From NCBI GenBank assembly GCA_026129255.1, contig JAHCIJ010000001.1:372001-436000 (forward strand): 64,000 nt of DNA. The letters run 5' to 3'. Every line of letters starts with the position of its first letter. Positions within the stretch are counted from its first letter, which is position 1. Source of the stretch: Anaerolineales bacterium. Lineage in GTDB: Bacteria > Chloroflexota > Anaerolineae > Anaerolineales > UBA11579. Below the pieces are notes generated by a model. That model saw only the letters and a list, made by a program, of their open reading frames with translations. It searched no databases and was not told the DNA's origin. The position numbers and the translations under genes are program-made. Shown here in pieces: positions 1 through 64,000 of this stretch.

Positions 1-18
1 GATTGGTTGGTTAGTCCG

Positions 19-486
19 ATGGCAACTGTGAACCAATTCCAGGATTTGCGCGTGTGGCAGTCGGCTCGCGAATTGGTCAACCAGATTTACGTGCAAACGA
101 ACAAACCCCCGTTTGCTAAGGATTTTGCACTGCGTGACCAGATTCGTAAGGCAGCAATTTCCGTCAGCTCTAATATTGCTGAGGGATTTGACGCTGGATA
201 CGACAGCGAGTTTGTGCGCTTTCTAAGCTATTCGTTTCGATCAACTGCTGAGGTACAGTCGCAACTCTATATCGCCCTTGATCAGGGCTATATAGCCCAG
301 ACAGAATTTGATGCGGTCTTCTCGATTGCAGTGGATGTCCGCAAGAAGATTCGACGATTGAGCGCATATTTGGTGGAGCATAAACGGGTCGGGCTTGTGG
401 CTCGAGAGACTAGTGCGGCATACATAGTGGCTCCTGAGCTATTTGAGCTCCCCGATGAATTTGTATCCGACCAAGCAACTAGCTGA
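19..486 (+). CDS. Four-helix-bundle protein (S23/IVS-type)
   Basis: Encodes about 155 residues from the ATG at 19. The frame is open to the window edge and an in-frame TTG lies at 7, so the true start could be slightly upstream. The N-terminal motif FQDLRVWQSARELV, the central QIRKAAISVSSNIAEGF and the following FLSYSFRSTAEVQSQL are typical of the S23 ribosomal / 23S rRNA intervening-sequence protein family, a small helical bundle of unknown biochemical role. Such genes occur inside some 23S rRNA genes but are mostly free-standing, as here: no rRNA is visible nearby. Ends 24 nt before the next gene. The C-terminal 25 residues are not part of the conserved core. Confidence 0.85.
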   Translation: MATVNQFQDLRVWQSARELVNQIYVQTNKPPFAKDFALRDQIRKAAISVSSNIAEGFDAGYDSEFVRFLSYSFRSTAEVQSQLYIALDQGYIAQTEFDAVFSIAVDVRKKIRRLSAYLVEHKRVGLVARETSAAYIVAPELFELPDEFVSDQATS

Positions 487-509
487 CCAAGCGACCAAAG
501 GACTTGCTA

Positions 510-995
510 ATGAGCCTTTTGCAAAAACTCCCCAATTCCAAAAACTGCTTCGCCTGTGGCATGGAGAATCCGATCGGGTTGAAGCTCGAGTTTTACGCCG
601 ATCCCGATGTGGAGAACGGGGTTGTGGGGGCATATACCGTTCCGCAGGTCTATGAAGGCTATCCCGGCATCGTGCACGGCGGCGTCATCAGCACCATCAT
701 GGATGAGGCCGTCAGCCGCGTCTTCATGCTCAAAGACCACAATCGTTTTATGTACACGGCGCGCCTCACCACCAAGTTTCGCAAGCATGTGCCCGTGGGC
801 CAGCCGTTGCGCATCACCGGCGTAGCGGTGAAAGACCGCGGCCGCGTCGCCGAAGCGCGTGCCGCCATCTACGCCGCCAGCGGCGAGCTGCTGGCCGAGG
901 GCGAAGCCCTCATGGTGGCGCTGCCGCCTGAAGACCTGACTGCGGCGGATCTGGACGATCTGGGGTGGCGCGTGTATCCGGGTGGTGACGCATGA
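510..995 (+). CDS. PaaI-family hotdog thioesterase
   Basis: 161 residues. The ATG at 510 is preceded by AAAGGA at 497-502, which decides it over the TTG at 504. Single hotdog-fold domain: N-terminal CFACGMENPIGLKL, then the helix segment GIVHGGVISTIMDEAVSRV, whose HGG and acidic residue fit the PaaI/acyl-CoA thioesterase signature, then strand-rich segments. Members hydrolyse acyl-CoA or aryl-CoA thioesters in the cytoplasm; the substrate cannot be read from the sequence. The stop overlaps the next start (ATGA), so it is translationally coupled to the gene at 992. Confidence 0.85.
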   Translation: MSLLQKLPNSKNCFACGMENPIGLKLEFYADPDVENGVVGAYTVPQVYEGYPGIVHGGVISTIMDEAVSRVFMLKDHNRFMYTARLTTKFRKHVPVGQPLRITGVAVKDRGRVAEARAAIYAASGELLAEGEALMVALPPEDLTAADLDDLGWRVYPGGDA

Positions 996-1546
996 GCGCC
1001 GTTGGCGTAAAAGGCAACATGTTGCAGGTCAGCGCTGACGCGCGCGTGCAAGACCTGCTGGCGCAACCAGAGCTCCCCGCTGCCTTGCATGCCATTTTGC
1101 AGCAGGAGGGTGCGCTGGAGCAGCCCGTGCTCGCCCACTTGGCGGCTGCGCCCGGCGGCTCGCGGCTGGCGGCTGCCCTCCTAGCGCTCGACGCCGAGCT
1201 GGAGTACGCCGATGGCCGCACGCAGGGCTATGGCAGCCTGCTGGCTCTGCGCGCCAGCAGCCCGGCCGATGGCCCGGCTGCGCTGCGCTTCAGCCTGCTG
1301 GCTACTTTGCAATTTTACGAATCTGAGAACACCTGGCTGGCGCTGGCACGCTGGCCCTCAGGCCGCACGCGCGTCGCCGTGGGCGGCTGGGGCGCGGCGC
1401 CCATCCTCGCCATGGATGGGCGTGACCCAAGCGGCATCCTCGAAGCCGCCGAGAACGCCCTGATGCTGGCCAGCGACGGCGCGCCGGAAGATGTGGCGCG
1501 TATGCAGGCAGTACGCCAGCTCGCCGAAGGCATCACACTCACCTGA
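992..1546 (+). CDS. Unassigned protein, resembles C-terminal flavoprotein domain
   Basis: 184 residues starting with an ATGA overlap on the thioesterase stop. I do not recognise a full family. The second half, with a strand pair ending in RVAVGGWGAAPILAMDG followed by a helix-rich tail, looks like the C-terminal domain of molybdenum hydroxylase FAD subunits (CO dehydrogenase flavoprotein C-terminal type). No N-terminal FAD-binding motif is present. The fused FAD/2Fe-2S subunit of a molybdenum hydroxylase begins 100 nt downstream, which makes a related role plausible but unproven. The N-terminal 60 residues are Ala/Leu-rich and helical. Confidence 0.6.
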   Translation: MSAVGVKGNMLQVSADARVQDLLAQPELPAALHAILQQEGALEQPVLAHLAAAPGGSRLAAALLALDAELEYADGRTQGYGSLLALRASSPADGPAALRFSLLATLQFYESENTWLALARWPSGRTRVAVGGWGAAPILAMDGRDPSGILEAAENALMLASDGAPEDVARMQAVRQLAEGITLT

Positions 1547-1632
1547 TCACGTCCTGAGCGCTTTCTGCAATCTGTGCATGCGTGCGCATAGGCTCGCTGT
1601 CCAGGATCGCAAGTCTCGATTAAGCGGAGGCG

Positions 1633-1638
1633 TATAAT
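1633..1638 (+). promoter_or_regulatory. -10 box, probable leaderless promoter of the molybdenum hydroxylase operon
   Basis: A perfect TATAAT lies in the 100-nt gap before the ATG at 1648 and ends only 9 nt upstream of it. No Shine-Dalgarno fits between them, so transcription would start at or within a few nt of the ATG. No convincing -35 box is visible. Confidence 0.5.
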
Positions 1639-1647
1639 TGTCGCCTC

Positions 1648-3063
1648 ATGTGGTCTACCTATCTCACTGCACACACAATTGACGAAGCGCTGAGCGCCCT
1701 CAGCCAACATGGCGCGGCGGCGCGCATCGTGGCCGGAGCTACTGACCTCATCGTGGAGTTTGAGCGCGGCGCGCGCAAGGGTGTGCACACACTGATTGAC
1801 GTCACCCGTATCCTGGGTCTGGACGCCATCACGCAGGATGCGGATGGCCGCATCCACCTCGGCCCGCTGGTGACGCACAACGATTGCGCCGCCAGCCCGC
1901 TGCTGCGCCAGCAGGCGCTGCCGCTGGCGCAAGCCGCCTACGAGGTCGGCGCGCCGCAGATCCGCAACCGCAGCACGGTGGCCGGTAACCTCATCACGGC
2001 TTCGCCCGCCAATGACACCATTCCGCCCCTGATGGCGCTTGGCGCCACTCTGGTGCTGCGTTCCGCTAATGGGGAGCGCAGTGTGCCGCTGGCCGAGTTC
2101 TACACCGGTGTGCGCCGCACTGTGATGCAGCCGGATGAGATGCTGGTGGATATCTACTTCCCCGCGCTCGACCCGGCGACGCAGCGTGGCGCCTTCATGC
2201 GCATGACCCTGCGCCGTGCCCAGGCCATCTCGGTCATCAATGCCGCCGTGGTGCTGGGTCTGCAGGGCGGCAAGGTGACCTTGGCCGCCATCACGCTCGG
2301 CGCTGTGGCGCCCACCATCATCCGTGCCCCGCAGGCTGAAGTTGCCCTGGTGGGTCAGGCGCTCGACGAAGCCAGCATCGCCCAAGCGGCTGAACTGGCC
2401 GCCGCGGCTGCCTCGCCCATCGGTGATATTCGCAGCTCGGCCGATTACCGCAAAGAGATGGTGCGCGTGGCTGTGGCTCGCCTGCTGGAGGAGTTGGCGC
2501 AATCGCAGCAGCCGGCGCGTATTCCCAATAACCCGATCCTGCTTGCAAAGCCGACCAGTCGACTAGTTGACCAGTCGACTGGTCAGTTGGCCAAGAACGG
2601 CCATATCGATGTCTCGATAAATGGCAAAGAGTACTCGTTTGATACAGGTCACGAAAAGACCTTGCTGCGTTTATTGCGTGAAGAAGCCCTGCTCACTGGC
2701 ACCAAAGAAGGCTGCGCCGAGGGTGAGTGTGGCGCGTGCACCGTCTTCATGGATGGCAAAGCGGTGATGAGCTGCCTGGTGCCCGCCCCGCGGGCGCACG
2801 GCGCACACATCACCACCGTCGAGGGGCTGGCCGCGCCCGACGGTACGCTGCATCCGCTGCAACAAGCCTTCGTAGACCACGCCGCGGTGCAGTGCGGCTA
2901 CTGCACGCCGGGCTTCTTGATGTCGGGCGTGATGCTGCTGGACACGTATCCACAGCCCACGCGCCAACAGGCCAAAGAAGCCGTGGCCGGCAACCTGTGC
3001 CGCTGCACAGGCTACTATAAAATTCTGGATGCAATCGAGGACGCCGGTAAGGCAGGGGCGTAA
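1648..3063 (+). CDS. Molybdenum hydroxylase FAD subunit fused to 2Fe-2S subunit
   Basis: 471 residues. Residues 1-300 are an FAD-binding subunit (CoxM/XdhB type): GAPQIRNRSTVAGNL near 105-120 is the flavin-binding motif, followed by the CO-dehydrogenase flavoprotein C-terminal domain. Residues about 318-471 are a complete 2Fe-2S subunit (CoxS type): a plant-ferredoxin cluster CAEGECGACTVFMDG with a fourth Cys in VMSCL, and the second cluster CGYCTPGF plus NLCRCTGYYK. These are normally two genes. Here they are joined in one frame, FAD first, by a linker encoded by palindromic repeat DNA (2553-2584). It would pass electrons from the Mo subunit encoded at 3404 to FAD. The substrate (xanthine, aldehyde, CO-like or other) cannot be deduced. 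Confidence 0.93.
   Translation: MWSTYLTAHTIDEALSALSQHGAAARIVAGATDLIVEFERGARKGVHTLIDVTRILGLDAITQDADGRIHLGPLVTHNDCAASPLLRQQALPLAQAAYEVGAPQIRNRSTVAGNLITASPANDTIPPLMALGATLVLRSANGERSVPLAEFYTGVRRTVMQPDEMLVDIYFPALDPATQRGAFMRMTLRRAQAISVINAAVVLGLQGGKVTLAAITLGAVAPTIIRAPQAEVALVGQALDEASIAQAAELAAAAASPIGDIRSSADYRKEMVRVAVARLLEELAQSQQPARIPNNPILLAKPTSRLVDQSTGQLAKNGHIDVSINGKEYSFDTGHEKTLLRLLREEALLTGTKEGCAEGECGACTVFMDGKAVMSCLVPAPRAHGAHITTVEGLAAPDGTLHPLQQAFVDHAAVQCGYCTPGFLMSGVMLLDTYPQPTRQQAKEAVAGNLCRCTGYYKILDAIEDAGKAGA
2553..2584. repeat. Palindromic repeat inside the coding sequence
   Basis: The 12-mer GACCAGTCGACT occurs at 2553-2564 and again at 2569-2580. The second copy extends to a perfect 16-bp palindrome, 2569-2584. 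It encodes the interdomain linker (around TSRLVDQSTGQ) of the fused FAD/2Fe-2S protein. Similar AGTTGAC/AGTCGA words occur in intergenic DNA at about 470-500 and 27561-27580. Confidence 0.7.
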
Positions 3064-3065
3064 CC

Positions 3066-3404
3066 ATGCAACTACGTAAACCTACTCGTGATCCCTTCCC
3101 GTGGCGCGTCCACCCCATCTGGCGCGGCATTGGCTGTATTCTGCTCATCATCCTTCCTGTGTTGGCCTTTGGCTTCAGCGACATCATCATCGCTTGGGCG
3201 CTGGCCAATAATGAGACCCTGGCGCAAGGCGCGCGTGCCAACCCGGCGTTACTGGCCAGCCCATATTTCAAGGGGCTCTTCACGCTGGTGCTCACCGTCA
3301 TCCTCTATCTGGTATTCTCCATCATTGGCTCCATCATCTACTCCCTGGCGGGCGGCCCACTCAATGAAGAAGTCGCCACCATGACGCGCGGACGGTACGA
3401 GTAG
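3066..3404 (+). CDS. Small two-helix membrane protein in the molybdenum hydroxylase operon
   Basis: 112 residues beginning 2 nt after the previous stop. Two hydrophobic helices (about residues 19-42 and 71-95) are separated by a polar loop of about 28 residues. A conserved-looking N-terminal segment WRVHPIWRGIGCILLI precedes helix 1. No cofactor motif. The stop TAG shares its G with the GTG start of the next gene (TAGTG), so it is coupled to the large Mo subunit. It sits between the electron-transfer and catalytic subunits, so a membrane-docking role is a reasonable guess. I do not recognise a characterised family. Confidence 0.8.
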   Translation: MQLRKPTRDPFPWRVHPIWRGIGCILLIILPVLAFGFSDIIIAWALANNETLAQGARANPALLASPYFKGLFTLVLTVILYLVFSIIGSIIYSLAGGPLNEEVATMTRGRYE

Positions 3405-5638
3405 TGCACACACGCCAAACCGCCATCGGCCAATCCGTCACGCGCATAGATGCCATTGGTAAGGTGACCGGGGAAACTCAATACCCGGGAGATATCAACA
3501 GGCCCAACCAGGCGCACGCCAAGGTGCTGTTCGCCGGGCGGCCGCACGCCATCATCCACTCCATTGACACCGCTGCTGCTGAAGCACTGCCGGGCGTCAT
3601 CGCCATCTTTACCGCCAAAGATGTACCGGTGAACGAATACGGCTTGATGATCCAAGACCAGCCGGTGCTGTGCGGCCCCGGCTCCAGCAAGCCGTATGCC
3701 GAACGCGTGCGCTTTGTGGGTGACCAGGTAGCCTTCATCGTGGCCGAAACCGAAGCCATCGCTGCCGCGGCGCGTGACCTCATCCACGTCGAATACGAAG
3801 ACCTGCCCGTGCTCACCGATCCTGAAGCCGCCATGGCCCCGGATGCCATGCGCATCCACCCCGATAGCGAGAACGCCTACCACTATTACCGCGTGCGCTA
3901 TGGCGGTGACATTGAAGCCGCCTTTGCGCAGGCCGATGTCATCGTCGAAGGTGAATACCGCACCCCGGTGCAGGAGCACGCCTACCTGGCGCCCGAAGCG
4001 GGCCTGGGCTACATCGATGACGAGGGCCGCGTCACCGTCGAGGTGGCGGGCCAATGGGCGCACGAAGAGCGCATGGCCATCGCCCATGCCCTCGGCCTGC
4101 CGGATGAGCAGGTGCGCGTCATTCACCCGGCCATCGGCGGCGCATTTGGCGGCCGTGAGGATATGTCGATCCAGATCGTGCTCGGCCTGGCCGCCTGGCG
4201 TCTGCAGCAGCGCGGTATCCAGCGCCCGATCAAGATTATCTGGACCCGCGAAGAGTCCATGATCGGCCATCACAAACGCCATCCTTACATCATTCGCTCC
4301 AAGTGGGGCGCCACCAAAGATGGCAAAGTCATCGCCGCCAAGTCAGAGATCATTGCTGACTCTGGCCCGTACATTTACACCTCGGTCAAAGTACTGGGCA
4401 ATGCCACGCTCTCGGCCACCGGGCCGTACGTCATCCCCAATGTGCACGTGGACGCCTGCCCGGTGTATACCAACAACATTCCCAATGGCGCCTTCCGCGG
4501 CTTTGGCGGCCCGCAGGGCTCCTTTGCTTCCGAAGCGCAAATGAACAAGCTGGCTGAGGCATTGGGCATGGACCCGGTGGAGTTGCGCCTGCTCAACGTG
4601 GCGCGTGATGGTGACATTCTCGCCACCGGCGTCAGCCAGCCGCCCGGCGTGACGCTAGACAAAGTCATCGACGCCTGCGCCCGTGCTGCCGGATGGCAGG
4701 AGCAAGGCGGCCGCTGGTCGCCGCCGGCGGGCAGCTGGTCTACGCTGCCGCCTGCCGCGCCGCACATCCAGCGCGGCATCGGTTTTGCCAGCGGCTTCAA
4801 GAACGTGGGCTTCTCGTTTGGATTCCCTGAGCGCTCCTGGGCCACGATCGAGATCTACGGCGGCGGCGAGATCGAGCGCGTGGTGCTGCATCAGGCGGGT
4901 TCCGATGTCGGCCAGGGCGCCCACACGGCCTTCAAGCAGATGGCTGCCGATGCGGTAGGCGTACCGTTGGAAAAAGTGGAGCTGGTGGTGGCAGACACTG
5001 CCGTTACGGGCGACTCAGGCTCGGCCTCCGCCTCGCGTCTTACGTTCATGGCGGGCAATGCCATCCGCGGCGCGGCCCAAGCCGCGCTGGAGAAGTGGCA
5101 CAACGAAGACCGCCCGGCCATCGCCGAATACAAATACACGCCGCCGCCCACCACGCTGCTTGATGCGCAAACCGGCCAGGGCGATCCGATCTTTGCCTAT
5201 GGCTACGTTGCCGAAGCCATCGCTGTCGAAGTGGATACGCAGACCGGCCATGTGCACATTACCGATGTGATCTGTGCCGATGATGTTGGCCGCGCTATTA
5301 ACCCGCAACAGATCGAAGGCCAGATCGAGGGTGCAGTGGTGCAGGCAGCTGGCTACACATTGATGGAGAACTTCATCCAGGAGGGCGGCTACACCAAGAC
5401 GCCGTACTTCTCCAACTACTTGATCCCCACGGTGATGGACGTGCCTGACCGCGTGCAGTCCCTCATCCTCGAATTTGCCGATCCCAACGGCCCGTGGGGT
5501 GTGCGCGGTATGGCCGAGATGCCCTATGTGCCCTTTGCCGCGGCGGTCACCGCCGCGGTGTACAACGCCACCGGCGTATGGATCGACCAGTTTCCCCTGG
5601 TGCCTGAGCGCGTGCTGCGCGCCCTGGGCAAGCTCTAG
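3404..5638 (+). CDS. Molybdenum hydroxylase large (molybdopterin-binding) subunit
   Basis: 744 residues from a GTG start overlapping the upstream TAG. N-terminal a/b-hammerhead domain (residues about 15-125) begins with SVTRIDAIGKVTGETQYPGD. The Mo-cofactor domains follow, with IGGAFGGREDMSIQ, PNGAFRGFGGPQGSF, HQAGSDVGQGAHTAF and the C-terminal GVRGMAEMPYVPFAAAV, where the Glu of GMAEMP is in the position of the catalytic glutamate of the xanthine oxidase family. Length is usual for a CoxL/XdhA-type subunit. Together with the protein encoded at 1648 it forms a complete hydroxylase. The MocA-like gene at 6712 supports a cytosine-dinucleotide or otherwise modified cofactor, as inference. Confidence 0.93.
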   Translation: MHTRQTAIGQSVTRIDAIGKVTGETQYPGDINRPNQAHAKVLFAGRPHAIIHSIDTAAAEALPGVIAIFTAKDVPVNEYGLMIQDQPVLCGPGSSKPYAERVRFVGDQVAFIVAETEAIAAAARDLIHVEYEDLPVLTDPEAAMAPDAMRIHPDSENAYHYYRVRYGGDIEAAFAQADVIVEGEYRTPVQEHAYLAPEAGLGYIDDEGRVTVEVAGQWAHEERMAIAHALGLPDEQVRVIHPAIGGAFGGREDMSIQIVLGLAAWRLQQRGIQRPIKIIWTREESMIGHHKRHPYIIRSKWGATKDGKVIAAKSEIIADSGPYIYTSVKVLGNATLSATGPYVIPNVHVDACPVYTNNIPNGAFRGFGGPQGSFASEAQMNKLAEALGMDPVELRLLNVARDGDILATGVSQPPGVTLDKVIDACARAAGWQEQGGRWSPPAGSWSTLPPAAPHIQRGIGFASGFKNVGFSFGFPERSWATIEIYGGGEIERVVLHQAGSDVGQGAHTAFKQMAADAVGVPLEKVELVVADTAVTGDSGSASASRLTFMAGNAIRGAAQAALEKWHNEDRPAIAEYKYTPPPTTLLDAQTGQGDPIFAYGYVAEAIAVEVDTQTGHVHITDVICADDVGRAINPQQIEGQIEGAVVQAAGYTLMENFIQEGGYTKTPYFSNYLIPTVMDVPDRVQSLILEFADPNGPWGVRGMAEMPYVPFAAAVTAAVYNATGVWIDQFPLVPERVLRALGKL

Positions 5639-5643
5639 GCAGT

Positions 5644-6546
5644 ATGTCGTTCGTTGAACGTGTCCTGTTTGGCGAACCCCTGTGGCTGGACCGTGCTGCC
5701 CGCGCCGGCCTGAGTGGCTCGCTGGCACAGCTTTCTGACGGCAAGACCTACTATGAAAGCGCTGGCCCTGCCAACGGTAGGCCAGTCGTCTTGATCCATG
5801 GCTTCTCCATGCCCAGCTTTATCTGGGATCCTACATTCGCGGCATTGGCCGGGGCGGGTTTTTGCGTCACGCGCTATGACCTGTATGGCCGTGGCTGGTC
5901 TGACCGCCCGCAGACGCGCTACGACAAGGCGCTCTTCGTGCGCCAGCTCGCCGAGCTCATGGACGCGCTCAAGCTGCCGCACGCCAGCTTGATCTCGCTC
6001 TCCATGGGCGGCGTCATCGCTGCCGAGTTCGCTTTTCGTTTCCCCAGGCGCGTAGACCGTCTGAGCTTTGTAGACCCGGCTGGTTTTGACCTCGGCCTGC
6101 CGCTCGCCGTCAAAGCCGTGTTCTGGCCCGGCGTGGGCGAGTTGCTGCTGGGCGTGCTGGGGCGCATGGGGCGCCAGACTCTACTCGAGAGCATGCTGGC
6201 GGATTTTTATGAGCCCTCGCCTGCTGCCATCGCGTCGTTCAAGGCGCGCTACTTCGAGCAAATGCAATACCGCGGCTTCAAGCGCGCCTTGCTGTCCTCG
6301 CTGCGCAGCGGCATGCTGGATGAGGACTTGCAACTCTATCGCCGTCTGGGCCAGACTGGCAAACCGGTGCAGCTTGTCTGGGGCGAGCTGGATGAGACGG
6401 TACCCTTCCGCCACGCGCTTACATTCGTAGAGTTGGTGCCGCAGGCCGAGTTTCACTCCATCGCGCAGGCCAAGCACATCCCGCACTTTGACCGGCCAGA
6501 CGTGGTCAATCCATTGTTGATCGAGTTTCTGCAAAGGGGTGCATGA
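5644..6546 (+). CDS. Alpha/beta hydrolase
   Basis: 300 residues, 5 nt after the hydroxylase large subunit, so probably in its operon. The oxyanion-hole segment VVLIHGF is at residues 48-54. The nucleophile is Ser120 in SLSMGG; the first Gly of the usual GxSxG is replaced by Ser, a tolerated variant. Acid candidate is Asp in WGELDETVPF (about 249) and the His is in QAKHIPHFDRP (about 280). A cap region lies between residues 150 and 225. No signal peptide, hence cytoplasmic. Could hydrolyse an ester, lactone or C-C bond; the neighbouring hydroxylase suggests degradation of a small (possibly heterocyclic) compound, which is inference. Confidence 0.9.
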   Translation: MSFVERVLFGEPLWLDRAARAGLSGSLAQLSDGKTYYESAGPANGRPVVLIHGFSMPSFIWDPTFAALAGAGFCVTRYDLYGRGWSDRPQTRYDKALFVRQLAELMDALKLPHASLISLSMGGVIAAEFAFRFPRRVDRLSFVDPAGFDLGLPLAVKAVFWPGVGELLLGVLGRMGRQTLLESMLADFYEPSPAAIASFKARYFEQMQYRGFKRALLSSLRSGMLDEDLQLYRRLGQTGKPVQLVWGELDETVPFRHALTFVELVPQAEFHSIAQAKHIPHFDRPDVVNPLLIEFLQRGA

Positions 6547-6556
6547 CGAGTATGAC

Positions 6557-6671
6557 TTGCTTGTCATTGCGAGGCAGCCGCGTAGCGGCGTACGAAGCAA
6601 TCTACCTACATCGATTTGACATCGAGCACGCGAACTGTTTTACGTCTTTGCGAGCGCAGCGAAGCAATCCC
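6557..6671. repeat. Two REP-like elements
   Basis: In the 165-nt gap between 6546 and 6712. The first (about 6561-6603) runs from GTCATTGCGAGG through a GCCGCGTAGCGGC hairpin to GAAGCAATC. The second (about 6645-6670) is a shorter GTCTTTGCGAGC...GAAGCAATCC. The same ends recur at 8.3-8.56 kb and in the 25.4 kb array. Reading through the second copy gives the peptide CERSEAI, a sign of repeat DNA rather than of a longer N-terminus for the gene at 6712. Confidence 0.7.
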
Positions 6672-6711
6672 CAAGCTGACGCGCCAACCATGCATCACCG
6701 AGATCTTTGCT

Positions 6712-7302
6712 ATGACTGAGCCCATCGCTGGCATCCTGCTCGCCGGCGGCGACTCCAGCCGCCTCGGCCAGCCCAAACAGCTGCTCGACTGGAAGGGCAA
6801 GCCCTTCGTGCGCCAGATAGCCGAAACCGCCCTGGCCGCCCGGCTGGCGCCGGTGATCGTGGTCACCGGGGCGGCCGCCGCCGAGGTGACCGCCGCCCTG
6901 CACGGCCTGGATGTGCAGGTAGTGCACAATCCCCACTGGGCCGAGGGGCAGAGCACCTCGGTAAAAGCGGGGCTGGCCGCCGTGCCGCCTCAGGCGGCCG
7001 CCGCCATCTTCATGGCGGTGGACCAGCCCCAGTTGCCCGTGCGTCTGCTCGACTCGCTGCAGGAGCAACACGCCTTTAACCAGCCGCCCATCGTCGCCAC
7101 ACTGGTGGACGGCCGCCGCAGCATGCCGGTGTTGTTCGACCGCAGTACCTTCGCCGATTTTGACACCCTGCAGGGCGACATGGGCGGCCGCGCCTTGTTC
7201 TCCAAGTACCAGGTCACCTGGTTCCCATGGTTGGATACGTCCATGGCGATCGATGTAGACACGCCAGAAGATTACGAACGTCTGTTGCGCATGGTGGGGT
7301 AG
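6712..7302 (+). CDS. MocA/MobA-like nucleotidyltransferase
   Basis: 196 residues. The ATG at 6712 is chosen because upstream in-frame sequence is REP-like repeat. N-terminal nucleotide-binding loop GILLAGGDSSRLGQPKQLL, then VIVVTGAAAAEV and HNPHWAEGQSTSVKAGL are characteristic of the molybdenum cofactor cytidylyltransferase (MocA) branch of the MobA-like NTP transferases, which convert Mo-molybdopterin to a dinucleotide form. Its position after a molybdenum hydroxylase operon fits cofactor maturation for that enzyme. The CTP or GTP preference cannot be certified by eye. The stop TAG overlaps the next GTG start. Confidence 0.85.
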   Translation: MTEPIAGILLAGGDSSRLGQPKQLLDWKGKPFVRQIAETALAARLAPVIVVTGAAAAEVTAALHGLDVQVVHNPHWAEGQSTSVKAGLAAVPPQAAAAIFMAVDQPQLPVRLLDSLQEQHAFNQPPIVATLVDGRRSMPVLFDRSTFADFDTLQGDMGGRALFSKYQVTWFPWLDTSMAIDVDTPEDYERLLRMVG

Positions 7303-7880
7303 TGCGCGCCTTTATTGCTTTTGAGCTCCCCGAATCTTTGCGCGCCGAGTTGACCGCGCTCAGCGCCAGCTTGCAGCGCGCTCTGGCCGGGGTGCCGTTG
7401 CGCTGGGTGCCGCCGCGCAACATGCACCTCACGCTCAAGTTCCTCGGTGAGCTTGAGCGCAGCCAGGCTGCGGCGTTCGGCGCGGCGCTGGAACGCATCG
7501 CCAGCCAGCACACAGCACTCGATGTGCGCTTGAGCGAGTTGGGCGTATTTCCGAACATACAACGGCCGCGCGTGCTGTGGGTCGGTCTGCAGGCGCCAGC
7601 GGCCCTGGATCAGATTGCCAGCCAGGTCGAGCAGGCTGCGCAGGCGCAGGGCTTTGCCCCGGAACCGAGGCCGTTCACGCCGCACCTCACCCTTGCGCGT
7701 ACGCGCCGTGAGGCCGCGCCCAGCCAGCTAGCGGGTGTGCAGGCCGCCCTGGCGGCGCAAGCTGTGCCAGCGCTCCGCGCCGGCCTGAGCGAACTTGTGC
7801 TGTTCGAGAGTCAACTCAAAGCGGGTAGCGCCGTATATAATCCTCTTGTGCGTATTTCCTTGCGCACAGCTAAAGGATAA
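7302..7880 (+). CDS. thpR: RNA 2',3'-cyclic phosphodiesterase
   Basis: 192 residues from a GTG that overlaps the upstream stop (TAGTG). The start is supported because the family begins with a strand such as RAFIAFELP. Two HxTx catalytic motifs of the 2H phosphoesterase superfamily are present: MHLTLKFLG (about residue 45) and FTPHLTLARTR (about 127). Members hydrolyse 2',3'-cyclic phosphate ends (formerly called 2'-5' RNA ligase LigT). Cytoplasmic. Ends 4 nt before rsfS. Confidence 0.92.
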   Translation: MRAFIAFELPESLRAELTALSASLQRALAGVPLRWVPPRNMHLTLKFLGELERSQAAAFGAALERIASQHTALDVRLSELGVFPNIQRPRVLWVGLQAPAALDQIASQVEQAAQAQGFAPEPRPFTPHLTLARTRREAAPSQLAGVQAALAAQAVPALRAGLSELVLFESQLKAGSAVYNPLVRISLRTAKG

Positions 7881-7884
7881 GTAT

Positions 7885-8229
7885 TTGGAACCATTTGAAC
7901 TGGCTCGCAAGATCGTAGACGCCCTGGAAGATAAAAAGGGCGAAGATATTATGGTGTTGGACCTGCGTGAGCAGGCGCCTATCACCGACTATTTCGTGAT
8001 CGCCTCCGGCACCAGTGAACGCAACCTCAAGGCGCTGCAAGACGCCATCGTGGATGAGATCCGTCCGCAGGTGAGCTATAAGCCGCGCCTGGAAGGCAAG
8101 CCCGGCGAGGGTTGGCTGCTGGCCGACTTTGGCAGCGTGATGGTGCACTTGTTCTCCTACGCCCAGCGCGACTATTACCGCCTCGAAGACCTGTGGGAAG
8201 ATGCCAAAGTCGTGCTGCACGTGCAGTAG
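7885..8229 (+). CDS. rsfS: Ribosomal silencing factor RsfS
   Basis: 114 residues from a TTG start at 7885, chosen because AAAGGA (7872-7877) lies 7 nt upstream and the family begins with a segment like LARKIVDALEDKKGEDI. Motifs VLDLREQAPITDYFVIASGTSERNLKAL and GWLLADFGSVMVHLFSYAQRDYY are diagnostic for RsfS/Iojap, which binds uL14 on the 50S subunit and blocks subunit joining in starvation. A TATAAT at 7836-7841, inside the end of thpR, could give it its own promoter; this is weak. Confidence 0.95.
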   Translation: MEPFELARKIVDALEDKKGEDIMVLDLREQAPITDYFVIASGTSERNLKALQDAIVDEIRPQVSYKPRLEGKPGEGWLLADFGSVMVHLFSYAQRDYYRLEDLWEDAKVVLHVQ

Positions 8230-8291
8230 CAAACAGCATCACAAAGAAATCTCCTAATCACTTAATCAGTTGCTCTAATTGTTTATATCCG

Positions 8292-8562
8292 TCTTTGCGA
8301 GCCCGCCCTAGGCGGGCGAAGCAATCCCCAAGCTTGCTATGAATTCAAACTCGGGGATTGCTTCGTCCGCGCCGCTGTGCGGCGCAGTCCTCGCAATGAC
8401 AGAAAATTTCTCAGTCTGTCATTGCGAGGAGTATTGTCGCTTGCATCTCCATGCAAGCGACAAACGGACGAAGCAATCTGGTTGTAATCCGGCTTGGCGA
8501 TCAACTAGCGGGGCAGGTTGCTTGACTGCGCGCGGCTACGCAGTACAGCCCTCGCAATGACA
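8292..8562. repeat. Cluster of REP-like elements in opposing orientations
   Basis: The 399-nt gap between rsfS and ndk is mostly repeats. Plus-orientation copies lie at about 8292-8333 (GTCTTTGCGAGC, CCCGCCCTAGGCGGG hairpin, GAAGCAATCC) and 8418-8481 (GTCATTGCGAGG, TCGCTTGCATCTCCATGCAAGCGA hairpin core, GAAGCAATCT). Inverted copies lie at about 8355-8401 and 8510-8561 (ending CCTCGCAATGAC). This is a BIME-like head-to-head arrangement of non-coding DNA. No gene is visible in it. Confidence 0.75.
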
Positions 8563-8567
8563 GACAA

Positions 8568-8605
8568 AAAACAGGCGGCCTGTGCTTGCACGGGCCGCCT
8601 GTTTT
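8568..8605 (-). terminator. Intrinsic terminator of ndk
   Basis: A 13-bp stem, 8568-8580 paired with 8593-8605 (core ACAGGCGGCC/GGCCGCCTGT), with a 12-nt loop. On the minus strand it is followed by a run of T. It lies 24 nt after the ndk stop. Confidence 0.85.
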
Positions 8606-8628
8606 AAATCTCAAATCTCTGCTTTTTT

Positions 8629-9084
8629 CTACTTGCCTTCAAACACCCATTTGTCGATGTCGCGGTTCCAGCTCACCAGCTCCTCGGCCTTGAACCACAG
8701 CGCCACTTCGCGCTCACCGGTCTCGGGCTTGTCTGATGCGTGGGTGAGGTTGCGGCCCACTTCCAGACCGAAGTCATGGCGGATGGTGCCCGGCGCGGCT
8801 TCGGTGGGGCGGGTGGCACCCATCGTCTGGCGGATGGCCGCCACGGCGTTGGGGCCTTCCCAGGCCATCGCCATGACCGGGGCGGAGGTGATGTACTCCA
8901 CCAGGCCGTTGTAGAAGGGTTTGCCCTGGTGCTCGGCGTAGTGCTCCTCGGCCAGGGCGGTGCTCACCTGCATAAACTTGGCGCCCGCCAGGCGCAGGCC
9001 GCGGCGCTCCAGGCGGGCGATGATCTCGCCAACCAGGGCGCGTTGCACGCCATCTGGCTTAACCAAAACTAAACTGCGTTCCAA
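8629..9084 (-). CDS. ndk: Nucleoside diphosphate kinase
   Basis: 151 residues from a TTG start preceded by GGAGG 5 nt upstream. Opens with ERSLVLVKPDGVQRALVGEII. The active-site segment is GRNLTHASDKPETGEREV, where His takes the place of the phosphorylated histidine in the usual NxxHxSDS motif. It transfers gamma-phosphate among NTPs and NDPs in the cytoplasm. Length is standard. It follows the TPR gene on the same strand but a terminator-like structure separates them. Confidence 0.95.
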   Translation of the reverse strand: MERSLVLVKPDGVQRALVGEIIARLERRGLRLAGAKFMQVSTALAEEHYAEHQGKPFYNGLVEYITSAPVMAMAWEGPNAVAAIRQTMGATRPTEAAPGTIRHDFGLEVGRNLTHASDKPETGEREVALWFKAEELVSWNRDIDKWVFEGK

Positions 9085-9094
9085 TGTGCCTCCA

Positions 9095-9142
9095 CAAAAA
9101 ATGCTCAGAATAGATTTCTGCTGATAATTCGCAGCAGCATTT
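9095..9142 (-). terminator. Terminator-like structure after the TPR gene
   Basis: On the minus strand, AAAATGCT pairs with AGCATTTT around a smaller CTGCTG/CAGCAG hairpin and ends in six T just upstream of ndk. It could terminate the TPR transcript; the branched stem makes this less certain than the ndk terminator. Confidence 0.4.
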
Positions 9143-9167
9143 TACCAAGTAGATGAGGGCCAGCCGC

Positions 9168-12100
9168 TTACAGCAGCGATTTGGCGCGGGTGTAGCAATC
9201 CAGCGCCTCGGTGAGCTGGTTGTTGCGCATGTAGGCATCCCCCAGCGTTTGCCATACGGCCACCTGGCGCGGGAAGCGGCGCGAGGCAGCCCGCAGGTCG
9301 GCGATAACTTCGTCCAGGCGGATGCGGCGGCGCAGGAAGTAGCTGTAGGCTTCGGCGGCGTCGCCCAGGTTGCCGTAGCTCAGCGCCTGGCGCGCTTCGG
9401 CCAGGCGGTCCTGGACCTCTTCGGGGGAGAGGCCGCGGGCGCGCTTGCGCGGCGCTGCGGCCGCGGCTGTTTCCGTAGCGGCGGCCGCAAATTCCAACTC
9501 GTGCGCTTCTGGCTCTGGCTGCTCGGCCTCGTACGAGGTCTCGTACGAGTTCTCGTATGAATCTTCGTGCGAAGTCTCGCGCGCGGGTTCAGCCTCGTAT
9601 GCGGGCTGCTGCTCGTATGTTTGTGTCAACTCAGCCTGCGGGGTAGCCTGTTCAGGCTGTTCCGCCTCAGGCTGCTCTGCCTCAGGCTGCTGGGCCTCGT
9701 ATGAGGGCTCGTACGAAATCTCGCGCGCGGGTTCCGCCTCGAGCTCGTATTCATCTTCCGCATATGCAGCCGCCTGAGGAGTGATCGGCAGCCCGTCTGC
9801 GGCCAGCGTTTCCACTTCATAGGTGGCTTCGTTGGACTCTTCGCTTGGGTGTGCCCAGCCCTCATCATCTTGTGCGCTGGGCAGCGCTTCGCTATCGGGC
9901 TCGCCAGTGGGCAGTTCGCTGGTGGCGGGCAATTGGCTGGCAGGTACCCAACGTGGCTCGATCACCGGGGCAGGCGCGCTGTCCTCTGTTTCATCTTGGC
10001 TGGCGGCGTCTTGCTCAGACGCCGCATCCCAGGCTGGCTCTTGCGCTTGAGCAAGGCGGCGTAGCCAATCGGGCGTGTCGTCTACTGGTGCGTCGGCGTT
10101 GGTCGGCTCTGCGGCTGGCTCCGGTTGTGCTTCAGCCGTCTCAGGCTCCACGGCATCCGGTTCGCTGGGCCACTGGGGAGCTTCGTCTTCGTCACCAGCA
10201 TATGTGGCGCGCAGGCTATCGGTGTCTTGGGGGCGTAGATCGCTCAGCCAGTCCGGGGCATCGTCCAGCGGGCGCGGCGCGATCGGTTCGTCGGCAGGCT
10301 GCTCTTCCAGCGAGCCGGTGAAGTGGCGCAGCCAGCCAGGCGTGGCGTCTTCAGCAGGCTCGCTTGTCAAGGCTTCATCAGACAGTTCCTGGCTGAAGGG
10401 TGAATCCTCTTCCAGCCCGCGCTGCGCGTCTGCTTGTGCTGCGTCGTTATCCGTTGCTGCGTCCACCGGGCCAGCGGCTGCGGCCAGCTCATCCAGCCAG
10501 CCGAGGTTCTCGCTCAATTTTGGCGCAGCCGCGTGGGCCTGCTCTGGTTGTTCGCCTTGCTCGGCCTGCATCCAATCCGGCTTGGCAGTGCTGCGTTGCG
10601 CTGGGTCAGTGAGCAACTCGTCTTCGGCTACGCCGCGGCGGGCGGCCAGGCCCTCCAGCCAGCTCAGGGTTTCGTCTTCTTCGCCGCCCTCATCGGCTGG
10701 GGCGCCGGCTTCGGCCTGTGGCTCAGTGAACGCCGCGGTTGGTTCATCCGCTTGCGCCTCGGGTTGTGCGGCCGTTTCCTGCATGCTGCTTGGATCTTCA
10801 GTGGGGGTTTGCCAGCCAGCCAGTGCGTCCAGGCGCTGGGTGCTCTCCGCGTCGTTCAGCTCATCCGTGCGCGGCAACTCGCTATCGTCATCCGCCATGC
10901 CAGAGCTGGCCTGCAATTCATTCAGCCAGTTGGGCTGTGCTGCGGCTGCGCTCTCCTCCGCTTCAGTAGGCACCGTGTCTGCTTGCCCATCTGGCGTATC
11001 CAAAATATCGCTGCGCAGCTCAGGTTCGGGATCAATAAAGGCGGGCGTATCCCCGAGTGCGCTGGCCGCTGGCCGCGTGGGTTGCGTGTGTGCCAGCGCG
11101 TCTTCGTTCATCTCGGCCAGCCATTCCGGCACGGGGCGCTCGGGGGCGGCTTCGCTTGGCGCGCCGTCCTCCTCGGTGAAGGCGGTGTCCAGCCAACGCA
11201 GTTCGCCGGTGGGTAGCCAGCCAGTGGGGCGGCCAGTGGCTTGGCCACTAGCCTGCGGCTCGCCTTCGTTGGTCTCGGGCGCCGCTTCGTCAGGTGCGGC
11301 GTCGCCAGTTACTGCTTGGGCTGCCTCGTGTGCTTCCACATCCCCCAGGTCCAGTGGGCCGGTGGGCTGGAAGCCAGCTTGTTCAAACTCTTCGGTCCAG
11401 CGTTTGCCGGGGGCGGCATCAGGATCCAAACTGGCGGTGGGGTTACTAGGGCGCAGCTCGCGCAGCCAGTCAGGAATGTCGTCTGGTTCCAGCGCGCCGG
11501 TCTGGAAGGGGGAGTGGGGCGCTAGCGCGCCGTCATTCACAAGGCCTTGGTCTACCGGTTCCAGCCCTTCCAGGCTGCTCATGACAGAATCCGGCTCGAC
11601 CACATCACTTGCGGTAGGAGCATCCATGTCTTCCACAGAGAGCCAGCCGGGCAGGTCTTCTTTTTCGTATTCGCTGTCGGTTTCGCCTGCTGCCGCGCCG
11701 GGTGCGCCGAGCAGCATGGGGCTGTCCAACTCCAGCGCATCGATCATGACGCTGTCGGCGGGCACATCGTCTACATCCTTGAGCGTGCTTACCTGGGCGG
11801 CGTATGGATCCAGCTCTTCGACGCGCTCCCAGTACGGGGTTGCTTCCACATCGCGCTGACTGTTGCGCAAAATATCCACCATGACGCGGTTGGCATACAG
11901 GCAGTAGGGCAGCTTCTGGATGATCTGCGAGCACACCGCACTGGCTTCATCCGGCTGGTTGTTCTTGTAATGCATCTCCGCCAGCAGCACTTGCAGATCC
12001 GGGCGCTGGGCGTCTTCGGCCAGGGCGTTGTTCAGCTCACCGATGGCCTGGTTGAACAGGTCGCCGTGTGAGTACATGCGCGCCAGCGCACCGCGCGTTA

Positions 12101-12491
12101 AACGCACCTTGGGCGGCTCGTAGCCTTCGCGCAGGCCATACAGGCGACGCATCTCGCCTTGCACGGCTTTGTTGGATGGCTGTGACTCAAAGGCGCGTTC
12201 CATCTGCCAGATGGCGGCGTCCAGGTTGCCTTCGTCCTCACGGATGATGCTCATGCCAATGTGGGCCACAAAATCATCTGGGATGGATGAGAGCACGCGC
12301 TGAAACAGGTCACTGGCCTCGCTGTGACGCTTGCTCTCCAGATAGGCTTTGCCCATCAGACGGTAGGTAGCGATGTTCTTTGGGTAGGTTTTGAGCACAT
12401 GGCGACAGTGCGCCAGGGCGTCTTCTACCTGATTGGAGTCGATTAGCTGATCGATCCCTGAGAGATACTCGCGTAAATTGGTAGCAGCCAT
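9168..12491 (-). CDS. TPR protein with long acidic linker carrying WL-motif repeats
   Basis: About 1107 residues from ATG 12491 (ATG 12515 is also possible; neither has a clear ribosome binding site). Residues 1-230 are helical TPR repeats (for example IATYRLMGKAYLESKRHSEA). A very long Glu/Ala/Pro-rich, probably disordered region follows. It contains about a dozen short copies of a motif like PDWLxxL: IPDWLRELRP, VPEWLAEMNED, QPNWLNELQAS, LSWLEGLAARRG, LGWLDELAAAAG, TPGWLRHF, APDWLSDLRP, TPDWLRRLAQ. Next come Tyr/Glu repeats (SYENSYETSYE, EQPEAEQPE). The last 85 residues return to TPR helices. No signal peptide or membrane helix, so probably a cytoplasmic scaffold. Function unknown. Confidence 0.85.
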   Translation of the reverse strand: MAATNLREYLSGIDQLIDSNQVEDALAHCRHVLKTYPKNIATYRLMGKAYLESKRHSEASDLFQRVLSSIPDDFVAHIGMSIIREDEGNLDAAIWQMERAFESQPSNKAVQGEMRRLYGLREGYEPPKVRLTRGALARMYSHGDLFNQAIGELNNALAEDAQRPDLQVLLAEMHYKNNQPDEASAVCSQIIQKLPYCLYANRVMVDILRNSQRDVEATPYWERVEELDPYAAQVSTLKDVDDVPADSVMIDALELDSPMLLGAPGAAAGETDSEYEKEDLPGWLSVEDMDAPTASDVVEPDSVMSSLEGLEPVDQGLVNDGALAPHSPFQTGALEPDDIPDWLRELRPSNPTASLDPDAAPGKRWTEEFEQAGFQPTGPLDLGDVEAHEAAQAVTGDAAPDEAAPETNEGEPQASGQATGRPTGWLPTGELRWLDTAFTEEDGAPSEAAPERPVPEWLAEMNEDALAHTQPTRPAASALGDTPAFIDPEPELRSDILDTPDGQADTVPTEAEESAAAAQPNWLNELQASSGMADDDSELPRTDELNDAESTQRLDALAGWQTPTEDPSSMQETAAQPEAQADEPTAAFTEPQAEAGAPADEGGEEDETLSWLEGLAARRGVAEDELLTDPAQRSTAKPDWMQAEQGEQPEQAHAAAPKLSENLGWLDELAAAAGPVDAATDNDAAQADAQRGLEEDSPFSQELSDEALTSEPAEDATPGWLRHFTGSLEEQPADEPIAPRPLDDAPDWLSDLRPQDTDSLRATYAGDEDEAPQWPSEPDAVEPETAEAQPEPAAEPTNADAPVDDTPDWLRRLAQAQEPAWDAASEQDAASQDETEDSAPAPVIEPRWVPASQLPATSELPTGEPDSEALPSAQDDEGWAHPSEESNEATYEVETLAADGLPITPQAAAYAEDEYELEAEPAREISYEPSYEAQQPEAEQPEAEQPEQATPQAELTQTYEQQPAYEAEPARETSHEDSYENSYETSYEAEQPEPEAHELEFAAAATETAAAAAPRKRARGLSPEEVQDRLAEARQALSYGNLGDAAEAYSYFLRRRIRLDEVIADLRAASRRFPRQVAVWQTLGDAYMRNNQLTEALDCYTRAKSLL

Positions 12492-12576
12492 GCGTTTGGG
12501 AAAGTAGTATGCCATTTTAGAGGCATACACGCAAGCAGCGCGGGCGAATTGTCTCTGCAGGAGTATCATTCGCTGC

Positions 12577-13563
12577 ATGAGCCATTCGATTGAAGCACAC
12601 GGCCTCAGCCGCAACTATGGCGGCCTGCGCGCCGTAGACGGGCTGAGCCTTTCTGTGCAGGCTGGCGAGTTGTTCGCCCTGCTGGGGCCAAACGGCGGCG
12701 GCAAGACCACCACGCTGGGCATGCTCACCACGCTGCTGCGCCCCAGCGCGGGTACGGCCCGCGTTGCAGGCTACGATGTGGCCGCCCAGCCGCACGAAGT
12801 GCGCCGCTGCATCGGTGTCGTTTTCCAAGGCCCCAGCCTGGATGAGCAACTGACGGCCCGCGAGAACCTGGATTTCCATGCCCGCATCTATAACCTGCCA
12901 CGGGCAGTTTTCCGGCAGCGTAGCGATGAGCTGCTGGCACTGGTGGAGCTGGCCGAGCGCCAGCACGAGCCGGTGCGCAACTTCTCGGGCGGCATGCGCC
13001 GCCGTCTGGAACTGGCCCGCGGCCTGATGCACCAGCCCCAGGTGCTGTTCCTTGACGAGCCCACGGTGGGACTGGACCCGCAGACGCGCCGGGCGATGTG
13101 GGACTACTTGCACACCTTGCGTCAGCAAAGTGGCGTGACCATCTTCCTCACTACGCATTACTTGGAAGAGGCCGAAGGCTGCGACCGGGTCGCTATCCTG
13201 GATAGCGGCACGCTGGCCGCGCTGGACACGCCCGCTGCGCTCAAGGCCACGCTGGGCGGCGATGTGCTGCACTTCCGCGTGGCGGATGTACAGGCTGCCG
13301 AGCAGCTCTTGCACGCTGAGGGGTTGGCGGTGCGCCGCGGCCCTGAAGGCCTGGCCGTCGAAGTGGGCGATGGACCGCAGCGCATCCCCGAGTTGGTGGC
13401 GGCGCTGGAGCGCGGCGGCCACGCCGTGCAGGCCGTCAATCTGCGCCGTCCTTCGCTGGAGGATGTGTTCATTAAACTCACCGGCCGCGCCATCCGCACT
13501 GAGGCGCCAGACGCCGCCGAAGCGCTCGTCCGCCGCGGCCGCATGGGGCGCAGCAGACGATGA
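12577..13563 (+). CDS. ABC-2 exporter ATP-binding protein (DrrA/CcmA-like)
   Basis: 328 residues. Walker A GPNGGGKTTTLGM (about 37-49), Q-loop VVFQGPSLDEQLTARENL, signature FSGGMRRRLELARGL, Walker B VLFLDEPTVGLDP and H-loop LTTHYLEEAE are all intact. A C-terminal extension of about 100 residues (DUF4162-like) follows, as in DrrA-type ATPases of drug or lipid exporters. TATCAT at 12564-12569 ends 7 nt before the ATG and CAGGAG lies at 12558-12563, so it could be translated leaderless or from that distant site. Overlaps the permease gene by 4 nt (ATGA). It is divergent from the TPR gene. Confidence 0.93.
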   Translation: MSHSIEAHGLSRNYGGLRAVDGLSLSVQAGELFALLGPNGGGKTTTLGMLTTLLRPSAGTARVAGYDVAAQPHEVRRCIGVVFQGPSLDEQLTARENLDFHARIYNLPRAVFRQRSDELLALVELAERQHEPVRNFSGGMRRRLELARGLMHQPQVLFLDEPTVGLDPQTRRAMWDYLHTLRQQSGVTIFLTTHYLEEAEGCDRVAILDSGTLAALDTPAALKATLGGDVLHFRVADVQAAEQLLHAEGLAVRRGPEGLAVEVGDGPQRIPELVAALERGGHAVQAVNLRRPSLEDVFIKLTGRAIRTEAPDAAEALVRRGRMGRSRR

Positions 13564-14339
13564 GCGCCTTCTATACGATCTGGCTGCGTGACCTGACGCG
13601 CTTCCTGCGCAACCGCTCACGCATCTTTACCTCGTTGGCGCAGCCGCTGCTGTATCTGGCTATCTTCGGCACGGGGCTGTCCAGCTTGTTGTCCGGCACG
13701 GCATCCCTTGGCGGGGTGAGCTTCACCGCCTTTGTGTATCCCGGTGTGATCGGCCTGACGATCATGTTCACGGCGCTGTTCACGGCGATCTCTGTGGTGT
13801 ACGACCGCGAAGCTGGCTTCTTAAAAGAGGTGCTGGTCTCGCCCGCCTCGCGCCTGGCGGTGGCGTTGGGCAAAGTGGCCAGCGGCGCAACCATCGCACT
13901 CCTGCAGGGCCTGCTGACCCTGCCGCTGGCCTGGCTGCTCGGCCTGCCGCTCACGCTGGGGCAGGTGGTGCAGTTGGCAGGCATCATGGCTGTGCTGGCG
14001 GCCGCGTGCACGGCGCTCGGCTTGCTGGTCTCCACGCGCTTGCGCGGCATTGAGGGCTACAACGTCATCATCAATTTCCTGATGATGCCGCTGTTCCTGC
14101 TCTCCGGCGCGTTGTTCCCGTTGGCTGGGTTGCCGTTGTGGATGGATGTGCTGGTGCGCATCAACCCGATGGCTTACGCTACTGACGCGCTGCGCCAGGT
14201 GGCGCTGGCCGGCGCGGCGCAGCCTGGCTTCCTGGCGGCCAGCCGCCTGCATCCGGTGGCTGTGGATGTGCTGGTGCTGCTGGGCTTCTTTGTGCTCTTT
14301 CTTGTGCCCGCGGTGCGGGCGTTTAGTAAGCAGGAGTAA
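13560..14339 (+). CDS. ABC-2 type permease
   Basis: 259 residues with six predicted membrane helices. The N-terminal amphipathic segment IWLRDLTRFLRNRSRIF is followed by PLLYLAIFGTGL and the ABC2 motif region around FPLAGLPLWMDVLVRINPMAYATDALR. It starts with ATGA on the stop of the ATPase and forms an exporter with it; substrate unknown. No second permease gene is present, so the complex would be a homodimer of each subunit. Confidence 0.93.
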   Translation: MSAFYTIWLRDLTRFLRNRSRIFTSLAQPLLYLAIFGTGLSSLLSGTASLGGVSFTAFVYPGVIGLTIMFTALFTAISVVYDREAGFLKEVLVSPASRLAVALGKVASGATIALLQGLLTLPLAWLLGLPLTLGQVVQLAGIMAVLAAACTALGLLVSTRLRGIEGYNVIINFLMMPLFLLSGALFPLAGLPLWMDVLVRINPMAYATDALRQVALAGAAQPGFLAASRLHPVAVDVLVLLGFFVLFLVPAVRAFSKQE

Positions 14340-14391
14340 TGTACTGTAGTAGTCTTTGATAATGTAGATTGCATCGGTTGCTCCCCTGAAG

Positions 14392-14967
14392 TTAGATTTG
14401 CTTAGCCCTTGTAGAAGTGCCTGCATTGGTCTTATATAAATGCTCTGAGAGTGCTATATGCATGAAGAGCATTGCACCCAGAAATGACAAGTTGGCGAGT
14501 ATGAACAAGGCTTGATCGGAATGTTGTCTTGCGATTGACCTTCCGAGAGAGGTTCCCACGAGTAACAACCCGGGCAGGGTGACCCGTAATAGCCACACGA
14601 GCCGTTTCCCTTGGCGCGAGCCAATGGCTAATTGCTCCGCCCACATACGAATAAACAGCCGAGGAAACATCGCGTGGATGCCGAGAATGAGTAGTGCAAG
14701 GCCGCTCACCGCGAATGCACTGGTCATGATGTCAGGGAACAGAGTGATTGACCAGAGCCTGATTGCGTTAAGCAATAAAGCTGCTACGATACTTATCCTG
14801 GATCTCTTAATCTGCAGGGCTCGGTTCTTGCCACTGAGCGCAGTATAAACAGCGAGGGCGATCGCCAATATCAAAAAACTTGGGGACGCATCCAGTGAAT
14901 ACTTTGGCATGCCAAGAAAACTGGGTGCTGCAAATGCCAGTATCACAATGAAGGCAACTATGGCCAT
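14392..14967 (-). CDS. Polytopic membrane protein of unknown function
   Basis: 191 residues, about five hydrophobic helices (from residues 3-17, 28-42, 61-80, 84-100, 122-140, 152-172). I recognise no family. Its start lies 2 nt after the stop of the gene at 14970, so the two are translationally coupled. Base composition is clearly AT-richer than the exporter genes next door, which fits transferred or fast-evolving DNA. It is the last gene of the minus-strand train that begins at 21236. Confidence 0.65.
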   Translation of the reverse strand: MAIVAFIVILAFAAPSFLGMPKYSLDASPSFLILAIALAVYTALSGKNRALQIKRSRISIVAALLLNAIRLWSITLFPDIMTSAFAVSGLALLILGIHAMFPRLFIRMWAEQLAIGSRQGKRLVWLLRVTLPGLLLVGTSLGRSIARQHSDQALFILANLSFLGAMLFMHIALSEHLYKTNAGTSTRAKQI

Positions 14968-14969
14968 AG

Positions 14970-15668
14970 CTATTCCCCGCTGCTTCGCCCAGGCAAAAGA
15001 ATCCTTTTGCCTTCCTGGCGTTCCAAACTCAAGAAATAGCAGATATGGGCCGCGTGGAGCGAGCTAGTGTATGCCTGCACCATTAAGAAAGCTGCGCCAA
15101 TAACAGTGCTTGCCGTTAGTGTAACTTGCTCAGATGGATGACGATTGAGCCAAAATCCTATCGCGATGGCGTAAGGCACAATGGCTCCGAGTGCCACCAA
15201 AAGAAACAACCATAGCCCAAGGCCGTGCTTAGAGTAATCGAGCGCCACAGGCCTAGATAAATCCCAAACACTGTGCTTTACATTGAGCATTCCTCCTGTA
15301 ATCAGACGCGCATGGTTGCTTTGCAAAACACCTAGCTGATAGACAGTCAGCAAGATCCAGGCAACCAACAATAGCCCAATTCCCAAGGCGGCAGCAGGCA
15401 ACTGCGGAGCGACGGAGAGCATAACAAGAATGCTCTGGAACAACGTACCAACAACACCCATAAAGTAGTAGAGCTTCGCATTTCTACACCATGGGATAAA
15501 CACGAAGCACAATAGCGAGTAACCAGTCGCTACGACAGCTACCTGGGCCCATTGAAAGCGTGCTATCAGCGCCCAGATAAATAGAGTTAGCAGGAGGTTG
15601 GCCGCCACAAACGTATACATGTACTTGAGATGGGCTGGTTGCACCATTCTGCTTTTTATAGCTCGCAT
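14970..15668 (-). CDS. Polytopic membrane protein of unknown function
   Basis: 232 residues with six or seven hydrophobic helices, and a basic N-terminus MRAIKSRMVQ before the first helix. Contains YMYTFVAANLLLTLFIWAL at the N-terminus, and a central polar loop with WDLSRPVALDYSKHG. No recognised motif. A weak AAGAGA lies upstream of the ATG. Coupled to the downstream gene. AT-richer than the chromosome around it. The 66-nt gap upstream (15669-15734) holds a short CCCGCGGG hairpin followed by T on either strand, possibly a weak terminator. Confidence 0.65.
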   Translation of the reverse strand: MRAIKSRMVQPAHLKYMYTFVAANLLLTLFIWALIARFQWAQVAVVATGYSLLCFVFIPWCRNAKLYYFMGVVGTLFQSILVMLSVAPQLPAAALGIGLLLVAWILLTVYQLGVLQSNHARLITGGMLNVKHSVWDLSRPVALDYSKHGLGLWLFLLVALGAIVPYAIAIGFWLNRHPSEQVTLTASTVIGAAFLMVQAYTSSLHAAHICYFLSLERQEGKRILLPGRSSGE

Positions 15669-15734
15669 ACGTTCTCTTCTTAACTTATCCCCTCTTGTAT
15701 TGAAAACCCGCGGGGCTTTTGCTTCCCGCCGCGC

Positions 15735-16199
15735 TCAGCCCGCCAGCACTGCGGCGGCCTGGCGCCGGGCGCGTACGCGCTGCGCCAGGTCCAGCAGGGC
15801 GGCCAGCGCCTTCTGCCCCCATGTGCCGCCCAGGCGCATCGCGGCGAAGAACAGCGCCAGCGCCACCACGCTGGTGTAGGCGGCGGCCGCTTCGCCGAAT
15901 GCTGAGCTAAGCACCAGCTCGATCAAGCTAATATGCGGGCTGCCAAAGCGCCACAGCAGCCAGCCTGCCAGCACGCCCAGCAGCCAGCCGCCAAAGCCAG
16001 CGATGCGCTTGTTGCCGCCCAGCGCCACCCATAGGCCCAGCCCGCCGCCCAGGATGGCGGCTAGCAGGTAGCCGCTACCCAGACCGAGTTGCTGCGCCAG
16101 GTGCGCGCTAGGCGCCGGGCCGCCGACGGCAGCCAGCAGCCAGGCGGCGAGGGCGCCGGTTGCGGCGCTGAGTGCAAGTGTGCGTATGTGTGATTTCAT
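15735..16199 (-). CDS. Small glycine/alanine-rich membrane protein
   Basis: 154 residues from ATG 16199, chosen because AAGGGGT lies 5 nt upstream; an alternative ATG is at 16217, directly after the preceding stop. Four hydrophobic helices rich in Gly, Ala and Leu, with GGGLGLWVALGG and GGWLLGVLAGWLLWRFG. The C-terminus is basic (RVRARRQ). Unlike its neighbours it is GC-rich, so it may be native rather than part of the AT-rich set. No known family recognised. Confidence 0.65.
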   Translation of the reverse strand: MKSHIRTLALSAATGALAAWLLAAVGGPAPSAHLAQQLGLGSGYLLAAILGGGLGLWVALGGNKRIAGFGGWLLGVLAGWLLWRFGSPHISLIELVLSSAFGEAAAAYTSVVALALFFAAMRLGGTWGQKALAALLDLAQRVRARRQAAAVLAG

Positions 16200-16217
16200 G
16201 TTTACCCCTTGGCTCAT

Positions 16218-16964
16218 CTAGAAAAATGAAAATATCATCATTGAGACGCTCAGGTATATCAACCAGATGGGTGTTATTCGGTCTTTTAGATACTGAAGGA
16301 GGTACAACGCAAGCAGAAAGCAAAGACCAGAACCAACATAGAGAAAAGCATTGGATGCAATGTTGCGAAGTACTAAGGACACAAAGATGATTAAAGTAAT
16401 AGACAGGACTTTGTGGCGATACCAGAACTTGCTCCAAAAAAGGTATAGGTTTCGTATAAATCTATCCGGTATCCTGTCGGCATAGACTGCTGCTTGTGAA
16501 TAATTGCTTGAAAATATCTCAATCTGGGCGAGGAGCATGTTTAGCCAATGTGCTTCAGGATAGTCTTCCATCGTTTCAAGCAATAAATTTCTGGCTTGTA
16601 CATAATCTCTTTTTTGTAGGAAATTCTCAGCCTTTCCTATTCTGGTGAAACCTGCTTTAGGAAATGTGGTGAGGATCCCATCGGAAAGAATTTCTACACT
16701 TTTTGAGTTAGTTAAAACCTTAGTATTGGTTTGAATAAGTAGCTCAGCCTCCATGGCCTCAAGAGCAGTCTCATTGCATAGAGACCTTCTCTCCTGTAGG
16801 ATGTTTGTGGATTTAGAATAACGCCTTTGTAGTGCACTAATAAGCGCAACTATGGCCAAGTTAGTACAGATTTCTTCTTTGGTGGCAAGTTCTTCGACTT
16901 CGCCAAGCCCTTTGCCAGGGAACTTTGTGAAGAGAATCGAGTAAGTGTATTTCATATTTTTCAT
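16218..16964 (-). CDS. TPR-like protein with C-terminal membrane helices
   Basis: 248 residues. The N-terminal half is soluble; about residues 112-170 look like a TPR pair (AENFLQKRDYVQARNLLLE, then ANYxQAAxYAD-like SNYSQAAVYADRI). Three hydrophobic helices follow in the last 75 residues (LSITLIIFVSLVL onward). The start is 5 nt after the stop of the preceding small frame, a tight coupling. Very AT-rich for this genome. No catalytic motif; possibly a membrane-anchored protein-binding protein. Confidence 0.6.
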   Translation of the reverse strand: MKNMKYTYSILFTKFPGKGLGEVEELATKEEICTNLAIVALISALQRRYSKSTNILQERRSLCNETALEAMEAELLIQTNTKVLTNSKSVEILSDGILTTFPKAGFTRIGKAENFLQKRDYVQARNLLLETMEDYPEAHWLNMLLAQIEIFSSNYSQAAVYADRIPDRFIRNLYLFWSKFWYRHKVLSITLIIFVSLVLRNIASNAFLYVGSGLCFLLALYLLQYLKDRITPIWLIYLSVSMMIFSFF

Positions 16965-16969
16965 TTCGT

Positions 16970-17203
16970 TCAGAAACCTAATCCAAGTGCTGTTCTTGCG
17001 GCTTCAAGAAGTTTATACAGACCTGCGATGGCTGCCGGAACCAATGGGCCAAGGAAATAAATCGCCAATCCAACTATTGCTGCCGCGAAACAGGGCCGCG
17101 AACATTGGCAAAGTACTTGATGTCCTTTCGCTTCCCTTGATTTACTCGTCTTTTTTAGACACGGAATCCATTTGGCTTCTTTGGAGCGCTCTATAGCGCA
17201 CAA
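16970..17203 (-). CDS. Possible small membrane protein, start uncertain
   Basis: Open frame of up to 77 codons whose C-terminal 40 residues form one hydrophobic helix (AAAIVGLAIYFLGPLVPAAI) and an amphipathic helix ending in TALGLGF. No ATG is available; the only start by the usual rules is a TTG at 17203, inside the preceding 42-codon gene. An AAAGGA follows that gene's stop but no start codon in this frame lies at a good distance. It could be real with an unusual start, or a remnant. Confidence 0.35.
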   Translation of the reverse strand: MCAIERSKEAKWIPCLKKTSKSREAKGHQVLCQCSRPCFAAAIVGLAIYFLGPLVPAAIAGLYKLLEAARTALGLGF

Positions 17204-17270
17204 ACATGCGTCCCAACCAGGCTCCGATAGTCCCTATTATTGCGACTACTATGAAATCTTGGACGGTCAT
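17142..17270 (-). CDS. 42-residue single-pass membrane protein
   Basis: Begins with ATG 17270, preceded by AGGAAG at 6 nt, and starts 10 nt after the stop of the gene at 17281. One N-terminal hydrophobic helix (FIVVAIIGTIGAWLGRMFV), then a basic and finally acidic tail ending in SVSKKDE. The good ribosome binding site and operon spacing support it despite its length. Function unknown. Confidence 0.55.
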   Translation of the reverse strand: MTVQDFIVVAIIGTIGAWLGRMFVRYRALQRSQMDSVSKKDE

Positions 17271-17280
17271 AACTCGCTTC

Positions 17281-17856
17281 CTATGAAATTTGCCGCTTCT
17301 CGGCCCACAAAGGGAATGCTTGTAAATGCGCCACAATGTATGACAATGAAATGAGGAAGAAGCCTGCTGCCAAGTCCCAGCTCCCGTTGCCCTCGGCTAT
17401 AGCTTTGCCAACCCAGTATCCATTTGCTCCGAAAATGCCAGACAACAATATGAAGAGCTTTAGGAATTTGTTTCGAGGGTGAAACAACTCATCTTGGATC
17501 TCCCGAGAAAGGTTAAAGCTAATTGCGGGTAGCGCAAAGATGAATAAATAGATAATGAAAGCCGTTACTATGGCTGGAAGACCTCCGTCCCAAGAACTTA
17601 TCAAATACCTGGCACCCCCATTGAAAATTATGAAACCGAGCAAGAAGGCATAAAGTAGCTTTGTGGTGAAGGACTGTGTATATTCACCAAGCATCCAAGT
17701 GCATAAAAGCAGTAGTGCTAGAGTTATGTGGAAGTAAATGATGTGGGGAGAAAGAACTGGGGCCCATAGTAGTACAAGCGCAAAGAGAGCTCGCGCTGCA
17801 GATCCTTGCATCATGTAAATGATTGCCTCACGGTTTATGCGCTTTTTCAATAGCAC
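17281..17856 (-). CDS. Polytopic membrane protein coupled to the LysM giant
   Basis: 191 residues from a GTG that shares one base with the stop of the large LysM protein gene (TAGTG). Five to six hydrophobic helices, with a basic N-terminus (LLKKRINRE) and a polar loop FNLSREIQDELFHPRNKF. No recognised family. AT-rich. Because it is the first gene after the large exported protein and is translationally coupled to it, an immunity or membrane-partner role can be proposed; nothing in the sequence proves this. Confidence 0.65.
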   Translation of the reverse strand: MLLKKRINREAIIYMMQGSAARALFALVLLWAPVLSPHIIYFHITLALLLLCTWMLGEYTQSFTTKLLYAFLLGFIIFNGGARYLISSWDGGLPAIVTAFIIYLFIFALPAISFNLSREIQDELFHPRNKFLKLFILLSGIFGANGYWVGKAIAEGNGSWDLAAGFFLISLSYIVAHLQAFPLWAEKRQIS

Positions 17857-20800
17857 TAATCATCCTTTTTTAGCAGTTCAAACCCAGCGTCTTTGACAGC
17901 ATCAACAATAGGGGCAGTTATACCTGCGATTGCAAAACCTAGTCCCAAGGCTAGCAAGCCAGATGCCCATAGTGGAGCACTTGCACCAAGGATTAGACCG
18001 GCGAGCAAGGCGGCGCCGACGCCGACAGCTATAGAAGCAAGAAAATCGACGGTGGTTGACAACGCGAATTCGTAGCTTTTCCAGCCGTATTCACTGTGCT
18101 CGCCAGTTGTGAAGTCCACGTAATTTGTTCCTACTGCGATTAATGTGTCAAGCCATAAGCCAGTCTTGACCGAATGCAATAGTCCGCTTTGAGTTACTTG
18201 TACTCTGTTTGGAAGACTGTAGCGTGTTCCAGAAATTCCCATGGCTTGGCGAAAATCTATTCGCCTTCCAAGTGACAAGCCCGGTGCACTCACTGAGAAG
18301 TAAGTACGGTTTGGAAAGTTTGGGTTCTGCGGAAGCGTTGTGAACTGGATTTGACTCATTTGCCCTGCTGCGTATATTCCTTGACCAACCCGCACAAGAT
18401 CTGGCCATGAGAACGGCGGCTCCGGGAATGGAGGATGATCGATAAAGGCTTCTCCTCTGCCGAGAGCATCCGCCAGCCCCTGATACCTTTGCGCCGTAGC
18501 CTCCCAGCCGCGCTCTCGGTTCTTGCGATCCTCTATATCCTGTAGCCAGGCTTTGCCTACATGCGTCATCCATAGGTTGTACAGCCCTTCTGGGTTGTTC
18601 AACATTGCCAGCGCCTGGTCGATCGGCAGATGCGGGAACATGGCCAGCAGCTCGGCATCGGTAATATCACGTGCCTGCAGGTCGATCAGACCTTTGCGCA
18701 GGGCGGCCATGTCCTCTTGTTTTTGTTGCAGCGCCACTTGCGAGTACACATTCTCACGCCACAGCCATTCTATAGTGGCCGCTGTGAGCTGGCCGGTGTT
18801 GGCTGCATAAATGGCGTTGGCGAGATCCACATGCGGGAAGGCGGCCAAGAAGCCTTCAGGGGTCAATGTTCCATCCGCCAGCATACGCAGGGCCAGCTCC
18901 AACCCGGCTGGGCCATCAGGGAAGTTGGGATGTAGTGCCGGGCTTTGTGGCCCGCCCTTGGCCAGGCGTGGCTCCTCGTCTTCTTCCGCAGCCTTGCGCA
19001 GCGCCTCCTGCGTCAGCGTGAATTTCACCACTTTGTCCCATATGTCTGGGTCAAAATTGGGGTGCGTGGCTTCGGTCCCCGTCACTGTGGGCAAGGCGAT
19101 CACCTGCCCAGGCTGCAGCATGAGATTGTCGCTGCCTTTGGGCACATTGGCATCGATCAGTTGGCCCGCCATGCGCTGGTTGCCATAGATCTTCTCGGCA
19201 ATGCTGAACCAGTTGTCGCCCGCTTGCACGGTGTAGCCGCCGCCGCCCACTTGGGTGTCCTTGGCCGCTTGGCGCGCTTGCTCGTTGAGCTGTGCGCCGG
19301 TAACGGTGTAGGAGCCGCTGGCGAGGAGCGCGTTGTGCGTGATGATGCGCGCCTCCTCCACAGAAATGTTCGGCCTTGCCCCGGCCGCCTTGACCTGTGC
19401 CAACACGTCTTCGTCTGAAAGGTGCGCGGCCATCAGGTTGTCGGGATGGATCTTGAATGGGTCGGGCTCGTTGCGGCGGCGTTCTTCTTCCTCGCGCTTC
19501 TCTTTCTCCGCCATGGCGATCGCCGTAGCGGCTGCCGCCAGCGTCAGCGCCGCCGGTCCCCACACTGCCGCATTGGCCGGGGTGGCTTGTTGCAACTGCT
19601 GCACAAAAGCAGGCTGGGGCTGCAGCTCGGTGATCACGGTCACCGAAGGTTGCACATCGGCAAAGCTTGCCGCGGGCGGCGGGCTGCCCGGCTCACCCGA
19701 GGGCACAAAGGATTGCAGCGTGCCCGCTTGTGCCCCATCTTGTGTGCTGAAGCCAGCCGCGTCAGGATCCGGAATGCGGATGCACGCGCCGCGGCTGGAA
19801 GAATTGCCAGACGCGTCTTCAACGTACACCTGCAGGCTGTAGTCGCCCACGGGGGCTATGCTGCCGTCGCTAAATGTGCGGTTCCATGTCCAGCCCTGTG
19901 GTGGGGCAGGGAAGATTTCGGTCAGGCTCTGGCTGCCATTGCTCACCGTCAGGCTCACCAGGCTGATCGGTGCTGTACCCGGCCCAGCATTCAGATCCAG
20001 CGCCTGCCAGATCGGCCAGCAACCTGAAGAGAGGTTGATATAAGGCACCGCATTATCCACCTGCACGCTCACTTGCGCTGGCGCGCTGTAGTGCCCGGCC
20101 TGGTCTTCTGCGTATACCTGTATCGTGTAGTGGCCATTGGGCACTTCGGTACTGTCCCAATGCAGCTGCCATGCGCCGCCAGAAGTAGCGACACTTTGAT
20201 TCAGTGATCCGTTGAGCGAGAAATGCACGGCTACCACACCGCTGGTAGCGTCGCTTGCCGCCCCCGCCACCATGGCGGCCCCGCGCGCCGGCGCGTCATA
20301 AGCATCCAGGCTGAGCGTGGGCGGGGCCGTATCGCGGCCCAAGGCTTGTGCCGCCGTGTAGCTCTCCTGCCCGGCCTCATCTATCGCACGGAAGACCACG
20401 CTGTACGCGCCATCGCTGCTGATCGTAGCGCTGGTATTCTGCCAGCCGCCGCCATTCACTTGCACTTCCTGGGCGGCCAGCCCGCTGGTGGCGTCCGCGC
20501 CCACCGCCGTCAGCGTGATGTCGCCAACGTACCAGCCGCCGTTGCCTTGTCCGCCGCTGACCAGGCCAACAATAACCGGCAGGTCGTTATCGATTTTGAG
20601 GGTGCTGCTACCCATGCGGGAACTGTCGCCATAGCTGGAGAGCGCCCAGTAGTTGGCATTGGCTGAGCCGGGGTTGCCCGCAACACTGCAACTCGTGCCG
20701 GGGCAGAAGAACGTATTCCCGTCCAGATTGCCTTCAATACCCAGGATGCTATAGCCACCCAGTGGCTCATTGGCGCCGAGTGCTATGCTGCCGCTGCCAA

Positions 20801-21236
20801 TGCACCAGCCGTTGGTGCCGTTTTGGGCGCACTGCACCGTGCCCGAGACGGTAGCCTCGGGGTGATAGTGTGTTTCAGTCCGCGTGGTTTCAATTATGGA
20901 GAAGCCCGGCGTGCAGTGAGAATTCACGGCTTCCCATCCGCAAATATCCCGTTGGCGATCTGTGCCTGGATGCTCGTTGCATGAGTGTCTGATGTAACAG
21001 ACTTGCCCACTTGGCCCAGTGAGCAGCCACTCATCCTTATCCGTGTCTCGGACAGTTTCAGACTCAGTAACCGTCACAGAGTAGCCGCGGTCCGGCCCCA
21101 GGTAGGCGGCCAGAGCAGGGATGGCTACGCCAAACGCAAATATGCCTACCAGCACGAGCGCTGGCCAGCGCATGCTTCCCCGTCTTTTGCTTAAATCGAG
21201 CTTGGGATTACGTACACTCCCCCTCATGGGTTCCAT
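17856..21236 (-). CDS. Large exported protein with Ig-like repeats, LysM domain and hydrophobic C-terminus
   Basis: 1126 residues from ATG 21236; ATGs at 21227 and 21173 are alternatives, the last directly preceding the signal-like helix WPALVLVGIFAFGVAIPALA. Domains by eye: N-terminal signal or anchor helix; a strand-rich part to about 240; three Ig-like segments (about 240-480, with VVFRAIDEAGQES, IQVYAEDQAGHYS, LQVYVEDASGNSS); an Ala-rich helix and charged EKEKREEEERRR near 560-590; a LysM domain (about 668-715, YTVQAGDNWFSIAEKIYGN ... LQPGQVIALP); a helical middle; and a final 70 residues with a glycine/alanine-rich hydrophobic hairpin ending GFELLKKDD. The last part is AT-richer than the centre. 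It probably acts at the cell wall; a toxin-like role is only a hypothesis. Confidence 0.8.
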   Translation of the reverse strand: MEPMRGSVRNPKLDLSKRRGSMRWPALVLVGIFAFGVAIPALAAYLGPDRGYSVTVTESETVRDTDKDEWLLTGPSGQVCYIRHSCNEHPGTDRQRDICGWEAVNSHCTPGFSIIETTRTETHYHPEATVSGTVQCAQNGTNGWCIGSGSIALGANEPLGGYSILGIEGNLDGNTFFCPGTSCSVAGNPGSANANYWALSSYGDSSRMGSSTLKIDNDLPVIVGLVSGGQGNGGWYVGDITLTAVGADATSGLAAQEVQVNGGGWQNTSATISSDGAYSVVFRAIDEAGQESYTAAQALGRDTAPPTLSLDAYDAPARGAAMVAGAASDATSGVVAVHFSLNGSLNQSVATSGGAWQLHWDSTEVPNGHYTIQVYAEDQAGHYSAPAQVSVQVDNAVPYINLSSGCWPIWQALDLNAGPGTAPISLVSLTVSNGSQSLTEIFPAPPQGWTWNRTFSDGSIAPVGDYSLQVYVEDASGNSSSRGACIRIPDPDAAGFSTQDGAQAGTLQSFVPSGEPGSPPPAASFADVQPSVTVITELQPQPAFVQQLQQATPANAAVWGPAALTLAAAATAIAMAEKEKREEEERRRNEPDPFKIHPDNLMAAHLSDEDVLAQVKAAGARPNISVEEARIITHNALLASGSYTVTGAQLNEQARQAAKDTQVGGGGYTVQAGDNWFSIAEKIYGNQRMAGQLIDANVPKGSDNLMLQPGQVIALPTVTGTEATHPNFDPDIWDKVVKFTLTQEALRKAAEEDEEPRLAKGGPQSPALHPNFPDGPAGLELALRMLADGTLTPEGFLAAFPHVDLANAIYAANTGQLTAATIEWLWRENVYSQVALQQKQEDMAALRKGLIDLQARDITDAELLAMFPHLPIDQALAMLNNPEGLYNLWMTHVGKAWLQDIEDRKNRERGWEATAQRYQGLADALGRGEAFIDHPPFPEPPFSWPDLVRVGQGIYAAGQMSQIQFTTLPQNPNFPNRTYFSVSAPGLSLGRRIDFRQAMGISGTRYSLPNRVQVTQSGLLHSVKTGLWLDTLIAVGTNYVDFTTGEHSEYGWKSYEFALSTTVDFLASIAVGVGAALLAGLILGASAPLWASGLLALGLGFAIAGITAPIVDAVKDAGFELLKKDD

Positions 21237-21293
21237 GATAACAAAGGATCGCGCTACAGCAACTTGCAACTTCGTTAGCACAGCGCGCGGCAC

Positions 21294-21327
21294 AAAAAAA
21301 GCCCCGCTGCATTGCAGCGGGGCTTTT
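21294..21327 (-). terminator. Intrinsic terminator of hppA
   Basis: A 10-bp stem (GCCCCGCTGC at 21301-21310 with GCAGCGGGGC at 21314-21323) flanked by A and T runs. On the minus strand it reads stem then at least six T, 30 nt after the hppA stop. Confidence 0.9.
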
Positions 21328-21355
21328 GGTTTGCTTCTTGTGAGCTGTGCGCGCC

Positions 21356-23707
21356 TTAGCGGCGGGCAGCCGCCTTCTTGGGCTTAGTGCCCACGGAGCC
21401 GGTGCTCTTGCTGGAGAGGATCGACCAGGCCAGCAGCGCAACCATCACACCTGCAGCGGCCCACTCGGCGGGGCCGAGCTTGTCGATCTGCACCACAACT
21501 GGCGCAATGATCACCGAGACCAGGTTCACCACCTTGATCATCGGGTTGAGGGCCGGGCCGGCGGTGTCCTTCAGCGGGTCACCCACGGTGTCGCCCACCA
21601 CGCTAGCCTTGTGGCGCTCAGAGCCCTTGCCCAGGTTCTTCTTGGGGGTCTTGGGCTCATCTTCGATCAGCTTCTTGGCATTGTCCCAGGCGCCACCAGC
21701 GTTGTTCATGAACACCGCTAGCAACTGACCGGAGAGGATGATGCCGGCCAGGAAGCCGCCCAGCGCGTTCACGCCCAGCAGCAAGCCCACCAGGATGGGG
21801 GTCACCACGGCCAACACGGCCAGAGGCACCAGTTCCTTCTGAGCGGCGCCGGTGGAGATGTTGACGGCCTGCTTGTAGTCAGGCTTGACCTTGCCCTTGA
21901 GCACGCCACGCGCAAACTGGCGGCGGCACTCTTCCACGATGAGGGCGGCAGCACGGCTGACGGCCTGAATGGCGTAGGAGGAGAACAGCCAGGGCAGCGC
22001 GCCACCGATGAGCATACCCACGAACACCTGGGGCACATCGATGCGAATACCGATGGACTGGATCTGCTGGGCCAGCGGCACGCCAGCGGCGGCCTGGGCA
22101 CGGCTTACATCCACCAGGTAGGAGCCAAACAGGGCCACAGCGGCGATCACGGCGGAGCCGATGGCGACACCCTTGGTGATGGCCTTGGTGGTGTTGCCCA
22201 CCGCATCCAGGTCAGCCATGATGCGCTGAGCCTTCTTGGTGGTGGCGTCAGACTTGCCGCTCCACGACATCTCACCGATGCCGTTGGCGTTGTCAGCAAT
22301 GGGGCCGAAGGAGTCCATCGCTACGTTGTTGCCCGTCAGGGTCAGCATACCGATACCGGTCATGGCGACGCCGTAGAGGATGTAGGTGATGGTCTCCGCG
22401 GCCGTGTTGCCAATGCCGCCGAAGAGCAGGATGGAGCTGAAGATGGTGGCGGCGATGACTACCGCAGCCCACACGGAGGACTCGTAGCCCACAGACAGAC
22501 CCTGAAGGATCAGGGTGGCCGGGCCGGTGTCCGCCGCTTTCTTGATCTCGTCAACCGGTTTCTGGTGCGTGCCGGTGAAGTACTCGGTCATGCGGTCGAT
22601 CAGGATGGCGAGCAGCACACCGATGCCGACGGCAGCGGGCGTGAGCCACCAGGCGCCGGGCAGGCCAGCATCCTTCAGGTAGAAGAAGGCGGCGGAGAAG
22701 AACAGCACCACCGAGATGACGGCAGAGGACAGGAAGCCACTAAAGATGGCGCTCATGGCCTTGGCGGCGTTGCCTTCTTTGCCAGCCTTCACGGCGTAGG
22801 TGCCGATGATGGAGGACAGCACACCGATGCCGCGCACGATCAGCGGGTAGATCAGCCATTCAATGTGACCGGTCAGGGCGTGGAGAGCCACACCCAGGAT
22901 CAGGCCAGAGACGATGGTGACCTCGTAGGACTCGAAGATGTCTGCGGCCATACCGGCGCAGTCACCTACGTTGTCACCCACCAGGTCGGCCACCACGGCC
23001 GGGTTGCGCGGGTCATCCTCAGGGATGTCATTCTCGACCTTGCCCACCAGGTCAGCGCCAACGTCGGCCGCCTTGGTGAAGATGCCGCCGCCCACGCGCA
23101 TGAACAGCGCCAGCAGCGTACCGCCGAAGCCGAAGCCCAGCAGGGCATCCGGCGCAGCGATGCCGAAGATGATGAAGATGATCGTGCCGCCCAGCAGGCC
23201 GAGGCCGTCGGTCAGCATGCCGGTGATGGTGCCGGCGCGGTAGGCGATCTTGAGCGCGCCACCAAAGGAGTTGCGCGCCTCAGAGGCCACACGCACATTG
23301 GCGTTCACCGCCATGCGCATACCGATCTGGCCCACCAGCAGGGAGAACACCGCACCCATCACAAAGCCCACAGCGCGGCCAATGCCGACTACGTTGCGGA
23401 TCTGTTCCGGGTTGAGGGTGTGGAAGCGCTCGATGGCTTCCGGGGTGGGGGGCACGATGGTGACCGAGAAGTACATGGCCGCGGTCAATACCACGATCAG
23501 CGGGACGATCGTGCGCAGTTGGCGGCCCAGGTAGGCGTTGGCGCCGTCACGGATAGCTCCCCAGACTTCCTGCATCTTGGGGGTACCGGCGTCAGCCGCC
23601 ATCACTTCCTTGCGCAGCCAGAGTGCATACACCAGGCCGAGGATGGCAATGCCAAACACGGCCCAAATGGCTCCGATCTCAAAACTGGTCAAACCTAACT
23701 CATACAT
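21356..23707 (-). CDS. hppA: Membrane proton-pumping pyrophosphatase
   Basis: 783 residues with about 16 membrane helices. CAGGAG lies 8 nt before the ATG. The pyrophosphate/Mg site is clear: DVGADLVGKVENDIPEDDP, then NPAVVADLVGDNVGDCAGMAADIFESYE, and near the C-terminus GDTVGDPLKDTAGPALNPM. The segment GNTTKAITKG carries Lys where potassium-dependent enzymes have Ala, so it should be the potassium-independent H+-pumping type (known family rule). It couples PPi hydrolysis to proton export across the cytoplasmic membrane. The C-terminus has a basic tail KPKKAAARR. Has its own promoter and a structured leader, and is divergent from rpoD. Confidence 0.97.
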   Translation of the reverse strand: MYELGLTSFEIGAIWAVFGIAILGLVYALWLRKEVMAADAGTPKMQEVWGAIRDGANAYLGRQLRTIVPLIVVLTAAMYFSVTIVPPTPEAIERFHTLNPEQIRNVVGIGRAVGFVMGAVFSLLVGQIGMRMAVNANVRVASEARNSFGGALKIAYRAGTITGMLTDGLGLLGGTIIFIIFGIAAPDALLGFGFGGTLLALFMRVGGGIFTKAADVGADLVGKVENDIPEDDPRNPAVVADLVGDNVGDCAGMAADIFESYEVTIVSGLILGVALHALTGHIEWLIYPLIVRGIGVLSSIIGTYAVKAGKEGNAAKAMSAIFSGFLSSAVISVVLFFSAAFFYLKDAGLPGAWWLTPAAVGIGVLLAILIDRMTEYFTGTHQKPVDEIKKAADTGPATLILQGLSVGYESSVWAAVVIAATIFSSILLFGGIGNTAAETITYILYGVAMTGIGMLTLTGNNVAMDSFGPIADNANGIGEMSWSGKSDATTKKAQRIMADLDAVGNTTKAITKGVAIGSAVIAAVALFGSYLVDVSRAQAAAGVPLAQQIQSIGIRIDVPQVFVGMLIGGALPWLFSSYAIQAVSRAAALIVEECRRQFARGVLKGKVKPDYKQAVNISTGAAQKELVPLAVLAVVTPILVGLLLGVNALGGFLAGIILSGQLLAVFMNNAGGAWDNAKKLIEDEPKTPKKNLGKGSERHKASVVGDTVGDPLKDTAGPALNPMIKVVNLVSVIIAPVVVQIDKLGPAEWAAAGVMVALLAWSILSSKSTGSVGTKPKKAAARR

Positions 23708-23782
23708 GCAAAAAACTCCTGAAAAAGATTAGTGGCACAAGGCTGTTTTCCATAAAAGCTATGGAGAGCGGCCAATGGGCTC

Positions 23783-23817
23783 AAAAAGTGCCGGCACTAG
23801 TGGCTTACCGGCACTTT
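23783..23817 (-). promoter_or_regulatory. Terminator-like hairpin in the hppA leader
   Basis: Stem of 10 bp (AAAGTGCCGG at 23785-23794 with CCGGCACTTT at 23808-23817), 13-nt loop, followed on the minus strand by five T. It lies between the hppA promoter and the ATG, about 75 nt before the start, so it could act as an attenuator or a leader stability element. Confidence 0.55.
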
Positions 23818-23837
23818 CCTTATAAACGCGACAAAAA

Positions 23838-23866
23838 ATTGTAATTGGGCTGCTGCGCCCTGTCAA
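23838..23866 (-). promoter_or_regulatory. hppA promoter
   Basis: Minus-strand TTGACA (23866-23861), a 17-nt spacer and TACAAT (23843-23838): a near-consensus housekeeping promoter. It predicts an untranslated leader of about 125 nt for hppA. Confidence 0.75.
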
Positions 23867-23937
23867 GAATGCGGGTTGGGCCGTGCAGCGCTCGCTTTGC
23901 CATTTCGGGCCAAATTCTCTCATTTTTGATTTACTTG

Positions 23938-23967
23938 TTGACTCCTCACTTTGATTCACTGTATAGT
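23938..23967 (+). promoter_or_regulatory. rpoD promoter
   Basis: TTGACT at 23938-23943, 18-nt spacer, TATAGT at 23962-23967. It lies about 100 nt before the chosen start of the sigma factor gene and 70 nt from the hppA -35 box. The leader includes a CAGCAACAGCACCCGTTGCTG-type inverted repeat around 23998-24019. Confidence 0.65.
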
Positions 23968-24070
23968 TTCTGTCCACTAGGAAGTGTAAAAACGCCCAGC
24001 AACAGCACCCGTTGCTGGCTTTTTATGCCCCGCCCCAGTGAGGTCTGCAACCCGAAAAGAGCGTCCCGTA

Positions 24071-25318
24071 GTGCTGAACGAAAAACTTCTAAGCGATATC
24101 GTCGAAAACGACCACGATCAAGACCGAGACCATCCCGCAGTTGTCCGTTTAATTGAATTAGGCCGCAAACAGGGCTATGTCACCATTGATGACATCCTCA
24201 ACTTCTTCCCTGAGGCTGAGCGTGACGTAGACAAGCTGGAAGAGGCCTTTGCCGCCCTGTTGGGCGCCGGTGTGGCCTATGTGGATGACCCTGAAGGCTT
24301 GGAAGCCGTCGCCGATGCTGATTTGAGCGGCGATGAGGATATCGAAGAAGAAGAGAGCGAAAGCCGTCGCCAGCGCGAAGCAGACGACAACTACCTGGCC
24401 AACATTGATACCGATGACATGATCGGCCTGTACCTCAAGGAGGTCGGCCGCGTCCCCCTGCTCACCGCTGCCGAAGAGGTGAGCCTGGCCAAGCGCATCG
24501 AGAAGGGCCGCATTGCCCGTGAAGTGCTGGCCACCGGCCGCCTGGATGAGGGCCAGCGCAACAAGTACCGCTTTAATATTGAGGATGGCTGGGCTGCCCG
24601 TGAGCATCTCATCACCGCCAACAGCCGCTTGGTCATCAGCGTAGCCAAGAAGTATATGGGCCGTGGCGTACCCTTCCAGGACCTGATCCAGGAAGGCAAC
24701 ATTGGCCTGATCCGCGCCGCCAAGAAGTTTGACTACCGCCGCGGCCACAAATTCAGCACCTACGCCACCTGGTGGATCCGCCAGGCGGTCACACGTGCCA
24801 TCGCAGACCAGGGCCGCACTATCCGTGTGCCTGTGCACATGGGCGACCAGATCAACAAGTTGCTGCGCGTGCAGCACCAGCTCACCCAGCGCCTCGGGCG
24901 CGAACCATCCGTGGAAGAGCTGGCCGACGCGCTGGAAGTGCCCGCCAAGAAGGTGGAGAACATGATCCAGGTGGCGCGCCGCCCGCTCTCGCTGGAAACG
25001 CCCACCGATGATGAAGAAGACTCGGTGCTGGGCGACTTTATCCAGGATCACGAAGCCCCGGCCCCGGATGACTCGGCCACCTACAACCTGCTGCGCCAGC
25101 ACCTCGGCGAGGTGCTGGACGGGCTGCCGCCGCGCGAAGTACGCATCCTCCAGCTGCGCTACGGCCTGCTGGATGGCCAAGCCTACACGCTGGAAGAAGT
25201 GGGCAGCAAGATGGGCGTCACGCGTGAGCGCGTGCGCCAGATCGAGGCCCAGGCGCTCAGCCGCCTGCGCCATCCGGTAGTCAGCAAGAAGCTCAAAGAG
25301 TACTTGGGCGAGAACTAA
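24071..25318 (+). CDS. rpoD: Primary RNA polymerase sigma factor
   Basis: 415 residues from GTG 24071 (AAAGAG about 10 nt upstream); a GTG at 24038 would add 11 residues but has no ribosome binding site. Region 1.1-like N-terminus, then an acidic linker ([12 protein letters not shown]). Region 1.2 is [17 protein letters not shown]; regions 2.1-2.4 include [40 protein letters not shown] and [20 protein letters not shown]; region 3 [13 protein letters not shown]; region 4.2 has the helix-turn-helix [23 protein letters not shown]. All core regions are intact, so it is a housekeeping or close paralogue sigma-70. Confidence 0.95.
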
Positions 25319-25322
25319 ACAT

Positions 25323-25357
25323 AAAAAAGACCCGCCGACAGGCGGGTCTTTTTTTTG
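25323..25357 (+). terminator. Intrinsic terminator of rpoD
   Basis: Stem AAGACCCGCC (25327-25336) with GGCGGGTCTT (25341-25350), loop GACA, followed by at least seven T. It starts 5 nt after the rpoD stop. Confidence 0.92.
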
Positions 25358-25387
25358 TGTTTTCTATAAGATGTTAAATGTCGCCTG

Positions 25388-25890
25388 GTGGAAGGATTTC
25401 AATCCTAAACTTGGTAGGGGCGGGTCTTAGACCGCCCCTACGCGATTCCGCATAGACTTCATGCCAATCAGCTGGAATACTCCTCGCAATGACGAGAAAG
25501 CTGTCGTTACTTGCAACTTACGCCTCCGCTTTGTTATTGATCCGTCAGTCTGTTGGAAGGACTTCAACCTAAACTTGGTAGGGGCGGGTCTTAGACCCGC
25601 CCCTACGCGATTCTGTATAGACTTCATGCCAATCAGCTGGAATACTTCTCGCAATGACGAAAAGCTGTATAGCTGCGTCCTGCGCTACTTGCAACTTACG
25701 CCTCCGCTTTGTCATTGATCCGTCAGCCTGTTGGAAGGACTTCAACCTAAACTTGGTAGGGGCGGGTCTTAGACCCGCCCCTACGCGATTCTGTATAGAC
25801 CTCATGCCAATCAGCTGGATACTCCTCGCAATGACGAAAAAGCTGTATAGCTGCTTCCTGCGCTACTTGCAACTTACGCCTCCGCTTTGT
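25388..25890. repeat. Three-copy direct repeat array with palindromic cores
   Basis: Units start at 25388, 25554 and 25732, so the spacing is 166 and 178 nt. Each begins TGGAAGGA, contains a nearly perfect 13-bp inverted repeat (GTAGGGGCGGGTC, TTA, GACCCGCCCCTAC; for example 25578-25606), then a segment with CCAATCAGCTGG, then CTCGCAATGACG (the end of the REP-like element seen at 6.5 and 8.3 kb), then CAACTTACGCCTCCGC. The first copy has one base missing in its right arm. Unit 2 and 3 carry a 15-nt insertion near ATAGCTGC. No credible gene in this 575-nt gap. Confidence 0.85.
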
Positions 25891-25934
25891 CCTTGCGAAG
25901 TGCGGCGTTGCTACTGTGCCCTCGCGCGCTGCGC

Positions 25935-27497
25935 TTATCGATCTGCCCGTTCGTAGATCACTAGGCCGTCCGTTCCATAAATTTGCGTCGGAATGGAGTG
26001 AACGAGGCGATAGGTGGCGAGAAAGCGCGGATCGAGCAACACGCCAGTGCGCCCGTAGATCTCCAGGATGACGACAAAGTCGGGCAGCTGGTGCATGACC
26101 AGGTCCGGCGGGATGGCGTAGAGAAAATCGCCATAGTATTTGGCGTCCAGCGGGTAGTAAGGCAGCGTCTCTTTGGAGTTCAGGCCAACCAGATCGAGGA
26201 TGCGCGCATCGTGCAGCTGGTAGCCCAGCACGCCCACATCCGCGGCGGCCACGGTGACGGGCTTGGCGCTGCTGTGGATGGTGGGCAGCAGGATCTCTGC
26301 GGCTTGGGCGTAGAGCAGCTCCAGCTCTATCCAGGCCATGTGGGGTGCCGGGCGGGTGGGCGGCTGCACAGGCTGCAAGGTCCAGCCGCGCAAGGTCGAC
26401 AGCAGCGGCAGCAGGATCAACAGTGTCGCAAAGGCGCGCGCCAGCCGGTTGCCCGCAGCCTTGAAGTGCGCTGTGAGACGAATGGCGAGGGTGTGCGCGC
26501 CCATGGCAATGAACAAGATGTAAAACGGCAGCGGCGGCGTGAGATACCAGCGAAAGATCAATGGGTTGCCGATGGAAAAAGCAATAAAGTGCAGCCAGGG
26601 GAAAAACACAAAGGGCCATGCGGCCCGGTGTTGCTTGAGCACGGCCCAGGCTCCGGCGATGAACAAGAACGGATACAACCACAGCCCGACGCGCAGCCAG
26701 GCCGCGCCGAAGGTGAGGTGCTCCAGAAATGGCGTGGCAAAGTGATTGACAAAGTTGGATAGCACGCCCAGCGCTTCCGGCCGGTAGGCGTTGCCCTTGG
26801 CCGCCACGGATTGCGCCAACGGGCTGCCGAAGTACAGCCAAGCCCAAGCCGCCCAGGCCAGCAGGGGCAGCAGGAAGATCAGCATGGCTTTAGCGTTCTG
26901 GCGCCAGAAGCCGGCCTGCAGGAAGTTGGGCTGCGAGTGCAGTGCGTGCCAGACCAGCAGCGGGCCAACCAGCAGCACCGCATCCGGCCGGGTGAGGATG
27001 GCCGCCGCGGCCAGGCCAGCCGCCAGCGGGACGCGCGCGTGCAAATACGCCCACAGGGTGCCCACCAGCAGCAAGACGTACACGCTGGTCTCCAGCCCGC
27101 CGATGGCGAAGGTGACGCTGAACGGCGCGATGGCCCAAACCAGCCCACTGGCAAACCCGGCCGCCGGGCTGCCAAACTTGCGGCCAACGGTGAAGAGCAG
27201 CACAGCCGTCAGGCCGTCTGCGATGGCGGAGACCGCCACGGCGAGCTGTGGGAAGTCTGCGTTGGCCCCGCCGAACGGCAGCGCCAGCAAAACCAACAGA
27301 AGGGTGAACAGCGGCGTGGTGGTGCCGAGCACCGGCTGGCCGATGTTGTACACGAAACCGTGGCCTTCAAGGATGTTGCGCGCATAGCGGAACGTGATGA
27401 AAGCATCGTCGATGGTGCGCGGCCCGGGCAGCACACGCGCCAACACGGCGAGCGCAAACAGGGCCAGCGGCAGGTACGGCAAGGTCTTACGAAGCAT
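25935..27497 (-). CDS. Polytopic GT-C-like membrane protein
   Basis: 520 residues from ATG 27497. About ten membrane helices. After helix 1 comes the segment GPRTIDDAFITFRYARNILEGHGFVYN, whose paired acidic residues in the first outer loop are typical of GT-C fold lipid-linked sugar transferases (ArnT/PMT-like). GLETSVYVLLL and AILTRPDAVLL are further family-like segments. The C-terminal 130 residues are soluble, with VGLNSKETLPYY and YRLVHSIPTQIYGTDGL. Such proteins move sugars from polyprenyl-phosphate carriers on the outer face of the membrane; the substrate is unknown. A promoter (TTGATT, 18 nt, TAATAT) ends 7 nt before the start. Confidence 0.8.
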   Translation of the reverse strand: MLRKTLPYLPLALFALAVLARVLPGPRTIDDAFITFRYARNILEGHGFVYNIGQPVLGTTTPLFTLLLVLLALPFGGANADFPQLAVAVSAIADGLTAVLLFTVGRKFGSPAAGFASGLVWAIAPFSVTFAIGGLETSVYVLLLVGTLWAYLHARVPLAAGLAAAAILTRPDAVLLVGPLLVWHALHSQPNFLQAGFWRQNAKAMLIFLLPLLAWAAWAWLYFGSPLAQSVAAKGNAYRPEALGVLSNFVNHFATPFLEHLTFGAAWLRVGLWLYPFLFIAGAWAVLKQHRAAWPFVFFPWLHFIAFSIGNPLIFRWYLTPPLPFYILFIAMGAHTLAIRLTAHFKAAGNRLARAFATLLILLPLLSTLRGWTLQPVQPPTRPAPHMAWIELELLYAQAAEILLPTIHSSAKPVTVAAADVGVLGYQLHDARILDLVGLNSKETLPYYPLDAKYYGDFLYAIPPDLVMHQLPDFVVILEIYGRTGVLLDPRFLATYRLVHSIPTQIYGTDGLVIYERADR

Positions 27498-27615
27498 TGC
27501 CACTATATTAGATTGAAAGCAATCTACTAATCAATTAATCGGTTCATCAAATTTTGAGATTAGTTGACTAGTCGATTAACAGATTTGAATCCTAATTACC
27601 AATTACCATACGCAT
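27498..27615. promoter_or_regulatory. Divergent intergenic region with two near-start promoters and repeat words
   Basis: AT-rich gap between two divergent membrane-protein genes. Minus strand: TTGATT-18-TAATAT leading to ATG 27497. Plus strand: TACCAT at 27604-27609, 6 nt before ATG 27616. Between them, about 27561-27580, lie TAGTTGAC and AGTCGATTAA, words related to the palindromic repeat at 2553-2584. Confidence 0.5.
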
Positions 27616-29064
27616 ATGTCCTTCCGCCGCCTGGTCATTGCACTCACCTTTATCGCTGTGTTCGCCATGGCGTTGCGCATCTCCACGGATACGGACACCT
27701 GGTGGCACCTGCGCACCGGCGAAGCCATCCTGCATGGCGGCGTGCCCATGACCGATAGTTTTTCGCACACGCGCAGCGGCGCGGCCTGGTTGTATCCCAG
27801 CGCCGCCTGGCTGAGCGAAGCGCAGCTGTACTTGGCGCATGCCTGGGCTGGCTTTGCCGGGCTCAACCTGTGGGTAGCAGCGCTGGTGACGTTGGCTTTC
27901 GCCTTTGTATACAAGTCGCTGAGCCGCGGCGGTATCTTTTTGCATAGCGCCATCGTGCTGCTGGCCGCGGCCAGCTCGGCGGTGTATTGGGCGGCGCGGC
28001 CGTATTTGTGGAGCTTTGTATTCAGCGCCGTGTGCCTGTGGCTGCTGGAGGCGGCCCGCCGCGGCCAGCCGCGCCGTTTACTATGGCTGCCCCTGCTCAT
28101 GCTGGCCTGGGCTAACAGCCATCCCGGTTTCGCGGTGGGCTTCATTCTGCTCGGCCTCTATGTGCTGGCCCAAGCCGCCGAGTGGCTGCTGGCCGCGCCG
28201 CGCGCCAGCGTGAACGAAGCCTGGCACAGCTGGGGCAAATTGGCGGCACTGGCCGGGCTGGGCATGCTGCTGGCGGTGTGCATCAACCCGTCTGGCCCCG
28301 TCATGCTGCGCTATCCCTTTGACACAGTGGAGATGGATGTGCTGCGCGGCTACATCCAGGAGTGGCAGTCCCCCAATTTTCACGAAGCGCGCATTTGGCC
28401 CTTTGCCGCGCTGTTTGGCCTCACTCTGTTGGCGATGCTGTTCGCCGCGCGGCGGCCCGCGCTGTATGACGTGCTGCTGGTGGGGGTGCTGGGCGGCATG
28501 AGCCTGCTGGCGGCGCGCAACATTGCCCTGTTTGCGCTGGCGGCGCCCATCGTGCTCAGCCGCAACCTACCCAACCGCGTGCTGCAATTGGAGAAGCGGC
28601 TGCGTTATCGCCGCCGGCCCACACGCGCCCAGGCGGTCTTGCACGCCAGTATGCTGGCGCTGGCGCTGGTGGCGCTGGCCGCCAAGGCGGCCACGGTGCT
28701 GCCCGCTGCGGCCAATGAGCGCGCCTTGGGTGCGGGCCTGCCGGTGGCGGCAGCAGAATATATGAAGGCACACCAACCGCAAGGCGAATTATTCAACTCG
28801 TATAATTGGGGCGGCTATCTTATCTGGGCGTTGCCGGAGTACCGCGTGTATGCCGATGGGCGCACAGACTTATATGGAGATGAGCTGCTGGGCGAGTGGC
28901 TACAGATCGCTAATGCCGAGCCTGGCTGGGAAGCGCTCCTGGCCCAGCGCCAGGTCAAGCTGGTCTTGCTGGAGCCAGGCTTGGCGCTCAGCAAGCTGCT
29001 GCCTGCTGCAGGCTGGCAGCTTTTGTATGAAGATGAGCACAGCGTGCTGTTTGGACACGAATAG
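27616..29064 (+). CDS. Polytopic membrane protein, GT-C-like
   Basis: 482 residues, about ten helices. The first outer loop has STDTDTWWHLRTGEAILHGG, an acidic D-x-D-x-WWHLxxGE motif found in a family of large membrane proteins near glycosyltransferases. The soluble C-terminal 120 residues contain FNSYNWGGYLIWALPEYRVY and YADGRTDLYGDELL. The start is the ATG next to a TACCAT box with no Shine-Dalgarno, so it may be leaderless. It heads a run of six genes, all on the plus strand with gaps of 10 nt or less or with overlaps, to 35811. Confidence 0.8.
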   Translation: MSFRRLVIALTFIAVFAMALRISTDTDTWWHLRTGEAILHGGVPMTDSFSHTRSGAAWLYPSAAWLSEAQLYLAHAWAGFAGLNLWVAALVTLAFAFVYKSLSRGGIFLHSAIVLLAAASSAVYWAARPYLWSFVFSAVCLWLLEAARRGQPRRLLWLPLLMLAWANSHPGFAVGFILLGLYVLAQAAEWLLAAPRASVNEAWHSWGKLAALAGLGMLLAVCINPSGPVMLRYPFDTVEMDVLRGYIQEWQSPNFHEARIWPFAALFGLTLLAMLFAARRPALYDVLLVGVLGGMSLLAARNIALFALAAPIVLSRNLPNRVLQLEKRLRYRRRPTRAQAVLHASMLALALVALAAKAATVLPAAANERALGAGLPVAAAEYMKAHQPQGELFNSYNWGGYLIWALPEYRVYADGRTDLYGDELLGEWLQIANAEPGWEALLAQRQVKLVLLEPGLALSKLLPAAGWQLLYEDEHSVLFGHE

Positions 29065-29067
29065 AGC

Positions 29068-29673
29068 ATGAGCACAGACACCCACAACACCACCGTTACC
29101 CGCGGGCACGGCCTGCTGGAATCTTTCCTCTCGCGTTTGCGCGCCAACAAAGCCAACTCGCTCATCCCAGATGGCTTGCGCCGCGGCGCCATTTTGGATA
29201 TTGGTTGCGGCAGCTTCCCGTACTTTCTCTCCAATACGCAGTTCAGGCAGAAATTTGCCATGGACCAGTTGCCCCCGTCCGTGCCGGATGACCAAATCAC
29301 CTGGCATGTGCGCAATATCAATGAAGATGCCCGCCTGCCCTTCAAGGACGGCGAGTTGAGCGCTATCACCCTCTTGGCAGTGGCCGAGCACATCCGCCCG
29401 GAGAGCCTGACCACGATCCTGAGGGAGGCTTACCGCGTGCTGCAGCCCGGCGGCCGCATCATCCTCACTACGCCAGCGGGCTGGACGGATGGCTTGCTCA
29501 AGTTCATGGCGCGGGTTGGCCTGCTCAGCCGCGAAGAGATCGACGAGCACGTGATGGAATACAGCGAGCCGCTGCTGGCCTGGCATCTGGGCCGCGCCGG
29601 CTTCGCGATGGATAAATTCCAAGTCGGCACGTTTGAATTTGGCCTCAACCTGTGGGCCATGGCTGAGCGCTAG
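29068..29673 (+). CDS. SAM-dependent methyltransferase (class I, type 11)
   Basis: 201 residues, 3 nt after the previous gene. Motif I is AILDIGCGSFPYF (residues about 34-46), then the acidic end FAMDQLPPS, motif-like LPFKDGELSAITLLAVAEHI and post-motif EAYRVLQPGGRIILTTPAGW. This is the Rossmann methyltransferase pattern. Cytoplasmic; lying in a run of membrane transferases it may modify a glycan or lipid carrier, which is inference. Followed 1 nt later by the next gene. Confidence 0.9.
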   Translation: MSTDTHNTTVTRGHGLLESFLSRLRANKANSLIPDGLRRGAILDIGCGSFPYFLSNTQFRQKFAMDQLPPSVPDDQITWHVRNINEDARLPFKDGELSAITLLAVAEHIRPESLTTILREAYRVLQPGGRIILTTPAGWTDGLLKFMARVGLLSREEIDEHVMEYSEPLLAWHLGRAGFAMDKFQVGTFEFGLNLWAMAER

Positions 29674-29674
29674 C

Positions 29675-30892
29675 ATGCGCACTGCCTGGCCGCGCATTCT
29701 GTTAGGCCTGGCGCTGCTGGCGGTGCTGGCCGCGGCGCTTACCGCGGTCAACTTGCGCTTTACACGCGTCAGCCCCGGTGGCAATGACTTTTTGCCGCGC
29801 TGGGTAGGCACGCGTCTGTTCATCACGGAAGGTCACAGCCCTTACAGCGCCGAGACCACCGCGGCCATTCAAGACCGCATGTACGGCCGCCTGGCTGAGG
29901 CGGACGAAGACCAGGCGCTGTTCGCCTATCCCTTCTACTCCATATTGGTGTTTGCGCCGTTTGCATTAGTTGAAGACTATCCATTGGCGCGTGCGCTGTG
30001 GATCACTGCGCAGGAGATCGCCGTGGCGGCGCTGGTGTTGGCTGGCATGGCGGCCAGCGGCTGGCGCCCCGGCCGCGGCCCGCTGGTGGCGGCGCTGCTG
30101 TTCGCGCTGATGTGGTTCCACAGCGCCAAACCGCTGATCGATGGCAACGCCGCCGTGCTGGTGGCCTTGTTCGTCTCGCTCGGCCTATTAGCCATGCGGC
30201 GCAACCGCGATGGGCTGGCGGGTATGGCTTTTGCGCTCAGCACCATCAAGCCGCAGATGGTGCTGCTGGTGCTAGTGTTTGTATTGAGTTGGGGCGTGTC
30301 TCACAAGCGGCGCAGCCTGTTGGGGTCCTTTGTTGCCAGTCTGCTGGTGCTGTTGGGGGTGAGCTTCGTGTTGCAGCCGGATTGGGCCGTGCACAATCTT
30401 GGGCAAGTGCTGGCCTATGGCAGCTATACACCGCCCGGCACCTTGATCGGTGCGTTCGAGGCATGGTGGGGAGACACCGGGCGCACGGCCGGTATTGTGG
30501 TCAGCGCTTTGCTGGGCTTGCTGCTGTTTTACGAATGGGGCAGCGCCGTGCGCCAGCGGTTTGACTGGTTGGCGTGGACGGTGTGCCTGACCCTGGTACT
30601 CGGCCCGTTGGTGGGTTTGCCTTCCACCAGCTCCAACCATGTGATCTTGCTCATCGTGGTGATCTGGCTGCTGGCCTGGTGGCAACGGCGAACCGGGCGG
30701 CCGCTGGCCGCCTGGGTGCTGCTGCCGATCCTCTTTGTGGGTCTGTGGGCTTTGTTCCTGCTCACGCTACCGGAGGGCGAGGGTCAGTTTCGCGAGCATC
30801 TCAGCCTGCTGCTGGCCGCTCCGGTCTTCTTGCTGGCGAACTTGTATTGGCTGCGCTGGTGGCTGTTGCGGCCGGGCGGGACGAGCACATGA
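29675..30892 (+). CDS. DUF2029/GT87-like membrane glycosyltransferase
   Basis: 405 residues from ATG 29675, about ten helices. The segment GNDFLPRWVGTRLFITEG, followed by HSPYSAETTAAIQDRMYG, and the later HSAKPLIDGNAAVLVAL and STIKPQMVLLVLVF match the GT87 (mannosyltransferase-like, DUF2029) pattern, with Asp in the first loop and the KPQ/KPL motifs. It would use a polyprenyl-phosphate sugar. Overlaps the next gene by 4 nt (ATGA). Confidence 0.85.
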   Translation: MRTAWPRILLGLALLAVLAAALTAVNLRFTRVSPGGNDFLPRWVGTRLFITEGHSPYSAETTAAIQDRMYGRLAEADEDQALFAYPFYSILVFAPFALVEDYPLARALWITAQEIAVAALVLAGMAASGWRPGRGPLVAALLFALMWFHSAKPLIDGNAAVLVALFVSLGLLAMRRNRDGLAGMAFALSTIKPQMVLLVLVFVLSWGVSHKRRSLLGSFVASLLVLLGVSFVLQPDWAVHNLGQVLAYGSYTPPGTLIGAFEAWWGDTGRTAGIVVSALLGLLLFYEWGSAVRQRFDWLAWTVCLTLVLGPLVGLPSTSSNHVILLIVVIWLLAWWQRRTGRPLAAWVLLPILFVGLWALFLLTLPEGEGQFREHLSLLLAAPVFLLANLYWLRWWLLRPGGTST

Positions 30893-32859
30893 CGCAGACT
30901 GCGCGGCCGCGCCCGCTGCTGGCGGCCAGCATCCTGGTGTGGTTCGCCGTAGCGTTGGCCTATTACTACGCCTTCCATCGCCCATTCACTCCCCAATTTG
31001 CTATACAGGCCGTACTGGCGGGGCGCGATGTGCTGTGCACGGCGCTGCTGTTTGCGTTGGGCGGCGCGTTGGGTACGCGGCTGCTGCCTGCCGGGTCATT
31101 GCCCGCGTTGGCGCGTCTGGCGCTGCGCGCTGCGGTGGGGTTGGGGCTGCTCGGCCTGCTATACCTGCTGGTCGGTTCGACCTTGGGCACTAGCGCCGGG
31201 CTAGCCTGGTTGCTGGCGCTGGGCTTGCTGCTGCTCCTGCGCGGCGAGCTGCGCCAGTGGGCGCGTGACTTCAGCGGGCTGGCCGAGTTGTGGCAGCACA
31301 GCGGGCGGCTGGGCCGCGCGCTGGCGATACTGTCTGGCGTCATCTTTGCCTTCGGCATGCTGAGCGTGCTGACGCCCCCGCTGGCCTTCGATACGCTGGT
31401 CTACCACCTCAGCTTGCCCAAGATCTACTTGGCGCAGGGGCGGGTGGGCTACGTACCCGAGATCACGCATTGGGGCTTCCCGCAGGGCGTGCACATGCTG
31501 GTCACCTGGGCTGGGGCGCTGGGGTCGGCACATGGCGCACTGGTCAGTTGGGGTATGGGCGCGCTGGCCGTTTTGGGCGTGCTGGGCCATGTCACCCAAC
31601 GCATAAGCGCGCGTGCGGGCTGGGTGGCTGTGACGGCTTTGCTCAGCGGCAGTTCGCTGGTGAACGCGCTCAGCTCTGGCTATGTGGACTGGCCGGGAGT
31701 GCTGATGGGCTGGGGAGTGCTGCTGCTTCTGGAGCAGTGGCTGTTGACCCGTCAGCCGCGTTGGGCCATGTGGGCCGGCGTGCTGTGCGGTTTGGCCTTC
31801 GGCGCCAAGTACACCTCGGGTCTGCTCGCTCCATTGGGCGTGTTAGTTTTCCTGCTGGCTAGCAAACCTGATATCAGAGCGGCCCTGCGTTATCTGGCTG
31901 CTGCTTTTGTGTTGGCGCTGCCTTGGTTGCTGCGCAACTTCATATACACCGGCAATCCCTTCTATCCATTGTTGCTGCCGGGTGGCGAGATGGATGCCAT
32001 TCGGTTGAGCTTCTATCAGGGTCTCCCTGCCCAGGCCAATTGGCTGGATGCCGTGTTTCTGCCCTTCCGTGCCACCTGGCTGGGTATTGAGGGCGGGCAT
32101 ATTGGCACGGCGCCCGGCTACGAGACTTCGCTCGGCCCATTGTTGTTGCTGTTCGCCATGTTGGCATGGGTGCCGAGCGCAACGGCCACGCCGCCGTTGC
32201 GCCGCGTAGCGGGCGTGCTGTCCGTAGGCGGCCTGCTGATCTGGGCCGCGGGCGGCTTACTGACCGGGCATTTGATCCGCAGCCATTTGTATTACAGCCT
32301 GTTTCCCGCCTTTGCCATACTGGCTGCGTTTGGCTTTGCCGCGGTGCAGAACCTGCGCCTGGGCACGGTGCGCGTGGGCCGCGTGGCCGCTGCCGTGGTG
32401 GCGCTCTCGTTGGCGTTGAGCGCGTTGCAAGCCGGGCTGGCTCTGCCTGAGCGCGGTGTACCGCAACTGTGGTCTGGCGAGCTGGATGTACAAGCGTACA
32501 GCGAGCGCAATCTGGGCTTGTATGCGCTGGTGATGCGCGAGCTGCCCGCGGATGGCCGCACGCTGATGCTGTGGGAAGCGCGCGGCCACGCCTGCGCGCC
32601 ACGCTGCGACCCGGACGAAGTGATCGACCGTTGGCAGCACGACCTGGCGCGCTACGGCTCGCCGCAGGCCGCGGTGCAAAGCTGGCAGGCTGCTGGCTAC
32701 GACTATGTGCTATACAGCCGCCTGGCCGCTCAATTTGTGCACGCTGACCCACAGCACTTTCACGTATTTGACCTGCAATCCGTTGAGGATGCACTGGCGC
32801 AATTGTCGGTGCTGCAAGACTTCAATGGAGACTATGTGCTCTACGCACTGCAGCCATGA
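30889..32859 (+). CDS. Large polytopic GT-C-like membrane protein
   Basis: 656 residues from the ATGA overlap at 30889. About 12-13 helices. The loop after helix 5 carries PPLAFDTLVYHLSLPKIYLAQG and GVHMLVTWAGALG, a layout typical of GT-C family proteins annotated as glycosyltransferase family 39-like. Also FGAKYTSGLLAPLGVLVFL and RNFIYTGNPFYPLLLPGG. The C-terminal 130 residues are soluble, with ELPADGRTLMLWEARGH and YVLYSRLAAQFV. Overlaps the next gene by 4 nt. Confidence 0.8.
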   Translation: MTQTARPRPLLAASILVWFAVALAYYYAFHRPFTPQFAIQAVLAGRDVLCTALLFALGGALGTRLLPAGSLPALARLALRAAVGLGLLGLLYLLVGSTLGTSAGLAWLLALGLLLLLRGELRQWARDFSGLAELWQHSGRLGRALAILSGVIFAFGMLSVLTPPLAFDTLVYHLSLPKIYLAQGRVGYVPEITHWGFPQGVHMLVTWAGALGSAHGALVSWGMGALAVLGVLGHVTQRISARAGWVAVTALLSGSSLVNALSSGYVDWPGVLMGWGVLLLLEQWLLTRQPRWAMWAGVLCGLAFGAKYTSGLLAPLGVLVFLLASKPDIRAALRYLAAAFVLALPWLLRNFIYTGNPFYPLLLPGGEMDAIRLSFYQGLPAQANWLDAVFLPFRATWLGIEGGHIGTAPGYETSLGPLLLLFAMLAWVPSATATPPLRRVAGVLSVGGLLIWAAGGLLTGHLIRSHLYYSLFPAFAILAAFGFAAVQNLRLGTVRVGRVAAAVVALSLALSALQAGLALPERGVPQLWSGELDVQAYSERNLGLYALVMRELPADGRTLMLWEARGHACAPRCDPDEVIDRWQHDLARYGSPQAAVQSWQAAGYDYVLYSRLAAQFVHADPQHFHVFDLQSVEDALAQLSVLQDFNGDYVLYALQP

Positions 32860-34385
32860 CGCGCAAAGAGTACTTCACGCTGTTTTTGGCGGGGCTGGTC
32901 GTGCTCGTATTTGTCGCCAGCCTGCAGCACAGCCCCGGCTACATGGACGCGGAGTATTACTTGCTCACCGGCCAGCAATTGGCCGCCGGGCGCGGCTTCA
33001 GCGAGCCGCTGTTGTGGAACTATCTGGATGCGCCCAGCGGGCTGCCACACCCCTCGCACAGCTACTGGATGCCCTTGCCCTCGCTGGCTGTAGCGGCCAG
33101 CACGGCCGTGTTCGGTGCCAGCTTCAACGGCGGGCGTGTGCTGTTGATCTTGATGGCTGCCCTGTTGCCGCCGCTGGCCGCCGCGCTCAGCATGCAGCTC
33201 ACCGGGCGGCGCGGCTCAGCGCGGTTGGCGGGTTGGCTGGCAGTGCTGCCCGGCTTCTATTTGCCTTTCCTCACCACCACGGACAGTTTTGTTATCTGCA
33301 TGCTGCTAGGCGGCTTGTTCTTCTGGCTGCTGGCGCAGCGTGCTGCCGACAGGCAGCCTGAAGTCTGGCAGCACGTTGCGCTTGGTGTGCTGGCTGGGCT
33401 GCTGCACCTGGCACGCGCCGAGGGTCCGCTGTGGTTGCTGCTGGCCGTGTATGCGGCCTGGCAGGGCGGCGGCTGGCGCGCTGGCTTGAAAGCGTTTGCG
33501 GGCTACGCGCTGGTGATGCTGCCATGGCTCGTGCGCAACGTGCTGGCCTTTGGCAGCCTGCTGGCGCCGGGCGGCGGGCACACCTTGTGGCTCACTGAAT
33601 ACGATGAGCTGTTCAGCTATCCGGCCAGCCTGCTCACGATGCAGCACTGGGCTGGCAGTGGCATCGTTTCGATACTCGGCGCGCGTGTCGGCGCGCTGAC
33701 GCAAAACCTGGCCAGCGCCGTAGCGGTGGGCGGCCTGGTGGCGCTGGCGCCGCTAGCGGTTTGGGGCGCCTGGCGTCTGCGGACGCAGAAGGCAATTCAC
33801 GTGGGTACTGCGGCCTGGCTTGCCTTGCTGCTGGCGTTCAGTTTCATATTCCCGTTCTCCGGCGCGCGCGGCGGCTTCTTCCACGCCGCGGCCGCGCTGC
33901 AACCGTTGGTGTGGGCGCTGGCCGCGGCGGGCTTGCACGCCGCGCTGGAGTGGGGCAGTGCCCGCCGCAGCTGGGACCTGACGCGGGCCGGGCATATCTT
34001 CTCAATGGGCATCTTATTGCTGGCTCTGACGCTGAGTGGCTATGCCGTGCAGCAGCGAGTATTGGCTGGCGGTGGCTGGGACGCAGGTGCAGCACATTAT
34101 GCTGCACTCCACCAGCGCCTGAATGCGCTGGGGGTGGGTGCGGATGAGATCGTCATGGTCAACAACCCGCCCGGCTTCAGCCTGGCCAGCGGGCGGCCCG
34201 CCATCGTGATCGCCCATGGCGGCCCCGAGCCCGCCATGCAGGCGGCGCGGCAGTATGGCGCTAGCGTACTGCTGCTCGAAGCCGGCCAGCCCGGATGGGC
34301 TGACCTGTATGCAGCCGGGCCGCTGCTCAGCAGCCTGCAATATTTGGATGAAGTGGATGGCACGCGTATCTTCCGCCTCCCTTAA
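32856..34385 (+). CDS. Polytopic GT-C-like membrane protein
   Basis: 509 residues, about ten helices. First loop: HSPGYMDAEYYLLTGQQLAAGRGFSEPLLWNYLD, with the acidic residues expected at the first outer loop of GT-C proteins, then PHPSHSYWMPLPSLAVA. LHLARAEGPLWLLL and LVMLPWLVRNVLAFGSLLAPGG are family-like. The last 80 residues are soluble (VMVNNPPGFSLASGRP). Starts on the stop of the previous gene (ATGA); its end overlaps the next gene by 29 nt. Confidence 0.8.
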   Translation: MTRKEYFTLFLAGLVVLVFVASLQHSPGYMDAEYYLLTGQQLAAGRGFSEPLLWNYLDAPSGLPHPSHSYWMPLPSLAVAASTAVFGASFNGGRVLLILMAALLPPLAAALSMQLTGRRGSARLAGWLAVLPGFYLPFLTTTDSFVICMLLGGLFFWLLAQRAADRQPEVWQHVALGVLAGLLHLARAEGPLWLLLAVYAAWQGGGWRAGLKAFAGYALVMLPWLVRNVLAFGSLLAPGGGHTLWLTEYDELFSYPASLLTMQHWAGSGIVSILGARVGALTQNLASAVAVGGLVALAPLAVWGAWRLRTQKAIHVGTAAWLALLLAFSFIFPFSGARGGFFHAAAALQPLVWALAAAGLHAALEWGSARRSWDLTRAGHIFSMGILLLALTLSGYAVQQRVLAGGGWDAGAAHYAALHQRLNALGVGADEIVMVNNPPGFSLASGRPAIVIAHGGPEPAMQAARQYGASVLLLEAGQPGWADLYAAGPLLSSLQYLDEVDGTRIFRLP

Positions 34386-35811
34386 CAGGCGGCAGCTGCT
34401 CGGCCTGGGCCTGCTGGCGGCTGCGGCGGTGGCGGGCTATGTGTTGCTCAGCCCACTGCGCGGCTTCCCGCTGGATGATGCCTGGATCCATCAAACTTAT
34501 GCGCGCAACCTGGCCTTGCGTGGCGAATGGGCCTTCCTGCCCGGCCAGCCATCGGGCGGGGCGACAAGCTTCTTCTGGGTACTGCTGCTGACCCCCGGGG
34601 TGTGGCTTGGCCTGGCTCCGCTGCTGTGGGCTTGGCTGCTGGGCTGGCTAACGTTGTGGGGCTTGGGGGCGCTGGGCGCAGCCGCCTTTGTGCGCCTGCA
34701 GCCCAAGCTGCCGCACGCCGCTGTGTGGGTCGGCGCATGGCTACTGCTAGCCCATCACATGGTGTGGGCGGCCGTCTCTGGCATGGAGACGGCGCTGTTC
34801 GCCATGCTGTGTTTGGCGGCACTGTGGCTCTCGCTGCGTCCAGTGCCGCACGCCTTTGTGGCCGGGCTGCTGGCCGGCGCGGCCATGCTGGTGCGGCCTG
34901 AGGGGCTGACGCTGCTGGCGCCCCTGGGCGTTGCCGTGTGGCTCGGCAGCCCGCGCAAACCGGCTGCACTGGGCCAGCTGCTTGCGGGCTTTGTGCTGCT
35001 GCTGGCGCCGTATTTGTTGTTCAACCAGGCCACCTCGGGCAGCCTGTGGCCGAGCACCTTCTACGCCAAGCAGGCTGAGTATGCCGAGCTGCTGGCGCAG
35101 CCACTAGTCCAGCGCTGGGGCGCGCAGCTGGCGCAGCCGCTGATCGGGGCAGGCCTCTTTGCCTTGCCGGGCTTCTTCTATATGGTCTACGCCGCGTTGC
35201 GCGCCCGTGATTGGCGGCGCATGGCCTGGGTGGCCTGGCTGCTGGGCTTTGCGCTGCTGTTTGCGCTGCGCCTGCCGGTGACCTACCAACATGGCCGCTA
35301 TGCCATGCCGCTCATCCCCATCTTTTTGGTGCTGAGCGCCGCGGGGTGGGCGGCTCTGCTGAACCGCATTGCGAACGCCAAAACTCGCCGTAGCTTTACT
35401 ACGGCTTGCATAGGCATGTTGGCAACTGGCACGCTGGCTTTCTATTGGCTGGGTGGCGGTGCGTATGTGCGCGATGTGCAGTTCATCGAGAGCGAGATGG
35501 TGGCTACCGCGCACTGGGTGCAAGAGAACACACCTGCCGATGCCGTGTTGGCCGTGCACGACATTGGGGCATTAGGCTACTTTGCGCCGCGTCCGCTGGT
35601 GGATCTGGCTGGCCTGGTCTCGCCGGAGGTTGTGCCCTTCATCCGCGATGAGGCACGCCTGGCTACGCATCTCGACCAACGTGGCGTGCACTATCTCATC
35701 GTGTTCCCCGACTGGTATCCGCAGCTCAGCGCCCGCGGAGAGCTGCTCTTCACGGCGCCGCTGGGCGGGATGCAGGTCTACCGCTGGGTTGGTGGGGCGC
35801 CACAGCAGTAG
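34357..35811 (+). CDS. Polytopic GT-C-like membrane protein
   Basis: 484 residues from ATG 34357, inside the end of the previous gene; ATG 34348 is an alternative. About ten helices. First loop: GFPLDDAWIHQTYARNLALRGEWAFLPGQ, with the DD pair typical of GT-C enzymes. MVWAAVSGMETALFAML and AGAAMLVRPEGLTLLAPLG follow the same layout as the protein at 25935. The C-terminal soluble part has AVHDIGALGYFAPRPLVDLAGLVSPE, close in style to the C-terminus of that protein, so the two are probably paralogues. Last gene of the run. Confidence 0.8.
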   Translation: MARVSSASLNRRQLLGLGLLAAAAVAGYVLLSPLRGFPLDDAWIHQTYARNLALRGEWAFLPGQPSGGATSFFWVLLLTPGVWLGLAPLLWAWLLGWLTLWGLGALGAAAFVRLQPKLPHAAVWVGAWLLLAHHMVWAAVSGMETALFAMLCLAALWLSLRPVPHAFVAGLLAGAAMLVRPEGLTLLAPLGVAVWLGSPRKPAALGQLLAGFVLLLAPYLLFNQATSGSLWPSTFYAKQAEYAELLAQPLVQRWGAQLAQPLIGAGLFALPGFFYMVYAALRARDWRRMAWVAWLLGFALLFALRLPVTYQHGRYAMPLIPIFLVLSAAGWAALLNRIANAKTRRSFTTACIGMLATGTLAFYWLGGGAYVRDVQFIESEMVATAHWVQENTPADAVLAVHDIGALGYFAPRPLVDLAGLVSPEVVPFIRDEARLATHLDQRGVHYLIVFPDWYPQLSARGELLFTAPLGGMQVYRWVGGAPQQ

Positions 35812-35820
35812 AAATGCCTA

Positions 35821-35829
35821 TGCTATACT
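35821..35829 (+). promoter_or_regulatory. Extended -10 promoter of the two-component operon
   Basis: TGCTATACT, that is TG-n followed by TATACT at 35824-35829, lies 31 nt before the ATG of the response regulator gene. No clear -35 box. Confidence 0.5.
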
Positions 35830-35860
35830 GCCTTCACTCCCTCTTTTTGTGAACCTAACG

Positions 35861-36562
35861 ATGCCAAAGATCAGTCTCGTTGTTGTAGAAGACCATCCCA
35901 TTTTCCGGCAAGGACTTGTCGATTCGTTTGCCATGGAAGCTGACCTGCATGTGGTCGGCCAGGCATCCGAAGGCAACGAGGGGCTGGCGCTTATCAAGCA
36001 ACTCTCGCCAGATGTAGCCTTGGTGGATGTCAACTTACCCAACATCAACGGCCAGCAGCTCACGCGTGCCCTGAAGAACGAAAAAAAGAACACCACCCGC
36101 GTCGTTTTGCTGACCGCTTACGATGACAGCTCCCAGGTCATCCATGCCATGGCCGCCGGTGCCGCCGCCTATTGTGTAAAAGACATTGACCCGCTCAAAC
36201 TGGTGGAAGTGGTGCGCGCGGTGGCGGGCGGCAATTTTGTGGTCGGTGACCAGGTGTTGGACCAGCCCGGTTTGCAGCGTTGGCTGGGCGAGCGCAGCGT
36301 GGCTGGCCGTGCCTATAGCGACCCCGGTGAGCCGTTCGAGCCGCTCTCCAGCCGTGAGATGGAAGTGTTGGAGTGTGTGACGCGCGGCATGAGCAACAAA
36401 GAGATCGCCACGCATTTGGACATTAGCCACCAGACGGTGAAGAACCATGTCACCGCCGTGTTGCGCAAGCTGAACGTAGAAGACCGCACCCAGGCCGCCG
36501 TCTACGCATTGCGCCGCGGCTGGGTAAGATTGTATGACAATGAAAAGCGCGTCCAGGAGTAA
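35861..36562 (+). CDS. NarL/LuxR-type response regulator
   Basis: 233 residues from ATG 35861; a GTG 12 nt upstream in frame is also possible. The receiver domain (1-125) has the acidic pair Glu10-Asp11, phospho-acceptor Asp56 in VALVDVNLP, and the conserved Lys in YCVKDIDPL. A 40-residue linker leads to the LuxR-type helix-turn-helix PLSSREMEVLECVTRGMSNKEIATHLDIS, HQTVKNHVTAVLRKLNV. Followed 2 nt later by its sensor kinase and then by the flp/tad pilus genes, which makes that locus the likely target. Confidence 0.92.
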   Translation: MPKISLVVVEDHPIFRQGLVDSFAMEADLHVVGQASEGNEGLALIKQLSPDVALVDVNLPNINGQQLTRALKNEKKNTTRVVLLTAYDDSSQVIHAMAAGAAAYCVKDIDPLKLVEVVRAVAGGNFVVGDQVLDQPGLQRWLGERSVAGRAYSDPGEPFEPLSSREMEVLECVTRGMSNKEIATHLDISHQTVKNHVTAVLRKLNVEDRTQAAVYALRRGWVRLYDNEKRVQE

Positions 36563-36564
36563 GT

Positions 36565-37632
36565 GTGGCCCTATCTGATTCCCAAGACGGTGTGTTTTCG
36601 GGGTCTGCCACCTCTGCTGGATCAGCCGCAGAGGAGTTGGAGCTGGAGATCACTCAGACCCAGCGCGAGCTGGCTGAGATCGATCTGCTGCTGACGCAGA
36701 GCAAAGGCGAGCTGGACAAGCTCACCCAACGCAACGCCACCATCACCGCCCACCTTCAACAGATCCAGAACCAGATCGATGATGTGCCCGCGCCGGACAT
36801 CCGCGTGGCCTACGATGCTGCCCTGGAGGCCCAGCAGCGCCTGGTGGTGATGCGCGGCCAGTTCGAGAAGTTGCACAGCGACAAGGCGCGCCTGGAGCGC
36901 CAGTTGCAGGTGCTCAAAAAAGTGCGTGACGTTGGGGCTAGCGAAGACAAGCCACAGGAGAGCACGCGCAGCACACAGAACTCGATTGAGATCATGATCC
37001 AGTCCCAGGAGCAGGAACGCCAGCGCCTCTCACGCCAAATGCATGATGGGCCGGCCCAGCAGCTCTCCAACTTCATCCTGCAGACCGAGATCGCCCTGCG
37101 CCTGTTCGAGATCGACCAGGAGCAGGCCCGCCAGGAGCTCAACAGCCTCAAGGCCGCCGCCTCCAGCACCTTCCAAAAGGTGCGTGACTTCATCTTTGAC
37201 CTGCGCCCGATGATGTTGGATGACCTGGGTCTGGTGCCTACCATCAAACGCTATGCCGATTACCTTGCAGAAAAGATGGGGCTGGAGATCGCCGTTAGCG
37301 TGACCGGTTCCGAGCGCCGCCTACAGCCGTATATCGAAGTTGTGGTCTTCCGTGCTGTACAGGAGTTGCTTAGCAACGCCGCTCTGCACACCCAGGCCAG
37401 CAGCATCAAGGTGCAACTCGATATCAGCGAGCACCAGGTGCGCGCCAGCGTGGAAGACAACGGGCGCGGCTTTGACTTGCACGCCGTGCCCTCCGAGGCC
37501 GAGCTGACCCTCAAGGCGATCCGCGAGCGTATGGACCTGTTGGGTGGCACTTTCGATATGGATAGCGCTGCTGGGCAGGGGGCGCGCTTCGCGTTTACCG
37601 TCCCGGCCGAAGCACAAGCCCCACTTGGCTGA
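36565..37632 (+). CDS. Cytoplasmic NarX/DegS-type sensor histidine kinase
   Basis: 355 residues from GTG 36565 with AGGAG 6 nt upstream. No membrane helix or signal peptide. Residues 20-135 form a long coiled coil (ELELEITQTQRELAEIDLL). The HisKA_3 dimerisation helix contains phospho-acceptor His160 in SRQMHDGPAQQLSN. The ATPase domain has the N box VQELLSNAALHTQAS, the G1 motif VEDNGRGFD and the G2-like LKAIRERMDLLGG. It phosphorylates the regulator encoded just upstream. With no sensor domain beyond the coiled coil it probably reads a cytoplasmic or protein-partner signal. Confidence 0.92.
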   Translation: MALSDSQDGVFSGSATSAGSAAEELELEITQTQRELAEIDLLLTQSKGELDKLTQRNATITAHLQQIQNQIDDVPAPDIRVAYDAALEAQQRLVVMRGQFEKLHSDKARLERQLQVLKKVRDVGASEDKPQESTRSTQNSIEIMIQSQEQERQRLSRQMHDGPAQQLSNFILQTEIALRLFEIDQEQARQELNSLKAAASSTFQKVRDFIFDLRPMMLDDLGLVPTIKRYADYLAEKMGLEIAVSVTGSERRLQPYIEVVVFRAVQELLSNAALHTQASSIKVQLDISEHQVRASVEDNGRGFDLHAVPSEAELTLKAIRERMDLLGGTFDMDSAAGQGARFAFTVPAEAQAPLG

Positions 37633-37657
37633 TTGAGCCATTAGTACTTCAATTCTA

Positions 37658-37686
37658 TTGCGCAAAAACAGGCCAGTTCCTATAAT
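37658..37686 (+). promoter_or_regulatory. Promoter of flp
   Basis: TTGCGC at 37658-37663, a 17-nt spacer and perfect TATAAT at 37681-37686. Drives the first pilin gene, start at 37741, preceded by AAGGAGGAA. Confidence 0.75.
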
Positions 37687-37695
37687 TTCAGCATA

Positions 37696-37713
37696 TCTTC
37701 GCAATTGCGAAGA
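37696..37713. promoter_or_regulatory. Perfect 18-bp palindrome in the flp leader
   Basis: TCTTCGCAATTGCGAAGA is an uninterrupted perfect palindrome beginning 9 nt after the -10 box, so it covers about +3 to +20 of the transcript. It could be an operator for a dimeric regulator or a 5'-end hairpin that stabilises pilin mRNA. Confidence 0.55.
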
Positions 37714-37740
37714 AGAATGGATGAAAGGAGGAACTCCTAA

Positions 37741-37881
37741 ATGTTCAATTCTCAAAAGGGTCAAGGGCTCGTAGAATACGCGCTGATCTTGGTGCTGGTC
37801 GCCATTGTGGTCATCGTGATCGTGTCCCTGCTCGGCGGATCTATTGGTAACGTTTTCAGTAATATCATCTCCAACATCTAA
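37741..37881 (+). CDS. flp: Flp-type pilin (class IVb prepilin)
   Basis: 46 residues: a short leader MFNSQKG, then QGLVEYALILVLVAIVVIVI. Prepilin peptidase should cut after Gly7, which leaves Glu at position 5 of the mature pilin followed by Tyr, the Flp signature. The strong AAGGAGGAA ribosome binding site and promoter fit high expression of a structural subunit. It is the major-pilin candidate of the Tad locus that follows. No prepilin peptidase gene is present in this window. Confidence 0.92.
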   Translation: MFNSQKGQGLVEYALILVLVAIVVIVIVSLLGGSIGNVFSNIISNI

Positions 37882-37901
37882 GCTGGAGACCCTTCATTTG
37901 T

Positions 37902-37933
37902 AATGCAGCCCTGGCGATTGCCAGGGCTGCATT
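37902..37933 (+). terminator. Strong hairpin between flp and cpaB
   Basis: Perfect 14-bp stem (AATGCAGCCCTGGC at 37902-37915 with GCCAGGGCTGCATT at 37920-37933), 4-nt loop, not followed by a T run. More likely a processing or stability hairpin or a leaky terminator that keeps pilin mRNA above the level of the assembly genes. Confidence 0.65.
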
Positions 37934-38054
37934 CGTCTCAGGCGTCAAAAAGTGATAGCCCATGAGCGGGATTGGCAAATTGGCTTAATTTCATGTAGAC
38001 TACTTCTACCCTGTCCACAGACAGTGTGCTGGCAGGCTTTGAAAGGGTTTGACT

Positions 38055-39203
38055 ATGCGTGTAGGAAGATTGTTGATCGTGCTGGCCATTCTGGTCATTT
38101 TGGCCTTGGTAGCACTGTATGCCGTGCTCAACCTGGGCAATGCCAATGGCGCAGCCGCAGAACAGCCTGTCAACACGATAGACATCGTTATCGTAGTGCA
38201 GCCCATTGAGCGCGGCACGCTGATCACCGCCGAGCATTTGGGCCTGCTGGCGTACCCGGCAGACCAGACGATCGAAGGCATGTTCACCGACGTCTTGCAG
38301 GTGGCCGGCCGCCGCTCCCGCTACGACCTTACGCCGGGCACACCCTTGAATGCCAGCATGCTGGCCGGGGACAATGAGATGGTGGAGCAGGGCGGCTCGG
38401 ATACGGCACTACTTATCCCGGCTGGCATGGTTGCCTTCCCGATCCCTATTGACCGCTTCTCCAGCCTGGCCTATGGCCTGCGTGCCGGTGACCGTGTCAA
38501 CGTCATCGCCACGCTGCTGCTACTGGACCTGGATCAGGGTTTCCAGACCCAAACCCCCAACAATACGGCCGGCATTATTGAACCTGGCAATACCTTGGTC
38601 ACCGGCGGCGCAACCGCCGAAGATGCGAGCAGCTCCAACGTTGAAACCGATGAGTTAATGAACGTGCTCACTGCGCAAGTAGTGAACGGCGGCCCCACCG
38701 CTCAGCTGGGCACCGGTTTTGTGGACGAGCAAACCGGCCAGCCCTTCTACGCAGTACCGTCTGAAGTGCAGCGCCCGCGCCTGGTGAGCCAGACCCTATT
38801 GCAAGACATTGTGGTGCTGCATGTTGGCAACCACTTGTACACCGATACTTCCGGCGAGGAAGTGCAACCGCAGACCACCACGACCATCGACCCGTCCACC
38901 GGAGCCGAGGTGCAAGTGCCGCCTGTGGTCGAGCCGCCGGACATCATCACCCTGATCGTCACTCCGCAGGATGCGGTGACTTTGAATTACCTGATCTACG
39001 TCGGCGCTGAGCTCAACCTGGCGCTGCGCGCCAGCGGTGATGACAGCCTGATCACGACTGAGGCAGTGACGTTGGAGTTCTTGCTGAACAACTACAACAT
39101 TCCGGTGCCTTCCAAGCTGCCATATGGCTTGGCCCCGCGCATTGACACGCTGGTCTCGCCCGCGCAGCAGAACCAACAACAAACACTCCCCGCCCAGCCG
39201 TAA
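38055..39203 (+). CDS. cpaB: Tad pilus assembly protein CpaB/RcpC
   Basis: 382 residues. ATG 38055 with GAAAGGG about 8 nt upstream. N-terminal anchor helix LLIVLAILVILALVALYAVL, then a SAF-type domain (about 45-115: VVQPIERGTLITAEHL, YDLTPGTPLNASML) and a second beta-rich RcpC domain. There is an Asp/Thr-rich insertion near residues 160-200. In Tad systems CpaB sits between the inner machinery and the envelope. Confidence 0.88.
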   Translation: MRVGRLLIVLAILVILALVALYAVLNLGNANGAAAEQPVNTIDIVIVVQPIERGTLITAEHLGLLAYPADQTIEGMFTDVLQVAGRRSRYDLTPGTPLNASMLAGDNEMVEQGGSDTALLIPAGMVAFPIPIDRFSSLAYGLRAGDRVNVIATLLLLDLDQGFQTQTPNNTAGIIEPGNTLVTGGATAEDASSSNVETDELMNVLTAQVVNGGPTAQLGTGFVDEQTGQPFYAVPSEVQRPRLVSQTLLQDIVVLHVGNHLYTDTSGEEVQPQTTTTIDPSTGAEVQVPPVVEPPDIITLIVTPQDAVTLNYLIYVGAELNLALRASGDDSLITTEAVTLEFLLNNYNIPVPSKLPYGLAPRIDTLVSPAQQNQQQTLPAQP

Positions 39204-39240
39204 TTTTCTGACCGGCAGAGAGGCGCACGGTTTATCAAGG

Positions 39241-40470
39241 ATGGCTGACGAGAAAATACGCGTCCTGATCGTGGATGATGTCGCTGAGACGCGCGAGAAC
39301 ATCCGCAAACTATTACAGTTCGATGCACAGATCGAGGTGGTAGGTGCCTCGCGCAACGGCCTTGAAGGCGTAGACCTGGCGATCGAGACCCAGCCAGACG
39401 TCGTGTTGATGGATATCAACATGCCGGATATGGATGGCATCAGCGCCACCGAGGCCATCCGCAAGAAGGTGCCCCATACGCAGATCGTCATTCTCTCGGT
39501 ACAGGGTGATTCCAATTACATGCGCCGCGCCATGCTGGCCGGTGCGCGTGACTTCCTCACCAAGCCTATCGACGTCGATGAGCTCACCGCCGCCATCCGC
39601 CGCGCCGGCCGTGTAGCCTGGAACGAAAAAGAGAAGCTTGCCTCCAGCGGCTTCAGCGGCCAGCCAGGTTCTGGCAGCGGCAGCGGGACGCTGCTGCCGG
39701 GTGACCAGGGGCATGTTATCACCATCTTCAGCCCCAAGGGCGGCACCGGCAAAACCACGCTGGCCGCCAACCTGGCGGTGTGCATGCGCCAGCAAGGGCA
39801 GGCCGTGGTGGCGGTGGATGGCAACTTGCAGTTTGGCGACCTCTCGTTCTTTTTCAATGAACAGGGGCGCAACAACGTAGCTGACTTGGCGCCGCGTGCC
39901 GATGAGCTGGACCGCGAAGTAGTAAATGAAGTGCTGCTGCGCCACGAGGCCTCTGGGGTACACATCCTGGCGGCACCCATGCGCCCTGAACAGGCCGATG
40001 CCGTAGGCGGCGACCAGTTTGGTTCGGTGGTGCGTTACCTCAGCCGTATGTACCCGTATGTGTTGGTGGATACCGGCTCGATCTTGAATGACCTCACCCT
40101 GGCGGCGTTGGACGCAGCCAGCCTGGTGGTGCTGGTGATCACGCAGGACATTCCTTCGATCAAGAACGCGCGCCTGTTCCTGGACCTGGCCGAAGGGCTG
40201 GGGCTTTCCAGAGACCAGATCGTGCTGGTGATGAATCGCTTTGATAAGCGCCGCAGTATCACGCCGGAGCGCGTGCGTGACAACTTCAAGAAAGATGTGG
40301 CGGCGGTCATTCCGCTGGAAGAGAAGCTGGTGGTGCCTGCCATGGATCGCGGTGAGCCGTTCGTGCTGCGCAACGGCTCCGCCCCCGTGGCCAAGTCCGT
40401 GGCTGATCTGGCTACACTGTTGGTCACCCGGCTGAAGGCCCAGGTGCCCAACCAGATCGAGGTTGGCTAA
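39241..40470 (+). CDS. cpaE: CpaE-like ATPase with N-terminal receiver domain
   Basis: 409 residues. Residues 1-125 are a receiver domain with an intact Asp (DVVLMDINMPDMDG) and Lys (FLTKPIDVDEL). A Gly/Ser-rich linker (GSGSGSG) follows, then a MinD/ParA-like ATPase with the deviant Walker A FSPKGGTGKTTLAANLA (about 162-178), VVAVDGNLQFGDL and PYVLVDTGS. CpaE directs Tad pilus machinery to its site. The intact Asp suggests it can be phosphorylated, perhaps by the nearby kinase; this is inference. Confidence 0.88.
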   Translation: MADEKIRVLIVDDVAETRENIRKLLQFDAQIEVVGASRNGLEGVDLAIETQPDVVLMDINMPDMDGISATEAIRKKVPHTQIVILSVQGDSNYMRRAMLAGARDFLTKPIDVDELTAAIRRAGRVAWNEKEKLASSGFSGQPGSGSGSGTLLPGDQGHVITIFSPKGGTGKTTLAANLAVCMRQQGQAVVAVDGNLQFGDLSFFFNEQGRNNVADLAPRADELDREVVNEVLLRHEASGVHILAAPMRPEQADAVGGDQFGSVVRYLSRMYPYVLVDTGSILNDLTLAALDAASLVVLVITQDIPSIKNARLFLDLAEGLGLSRDQIVLVMNRFDKRRSITPERVRDNFKKDVAAVIPLEEKLVVPAMDRGEPFVLRNGSAPVAKSVADLATLLVTRLKAQVPNQIEVG

Positions 40471-40503
40471 GCGGCTTGCCGCAGCCAGCAGGAGAATTTC
40501 AGC

Positions 40504-41949
40504 ATGTCGTTAATGAGACGTTTGGAGCGCGGCCAGTCGGCCGAAGAAGCACAGCGCCAAAACCCTGCGCCGGAGCGCAAGGACCCCACGGGGGACCTGC
40601 CTGCTGGTGGCAGCGGCAATAACCAGCGTCCCACCAGCCTGCGCGCCCGCCGCATCAGCCAGCCGCCCGCTGGCGCCGCACGCGGCGGCTACATGGATCT
40701 CAAGACGCGTGTGCAAAACCGTCTGCTGGCTGAGCTTGACCCCACGCTGGACATCAAAAAAGACGAGGTGCGCCGCACCATCCAGGAGCTCTTCGATCAG
40801 ATCCTGATCGAAGAGAACACGGTGCTCTCGCGCCCCGAGCGCCAGCGCCTGTTTGAGCAGATCGTTGCCGAGATCCTCGGCTTTGGCCCGTTGCAGCCGC
40901 TGCTGGATGACAGCAGCGTGACGGAGATCATGGTCAACGGCCACAAGAACGTTTATGTGGAGCGCAACGGCAAGCTGCACCGCACGCCCATCGCGTTTGA
41001 GAGCGATGCGCATGTCATGCGCATCATTGACCGCATCGTCGCCCCGCTGGGGCGCCGTGTGGACGAGGCCAGCCCGTACGTGGATGCGCGCCTGCCGGAC
41101 GGTTCGCGTGTCAACGCCGTTATTCCGCCCATTTCCTTGGTTGGGCCAACGCTCACCATCCGTATGTTCTCCAAAGACCCTATCACGGTGGAGCAACTGA
41201 TCGAGTTTGGCTCGTTGACCACTGAGGCAGTTATCTTTCTCAAAGCCTGTGTAGAGGCCAACCTCAACGTGGTCATCTCAGGCGGCACCGGCTCCGGTAA
41301 AACTACTTTGCTGAATGTGCTCTCCAGCTTCGTTCCCAGTGACCAGCGCATCGTCACCATTGAAAATGCGGCAGAGTTGCAGCTCCGTCAGGAGCATGTG
41401 GTCACGCTGGAGACCCGCCCGCCCAATATTGAGGGCAAGGGCGAGATCAATGCCCAGCAACTGGTGGTGAACGCGCTGCGTATGCGCCCTGACCGCATCA
41501 TCGTGGGTGAAATTCGCGCCGGTGAGGCGCTGGATATGCTCCAGGCCATGAACACCGGCCACGATGGCTCGATGACCACGGCGCATGCCAACAGCCCGCG
41601 CGACACCCTGGCCCGCCTGGAGACGATGACCCTGATGGCAGGCTACGACCTGCCGGTGCGCGCCATCCGCGAGCAGATTGCCTCGGCCATCGATCTGGTG
41701 GTGCAGGTAGACCGCCAGCGAGATGGCTCCCGCAAGGTGATCAATATCACCGAGGTGGTGGGTATGGAAGGCGACGTCATCACCCTCACGGACATCTTCC
41801 AGTTTGAACAGAGTGGCTTTGAGGAGGGTAAGGTCATCGGCCAGCTGCGCTCTACGGGTCTGCGGCCGAACTTCCTGGATCGTATTGAGGATGCTGGTAT
41901 TCACCTGCCGCCCAGTATCTTTGGGGTGGGGCAGCGCCCACGGTATTAA
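40504..41949 (+). CDS. cpaF: Tad secretion ATPase CpaF/TadA
   Basis: 481 residues, CAGGAG about 9 nt before the ATG. N-terminal ~60 residues are variable. The N-domain has [21 protein letters not shown]. Walker A is [14 protein letters not shown] (about 258-271), Asp box [13 protein letters not shown], Walker B-like [17 protein letters not shown] and His box [14 protein letters not shown]. It powers pilus assembly as a hexamer on the cytoplasmic face. 2 nt of spacing to tadB. Confidence 0.95.
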
Positions 41950-41952
41950 GCT

Positions 41953-42921
41953 ATGCCCGTTTGGATCCTTTGGCTTGGAGTAGCGATCGCCATAACCCTC
42001 TTTGTCGTGGGCTTGGTGGTCACACTGCGCAGCGAACGCTCGTTGGTGGATCGGCGTCTCGAAGGCTACCTGGCAGAGAAACAGAGCAATCTGGAGCAGT
42101 CTGACCTGACCCAGACCAAAAGCTCTGCGCTCACTCAGTGGGTCAACGAGCGTGTCGCCACCACCAACTACGGCGATGATATTGCGCGCGAGCTGGCGCG
42201 GGCTGACCTCAAGCTCAAATCTGGTGAGTTCATCATCCTGATGGCATTTGCCAGCGTCTTTATGGGGTTGTTCAGCTTCTTTTTCTTTGATGGCTCGTGG
42301 TTTTTTGCGCTCATCGGCGCGATCTTTGGCATATTCATCCCGCGCATGTTCGTGGGCTTCAAGCAGGCCAAGCGCCTGGAGAAGTTCAGCGATCAGCTGC
42401 CGGATATGCTCAACTTGATGGTCAACGGCTTGCGCACCGGCTTCTCTGCCTTGCAGGCTATGGAAGCGGTCAGCCGCGAGCTGCCCTCGCCGATCAGCGA
42501 TGAGTTCCGCCGCGTAGTGCAGGAGATGCAGCTAGGCGTTTCGATGGAAACGGCGCTGGATAACCTGCAGCGCCGCATCGCCAGCGAAGACCTCGACCTG
42601 GCCATCACCGCCATCAACATCCAGCGTGAAGTGGGTGGCAACCTGGCGGAGATCCTCGATACCATCTCGCACACCGTGCGCGAGCGTATTCGTATCAAAG
42701 GTGAGATGCGTTCTATTACGGCGCAGGTCAAGTACTCTGGCCGCTTCCTGGCGCTCATGCCCGTGGCCTTGGGCCTGGCGCTGTGGGGCCTCAACCGTGA
42801 GTACATGATGGAATTTTTCCAGCCGCCCGTTTTGTGTGGCTATCTGATGCTGGGCGTTTCCGGCATTATGCTGGTGATCGGTTACTTTGTATTGGATAAG
42901 ATGAGCTCGGTAGAGATCTAG
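41953..42921 (+). CDS. tadB: Tad inner-membrane platform protein TadB
   Basis: 322 residues with an N-terminal helix, a central helix pair (ILMAFASVFMGLFSFFFF, FFALIGAIFGIFIPRMFV) and C-terminal helices. The type II secretion F domain is at about 135-260, with LPDMLNLMVNGLRTGFSALQAM and REVGGNLAEILDTISHTVRER. It forms the membrane platform with TadC. Starts 3 nt after cpaF. Confidence 0.93.
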   Translation: MPVWILWLGVAIAITLFVVGLVVTLRSERSLVDRRLEGYLAEKQSNLEQSDLTQTKSSALTQWVNERVATTNYGDDIARELARADLKLKSGEFIILMAFASVFMGLFSFFFFDGSWFFALIGAIFGIFIPRMFVGFKQAKRLEKFSDQLPDMLNLMVNGLRTGFSALQAMEAVSRELPSPISDEFRRVVQEMQLGVSMETALDNLQRRIASEDLDLAITAINIQREVGGNLAEILDTISHTVRERIRIKGEMRSITAQVKYSGRFLALMPVALGLALWGLNREYMMEFFQPPVLCGYLMLGVSGIMLVIGYFVLDKMSSVEI

Positions 42922-42923
42922 CC

Positions 42924-43865
42924 ATGATGTGGGTTGCGCTGCTGCTATTGTTTATCGTCGTCGCCGGGGCGGTGGCCCTGGTGGTGCTAGGCCTGCGTGA
43001 AAGCCGCGGCGGCGATACGCTCTCGCGCCGCCTGGCGGAGTATGCCGAGCGCGGTGAGATCACCAGCCTGGAGGAGATCGAGCTCTCCCAGCCTTTGATG
43101 GAACGTGTCATCTATCCTGCGGCGCAGCGCTTTGGCGAAATGGCCCAGCGCTTCACGCCGCAGAACGCCATCACCGAGACGCGCCGCCAGCTGGAGATGG
43201 CCAGTGCGCCCCGCTGGCTGGAGCCCACCATCTTCCTGGCATCCCGCCTGGTGTTTGGCCTGGGCCTCGGCGCGCTGATGTTCTTCGTCTTCTCGCTGTC
43301 GCCCACTACCTCGCCGTTTGCGCTGACCTCCATGCTCATCATTGGCGGCTCGATCTTCATTGGCTTCTTCCTGCCCAACATGCTGCTCAATCGCAATGTG
43401 CGCCGCCGCCAGACCGAGGTCACCAAGGCCATGCCGGATGCGATGGACTTGCTGACCATCTGTGTGGAAGCCGGCCTCGGCTTTGACGCCGCCATGCGCA
43501 AAGTGGTGGAGAAGTGGGATAACGACCTGGCACGCGCCTTTGCCCGCGTGCTGCAGGAGATCCAGCTCGGCAAACTGCGCCGTGAGGCGTTGCGTGACAT
43601 GTCGGCCCGCCTGGGCGTGGATGAGATCAACACCTTTGTTGCCGCCGTCATCCAGAGTGAGCAGTTGGGTGTGAGTATGGCGCGTGTGCTGCGTGTGCAG
43701 TCAGATGCTATGCGTATCAAACGCCGCCAGCGTGCGGAGGAAAACGCCCAGAAGGCCCCGGTGAAAATGCTGATGCCCATGGCGCTGCTCATCTTCCCCA
43801 CCATCATGATCATTTTGCTAGGCCCAGCCATTTTGCAGATCCTGCGCTCTGGCACATTTTTCTAA
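42924..43865 (+). CDS. tadC: Tad inner-membrane platform protein TadC
   Basis: 313 residues, 2 nt after tadB. N-terminal helix LLLLFIVVAGAVALVVL, two mid-chain helices and one C-terminal helix (LMPMALLIFPTIMIILL). The T2SF domain contains MPDAMDLLTICVEAGLGFDAAM and VIQSEQLGVSMARVLRVQSD. Last clear Tad gene; no tadD, tadE, tadF, secretin or peptidase follows. Confidence 0.93.
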   Translation: MMWVALLLLFIVVAGAVALVVLGLRESRGGDTLSRRLAEYAERGEITSLEEIELSQPLMERVIYPAAQRFGEMAQRFTPQNAITETRRQLEMASAPRWLEPTIFLASRLVFGLGLGALMFFVFSLSPTTSPFALTSMLIIGGSIFIGFFLPNMLLNRNVRRRQTEVTKAMPDAMDLLTICVEAGLGFDAAMRKVVEKWDNDLARAFARVLQEIQLGKLRREALRDMSARLGVDEINTFVAAVIQSEQLGVSMARVLRVQSDAMRIKRRQRAEENAQKAPVKMLMPMALLIFPTIMIILLGPAILQILRSGTFF

Positions 43866-43871
43866 GCCCAA

Positions 43872-44558
43872 ATGAGCAGAACACTGTGGTCTGCGGCAGC
43901 AGACTGGCTGTTTCCCCCGCGCTGCGGGGGTTGTCGCCGCCTGGGCAGCGCCTGGTGCGCAGAATGCCAGGCGCAGACGCAGCGAGTGTTGGCGCCCGTG
44001 TGCCCGCATTGCGGCTATCCGCTGCCAGAGCCGCAGGCCGAATGCCCGGGCTGTATGCCGCCCACGTTTGCCTTTGTGTCGGCGCGCGCCTGGGGCAGCT
44101 ACGCCGGCGCGCTGCGCCGCGCTATCCTCAAACTCAAGCACAAGCGCAACACCGCGCTCAGTAGGGCGCTCAGCCAGCCGCTGGCCGGGCTTTACCCGGC
44201 CAGCTGGCGTGTGGAAGGCGTGGTGCCTGTGCCGCTCAGCCCGCGCCGCCTGGCGCAGCGCGGCTACAACCAGGTGGAGCTGCTGGCCCGGCCACTGGCC
44301 GAGCAACTCGGCCTGCCGCTGGCGAGCGACGTGTTGCAGCGCCAGCGCGATACCCTGCCACAGATGGATCTGGACCTGCCGCAGCGCTGGGCCAATGTGA
44401 ATGATTCCTTCGCGGCCAGCCCGCTGGTAACCGGCCGCCGCCTGCTGTTGGTGGATGACATCATGACCAGCGGAGCCACGCTGCATGCAGCGGCACGCGC
44501 CTTGCGTGCGGCCGGCGCCCACAGCGTGTATGTCCTTACCCTGGCGCGCACTTTATGA
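43872..44558 (+). CDS. comF: ComF-family phosphoribosyltransferase-like protein
   Basis: 228 residues. N-terminal zinc-binding part with CGGC, CAEC, CPHC and CPGC pairs in the first 60 residues, and a C-terminal phosphoribosyltransferase fold with VVPVPLSPRRLAQRGYNQ and the PRPP loop LLLVDDIMTSGATLHAA. The family includes ComF of DNA uptake. It lies 6 nt after tadC, so it may be co-transcribed with pilus genes; a role in competence is inference. Confidence 0.92.
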   Translation: MSRTLWSAAADWLFPPRCGGCRRLGSAWCAECQAQTQRVLAPVCPHCGYPLPEPQAECPGCMPPTFAFVSARAWGSYAGALRRAILKLKHKRNTALSRALSQPLAGLYPASWRVEGVVPVPLSPRRLAQRGYNQVELLARPLAEQLGLPLASDVLQRQRDTLPQMDLDLPQRWANVNDSFAASPLVTGRRLLLVDDIMTSGATLHAAARALRAAGAHSVYVLTLARTL

Positions 44559-44589
44559 CAATTGCCCTATGTAAGCTGCACTAGCCTTT

Positions 44590-44598
44590 TGGTACACT
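44590..44598 (+). promoter_or_regulatory. Extended -10 promoter before hpf
   Basis: TGGTACACT (TG-n-TACACT, hexamer 44593-44598) lies 45 nt before the hpf start, with no good -35 box. The leader has a CT-rich stretch. Confidence 0.45.
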
Positions 44599-44643
44599 AG
44601 TTTTGAAGGTATCTCTCTCTCATTCTCACCCTGGAGGAACCCC

Positions 44644-45207
44644 ATGCTAAATGTCGAAATCTTCGGTCACGATCTCAAGGTAGACGAGACTTTGAATGAA
44701 TACGTTGAAGGACGCGCCTCCAAGCTCGACCGTTACATCAATGATCTTGAGGATGCGCGCATCGATCTGAGCCACCGCGCTTCGGCGCGCGAAGCCAACC
44801 ATCGCTACAAGGCACAGATCACGCTGCGCGGCAAGAAGTTCGTGCTACGTGCGGAGCAAAAGAGTGACCAGATCCAGGCTGCCTTTGACGCCGCGCTGGA
44901 GCGCATTCAGCGCCAGATCGAGCGTTACAAGGGCAAGCGCTACCGCGGCAAGGGCGATGGCGCCTCGATTAGTGATGAGGCTGTTGAAGAAGTAGCTGCA
45001 CTGTATGAGGACGAGCCGGAAGAGCAGGTGGTGCGCCGCAAGAAATTCCTGCTGCACCCGATGAATGAAGGCGAGGCCATCGAGCAGATGCGCCTGCTGG
45101 GCCATCAGAACTTCTTCGTCTTCTATGACATGGAGGCCAGCAGTGTTAGCGTGCTCTACCGGCGCGCCGATGGCGATTACGGTCTCATCAATACGGAACT
45201 CGCCTAA
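44644..45207 (+). CDS. hpf: Long-form ribosome hibernation promoting factor
   Basis: 187 residues, GGAGG 8 nt upstream. N-terminal S30AE domain (1-100: [29 protein letters not shown], then [21 protein letters not shown]). A linker leads to the C-terminal dimerisation domain: [34 protein letters not shown]. The long form dimerises 70S ribosomes into 100S particles in stationary phase. folE follows after 2 nt. Confidence 0.95.
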
Positions 45208-45209
45208 GT

Positions 45210-45839
45210 ATGGCCTCCGCTAAAAAAGTCTATGACGCGGCACAGCTGCTGGATGGCGTGGTGGATCAGCCCGCCATCCAGCAGGCGGTGACGCAGATCC
45301 TGGCCGCAGTGGGCGAGGACCCGCAGCGCGAGGGCTTGCTCAGCACGCCTGACCGTGTGGCGCGCGCCTACAGCGAGCTGCTGGCCGGTTACCGCACGGA
45401 CCCGGTGCAGCTCATCAACGACGCCTTGTTTGAGGTGGCGTACGATGACATGGTCATCGTACGCGATATTGAGTTTTTCAGCCTGTGCGAGCACCACATG
45501 CTGCCCTTCATTGGGCGCGCCCATGTGGCCTATATCCCCAATGGCAAAGTCATCGGCCTCTCCAAGATCCCGCGCATTGTGGATATGTTCTCCCGCCGTC
45601 TGCAGGTGCAGGAGCGTCTGACCCGTCAGGTGGCCGATTTCTTGTGTGACGCCATCAACCCGCTGGGGGCGGGGGTGGTAGTGGAGGCGCTGCACATGTG
45701 CTCCATGATGCGCGGCGTCAAAAAGCATGATGCCCGCATGACCACCTCCACAATGGTGGGCAGCTTCCGTAGCAACCCCTCCACCCGCCAGGAATTTATG
45801 GACAATCTGGCCCGCGGCGCCGAAAGGCTGAATTTCTAG
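45210..45839 (+). CDS. folE: GTP cyclohydrolase I
   Basis: 209 residues. The zinc site Cys and His are in [23 protein letters not shown], with the third ligand Cys in [36 protein letters not shown] and [14 protein letters not shown] complete the family signature. It converts GTP to 7,8-dihydroneopterin triphosphate, the first step of folate synthesis. It is 1.1 kb from folB and folK, which are on the opposite strand. Confidence 0.96.
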
Positions 45840-45862
45840 GCTAATTTCGGCGGCTGGCTGCG

Positions 45863-45915
45863 TTGTGAGCAACCTGCCTGTGTAGTATCATGATAGTAGT
45901 GACGTTTTGGTCACT
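45863..45915 (+). promoter_or_regulatory. Promoter and hairpin before the second pilin gene
   Basis: TTGTGA at 45863-45868, 17-nt spacer, TATCAT at 45886-45891; the latter is part of a TATCATGATA palindrome (45886-45895). A hairpin AGTGAC/GTCACT (45898-45915) follows, then CAGGAGG before the ATG at 45928. Confidence 0.55.
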
Positions 45916-45927
45916 CAGGAGGTCTCT

Positions 45928-46077
45928 ATGTGGACCAGAAAAAGCGAAGCCGGCCAGGGATTGGTGGAGTACGCTGTCATTATTGTCTTTTTGGCGATCC
46001 TAAGCATTGTTGCACTGACCTTTCTCGCAGATGGCATTACTAACAGCCTCTACGACACGGTCATCAACAGCCTATAA
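45928..46077 (+). CDS. Second Flp-type pilin
   Basis: 49 residues: leader MWTRKSEAG, then QGLVEYAVIIVFLAILSIVAL. Cleavage after Gly9 leaves Glu at position 5 and Tyr at 6, as in the pilin encoded at 37741. Strong AGGAGG ribosome binding site, own promoter and own terminator, so a monocistronic pilin gene 2 kb from the rest of the Tad locus. Could be a minor or alternative pilin. Confidence 0.9.
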   Translation: MWTRKSEAGQGLVEYAVIIVFLAILSIVALTFLADGITNSLYDTVINSL

Positions 46078-46095
46078 CCCATATGTATGCTTCAA

Positions 46096-46123
46096 AAAAA
46101 AGCCAGCAAGCGCTGGCTTTTTT
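46096..46123. terminator. Bidirectional terminator between flp2 and folK
   Basis: Stem GCCAGC (46102-46107) with GCTGGC (46112-46117), loop AAGC, flanked by six A on the left and six T on the right, so it works on both strands. It serves the second pilin gene (plus) and the folK operon (minus). Confidence 0.88.
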
Positions 46124-46613
46124 AGTTAAGTTGAATATCCGTACGTTGTGCAGGCTGCTGGCTGGCCAGCCGCTGTGCGGCCGCCGCCAGCGTCTCGCCG
46201 CTCTCGGCGTGAGTGAGTTCAGGCAGCAGCTCGCTCAGGGGCAGGGCGATGTGAGCAGCCAGCCATAGCTCAGGATCCAGCAACTCGTCGTCATACATCA
46301 GCAGGTCAAGATCCAGAGTGCGCGGGGCGTTGCGGTCAGCTGTGCGTACGCGGCCCTGGGCCGCTTCCAGCGGACGCAGCACCTGCGTCTTGAAGTCGTC
46401 GGCGGTGAGCTCCGTGCTCAGTGTGGCGGCCGCATTCAGGAACTGTGGCCCGTGAGTACCTAGCGGCGGCGAGCTCCACACGCTGGAGATGGCCAGCAGG
46501 CGTGTGCTGCCCGGCAAGCCGGGCTGGCTTAACGCCTGGATGGCCGCCTGCAGGTTGCGGGCGGGCTCAATGTTGGAGCCCAGCCCGATGTAGACCCGGT
46601 GCTGCTCAGTCAC
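46122..46613 (-). CDS. folK: HPPK, 2-amino-4-hydroxy-6-hydroxymethyldihydropteridine pyrophosphokinase
   Basis: 163 residues from GTG 46613, which lies inside the end of folB (8-nt overlap) and gives the family N-terminus HRVYIGLGSNIEPARNL. SSVWSSPPLGTHGPQFLNAA and the catalytic RNAPRTLDLDLLMYDDELL are clear, as is the HIALPLSELLPEL end. It transfers pyrophosphate from ATP to hydroxymethyl-dihydropterin. Confidence 0.94.
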   Translation of the reverse strand: MTEQHRVYIGLGSNIEPARNLQAAIQALSQPGLPGSTRLLAISSVWSSPPLGTHGPQFLNAAATLSTELTADDFKTQVLRPLEAAQGRVRTADRNAPRTLDLDLLMYDDELLDPELWLAAHIALPLSELLPELTHAESGETLAAAAQRLASQQPAQRTDIQLN

Positions 46614-46962
46614 CAGCTTTGCGCTTGATCTCAACGCCCACCGAAGCGGCAAAGCGCACTGCGCCGGGCTTCTCCACGCGCACCTTGGCAGCCTGCACGC
46701 CCGGCTGCGCCAGGCACAGCTTGGCAATGTCCTCGGCCAGCGCCTCCACGGTGAGGCGCTGGGCTGTCTCAGTGTGGGCGATGACCTGCTTGGCCACCGT
46801 GCGGTAGTTCACGCTGTGGTTGAGGTCGTCGGTATCGCCGGCCTGCTTCAGGTCAGCCTTGATCTCGATATTGATGAGGATGTCCTGGGGCGTGGTGCGC
46901 TCCCAGTCATTGATGCCAATGATGCCGCGTACTAACAGGTCTTTGATGATGAGCTTGTCCAT
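46606..46962 (-). CDS. folB: Dihydroneopterin aldolase
   Basis: 118 residues. MDKLIIKDLLVRGIIGINDWERTTPQ carries the family start with the active-site region GIxxxER, NHSVNYRTVAKQV and LTVEALAEDIAKLCL carrying the catalytic Glu, and VRVEKPGAVRFAASVGVEI with the conserved Lys. Converts dihydroneopterin to 6-hydroxymethyl-dihydropterin and glycolaldehyde. Coupled to folK by overlap and to the SDR gene upstream by a 2-nt gap. Confidence 0.95.
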   Translation of the reverse strand: MDKLIIKDLLVRGIIGINDWERTTPQDILINIEIKADLKQAGDTDDLNHSVNYRTVAKQVIAHTETAQRLTVEALAEDIAKLCLAQPGVQAAKVRVEKPGAVRFAASVGVEIKRKAGD

Positions 46963-46964
46963 GG

Positions 46965-47690
46965 CTATACCAGGTGGCGTCCTCCGTCCAGGTGAATGAT
47001 CTCGCCGGTGATGTAACTCGGCCCGGCGAGCAGAAAAAGCAGCGTTTGACTTACCTCGTCCAGCGTTGCCCAGCGCCCGGCGGGCACGTTCTCGAGAATG
47101 CCCTCGGCGCCGGCGCCATCACTGGGCGGTAAGATGGCGCCCAGTGCGATCGCGTTCACCGTGATGTTGGGCGCCATGGCAGCGGCCAGCGAGCGGGTGA
47201 GCCCGGCCAAGCCGACTTTGCTCACTGTGTAGGGCAAGTGGTCTGGCCCGGGGCGCGAGGCGCGCCAATCCAGCATATTGACGATGCGGCCCGGCGCGCC
47301 GCCCGCCGCCCGCCAGAAGGCCTGGCTGAGCAGGAAGGGGGCGGTGAGGTTGATCTCCAGGTGGCGCTGCCAGGCGGCCAAATCTGTATCCTGCAGCTTG
47401 AGGTCTTCAAAGATGGCCGCGCTGTTCACCAGTGCGAACAGCTTGCCGTACTGGCTGGCCTGCGGGATCAGTTGGCTGGCTTGCTGAGCATCGTTCAGGT
47501 CGGCTTGCAGCAGGTGAGCTGTAGCGCCGCTGGCCTGCAGCTCAGCTTGTAAGGCTGTAGCGTCGTTTTTGGAGTCGTTGTAATGGATGAGTAGGTTGCC
47601 CCCGGCGGCGGCTACGGCACGCGCCATGGCAGCGCCCAAGCGGACGGCGCCACCGGTAATGAGGATGTTTTTGCCTGCCAGTGTGCTCAT
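46965..47690 (-). CDS. Pteridine-reductase-like short-chain dehydrogenase
   Basis: 241 residues from ATG 47690 (an in-frame start at 47699 is possible). Rossmann fold. The nucleotide loop is TGGAVRLG: TGxxxRxG with Arg17, not the usual TGxxxGxG. The catalytic set is Asp141 (NMLDWRAS), Tyr154 and Lys158 (YTVSK), with Asp in place of the usual Ser. Both changes are the hallmarks of pteridine reductases PTR1 and FolM. Lying 2 nt upstream of folB-folK it probably reduces dihydropterin or dihydrofolate. No folA is seen in the window. FabG-like or sugar reductase roles are less likely. Confidence 0.85.
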   Translation of the reverse strand: MSTLAGKNILITGGAVRLGAAMARAVAAAGGNLLIHYNDSKNDATALQAELQASGATAHLLQADLNDAQQASQLIPQASQYGKLFALVNSAAIFEDLKLQDTDLAAWQRHLEINLTAPFLLSQAFWRAAGGAPGRIVNMLDWRASRPGPDHLPYTVSKVGLAGLTRSLAAAMAPNITVNAIALGAILPPSDGAGAEGILENVPAGRWATLDEVSQTLLFLLAGPSYITGEIIHLDGGRHLV

Positions 47691-47817
47691 GCAGGCCAAT
47701 TCTATCGTGGTGTGTTGGTTCAGACAGTTTCCGGGTCTTGTTAAGGCGCATTAAATTTCAGTTAGAGCAGGGTATGAGGCGCACAGGTGGCTGGGTGCAG
47801 GGGTTACTATCTCTGCG

Positions 47818-48366
47818 ATGCTTAGTATGCAATTTTCATTCACGTCTGCACATAACCGCATGCTGCTGTTGGCTGGGCTGCTATTGGCCAGCCTGCCGCT
47901 GGCCGCTTGCAGCGCGGCGCAGGCTCCTATCCTGCCCGAAGGGCAGATCCAGCTGGAAGCTGGCACGCGCATGGTGGCGGAGCAAACCGCCAGCCAACTG
48001 GTGGAGGCCACCGGGCTGCCTGCCATCCGCCCGGGCAGCCCAGACTTCCACGCCAGCCGGGTAGACGGGTTTATGCTGGCCTCTGGCCGCGTGCAATTGG
48101 TGGAATTCTTTGCCTACTGGTGCGCGGTGTGCAAGGCGGTTGCACCTACGGTGCACGGTTTGGAAGATATGTATGGCCAGCAGGTCAACTTTGTCTATCT
48201 GGACCGGGATGACCCGGCTACATTGCCCATTCAAGAGCAACTGGGCTATACCTACCAGCCGCATTTCTTTTTGATCGATGCCAATGGGGTCGTGCTGGCG
48301 CAATGGCGTGGCTACATTGATGGCCAGGAGTTGCACAGCGCCTTGGTGGATGCGCTCGGCCAGTAA
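47818..48366 (+). CDS. Thioredoxin-fold lipoprotein
   Basis: 182 residues from ATG 47818 (TACTAT ends 7 nt upstream; no Shine-Dalgarno); ATG 47827 also possible. Signal peptide with lipobox LPLAACS, so a membrane-anchored extracytoplasmic lipoprotein. The thioredoxin domain has the redox motif AYWCAVCKAVAP and a cis-Pro region TYQPHFFLIDANG. The active site CAVC differs from the usual CGPC. Possible role in extracytoplasmic disulfide chemistry together with the CcdA/TlpA genes at 53.3 kb. Confidence 0.88.
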   Translation: MLSMQFSFTSAHNRMLLLAGLLLASLPLAACSAAQAPILPEGQIQLEAGTRMVAEQTASQLVEATGLPAIRPGSPDFHASRVDGFMLASGRVQLVEFFAYWCAVCKAVAPTVHGLEDMYGQQVNFVYLDRDDPATLPIQEQLGYTYQPHFFLIDANGVVLAQWRGYIDGQELHSALVDALGQ

Positions 48367-48401
48367 ATTTGTTGTCTCACCAGGCAGCGTACAATACACG
48401 G

Positions 48402-49013
48402 ATGAACATCAAAGCAGTGATCTGGGACTTTGGCGGTGTGCTGGTGCGTACCGATGCCAACAACCGGCGCGATGCGCTGGCACAGCATGTAGGGCTGAGC
48501 CGTGAAGCACTGGAAGCCCGCGTCTTTGACGCCGACAATCGCCGCCAGGCGCAAATAGGCGCCGTGGATGGCGAGGTGTACCTGCAAGAAGTAGCCGCCG
48601 AGCTCGGCCTCAGTGTGGGGGAGCTGCGTCAAACCTTTTTTGGCGATGACCACCTGGACCAGACGCTGATGGCTTATATCCGCGCCCTGCGCCCGCAATA
48701 CCGGGTGGGGCTGCTCAGTAACGCCATGAACAATCTGCGTGAGGTGCTGCAAACGCAGTACCCGATCCTGGATGCCTTTGACACTCTGATCATTTCCGGC
48801 GAGGTGGGGGTGATGAAACCACACCCGGCCATCTACCTGCTGGCCGCCGAGCGCCTGGGGGTGCAGCCGGGCGAGGCCGTGTTTGTGGATGATTTTGAGC
48901 AGAACATTGCCGGAGCGCGCCAAGTTGGTATGCACACCGTGCACTTCCAAAGCCGTGAGCAGACCCTGCAAGCCCTTGGCGACTTGCTGGCGGCTGAGCA
49001 CCAAACCCAATAG
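48402..49013 (+). CDS. HAD-superfamily hydrolase
   Basis: 203 residues. The ATG at 48402 follows TACAAT (48390-48395) by 6 nt, so it is probably leaderless. Motif I is VIWDFGGVLVRTD, with a Gly-Gly in place of the usual DxDG second Asp (the DFGGV form is common in the HAD-IA branch). Motif II region LLSNAMNN, motif III Lys in VGVMKPHPAIYLLAAERLG and motif IV VFVDDFEQNIAGARQVGM. Probably a phosphatase or dehalogenase-like enzyme of the epoxide hydrolase N-terminal/YihX group; substrate unknown. Confidence 0.9.
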   Translation: MNIKAVIWDFGGVLVRTDANNRRDALAQHVGLSREALEARVFDADNRRQAQIGAVDGEVYLQEVAAELGLSVGELRQTFFGDDHLDQTLMAYIRALRPQYRVGLLSNAMNNLREVLQTQYPILDAFDTLIISGEVGVMKPHPAIYLLAAERLGVQPGEAVFVDDFEQNIAGARQVGMHTVHFQSREQTLQALGDLLAAEHQTQ

Positions 49014-49024
49014 CAAAAGACCCC

Positions 49025-49097
49025 TTGTCATTCTCAGCCACCCACGCTATACTCCTCGCATACCCCCCCCCCCCCCCCCATGGGGGTAGGGTATGCG
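49025..49097 (+). promoter_or_regulatory. csoR promoter and copper operator with C17 tract
   Basis: TTGTCA (49025-49030), 17-nt spacer, TATACT (49048-49053). The start-site region holds an inverted repeat CGCATACCC (49057-49065) / GGGTATGCG (49089-49097), with an unbroken run of 17 C (49063-49079) and GGGGG (49082-49086) inside. The ATACCCC...GGGGTA layout fits a CsoR operator; binding would block transcription until Cu(I) is sensed. Confidence 0.75.
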
Positions 49098-49121
49098 AAT
49101 GGGCGTTAGCCCAGAGGAGGC

Positions 49122-49394
49122 ATGATGAACCGAGAGCGTGTAAGCAAACGGCTCAAAACCATTGAAGGCCATGTGCGTGGTATTGAACGCATGGTGGATG
49201 AGGATGCGTATTGCATCGACATCATCCGCCAGATCCAGGCTACCCAAGCGGCGCTCAACAAGGTGAGCCAGATGGTGCTCGAGGAGCACATGCACTCCTG
49301 TGTGATCACGGCTGTGCGCGGCGAGGATGCCACGGAGCGCGAACGCGTTCTGGCAGAGATCGCCGAAGTCTATCAAGCAGCGATGAAGGTCTAG
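49122..49394 (+). CDS. csoR: Copper-sensing repressor CsoR
   Basis: 90 residues, GAGGAGG 3-6 nt upstream (ATG 49122 or 49125). All-helical DUF156 protein. Cu(I) ligands are visible: Cys in AYCIDIIRQIQA and His-Cys in EEHMHSCVITAV (the C-H-C set of CsoR). SKRLKTIEGHVRGIERMV is the conserved N-terminal helix. It binds the operator upstream and is released by Cu(I). First gene of csoR-copZ-copA. Confidence 0.94.
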   Translation: MMNRERVSKRLKTIEGHVRGIERMVDEDAYCIDIIRQIQATQAALNKVSQMVLEEHMHSCVITAVRGEDATERERVLAEIAEVYQAAMKV

Positions 49395-49415
49395 AAGACC
49401 GGAAGGAGAATTCCT

Positions 49416-49619
49416 ATGAACATGGTTGTCTATAGCGTTCCCAAGATCCACTGCGGCAATTGCACGCAGACCATCGAGAACGAACTGGCTGAGCTTCCCG
49501 GTGTGGAAGCCGTCAAGGCCAGCATCGAGGACCGCAAGGTGATGGTGCGCTTTTCTGAGCCTGCCACCGAAGAGTCTGTCAAAGCCCTGTTGACTGAGAT
49601 CAACTACCCGGCTGAGTAG
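49416..49619 (+). CDS. copZ: Copper chaperone CopZ
   Basis: 67 residues, GGAGAA 9 nt upstream. Single heavy-metal-associated domain with KIHCGNCTQTIENEL, where His replaces the more common Met before Cys. Binds Cu(I) through the CGNC pair and delivers it to CopA. 21 nt after csoR and 24 nt before copA. Confidence 0.94.
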   Translation: MNMVVYSVPKIHCGNCTQTIENELAELPGVEAVKASIEDRKVMVRFSEPATEESVKALLTEINYPAE

Positions 49620-49643
49620 AGCCAGCCAAGAAAGAAGTCGCTC

Positions 49644-52079
49644 ATGACTGTAGCCAGCAAGCAATACAACTTGCCCATCCTGGGGATGACCTGCGCCAAC
49701 TGTGTTTCCACCGTCGAGCGCAACCTGAAGAAGGTGCCGGGCGTCTCGCACGCCAGCGTCAACCTCTCCAGTGAGCGCGCCGCGGTGGAGTTTGACCCCA
49801 CACAGGCGGACCTGCAGGGCATGCTGGCGCGCATCCGCAAGGCGGGTTACGACGTCGCCAGCGGTGAGGCACAGCTGCGCGTGCAGAACCTGAGTGACCC
49901 TGCAGATGCACGCCGTCTCCAGGCCGCGTGGAGCGGCCTGGACGGCGTGCTGCAGGCCAACGTGAACCCGGTGAGCGGCGAGGCACGCATTCTGTACGTG
50001 CCCACCATCGTGAGCGAGAGCGAACTGCGTGCCGCCGCCAAGGCGGCCGGCTTTGAGCTGGCCGCGGCTGCGGCGGGCGAGGATGTTGAAGCTGGCGTAC
50101 GCCGCAGCGAGATCCAGAAGCAGCGCCGCCTGATGTGGTTCAGCGTGCTCTTCACGCTGCCACTCTTCACCCTCTCCATGGGGCGTGATTTTGGCTTGTT
50201 TGGTCATTGGGCGCACGCCGCCTGGGTGGAGTGGCTGTTCTTTGCGCTAGCCACGCCGGTGCAGTTCATCGCTGGGTGGAGCTATTACGTCAATGGTTTC
50301 AAATCCCTGCGCAACGGCAGCGCCAACATGGATGTACTCGTGGCACTGGGTTCCTCAGTGGCCTATTTCTATTCGGTAGCCATTCTGCTTGGCTTGTTCA
50401 GCGGCCACGGTTACTTTGAAACCTCGGCCACCATCATTACCCTCATCCGTGTCGGCAAGTATCTTGAAGTGAATGCGCGCGGCCGTACTGGCGATGCCAT
50501 CCGCAAACTGGTGGGCTTGCAGCCCAAGCTGGCACGCGTGTTGCGCGGCGGGCAGGAAGTCGAGATCCCCAGCGCGGATGTGTTGGTGGGTGACCATGTG
50601 GTGGTGCGCCCCGGCGAGAAGTTCCCTGCCGATGGGCGTATTATAGAGGGCCACAGCTCGGCGGACGAGTCTATGATCAGCGGCGAGTCGCTGCCGGTGA
50701 GTAAATCGCCCGGTGACGAAGTCATCGGCGCTACGCTGAATAAGCAAGGGCGCATTGTCTTCGAGGCCACCAAGGTCGGCAAAGCAACGGCGCTGGCGCA
50801 GATCGTGCGCCTGGTGGAGGATGCCCAGAGCAGCCGCCCGCCGATCCAAAAACTAGGTGACCGCATTTCTGAAATTTTTGTACCGGCGGTCATCCTGATC
50901 GCGGCCATCACCTTTAGCGCTTGGTACTTCTTCTTCCCCGCCAGCGCACCTGACGCTACGCTGACGCGTGCGCTCATCAACACTGCCGCGGTGCTGCTGA
51001 TTGCCTGCCCGTGTGCTATGGGCCTGGCTACGCCCACCGCCGTGATGGTGGGTAGCGGGCGCGGCGCCGAAATGGGCGTGCTCATCAAGTCAGGCGAGGC
51101 GCTGGAGCAGGCTTCGGGCATCTCCGTGGTGCTGCTGGACAAGACCGGTACCTTGACCCGCGGCCAGCCCGCCGTCACCGATATTCTGCTGAGCGAGGTA
51201 GCCGCCTTCGGCGGCTCGGCCGGCGAGGCCGAGCTGTTGCGCCTGGCGGCCAGTGTAGAGCATGCCAGCGAACACCCGCTGGGCGAAGCGATTGTGGCCG
51301 CCGCCAACGAGCGCGAGCTGGCCCTGATTACGCCGGGCCACTTTGAGGCCCTGACTGGCCGCGGCGTGGCTGCGGAGGTGGACGGGCAGCAGGTGCTGAT
51401 CGGCAACCTGCGTCTAATGAACGAGCACAGCGTGGCGCTGGGCAATCTGGCGACGGCTGGCGAACAACTGCACGCAGACGGCAAGACCGCCATCTATACC
51501 GCCGTCAATGGCACACTTGCGGGCGTGTTCGGCGTGGCGGATACATTGAAGGACCACGCTCACGAGGTCATCAACAGTTTGCACGGGATGGGCCTGAAGG
51601 TGGGCATGATCACCGGCGATGCACGCGGCGTAGCCGAAGCCGTCGGCCGCCAGCTGGGCCTGGATTATGTGCTGGCCGAAGTGCTGCCGGAGGAGAAAGC
51701 GGCCGAGGTGACCAAGCTGCAGGCGGCTGGACACAAAGTGGCCATGGTGGGCGATGGCATCAACGATGCGCCCGCGCTGGCGCAGGCTGATCTGGGCATC
51801 GCCATCGGCACTGGTACGGATGTAGCCATGGCCACCGCGCCGGTGGTGCTGATGACGGGCGACCTGCGCGGCGTGCCCAAGGCGATCGCACTGGCCAAGC
51901 GCACACTGCGCACCATCAAGCAGAATCTGTTCTGGGCCTTTATCTACAACATCCTGCTCATCCCGGCCGCGGCGCTCGGTTTCCTGAGCCCGATCCTGGC
52001 CGCTGGCGCCATGGCGTTGAGCGACATCTTCGTGATCGGCAACAGCCTGCGCCTGCGCAAGCTGCCGCTCAAGGGCTAG
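49644..52079 (+). CDS. copA: Cu(I)-exporting P1B-type ATPase
   Basis: 811 residues. HMA domain 1 (5-70) has [13 protein letters not shown] second HMA-like fold (about 75-140) has lost its CxxC. Eight membrane helices include the CPC motif in [20 protein letters not shown]. The actuator has SGESLPV, the P domain [15 protein letters not shown] with the phosphorylated Asp, the N domain [11 protein letters not shown], and the hinge [19 protein letters not shown]. After the last helix ends [13 protein letters not shown]. Exports Cu(I) from the cytoplasm. Confidence 0.97.
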
Positions 52080-52084
52080 TACTC

Positions 52085-52117
52085 AAAAGCCGCGGCGTGA
52101 TTCACGCCGCGGCTTTT
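52085..52117 (+). terminator. Intrinsic terminator of the copper operon
   Basis: Stem of 16 bp (AAAAGCCGCGGCGTGA, 52085-52100, with TCACGCCGCGGCTTTT, 52102-52117) around a single T in the middle, ending in four T, 5 nt after the copA stop. Confidence 0.88.
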
Positions 52118-52162
52118 GGTTGGCTCATTTTGAATTCATGCGGCTGCGATAGAATTACGCCT

Positions 52163-53287
52163 ATGTACGGCAACTCCCCCCTGAACAGACGAGAATTCCT
52201 GAAGTTGGGCGGCCTGGCGCTGGGTGCGGCGGCCTTGCCACCGAGTGTAAGCTCGGCGCTCAAGGTCAATCCGCGCTATCTGCTGCAGGAGCCGTTCCCG
52301 CAAGCCGAGCGCCTTGGCCGCGTGGTCGAGGAGTTGGACCGCTTCGTGTATGTGCGCTCGGCGCCCAACCGCGAGGCGCCTGAGGTCGGCCAGTTGATGG
52401 GCGACACCGTGGTGCCATGGATCCGTGAGGTCGTCGGCAGCGCCACGGGTTTGCGCAACCAGCGCTGGATCGAGATCCCTCAGGGCTATGTGTGGGCGCC
52501 GTTCCTGCAGCCCGTCAAGAATATTGTCAATGAGCCGCTCACCTCGCTGCCAGACTATAGCGGCGGGGGCGGCAATCCGGGCATGTGGATGGAAGTCACC
52601 CAGCCCTACGTAGATGTGCAGTTGGTCAACGCCAATGCGCCGTATGGCCACCGTATTCGTTTCCTGGTGCAGAGCAACTGGCCCATCCGCCTGTATTACG
52701 GCCAGGTGATGTGGGTGGACGACATCCGCACCAATGACGCCGGTGAAACCGAGTACCACGTCTTTGATCTGTACGGCAGCCTGGGTGACCACTTCTGGGC
52801 GCCGGCACGCGCCTTCAAGCCCATCCATCCTGAGGACATCAGCCCTATTTCTCCTGAAGTGGAGAACAAGGAAATTGTCATCAACATTGCGCGCCAGACC
52901 ATGTCTTGCTATGAGAATGGGCGTGAAGTGCACTTCTCACGCGTCTCTACTGGGCGTGATTCAGAAGAGGGTATAGGCTACACACCGGTGAGTGATTACT
53001 TGCGCGTGTATATGAAGTACATTTCTACCACCATGACCGGCGGCACCTCTGGTGCCGGGTATGACCTGGCGGGTATTGGCTGGTGCACCTTCATCGCTAC
53101 GGGTGGCATCGCGGTGCACACCTGCTATTGGCACAATAACTACGGCGAGCGCACCTCGGCGGGTTGTGTCAATGCCACGCAAGAGGATGCCAAGTTCATC
53201 TTCCGCTGGACCGCTCCGCAGGTGGACTACTTCCCGGGCAAGATCGATCAGATCGCCGGCACCAGCGTGCGCGTAGTTCAAGCGTAG
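52163..53287 (+). CDS. L,D-transpeptidase with Tat signal
   Basis: 374 residues from ATG 52163 (TAGAAT ends 7 nt upstream). N-terminus NRREFLKLGGLALGAAALP is a twin-arginine signal. An SH3-like part has RFVYVRSAPNREAPEVGQL. The YkuD catalytic domain (about 255-374) has IAVHTCYWHNNYG and TSAGCVNATQEDAKF, the SxGC motif with the nucleophilic Cys. It cross-links peptidoglycan stem peptides or anchors proteins outside the membrane. Directly upstream of thiol-redox genes. Confidence 0.92.
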   Translation: MYGNSPLNRREFLKLGGLALGAAALPPSVSSALKVNPRYLLQEPFPQAERLGRVVEELDRFVYVRSAPNREAPEVGQLMGDTVVPWIREVVGSATGLRNQRWIEIPQGYVWAPFLQPVKNIVNEPLTSLPDYSGGGGNPGMWMEVTQPYVDVQLVNANAPYGHRIRFLVQSNWPIRLYYGQVMWVDDIRTNDAGETEYHVFDLYGSLGDHFWAPARAFKPIHPEDISPISPEVENKEIVINIARQTMSCYENGREVHFSRVSTGRDSEEGIGYTPVSDYLRVYMKYISTTMTGGTSGAGYDLAGIGWCTFIATGGIAVHTCYWHNNYGERTSAGCVNATQEDAKFIFRWTAPQVDYFPGKIDQIAGTSVRVVQA

Positions 53288-53296
53288 GTCTCTCCC

Positions 53297-54193
53297 ATGA
53301 TCCCAGTACCCAGCGTGTGGTTAGCCTTCCTGGCTGGGTTGGCTTCCTTTTTATCCCCATGCGTATTTGCCTTAGTACCCGTGTACGTGGGCTACCTGAG
53401 CGGCCGCTCGGCCGCCAGCAGCGCGGCGGGCGAAGCGCGCACCTGGCAGAGCTTCTTGCACGGCCTGGCCTTTGTGTTCGGTTTCAGCGTTGTGTTTATC
53501 TTGCTCGGCCTGTTTTCGGCGGCGCTGGGCCAGTTCCTGTTCACCTTCTCGCGCCTGCTCTCGCAAGTGGGCGGTGTCATCGTCATCCTCTTCGGTTTGC
53601 ATCTGAGCGGCATTTTCCGCATCCGCTGGCTGGACTATGAGCTGCGCGCCCAGACCAGCTTGCAAGCGCAGCGCGGCTACCTCTCTTCGGTCCTGATGGG
53701 CGTGTTTTTCTCGGCGGGGTGGGTGCCCTGCGTGGGGCCGGTGCTCGGCTCCATCCTCACCTTGGCCTTCAACAGCGCCGAGCTCAGCCAGGGCGCGTTG
53801 CTGCTCACGGCGTACTCGGCCGGGTTGGCGATCCCATTCCTGATCGCCGCTACGCAGGTGGCCTGGATCACCGGCGTGGTGCGGCGCTATGCGCGCCTCA
53901 GCCACTATGTGGAGCGCATCACTGGCGTGTTGCTGATCGCACTCGGCGTGTTGCTGCTCAGCGGCCGTTTCCAGACGCTGGCCAGCTTTGGTTTCTTCTT
54001 CGAAATGATGGAAGAGGGCCGCGTAGGCTTGCAGATGCTATGGGCGATCCTGGCCAGCCTGCTGGCTGGCGCCGGGGTTGGCGCCGTAGCGCACCGGCGT
54101 GGCCAGCGCTTCGGCGAGTGGTGGTTTATTGGCAGTGGGATCAGCCTGGTGCTTATTGTTCTCTTGTACGTTCTGGGGGTATTGCGCTTATGA
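53297..54193 (+). CDS. ccdA: Cytochrome c biogenesis / disulfide reductant transporter CcdA
   Basis: 298 residues with seven to eight helices. LAGLASFLSPCVFALVPVYVGYL and FFSAGWVPCVGPVLGSI carry the two Cys in PC motifs that define CcdA/DsbD-beta proteins. It shuttles electrons from cytoplasmic thioredoxin to extracytoplasmic thiol proteins such as the TlpA encoded next. It overlaps tlpA by 4 nt (ATGA). A C-terminal extension has two extra helices (WAILASLLAGAGVGAVA, LVLIVLLYVLG). Confidence 0.92.
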   Translation: MIPVPSVWLAFLAGLASFLSPCVFALVPVYVGYLSGRSAASSAAGEARTWQSFLHGLAFVFGFSVVFILLGLFSAALGQFLFTFSRLLSQVGGVIVILFGLHLSGIFRIRWLDYELRAQTSLQAQRGYLSSVLMGVFFSAGWVPCVGPVLGSILTLAFNSAELSQGALLLTAYSAGLAIPFLIAATQVAWITGVVRRYARLSHYVERITGVLLIALGVLLLSGRFQTLASFGFFFEMMEEGRVGLQMLWAILASLLAGAGVGAVAHRRGQRFGEWWFIGSGISLVLIVLLYVLGVLRL

Positions 54194-54669
54194 AGCGGCT
54201 GGCGGTGCTGGCCTGTGCCGTGTGGCTGAGCGCATGTGCCATGCTGAATGCACCGGAGCCTGTCGTAGGCTCGCCCGCGCCGGATTTTGTGCTCGAGAAT
54301 TTGCAAGGGCAGCCCGTACGCCTGAGCGAACTGCGCGGCCAGCCGGTGCTGCTCAACTTCTGGGCGACCTGGTGCGGCCCGTGCCGCCAGGAAATGCCCA
54401 CCATCCAGGCACGCTATAATCAGGGCGGCTTTGCGGTGCTGGCGGTGGATTTTGCCGAGTCTCGCCAGCAGGTGCAGGGCTTTCTTGACGAGATCGGGGT
54501 GGAGCTGCCCGTCGTGCTGGATAGCGATGGCAGCGTACAGGAACTGTACCGTGTGCGCGGCTACCCCAGCACTTTTTTCATCGATGCCCAGGGCATCATT
54601 CGCTTCTTCCATATTGGTGAGCTTAGTGCAGCCAATATTGATAACTATCTGCGCCAAATGGAACCCTAG
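54190..54669 (+). CDS. TlpA/ResA-like thioredoxin lipoprotein
   Basis: 159 residues. Signal peptide with LSAC lipobox (Cys about residue 16), then a TlpA domain: GSPAPDFVLENLQGQPVRLSEL, LLNFWATWCGPCRQEMPTIQ with WCGPC, and cis-Pro region VRGYPSTFFIDAQG. Extracytoplasmic thiol-disulfide reductase, probably fed by CcdA with which it is coupled. Acts in cytochrome c maturation or in keeping envelope thiols reduced. Confidence 0.93.
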   Translation: MKRLAVLACAVWLSACAMLNAPEPVVGSPAPDFVLENLQGQPVRLSELRGQPVLLNFWATWCGPCRQEMPTIQARYNQGGFAVLAVDFAESRQQVQGFLDEIGVELPVVLDSDGSVQELYRVRGYPSTFFIDAQGIIRFFHIGELSAANIDNYLRQMEP

Positions 54670-54672
54670 CCC

Positions 54673-55656
54673 ATGATCACAGTCACTCTGTACACCAAGG
54701 ACAACTGCTCGCTGTGTGAGCAGGCCAAAGAAGATCTGCAGGCCTTGCAGGACAAGATCCCGCACAACCTTGCCCTCGTAAACATTGACGAAGACAAAGA
54801 CCTGAAAACTGCCTACGCTACGCGCGTGCCGGTGGCGCAGGTTGGCCCATATGTGCTCGAGGCGCCCTTCGACCGCCAAAAGCTGGAGATGACCATGGCC
54901 GCGGCGCGTGACCGCGCCGAGCAGATCGAAGGCGACCCGAAGTATGACCAACGCAAGGCGCGCGGCGCGCAGATGAACGGCTCTGACCGCCTGGCTCAGT
55001 TCCTTGGCAAGCATTACCTCGGCTTGCTCAACCTGCTCGTCTTGTTGTATGTGGGTCTGCCGTTTCTAGCGCCTGTGCTGATGAACGCTGGCTATCCCGC
55101 GCTGGCGCGGCCGATCTATTCGACCTATGGCGCGGTGTGTCACCAGATGGCTTTCCGTTCGTGGTTCTTGTTTGGTGAGCAACCCGTCTACCCGCGTGAA
55201 GCGGCGGGCATGATGGAGCTGGCCAGCTATGAGCAGGCCACCGGCTTGAACGGCGAAGATATGCTGGCGGCACGCGGCTTTATTGGCAACGAGCAGGTGG
55301 GCTACAAGGTAGCCTTCTGCCAGCGGGATGTGGCCATCTACGGCGCCATCCTTGTGTTCGGCTTGCTGTACGCGGCTACCGGCCGCCGTATCCGCCCCTT
55401 GCATTGGATGCTGTGGATCGCCATTGGCATTGCCCCGATCGGGCTGGATGGATTTAGCCAACTCCTCAGCCAGATTCCCGGCTGGAGCTTCTGGGAGTAC
55501 CGCGAGAGCACGCCATTGTTGCGCACGCTCACCGGCGCCATTTTTGGCTTCACCACCGCCTGGTTTGGTATTCCGCTGCTGGAAGAATCCTTCCATGATG
55601 TACGTGTGGAAATGGCCTCTAAAGCCGCTCGCATCAAAGGCAGCAAAAAGTCCTGA
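54673..55656 (+). CDS. Glutaredoxin-like domain fused to DUF2085 membrane domain
   Basis: 327 residues, 3 nt after tlpA. Residues 1-80 are a glutaredoxin-like (DUF836) domain with LYTKDNCSLCEQAKEDL. From about 115 a DUF2085 membrane domain begins: five helices, with VCHQMAFRSWFLFGEQP, the VAFCQRDVAIYGAILVFGL loop and GIAPIGLDGFSQLLSQIPG. The paired CHQ/FCQRD motifs define DUF2085, a family of unknown function. The fusion with a CxxC redox domain, next to CcdA and TlpA, suggests thiol-based or metal-linked redox at the membrane. The stop overlaps the next start (TGATG). Confidence 0.85.
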   Translation: MITVTLYTKDNCSLCEQAKEDLQALQDKIPHNLALVNIDEDKDLKTAYATRVPVAQVGPYVLEAPFDRQKLEMTMAAARDRAEQIEGDPKYDQRKARGAQMNGSDRLAQFLGKHYLGLLNLLVLLYVGLPFLAPVLMNAGYPALARPIYSTYGAVCHQMAFRSWFLFGEQPVYPREAAGMMELASYEQATGLNGEDMLAARGFIGNEQVGYKVAFCQRDVAIYGAILVFGLLYAATGRRIRPLHWMLWIAIGIAPIGLDGFSQLLSQIPGWSFWEYRESTPLLRTLTGAIFGFTTAWFGIPLLEESFHDVRVEMASKAARIKGSKKS

Positions 55657-56444
55657 TGGCGTTCCACCAAGCGGGCGGGGTACGCTACTTCACCTTTGAG
55701 AAGCTAAGCCAGTCTGGGGTAACTCATGCGGTCTTCACGCGCCAGGGTGGGGTGAGTGCCGCGCCGTATGATTCGCTCAACGTGGGCAGCACCGTGGGTG
55801 ATGAGATGCCCAGTGTGCGCCAGAACCTGCAACGCAGCTTTGCAGCACTGGGGCTTACGCCCGAGAGCATGTTTGACAGTTGGCTGGTGCACGGGCGCGA
55901 GGTGCATGTAGCGCATGCCCCGCGCCCGGCAGACTGGGCCAAGCCGCCCAAGGCCGACATTGTCATCACGGACCATCCTGAAGTCACGCTGTTCATGCGC
56001 TACGCCGATTGTGTGCCCATCCTGCTGTTTGACCCGCAGCGCAAGGCCGTAGCGCTGGCGCACGCCGGTTGGCGCGGCACGGTGGCGCGCACCAGCGAAG
56101 CCGCCGTGGCGGCGCTGGCGCAGCACTATGGCAGCCGCCCGCAAGACCTCATCGCCGCTATCGGGCCGTGCATTTCGGCGGCACGCTACCCGGTGGGGCC
56201 GGAGGTGGTGGCCGAGGTGCAGGCTGCTTTTGCAGCGCGGGCGGGCGACCTGTTGCCCCGCTATGGCGAGGCGACCCACTTTGATCTACAGGCTGCCAAT
56301 CAGATCGTGCTGCAGCAAGCCGGCGTAGAGAATATCGAAGTTGCTGACCTGTGCACCGCCAGCAACATGGATCACTGGTTCTCGCACCGCGGCTCGGGTG
56401 GGCGCACCGGGCGCTTTGGTGCATTGATTACACTTTGCGCATGA
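55656..56444 (+). CDS. pgeF: Peptidoglycan editing factor / laccase-domain protein
   Basis: 262 residues from the ATG overlapping the previous TGA. Cys-His motif segments: GVTHAVFTRQGGVS, FMRYADCVPILLFDP, VALAHAGWRGTVARTSE, CISAARYPVGPEV and DLCTASNMDHWFSHRG. This is the YfiH/PgeF (DUF152, multicopper polyphenol oxidase-like) family; members remove non-standard amino acids from UDP-MurNAc peptides or act as purine nucleoside enzymes. Overlaps yggS by 4 nt. Confidence 0.92.
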   Translation: MAFHQAGGVRYFTFEKLSQSGVTHAVFTRQGGVSAAPYDSLNVGSTVGDEMPSVRQNLQRSFAALGLTPESMFDSWLVHGREVHVAHAPRPADWAKPPKADIVITDHPEVTLFMRYADCVPILLFDPQRKAVALAHAGWRGTVARTSEAAVAALAQHYGSRPQDLIAAIGPCISAARYPVGPEVVAEVQAAFAARAGDLLPRYGEATHFDLQAANQIVLQQAGVENIEVADLCTASNMDHWFSHRGSGGRTGRFGALITLCA

Positions 56445-57151
56445 GCTACCACGATCGCTTGCAACACAACCTGGCAGAAGTACAAGGCCGCATGCAAGCC
56501 GCCGCGCAGCAGGCGGGCCGCGCCCCCGGCGCTGTGCGCCTGGTGGCGGTGACCAAAGGCCACCCGCTGGAAGCGTTGCAAGCCCTGCAAGCCCTTGGCG
56601 TTACGGACATCGGTGAGAGCTATCTCAACGAGGCGCGCCAGAAGCAGCAATCGCTAGATGGGGCAGGGATGGCTTGGCACATGATCGGCCACGTGCAGAG
56701 CCGCAAAGCGCGCGAGGTGGCGCAGCACTTTTCCATCGTGCACTCGCTGGACAGCCTCAGGCTGGCCGAACGGTTGCACCGCTTTGCCGTGGAGTTGGGT
56801 CTGCGCCTCCCGGTGCTGCTGGAGTGCAACGTGAGCGGCGAGATCACCAAGCAGGGCTGGAAGTGCCACGAAGACGCTGGCGAATTCCTGGCCGATGCCC
56901 AGGTGATCTCAGACCTGGATGGGCTCGAACTGCGCGGCCTGATGAGCATGGCGCCTATCACCGCCCGGCCCGCAGAGGCGCGCCCATATTTTGAGCGCGC
57001 CCGCCGGTTGCGTGATACATTGGCAGAACGATTGGGCGTGCCATTGCCCGAGCTTTCCATGGGAATGAGCAATGATTACGAAGCCGCCATCCTGGAGGGC
57101 GCCACGATGGTACGCATCGGTGAGGGTCTGATGGGCCTGCGGCCGAAGTAA
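56441..57151 (+). CDS. yggS: YggS-type PLP homeostasis protein
   Basis: 236 residues from the ATGA on the pgeF stop; TACACT ends 6 nt upstream. PLP-binding: RLVAVTKGHPLEAL with the Lys, then GESYLNEARQK, HMIGHVQSRKA, LLECNVSGEITKQGW and ELSMGMSNDYEAAI with GATMVRIGEGLMG. Binds pyridoxal phosphate and keeps PLP and amino-acid pools balanced; no established catalysis. Part of the conserved pgeF-yggS-yggT-yggU neighbourhood. Confidence 0.95.
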   Translation: MSYHDRLQHNLAEVQGRMQAAAQQAGRAPGAVRLVAVTKGHPLEALQALQALGVTDIGESYLNEARQKQQSLDGAGMAWHMIGHVQSRKAREVAQHFSIVHSLDSLRLAERLHRFAVELGLRLPVLLECNVSGEITKQGWKCHEDAGEFLADAQVISDLDGLELRGLMSMAPITARPAEARPYFERARRLRDTLAERLGVPLPELSMGMSNDYEAAILEGATMVRIGEGLMGLRPK

Positions 57152-57161
57152 AGAGGTGACA

Positions 57162-57404
57162 ATGGAGCAAGGCATTGCATTAGTTTTCCGCATACTGAGT
57201 TGGATCGTCATCATCAATGTGATCCTGGGTTATTTCCTGCCGCCATACCACTCCCTGCGTCAGGCGCTGGATCGTATCGTGGAGCCTATGCTGGCTCCCA
57301 TCCGCCGCGTTGTGCCCACTATGGGCATGCTTGACTTCAGCCCGCTGGTGCTGCTGATCCTGCTGCAGATCCTCAGCGTCGTCATCATCAACGCATTCCG
57401 GTAA
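57162..57404 (+). CDS. YggT-family membrane protein
   Basis: 80 residues from ATG 57162 with AGAGGTG upstream; GTG 57156 would add two residues. Two hydrophobic helices (7-27 and 57-77) separated by the family loop DRIVEPMLAPIRRVVPTMGMLDFSPLV. Role unclear; family linked to cell division, osmotic stress or membrane organisation. Confidence 0.88.
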   Translation: MEQGIALVFRILSWIVIINVILGYFLPPYHSLRQALDRIVEPMLAPIRRVVPTMGMLDFSPLVLLILLQILSVVIINAFR

Positions 57405-57406
57405 CC

Positions 57407-57715
57407 ATGGCGCGCCGCAAACTTTCTGACGGGAAGGGTGGGGCCGCGCTGGCCATTCGGGTCACGCCGCGTGCCAGCCGCAACGAGATCGTTGAGATCC
57501 TGCCTGACCACACCATCAAGATCCGCCTGACTGCGCCGCCGGTGGACGGCAAGGCCAACGAGGCGCTCATCGAGTTCCTCGCCAAGGTGCTCGCTGTGCC
57601 CAAGACGCGTATTGATATTGTGGCCGGACAGACCGGGCGCGACAAGCTGGTCACGATCGTAGATATGGACAGCAGTGAAGCGCAGGAATTGATCTTGAAG
57701 CAGATCGAAAGCTAA
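57407..57715 (+). CDS. YggU/DUF167 protein
   Basis: 102 residues, 2 nt after yggT. RVTPRASRNEIVEI, IRLTAPPVDGKANEALIEFLAKVL and VAGQTGRDKLVTI match DUF167. Small alpha/beta protein of unknown function that is often next to yggT, as here. Confidence 0.92.
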   Translation: MARRKLSDGKGGAALAIRVTPRASRNEIVEILPDHTIKIRLTAPPVDGKANEALIEFLAKVLAVPKTRIDIVAGQTGRDKLVTIVDMDSSEAQELILKQIES

Positions 57716-57737
57716 ATCAAAGAGATATACAAGGACT

Positions 57738-57766
57738 AAAAATGCACGCCAGCGGCGTGCATTTTT
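57738..57766. terminator. Bidirectional terminator
   Basis: Stem ATGCACGCC (57742-57750) with GGCGTGCAT (57754-57762), loop AGC, A run on the left and six T on the right. Ends the yggU operon on the plus strand and the zinc-ribbon gene on the minus strand. Confidence 0.88.
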
Positions 57767-58464
57767 TATGAGTAGAGGATGCGCTTGCAGTTATCGCAGC
57801 GCGTCAGCTCCTCACCGGAGCGAGCTGCCTGGGCACGCGCTGCCGAGGGTTCGGCGCCGCAGGCAGAGCAGGTGCCAGCTTCCACCTTGGATACGGCGAT
57901 GCCTGCCTTGCTGGCGCGCAGGCCGGAGTAGACCTCCAGGTCGGCAGGCTCCACGCCGCTGAGCGCCGTCTCGTGTTCGCCTTGGAGGCGGGTCTGCTCG
58001 GCGAGTAGCTCGGCCTTCTCGGCGAAGAGCGCCTGGTGCTCGCTGGCCAGTTGGGCTTCCACCTCAGCCAGGGCGGCATCGGCGGCCTGTGCGGCGGCTT
58101 GCTGCAGCTCGTAGGCAGACATGGCCTCCAGTTGTGTATCTTCCAGCTCGCTGAGGCGGCGCGCCAGACTCTCGGATTCCATTTGCAGGTCTTGTAATTC
58201 TTTGGGGTTGGTGACCGCCCCGCCGTACAGGCTGGCCTGGTTCTGTTCAATGCGCTTTTGCTGCGCGGACACATTTTCTTCGGCGCTGCGCATGGCAGTG
58301 TGCGCCGTATGCAGCGCTGCCTGAGCCCGCTGCTGCGCTTCGCTGGCAGCCTGGTGCGCCTGGTTGTCACCCAGAATGCGCTCGATCTCTGCCAGGCGCG
58401 CCGCGCCTTGGTCCAGCTGGCTGTCTACCTGTTGCAAACGATAGAGTTTAAAGGCGCGGCTCAC
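57766..58464 (-). CDS. Coiled-coil protein with C4 zinc ribbon
   Basis: 232 residues. Residues 1-175 are a nearly unbroken helical coiled coil (LYRLQQVDSQLDQGAARLAEIERIL onward). The C-terminus has two CxxC pairs, GTCSACGAEPSAA and LTRCDNCKRILYS, forming a zinc ribbon (C4-type, DUF164 family). Function unknown; nucleic-acid or protein binding has been proposed for the family. The ATG 58464 fits the family N-terminus LYRLQxVDxxL. Confidence 0.9.
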   Translation of the reverse strand: MSRAFKLYRLQQVDSQLDQGAARLAEIERILGDNQAHQAASEAQQRAQAALHTAHTAMRSAEENVSAQQKRIEQNQASLYGGAVTNPKELQDLQMESESLARRLSELEDTQLEAMSAYELQQAAAQAADAALAEVEAQLASEHQALFAEKAELLAEQTRLQGEHETALSGVEPADLEVYSGLRASKAGIAVSKVEAGTCSACGAEPSAARAQAARSGEELTRCDNCKRILYS

Positions 58465-58530
58465 CTGAGTATTATACGGGAAGGTGGCGCGTAAAAAGCG
58501 CCAGTGAATTGGGCTTTGCTACAATACAGT

Positions 58531-60021
58531 ATGCGCCGTGATTATTTGGGTGTTGTACTGCTCACTTTGCTCTTTTTGTTGTTGCAAGCCGCGCCGTTTG
58601 CGAGCGCGCAGACTTCCACTGACAGTGCGCACGAATTTGGCGGTTTTCTACTTAATCCTACGGATGGGTTTAGCTATCTAGCCAAGATGCGCCAGGGGTA
58701 TGACGGCGCGTGGAGCTTTACGCTGCCATATACCGCAGAGCCGGGGCATGGCGCAGCCATCAACATGTATTACCTGCTGCTCGGCCATGTGGCGCGTGGG
58801 CTGGGCTGGAGCCTGGTCTTCACTTTTCACGCTGCGCGCTTGCTAGGGGCCGCCGCCTTGTGCGCCGCTTTGTACCGTTTAATGCGCGCCACACTCAGCC
58901 AGTCTCACTTGTGGGCCTTCGCTTTCGCATTGTTCGGCTCTGGCCTGGGGTGGTTGGCTCTGCTGGCGGGCGGCTTCACTAGCGATTTTTGGGTGGCCGA
59001 GATGTATCCCTTCCTGGCGGCCTTTGCCAACGCGCACTTCCCCTTGGGCTTGGCGTTGCAGATATTTCTCATCACACCCGCGGATACCCCGCGGCCCTTG
59101 GCCTGGCTGCTGGCCGCCGCGCTGGCCGCAGTGGTCTATCCCTTTGGCTGGGCGGTGGCGGCTGCCGTGCTGTGTGCTGCCGCGCTGTTGGCCCAACTGA
59201 GAGGGCCGGCCAGCCCCCAGTGGCTGCAAGCGGCCTGTGTGGTTGCAGGTGGTTTGCCGTATGCGGCTTATGCACTGTTCACGGTCACCACGCACCCGGT
59301 GCTGGCAGGCTGGAACGCGCAGAATCTGACGCCAGCCATGCCGCTGTGGGACCTGGCGGTCTCGCTCTCCCCGGCGTTACTGCTGGCGCTGCCCGGCGCC
59401 TATCTGGCGCTGCGCCAGCGGGAGCGCGGCATGCAGGTGCTGGCCGTGTGGCTGCTGGTGTGCGTAGTGATGCTCTATCTGCCTTTTGGGTTGCAGCGTC
59501 GGATGAGCAGTGGCCTGTATATTCCCGCGGTGGGCTTGGCGGTGTATGCGCTGAGTTATTGGTTGGCAGCTGCCGCACGGCGTCGCCTGGCGCTCATCCT
59601 GCTCCTGTTGCTGGCTGTGCCCACCAACTTGCTGATCCTGCTGGGGAGCCTGCAGGCCAGCCGCACGCAAGAGGCGGCGCTTTACCTGCACGCTGATGAG
59701 GCCGCTGCCTATCGCTGGCTGAGCGAGCATGCTGCGCCCGGTGCGCTGCTGCTGGCGCCAGCACGCAACAGCCTGCACGCCCCGGCCTTTGCCGATGTGC
59801 GCGTGTGGTATGCCCATCCCTTTGAGACGGTGCAGGCCGAAGACCGCCAGGCCGAATTGCAGGCCTTCTTTGCAGACCCTGCGGGCCGCGCCGCGTTCCT
59901 GGCGGCGCATGCGGTCGACTACATCCTGTGGGGCGGCGACAAGGCTGTCCTCACAATGGATGGGTGGAGCCGTGTGTACAGCAGCGGCGCAGTCCAGATA
60001 TGGGCGCGTGATGCGCACTAA
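58531..60021 (+). CDS. Polytopic GT-C-like membrane protein
   Basis: 496 residues from ATG 58531, with TACAAT ending 5 nt upstream. About eleven helices. First loop DSAHEFGGFLLNPTDGFSYLAKMRQGYDGAWSF, then PGHGAAINMYYLLLGHVARGLG. The motif NPTDGFSYLAKM and the later LFGSGLGWLALLAGGFTSDFWVAE recur in the protein encoded at 62002 (EDGNAYIAQMMQGAAGEW; LGSGLGWLVLLSG), so they are paralogues. Soluble C-terminal 120 residues. Probably lipid-linked sugar transfer at the outer face; unproven. Overlaps the next gene by 11 nt. Confidence 0.8.
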   Translation: MRRDYLGVVLLTLLFLLLQAAPFASAQTSTDSAHEFGGFLLNPTDGFSYLAKMRQGYDGAWSFTLPYTAEPGHGAAINMYYLLLGHVARGLGWSLVFTFHAARLLGAAALCAALYRLMRATLSQSHLWAFAFALFGSGLGWLALLAGGFTSDFWVAEMYPFLAAFANAHFPLGLALQIFLITPADTPRPLAWLLAAALAAVVYPFGWAVAAAVLCAAALLAQLRGPASPQWLQAACVVAGGLPYAAYALFTVTTHPVLAGWNAQNLTPAMPLWDLAVSLSPALLLALPGAYLALRQRERGMQVLAVWLLVCVVMLYLPFGLQRRMSSGLYIPAVGLAVYALSYWLAAAARRRLALILLLLLAVPTNLLILLGSLQASRTQEAALYLHADEAAAYRWLSEHAAPGALLLAPARNSLHAPAFADVRVWYAHPFETVQAEDRQAELQAFFADPAGRAAFLAAHAVDYILWGGDKAVLTMDGWSRVYSSGAVQIWARDAH

Positions 60022-62005
60022 TTTCATCTCAGCATTCAAAACCTACGGGGTCTTTTTACTGCCCCTGTTGCTATTGTTGCCGGGCGTGGGCGGGTTCATG
60101 TTTCCCGGCTCCGGCTCGCCGTTTTCCGACATGGCCATTACGCACTATCCCAATGCGCTGTTCTTGCAGAACGCCTTGCGCAATGGTGAGCTACCGCTAT
60201 GGTCGCCGCAGATCCTGTCCGGTTTCCCTTTCGTGGCGCACCCGTATTCCGGCCTGTGGTATCCCCCGTATTGGCTGGCGTTGCTGTTTCCGCTGCCGCT
60301 GGGGCTCAATCTTGTGTTGGCCGCGCACGTGGTGCTGGCGGGCGTAGGCATGTACGTCTTTCTGCACCAGCAGGATTACGGGCGGCCGGCGGCCGTCTTG
60401 GGCGGCCTGGTGTTTCAACTGGCGCCGCGGCTGTTTGCGCACATTGGCGCGGGTCACCTGATGCTGGTGATGGCGGTGTGCCTCACCCCGTGGCTGCTGT
60501 GGGCTAGCAGCTCGCGGCGCCTGCCAGCTGCTGTGGTGCTGGCGCTCATCTGTGGGGCGGACCCGCGTTGGGGCCTGTATGCTGCCGCGCTGTGGGCGGC
60601 CTGGCTACTGTGGCAGCGCCGCCCACGCTACTTGCTGCAGCAAGGCTTGCTGACAGGATTGCTGGCTTTGCCGGCGCTGTGGCTGTTTGCCGAATTTGGC
60701 GAACACTCTACGCGCGCCTTGCTTACCCCGGCCGAGGTACTGGAGCTCTCACTGCCTCCTGCTAATTTGCTGGGGCTGCTGCTGCCGCAGTGGGGGAGCG
60801 TACACGAGTGGTTGCTGTATCCGGGCGTTCTGGTGGTGCTGCTTAGCTTGTTGGCACGCCCTTGGGAGCGCGGCCAGCGTTTCTGGTTGGGTCTGTTGAC
60901 CTTGTGCGTGCTGGTTTCTCTGGGCAGCTATTTGCCCGGTGCTGAGTGGCTGGCGCAGCAGCCTGGCCTATCCCAGCTGCGCATTCCGCCACGTGCGTTG
61001 CTGTTGGCCAGCGTGAGTTGGTCTGTGCTGGGGGCCGCGGCTGTGCAGCAGTTGGCCGCAGCTGCCTGGCCGCAGAAGATGTTACGTCTGCTGCACACTG
61101 GCGTGCTGGCTTTACTGCTAAGTTTTGCTGCACTGGCCGTGTGGCAAGGGGCTGCATTGTGGCGGCCCGCTCTGTTTGCCGCGGCGCTGGTGCTGGCCGC
61201 CTGGTGGGCGCATGAACGTTGGCGCACCGGGCGCGCCTTGGTGCTGGCGCTGAGTGTGCTCGTGGCGGCTGACTTGCTGGCTGCGTCTGGCAGCTTACTG
61301 CACTTCCGTTCGGCACACAGCGTGTTGGCCCAGGGCGCCGAGGTGGCGCACTATCTGGCACAGGATGCGGATGTGTTCCGTGTCTATTCGCCGGACCATA
61401 GCCTGCCGCAGCAAACGGCGGCGCTGTATGGGCTTGAGCTGGCTGGTGGCGTGGATCCGTTGCAGTTGCAAAGATATGCACATGCTCTTGCCCGCGCTGG
61501 TGGGTACAGTCTTGCAGGCTACAGCGTAGCACAGCCGCCACTGGGCATTCATAGAACCCTAGATGCCCGGCTGCTCGGCGAACTTAACGTCAAGTACGTC
61601 GTGTCCAACGAACCACTCCAAGCCTTCGGCTTGGAGTGGTTACAGAGCCAGCCCTATGTCTATCGCAACCAGCACTTCCAGCCGCGCGCCTGGCTGCAAA
61701 GCGACGATGGGCAGGCGCACACTGTGGAGTTGCTGACGCTGCAGCCTAACCTGATCCAGATGCGTGCCACAGGGCCAGGCGATCTGATGCTGGCTGAGCT
61801 GTACTATCCCGGTTGGCAAGCTAGGGTCGATGGGCAGCCCCACAGTTTCCTCGGCGGCGATCCGTTGTTGCGCGCCGTTCGCCTGGGCGAGGGTGAACAC
61901 CTGATCGAGATGCGCTTTTGGCCATTGGCTCTGACCGCGGCGTTGCCGCTGGCTGCGCTCAGTTGGCTGGCAGTGCTGTGGCGTATGTTGAGACGGCGCG
62001 CATGA
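60011..62005 (+). CDS. YfhO-family membrane protein
   Basis: 664 residues from ATG 60011. About thirteen helices. SPFSDMAITHYPNALFLQNALRNGELPLWSPQILSGFPF and VAHPYSGLWYPPYWLALLFP are typical of YfhO, where the early loop carries an acidic pair and an xLPLWxP motif. The C-terminal domain (about 480-640) is soluble with YYPGWQARVDGQPHSFLGGDP, followed by a last helix. YfhO proteins are GT-C fold enzymes that decorate lipoteichoic acid or other surface polymers in Firmicutes. Overlaps the next gene by 4 nt. Confidence 0.85.
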   Translation: MRTNFISAFKTYGVFLLPLLLLLPGVGGFMFPGSGSPFSDMAITHYPNALFLQNALRNGELPLWSPQILSGFPFVAHPYSGLWYPPYWLALLFPLPLGLNLVLAAHVVLAGVGMYVFLHQQDYGRPAAVLGGLVFQLAPRLFAHIGAGHLMLVMAVCLTPWLLWASSSRRLPAAVVLALICGADPRWGLYAAALWAAWLLWQRRPRYLLQQGLLTGLLALPALWLFAEFGEHSTRALLTPAEVLELSLPPANLLGLLLPQWGSVHEWLLYPGVLVVLLSLLARPWERGQRFWLGLLTLCVLVSLGSYLPGAEWLAQQPGLSQLRIPPRALLLASVSWSVLGAAAVQQLAAAAWPQKMLRLLHTGVLALLLSFAALAVWQGAALWRPALFAAALVLAAWWAHERWRTGRALVLALSVLVAADLLAASGSLLHFRSAHSVLAQGAEVAHYLAQDADVFRVYSPDHSLPQQTAALYGLELAGGVDPLQLQRYAHALARAGGYSLAGYSVAQPPLGIHRTLDARLLGELNVKYVVSNEPLQAFGLEWLQSQPYVYRNQHFQPRAWLQSDDGQAHTVELLTLQPNLIQMRATGPGDLMLAELYYPGWQARVDGQPHSFLGGDPLLRAVRLGEGEHLIEMRFWPLALTAALPLAALSWLAVLWRMLRRRA

Positions 62006-63561
62006 GCCGCGCCGAGCGCCGCTGGGTGCTGGGCTTTGCGGCGGCAGCCATGCTGTTCACCAGCCTGCCGTACGCCATCGCTTTCCTTGCTCAGCCGCAC
62101 ACCTTCACTGGCTTTCTCATCGGCGTTGAAGACGGCAACGCCTACATCGCCCAGATGATGCAGGGCGCGGCGGGTGAGTGGCTGTTCCGCAGTGTGTACA
62201 GCACTCTGCCGCAACAGGGCGCGTTGTTGTATCTGCCTTACTTGCTGCTGGGCAAGCTGTTGGGCACACATGCCAGCCATTTGGCGTTCGCGTTGGTTTT
62301 TCATGCTTTACGTTTGGCGAGTCTGCTGGCCCTGTGCTACGCCGTGTATGTCTTCCTGTCTGAATTCGTAAGTAACGTATCCTTGCGCCGTTTGGGATCG
62401 GTGCTGGCGGTGCTGGGCAGCGGCCTGGGCTGGCTGGTGCTGCTGTCGGGCCACAGCGAGCTATTCGGCTCGCTCCCGCTTGACTTTTATTCGCCGGAGA
62501 CCTTCGGATTCTTGGCGGCGTTCAGCCTGCCGCACCTCGTGCTCTCGCGTGCCCTGTTGCTGTACGTGCTGGTGTGCGTGCTGCGTGACAAGGCAGCCGG
62601 TTGGCGCTTCGCCCTGCTGTGGTTCGCCCTGGCGCTGGTGCATTTGCTCACGGCTGCCTTGGGCTTGGTACTGCTGGCGTTGTATGTCGGTGTGGCCTGG
62701 CTGCGGCGCGCGCCGGGTTGGAGGGCAGCCCGCGGCGCTGGCCTGTGGGCTTTGGCGGGTGCAGCCTTGCCACTGGCCTACAACGCCTGGGTTTACTTAA
62801 ACGATGCCTATTTGCAGGGCTGGGCGGCACAGAACCTGATCCTGGCGCCGCACCCGTTGCATTATGTACTGGCCTATGGCTGGCTGTTGCCGTTCGTTTA
62901 TCTGGGCTGGCGCAGCCAGGTTTTGCCCGCCGCGGCCCGCACGCTGAGTGCGTGCTGGCTGCTGGCCTTGCCGGTGCTGCTGTATTTGCCTGTGGGCTTG
63001 CAGCGCCGCTTCGCCGAAGGCGCGTGGGTGTTGCTGCTGGCCTTGGCGCTGCACGGTCTGGAGCGGATGCCGGTGTTGCGCGTGCGGCGCTTGGCCGCCG
63101 GGCTGGTTTTGCTGGCCGCACCCAGCACACTGCTCTTGTGGCTGGGTGCGTTGAATGCCGCCTTGTATCCCGCAGCTCCCGCGTTCCGCACGGCGGATGA
63201 GGTGGCCGTGTTCAGCAGTCTGCGTGAGCATCCCGGCGCTACGGTACTGGCAGCCTACAGCAGCGGCAACGCCTTGCCTGCCTGGGCGCCGGTGCGCGTG
63301 GTCATCGGCCACGGGCCGGAGACGGTGGGTTTGGGCGAGCTCTCGATGCAGGTGCAGGCCTTCTATCATCGCGACACGCCTGAGGTCGAGCGCATCGCCT
63401 TCCTGCGCCAGCACGGCGTGGAGTTCGTGCTGTGGGGCCCTGCCGAACGGGAGCACAGCCAGGGCTGGACGCCGGAGCTGGCTGAGTACCTGCTGCCCTA
63501 TAACGTGTACGGCGATCTTCAACTTTTCCGCGTGCGCGCAGAACAGCTCCCCTTAGAATAA
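62002..63561 (+). CDS. Polytopic GT-C-like membrane protein, paralogue of the gene at 58531
   Basis: 519 residues from the ATGA overlap. About eleven helices. FLIGVEDGNAYIAQMMQGAAGEWLFRSVYST is the first loop; LPLDFYSPETFGFLAAFSLPHLVLSRALLLY and LLPFVYLGWRSQVLPA follow. The C-terminal soluble part has EHPGATVLAAYSSGNALPAWAPVRVVIGHGPE, close in pattern to the one of the gene at 58531. No other motif. Confidence 0.8.
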   Translation: MSRAERRWVLGFAAAAMLFTSLPYAIAFLAQPHTFTGFLIGVEDGNAYIAQMMQGAAGEWLFRSVYSTLPQQGALLYLPYLLLGKLLGTHASHLAFALVFHALRLASLLALCYAVYVFLSEFVSNVSLRRLGSVLAVLGSGLGWLVLLSGHSELFGSLPLDFYSPETFGFLAAFSLPHLVLSRALLLYVLVCVLRDKAAGWRFALLWFALALVHLLTAALGLVLLALYVGVAWLRRAPGWRAARGAGLWALAGAALPLAYNAWVYLNDAYLQGWAAQNLILAPHPLHYVLAYGWLLPFVYLGWRSQVLPAAARTLSACWLLALPVLLYLPVGLQRRFAEGAWVLLLALALHGLERMPVLRVRRLAAGLVLLAAPSTLLLWLGALNAALYPAAPAFRTADEVAVFSSLREHPGATVLAAYSSGNALPAWAPVRVVIGHGPETVGLGELSMQVQAFYHRDTPEVERIAFLRQHGVEFVLWGPAEREHSQGWTPELAEYLLPYNVYGDLQLFRVRAEQLPLE

Positions 63562-63565
63562 GCCG

Positions 63566-64000
63566 ATGCGTTTCAAGTTCTCCCCGCGTATCTTGATCTG
63601 GCTGGCGCCCTTTGCTTTGCTGGCGCCGGTGTGGCTGCGCGGCGCGGCGATGTATTGGGGCACGCCCGCTACGCAGTTCGTGCCGTGGTGGTGGCAGGCC
63701 TGGCAAACGCTGCTGGGGGGTGAGCTGCCGCTGTGGAACCCGCTGTTGGGCATGGGTGCGCCGTTGGCCGCCAACTATCAATCGGCGTTGTTCTACCCGC
63801 CGCACTGGCTGTATTTTGTGTTGGCCGCGCTGGGCGGCTTGCCGCTGATGGCGTGGGGGCAGGCGTTGTTGGTTGCGGCGCATTTAGCATTGGCGGGCAT
63901 CGGGTTGCAACGGCTGCTGCGCGCCTTGGGCGGCAACGGACTGGGTCAGGTGATCGGAGCGCTGGCCTTCTCGCTCTCCGGTTATCTGGTGGCGCGTGCC
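63566..64000 (+). CDS. YfhO-like membrane protein, cut by the window edge
   Basis: 145 codons visible, open to the last base. Starts at ATG 63566, with TAGAAT ending 6 nt upstream (inside the end of the previous gene). Helix 1 (ILIWLAPFALLAPVWL), then TPATQFVPWWWQAWQTLLGGELPLWNPLLGMGAPL and NYQSALFYPPHWLYFVLAAL: the same PLWNP pattern as the gene at 60011. At least four helices are visible. The rest of the gene lies outside the window. Confidence 0.85.
   Translation, partial: MRFKFSPRILIWLAPFALLAPVWLRGAAMYWGTPATQFVPWWWQAWQTLLGGELPLWNPLLGMGAPLAANYQSALFYPPHWLYFVLAALGGLPLMAWGQALLVAAHLALAGIGLQRLLRALGGNGLGQVIGALAFSLSGYLVARA

Follow-up and report, generated by a model that had tools for sequence, protein, structure and literature searches.

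What keeps a dozen short tryptophan-leucine motifs in the chain between the two ends of a tetratricopeptide repeat (TPR) protein? The question is raised by one gene in the window, by which we mean the whole 64,000-nucleotide stretch of the Anaerolineales contig that was analyzed. Much work on disordered arrays of docking motifs has been done in eukaryotes, but to our knowledge such arrays have rarely been traced through a bacterial phylum. With a probability of roughly 0.7, we read the gene product as a soluble, probably cytoplasmic scaffold in which two TPR ends flank a disordered acidic chain that would carry an array of short hydrophobic docking motifs.

Architecture of the protein

The longest minus-strand open reading frame of the gene spans 9168-12614. 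At residue 42 of this long frame, 84 of 98 aligned homologues have Met and 8 have Val; the start is therefore probably at 12491, which makes the protein 1107 residues long. The main features are these:

9168..12491, minus strand: gene of the TPR-linker-TPR protein, 1107 aa from the probable ATG at 12491 to the stop at 9168
11790..12491, minus strand: N-terminal TPR domain, residues 1-234 of the 1107-aa protein (Pfam TPR families, AlphaFold, Foldseek)
9435..11789, minus strand: acidic linker of ~785 residues, predicted disordered, with the motif array (composition, AlphaFold pLDDT)
9171..9434, minus strand: C-terminal TPR piece, ~88 residues (Pfam TPR_2 at 1119-1147 of the long frame)
8629..9084, minus strand: ndk, nucleoside diphosphate kinase, the downstream neighbor (PF00334, 3.1e-55), kept across the phylum

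The Pfam scores were 79 bits for TPR_19 (cut-off 25) and 55.5 bits for TPR_2 (cut-off 27), and the C-terminal TPR piece recurs in many homologues. Among the named TPR families of NCBIfam (PrsT, MamA, PilW and LapB), none reached its curated cut-off, the best scores being 62.6 bits against 312.2 for PrsT and 46.6 against 200 for MamA. An AlphaFold model of the N-terminal TPR domain, built on a two-sequence alignment, consisted of TPR-like helix pairs with a mean pLDDT of 70, and Foldseek matched this model to general TPR domains only, with low TM-scores. When the TPR domain was modeled together with the first two motifs, nearly every one of the ~190 linker residues included had a pLDDT below 40. 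The preliminary description had called the linker acidic and disordered; its composition is indeed acidic, and the disorder is predicted nearly throughout the modeled part.

Antisense over the linker lies a plus-strand open reading frame of 594 aa (window 10075-11859). Its Ser/Ala-rich make-up, together with the conserved minus-strand frame, suggests that it is probably no gene.

The motif array in the window

The linker contains 18 Trp residues, 12 of which precede Leu or Met, and the spans of these W[LM] motifs lie between 10050 and 11657. Their consensus is [DE]-x-[LIV]-P-[DE]-W-L-x-x-L. Listed in order along the protein, with their fate in the nine homologues from the same genus, they are:

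11628..11657, minus strand: WL motif 1, DLPGWLSVED; Trp kept in 9/9 genus homologues
11451..11480, minus strand: WL motif 2, DIPDWLRELR; Trp and Leu kept in 9/9
11202..11231, minus strand: WL motif 3, RPTGWLPTGE; kept in 5/5 near relatives, absent in the 4 far ones
11178..11207, minus strand: WL motif 4, GELRWLDTAF; Trp kept in 5/5 near, absent in 4 far
11106..11135, minus strand: WL motif 5, PVPEWLAEMN; Trp kept in 5/5 near, absent in 4 far
10911..10940, minus strand: WL motif 6, AQPNWLNELQ; kept in 5/5 near, not in 4 far
10557..10682, minus strand: module B, EEDETLSWLEGLAARRGVAEDELLTDPAQRSTAKPDWMQAEQ, holding WL motifs 7 (W652) and 8 (W681); found with our own HMM, genome-search match at 10560-10682
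10482..10511, minus strand: WL motif 9, ENLGWLDELA; kept in 9/9
10317..10346, minus strand: WL motif 10, DATPGWLRHF; kept in 9/9
10233..10262, minus strand: WL motif 11, DDAPDWLSDL; kept in 9/9
10050..10079, minus strand: WL motif 12, DDTPDWLRRL; kept in 8/9
9933..9962, minus strand: related Trp site that is not WL, IEPRWVPASQ; Trp kept in 8/9

We compared the linker with shuffled versions of itself. PxW[LM] occurred 8 times, against a shuffle mean of 0.17 and a maximum of 3 in 2000 shuffles; [ILVTA]P[DEG]WL occurred 6 times (shuffle mean 0.02) and WL..[LMIV] 7 times (shuffle mean 0.16). The preliminary description had spoken of about a dozen WL motifs, and the 12 counted here, far above the shuffles, agree with it. 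The five strings it had quoted are all present in the frame 9168-12614: IPDWLRELRP at residue 380, VPEWLAEM at 495, LGWLDELAAA at 704, APDWLSDLRP at 786 and TPDWLRRLAQ at 847. The motifs are thus real, but the pattern under which they had been gathered was too narrow, as its strict form with Leu at +4 fits two copies (IPDWLREL and TPDWLRRL) and the others are variants. A steady spacing of 40-80 residues did not hold up; the actual intervals range from 8 to 89 (59, 83, 8, 24, 65, 89, 29, 25, 55, 28 and 61).

Conservation of the motifs in a drifting linker

Among five near members of the genus, the TPR domain is ~90% identical while the mean identity of the linker is 0.43. Across the 12 motifs in these genomes, identity was 0.98 at the Trp, 0.90 at position -2, 0.87 at +1 and 0.80 at +4. 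The mean over motif positions was 0.81 versus 0.43 for the linker; of 5000 circular shifts, 0.12% reached this value. For four more distant members of the genus, the corresponding values were 0.55 for motif positions and 0.19 for the linker, with the same fraction of shifts (0.12%), and 4 of the 12 motifs were missing. Two other Trp residues of the linker, W862 and W920, were not conserved in the genus comparison. At the codon level, differences at motif Pro and Leu positions were 83 synonymous versus 18 nonsynonymous, and those in the rest of the linker were 629 synonymous versus 1549 nonsynonymous. Judged by these sequence comparisons, purifying selection preserves the amino acids of the motifs, and the surrounding chain drifts. 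The preliminary description had staked its case on the W-L pairs outlasting the drift of the linker among orthologues, and this is what we observed. Chance or composition as the source of the motifs was ruled out by the shuffles, the circular-shift control and the codon test.

Homologues in the class and the order

Matches to the gene at E <= 0.001 were found in 153 of 199 genomes of the class, a count that includes weak matches to the TPR part only. The homologue set comprised 60 stretches from the class, one of which is the window itself, and 40 from the order, including nine from the same genus; one further homologue record is JAHCII010000027.1, from an Anaerolineales bacterium. The alignment used above holds 98 of these 100 loci, taken at E <1e-25 and a length >200; L119 and L031 cover one and the same stretch of contig, which is represented among the 98 by L119 alone. 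For counts per linker we used 77 of the 100 loci with a complete linker, having dropped those with E >= 1e-25 and those whose linkers were 3'-truncated, short (<100 aa) or filled with N. The sequence logo and shuffles were made from 61 linkers, truncated ones included, with 35,904 residues and 871 Trp. Loci L143, L149 and L151 had no usable linker in the linker comparison.

Across the 61 linkers, PxW[LM] was observed 448 times versus 11.4 expected by shuffling. The logo on the 871 Trp residues had acidic residues at -5 and -4, an aliphatic residue or Ala at -3, Pro at -2 (59%), Asp or Glu at -1 (60%), Leu (68%) or Met (7%) at +1 and Leu at +4 (41%), and the signal was near background beyond ~6 residues from the Trp. 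The complete linkers contained a median of 13 W[LM] (range 0-34). The search of homologous TPR proteins that the preliminary description had proposed thus recovered at least 4 motifs in 72 of the 77; the five linkers with fewer than 4 were those of L055, L077, L078, L079 and L082. Motif number also varied among relatives, as had been suggested for checking: it ranges from 4 to 8 PxW[LM] within the genus, and the number of W[LMIV] rises with linker length among homologues (Spearman rho 0.84).

Two of the class linkers with few Trp-Leu motifs, L078 and L079, contain other repeats (of the FELPSIFAEQP type and the ADWRAELRETTEALLAE type), perhaps further replacements of the motif.

Module B and confinement of the arrays to one gene

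Module B is a unit of ~42 residues with the consensus DEALAWLESLAAKQGAxEEELLTxPExRxxxxPDW. Our own HMM found 99 copies in 40 of the 98 homologues, with up to 8 per protein. When 61 genomes of the order were searched with the module alignment, the module turned up in 29, and the matches lay in open reading frames of the TPR gene or on contigs that also bear the gene's other end (G220:C73, G230:C43 and G248:C76); one further open reading frame with the module, of 415 aa, lay on the same contig as the TPR gene (G240:C120). At locus L129 (G241:C9), the linker has recently expanded in tandem and contains eight near-identical units of ~68 residues, each with module B.

In the window's own genome, the pattern P[DEG]WLxxL had 23 matches versus 6 for a backward control. 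Five of the 23 fell inside the span of the TPR reading frame, four in sense and one on the opposite strand, and the others were scattered singly. A stricter motif pattern in 13 genomes likewise gave few matches. We also considered a general sorting signal common to many proteins; this was unsupported, the matches outside the TPR gene being few and single.

Neighboring genes

Downstream of the TPR gene and on the same strand, ndk was present in 64 of the 100 class and order loci, a 65th match being on the other strand; 58 matches in these loci lay within 300 bp. When 301 genomes of the phylum were searched with the TPR domain as query, 106 had a match at E <= 1e-15. We compared 40 loci from this search, 36 from the same phylum and 4 from the same order, and found ndk downstream of the TPR gene, on the same strand, in 31. 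Beyond the TPR gene and ndk, an RsfS-like gene on the opposite strand was seen in 43 of the 100 loci (L062 and others).

A reading frame of the Roadblock/LC7 type (MglB-like) stood between the TPR gene and ndk in all 12 non-class loci that we read by eye (L154, L157, L160, L163-L166 and L168-L172), and one Roadblock/LC7 frame adjoining the TPR gene matched PF03259 at 4.7e-18. By tblastn, a Roadblock gene was located <=900 bp downstream in 22 of the 40 loci, which are mostly outside the class, and in 0 of the 100 loci of the window's class and order samples. The window's genome has two Roadblock genes elsewhere, of another subfamily and with other neighbors. As read from sequence, these neighbors suggest no GTPase; the frame that follows one of the genes (L205, 5929-6984) is presumably V4R-like. 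Out of 301 genomes of the phylum, 91 had both the TPR gene and Roadblock, 15 the TPR gene only, 19 Roadblock only and 176 neither, counts that ignore kinship and use a loose TPR threshold.

Other motif arrays beyond the class

Eleven of the 40 loci, including L154, L157, L160, L163 and L165, had no PxWL array and carried repeats of the PFSLEELGLSPEEI type (PFSL type) instead. These 11 homologues contained 196 PFSL repeats with the consensus EPELxPFSLEELGLSPEEIAxL, and FSLxxLGL-type strings were observed 135 times versus 0.02 by shuffling. In three closed genomes the PFSL array lay within the TPR gene, apart from scattered single matches. L153 and the four same-order loci had PxWL arrays like those of the window's class, and PxWLxxL motifs were also present outside the class in L168, L169, L171 and L183, with 3 to 7 PxW[LM] each; most of the remaining loci had neither a PxWL nor a PFSL array. 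Elsewhere in the phylum, the architecture is kept at this locus, but another array may be in use. Because five of the 77 complete linkers have fewer than 4 Trp motifs and 11 non-class homologues use another motif, the Trp motif is not indispensable to the family.

Discussion

The reading that we prefer, a scaffold with docking motifs in its linker, would work as follows. Each [DE]x[LIV]P[DE]WLxxL motif would form a short helix capped by Pro-Asp, presenting the Trp and two Leu residues to one kind of hydrophobic pocket. In some relatives the longer WLESLAAKQG...PxW modules would join the docking array. With many weak copies on one chain, binding would gain avidity, and the protein could collect its partner in many copies or cross-link them. 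The preliminary description had proposed multivalent docking sites, and the selection on the motifs, their recurrence in 72 of 77 linkers and the predicted disorder support that part of it well; docking itself we infer from the sequences, as we do the helix, the avidity and the cytoplasmic place.

Two explanations would do without docking. If the linker were a neutral, low-complexity chain, the Trp-Leu motifs would be by-products of composition and tandem duplication, and the recent tandem copies in some relatives and the rise of motif number with length are what one would then see; the shuffles, the conservation against drift and the codon test contradict this, and we consider it extremely improbable. 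It is also quite improbable that the motifs are what is left of folded repeats that have degenerated, hidden TPR-like helices. The residues W, +1 L and +4 L of the motif copies do follow a helical pattern, and module B resembles a helix with a second short segment, but information falls to near background ~6 residues from the Trp, the spacing is irregular (8-89) and the pLDDT of the linker is very low.

If the motifs dock, they may do so on the protein itself. Binding to the groove of its own N- or C-terminal TPR domain could occur in cis, as auto-inhibition, or between molecules, giving head-to-linker assembly or a condensate. TPR domains are classical peptide binders, and the N-terminal one is ~90% conserved in near relatives, compared with 43% for the linker. 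Some of its conserved residues lie outside the TPR consensus; W95 of the 1107-aa protein, for instance, is kept in 94 of 98 homologues. In the genomes searched, the arrays were seen in the TPR gene only, so no other protein would have to share the receptor; as any switch of motif would also call for a matching receptor, docking within one protein is economical. Against it, no docked motif was evident in the AlphaFold model of the TPR domain with two motifs, a weak point as this was summary output of low confidence from a shallow alignment of two sequences. In addition, many TPR positions are common to homologues with different motifs, and no more than six are sharply switched (>=75% in both groups; 103 class-type versus 11 PFSL-type). 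An attempt to find the receptor by co-variation ended there, the six switched positions giving no assignment to a groove. We place self-docking first among the named candidates, as a tentative but distinctly possible account.

The partner could also be a module of Roadblock/LC7 and a Ras-like GTPase, with the motifs recruiting Roadblock dimers or the GTPase to a polarity or motility hub. The Roadblock/LC7 gene directly downstream in 22 of 40 loci, mostly of other classes, points this way, as does its co-occurrence with the TPR gene in 91 of 301 genomes, kinship ignored. In the window's class, however, an adjacent Roadblock gene was found at 0 of 100 loci and the Roadblock proteins are of another subfamily, which makes such a hub unlikely. 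The share of probability left by these two candidates goes to a dedicated protein other than the protein's own TPR domains or the Roadblock/GTPase module.

Known systems offer partial parallels to the scaffold with docking motifs. The peroxisomal import receptor PEX5 may be its nearest working likeness: it is soluble and combines a TPR domain with a long disordered region bearing several short Trp motifs, as the window protein has 12 W[LM] motifs, of a different type, in a low-confidence linker. The comparison is one of how the proteins might work, as PEX5 is eukaryotic, has WxxxF/Y rather than PDWLxxL motifs and one C-terminal TPR domain, and has PEX14 as its partner. In a description of PEX5, the WxxxF/Y motifs W0-W7 dock to one small domain, the PEX14 NTD (PMC8086558). 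HubP/FimV are described as bacterial scaffolds in which a long acidic region lies in the cytoplasm and the C-terminus is a TPR domain (PMC12918733). An acidic chain and a C-terminal TPR piece are found in the window protein as well, but HubP/FimV also have a LysM-like domain in the periplasm and a segment that spans the membrane, whereas the window protein starts with TPR and has TPR at both ends; Pfam found no LysM family in it. SgmX of Myxococcus is reportedly a TPR partner of the Ras-like GTPase MglA. In Bdellovibrio, the TPR protein Bd2492 is described as binding MglA and RomR (PMC3983030). Such hubs are tied to Roadblock/GTPase polarity and resemble the present locus in other classes, where Roadblock is a neighbor, but differ from the window's class, which is without that neighbor. 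For kinesin light chain, the tryptophan-acidic motif sits in cargo proteins; unlike these cargo motifs, the array here is inside the TPR protein itself. The TPR domain of kinesin light chain is described as reading Trp flanked by acidic residues (PMC6224480).

We found no account of the TPR-linker-TPR family in the open-licence literature, though one may exist in print. The letters PDWL led to unrelated papers only, among the matches listed, and the main text of a paper on prokaryotic Ras-like GTPases mentions neither tetratricopeptide nor nucleoside diphosphate (PMC4316618).

A wider and rather doubtful view is that of a phylum-wide Chloroflexota scaffold, in which the TPR ends and the TPR-[Roadblock/LC7]-ndk locus are ancient, the motif array has been exchanged between lineages and the protein is the organizing hub of a polarity or motility system of the Roadblock/GTPase type. 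The exchanged arrays would be PDWLxxL in the window's class, the similar PxWLxxL in another group and PFSLEELGLSPEEIAxL in a third. If true, this would be a natural experiment in the joint replacement of a multivalent array and its receptor.

The array can be traced at one syntenic locus through a class and beyond; it is kept by selection, its number changes with linker length, and other lineages have another motif in its place. Should the partner be found, this one gene would be a test of how motif arrays and their receptors evolve, and would open a first way into a conserved but unnamed scaffold of the Chloroflexota.
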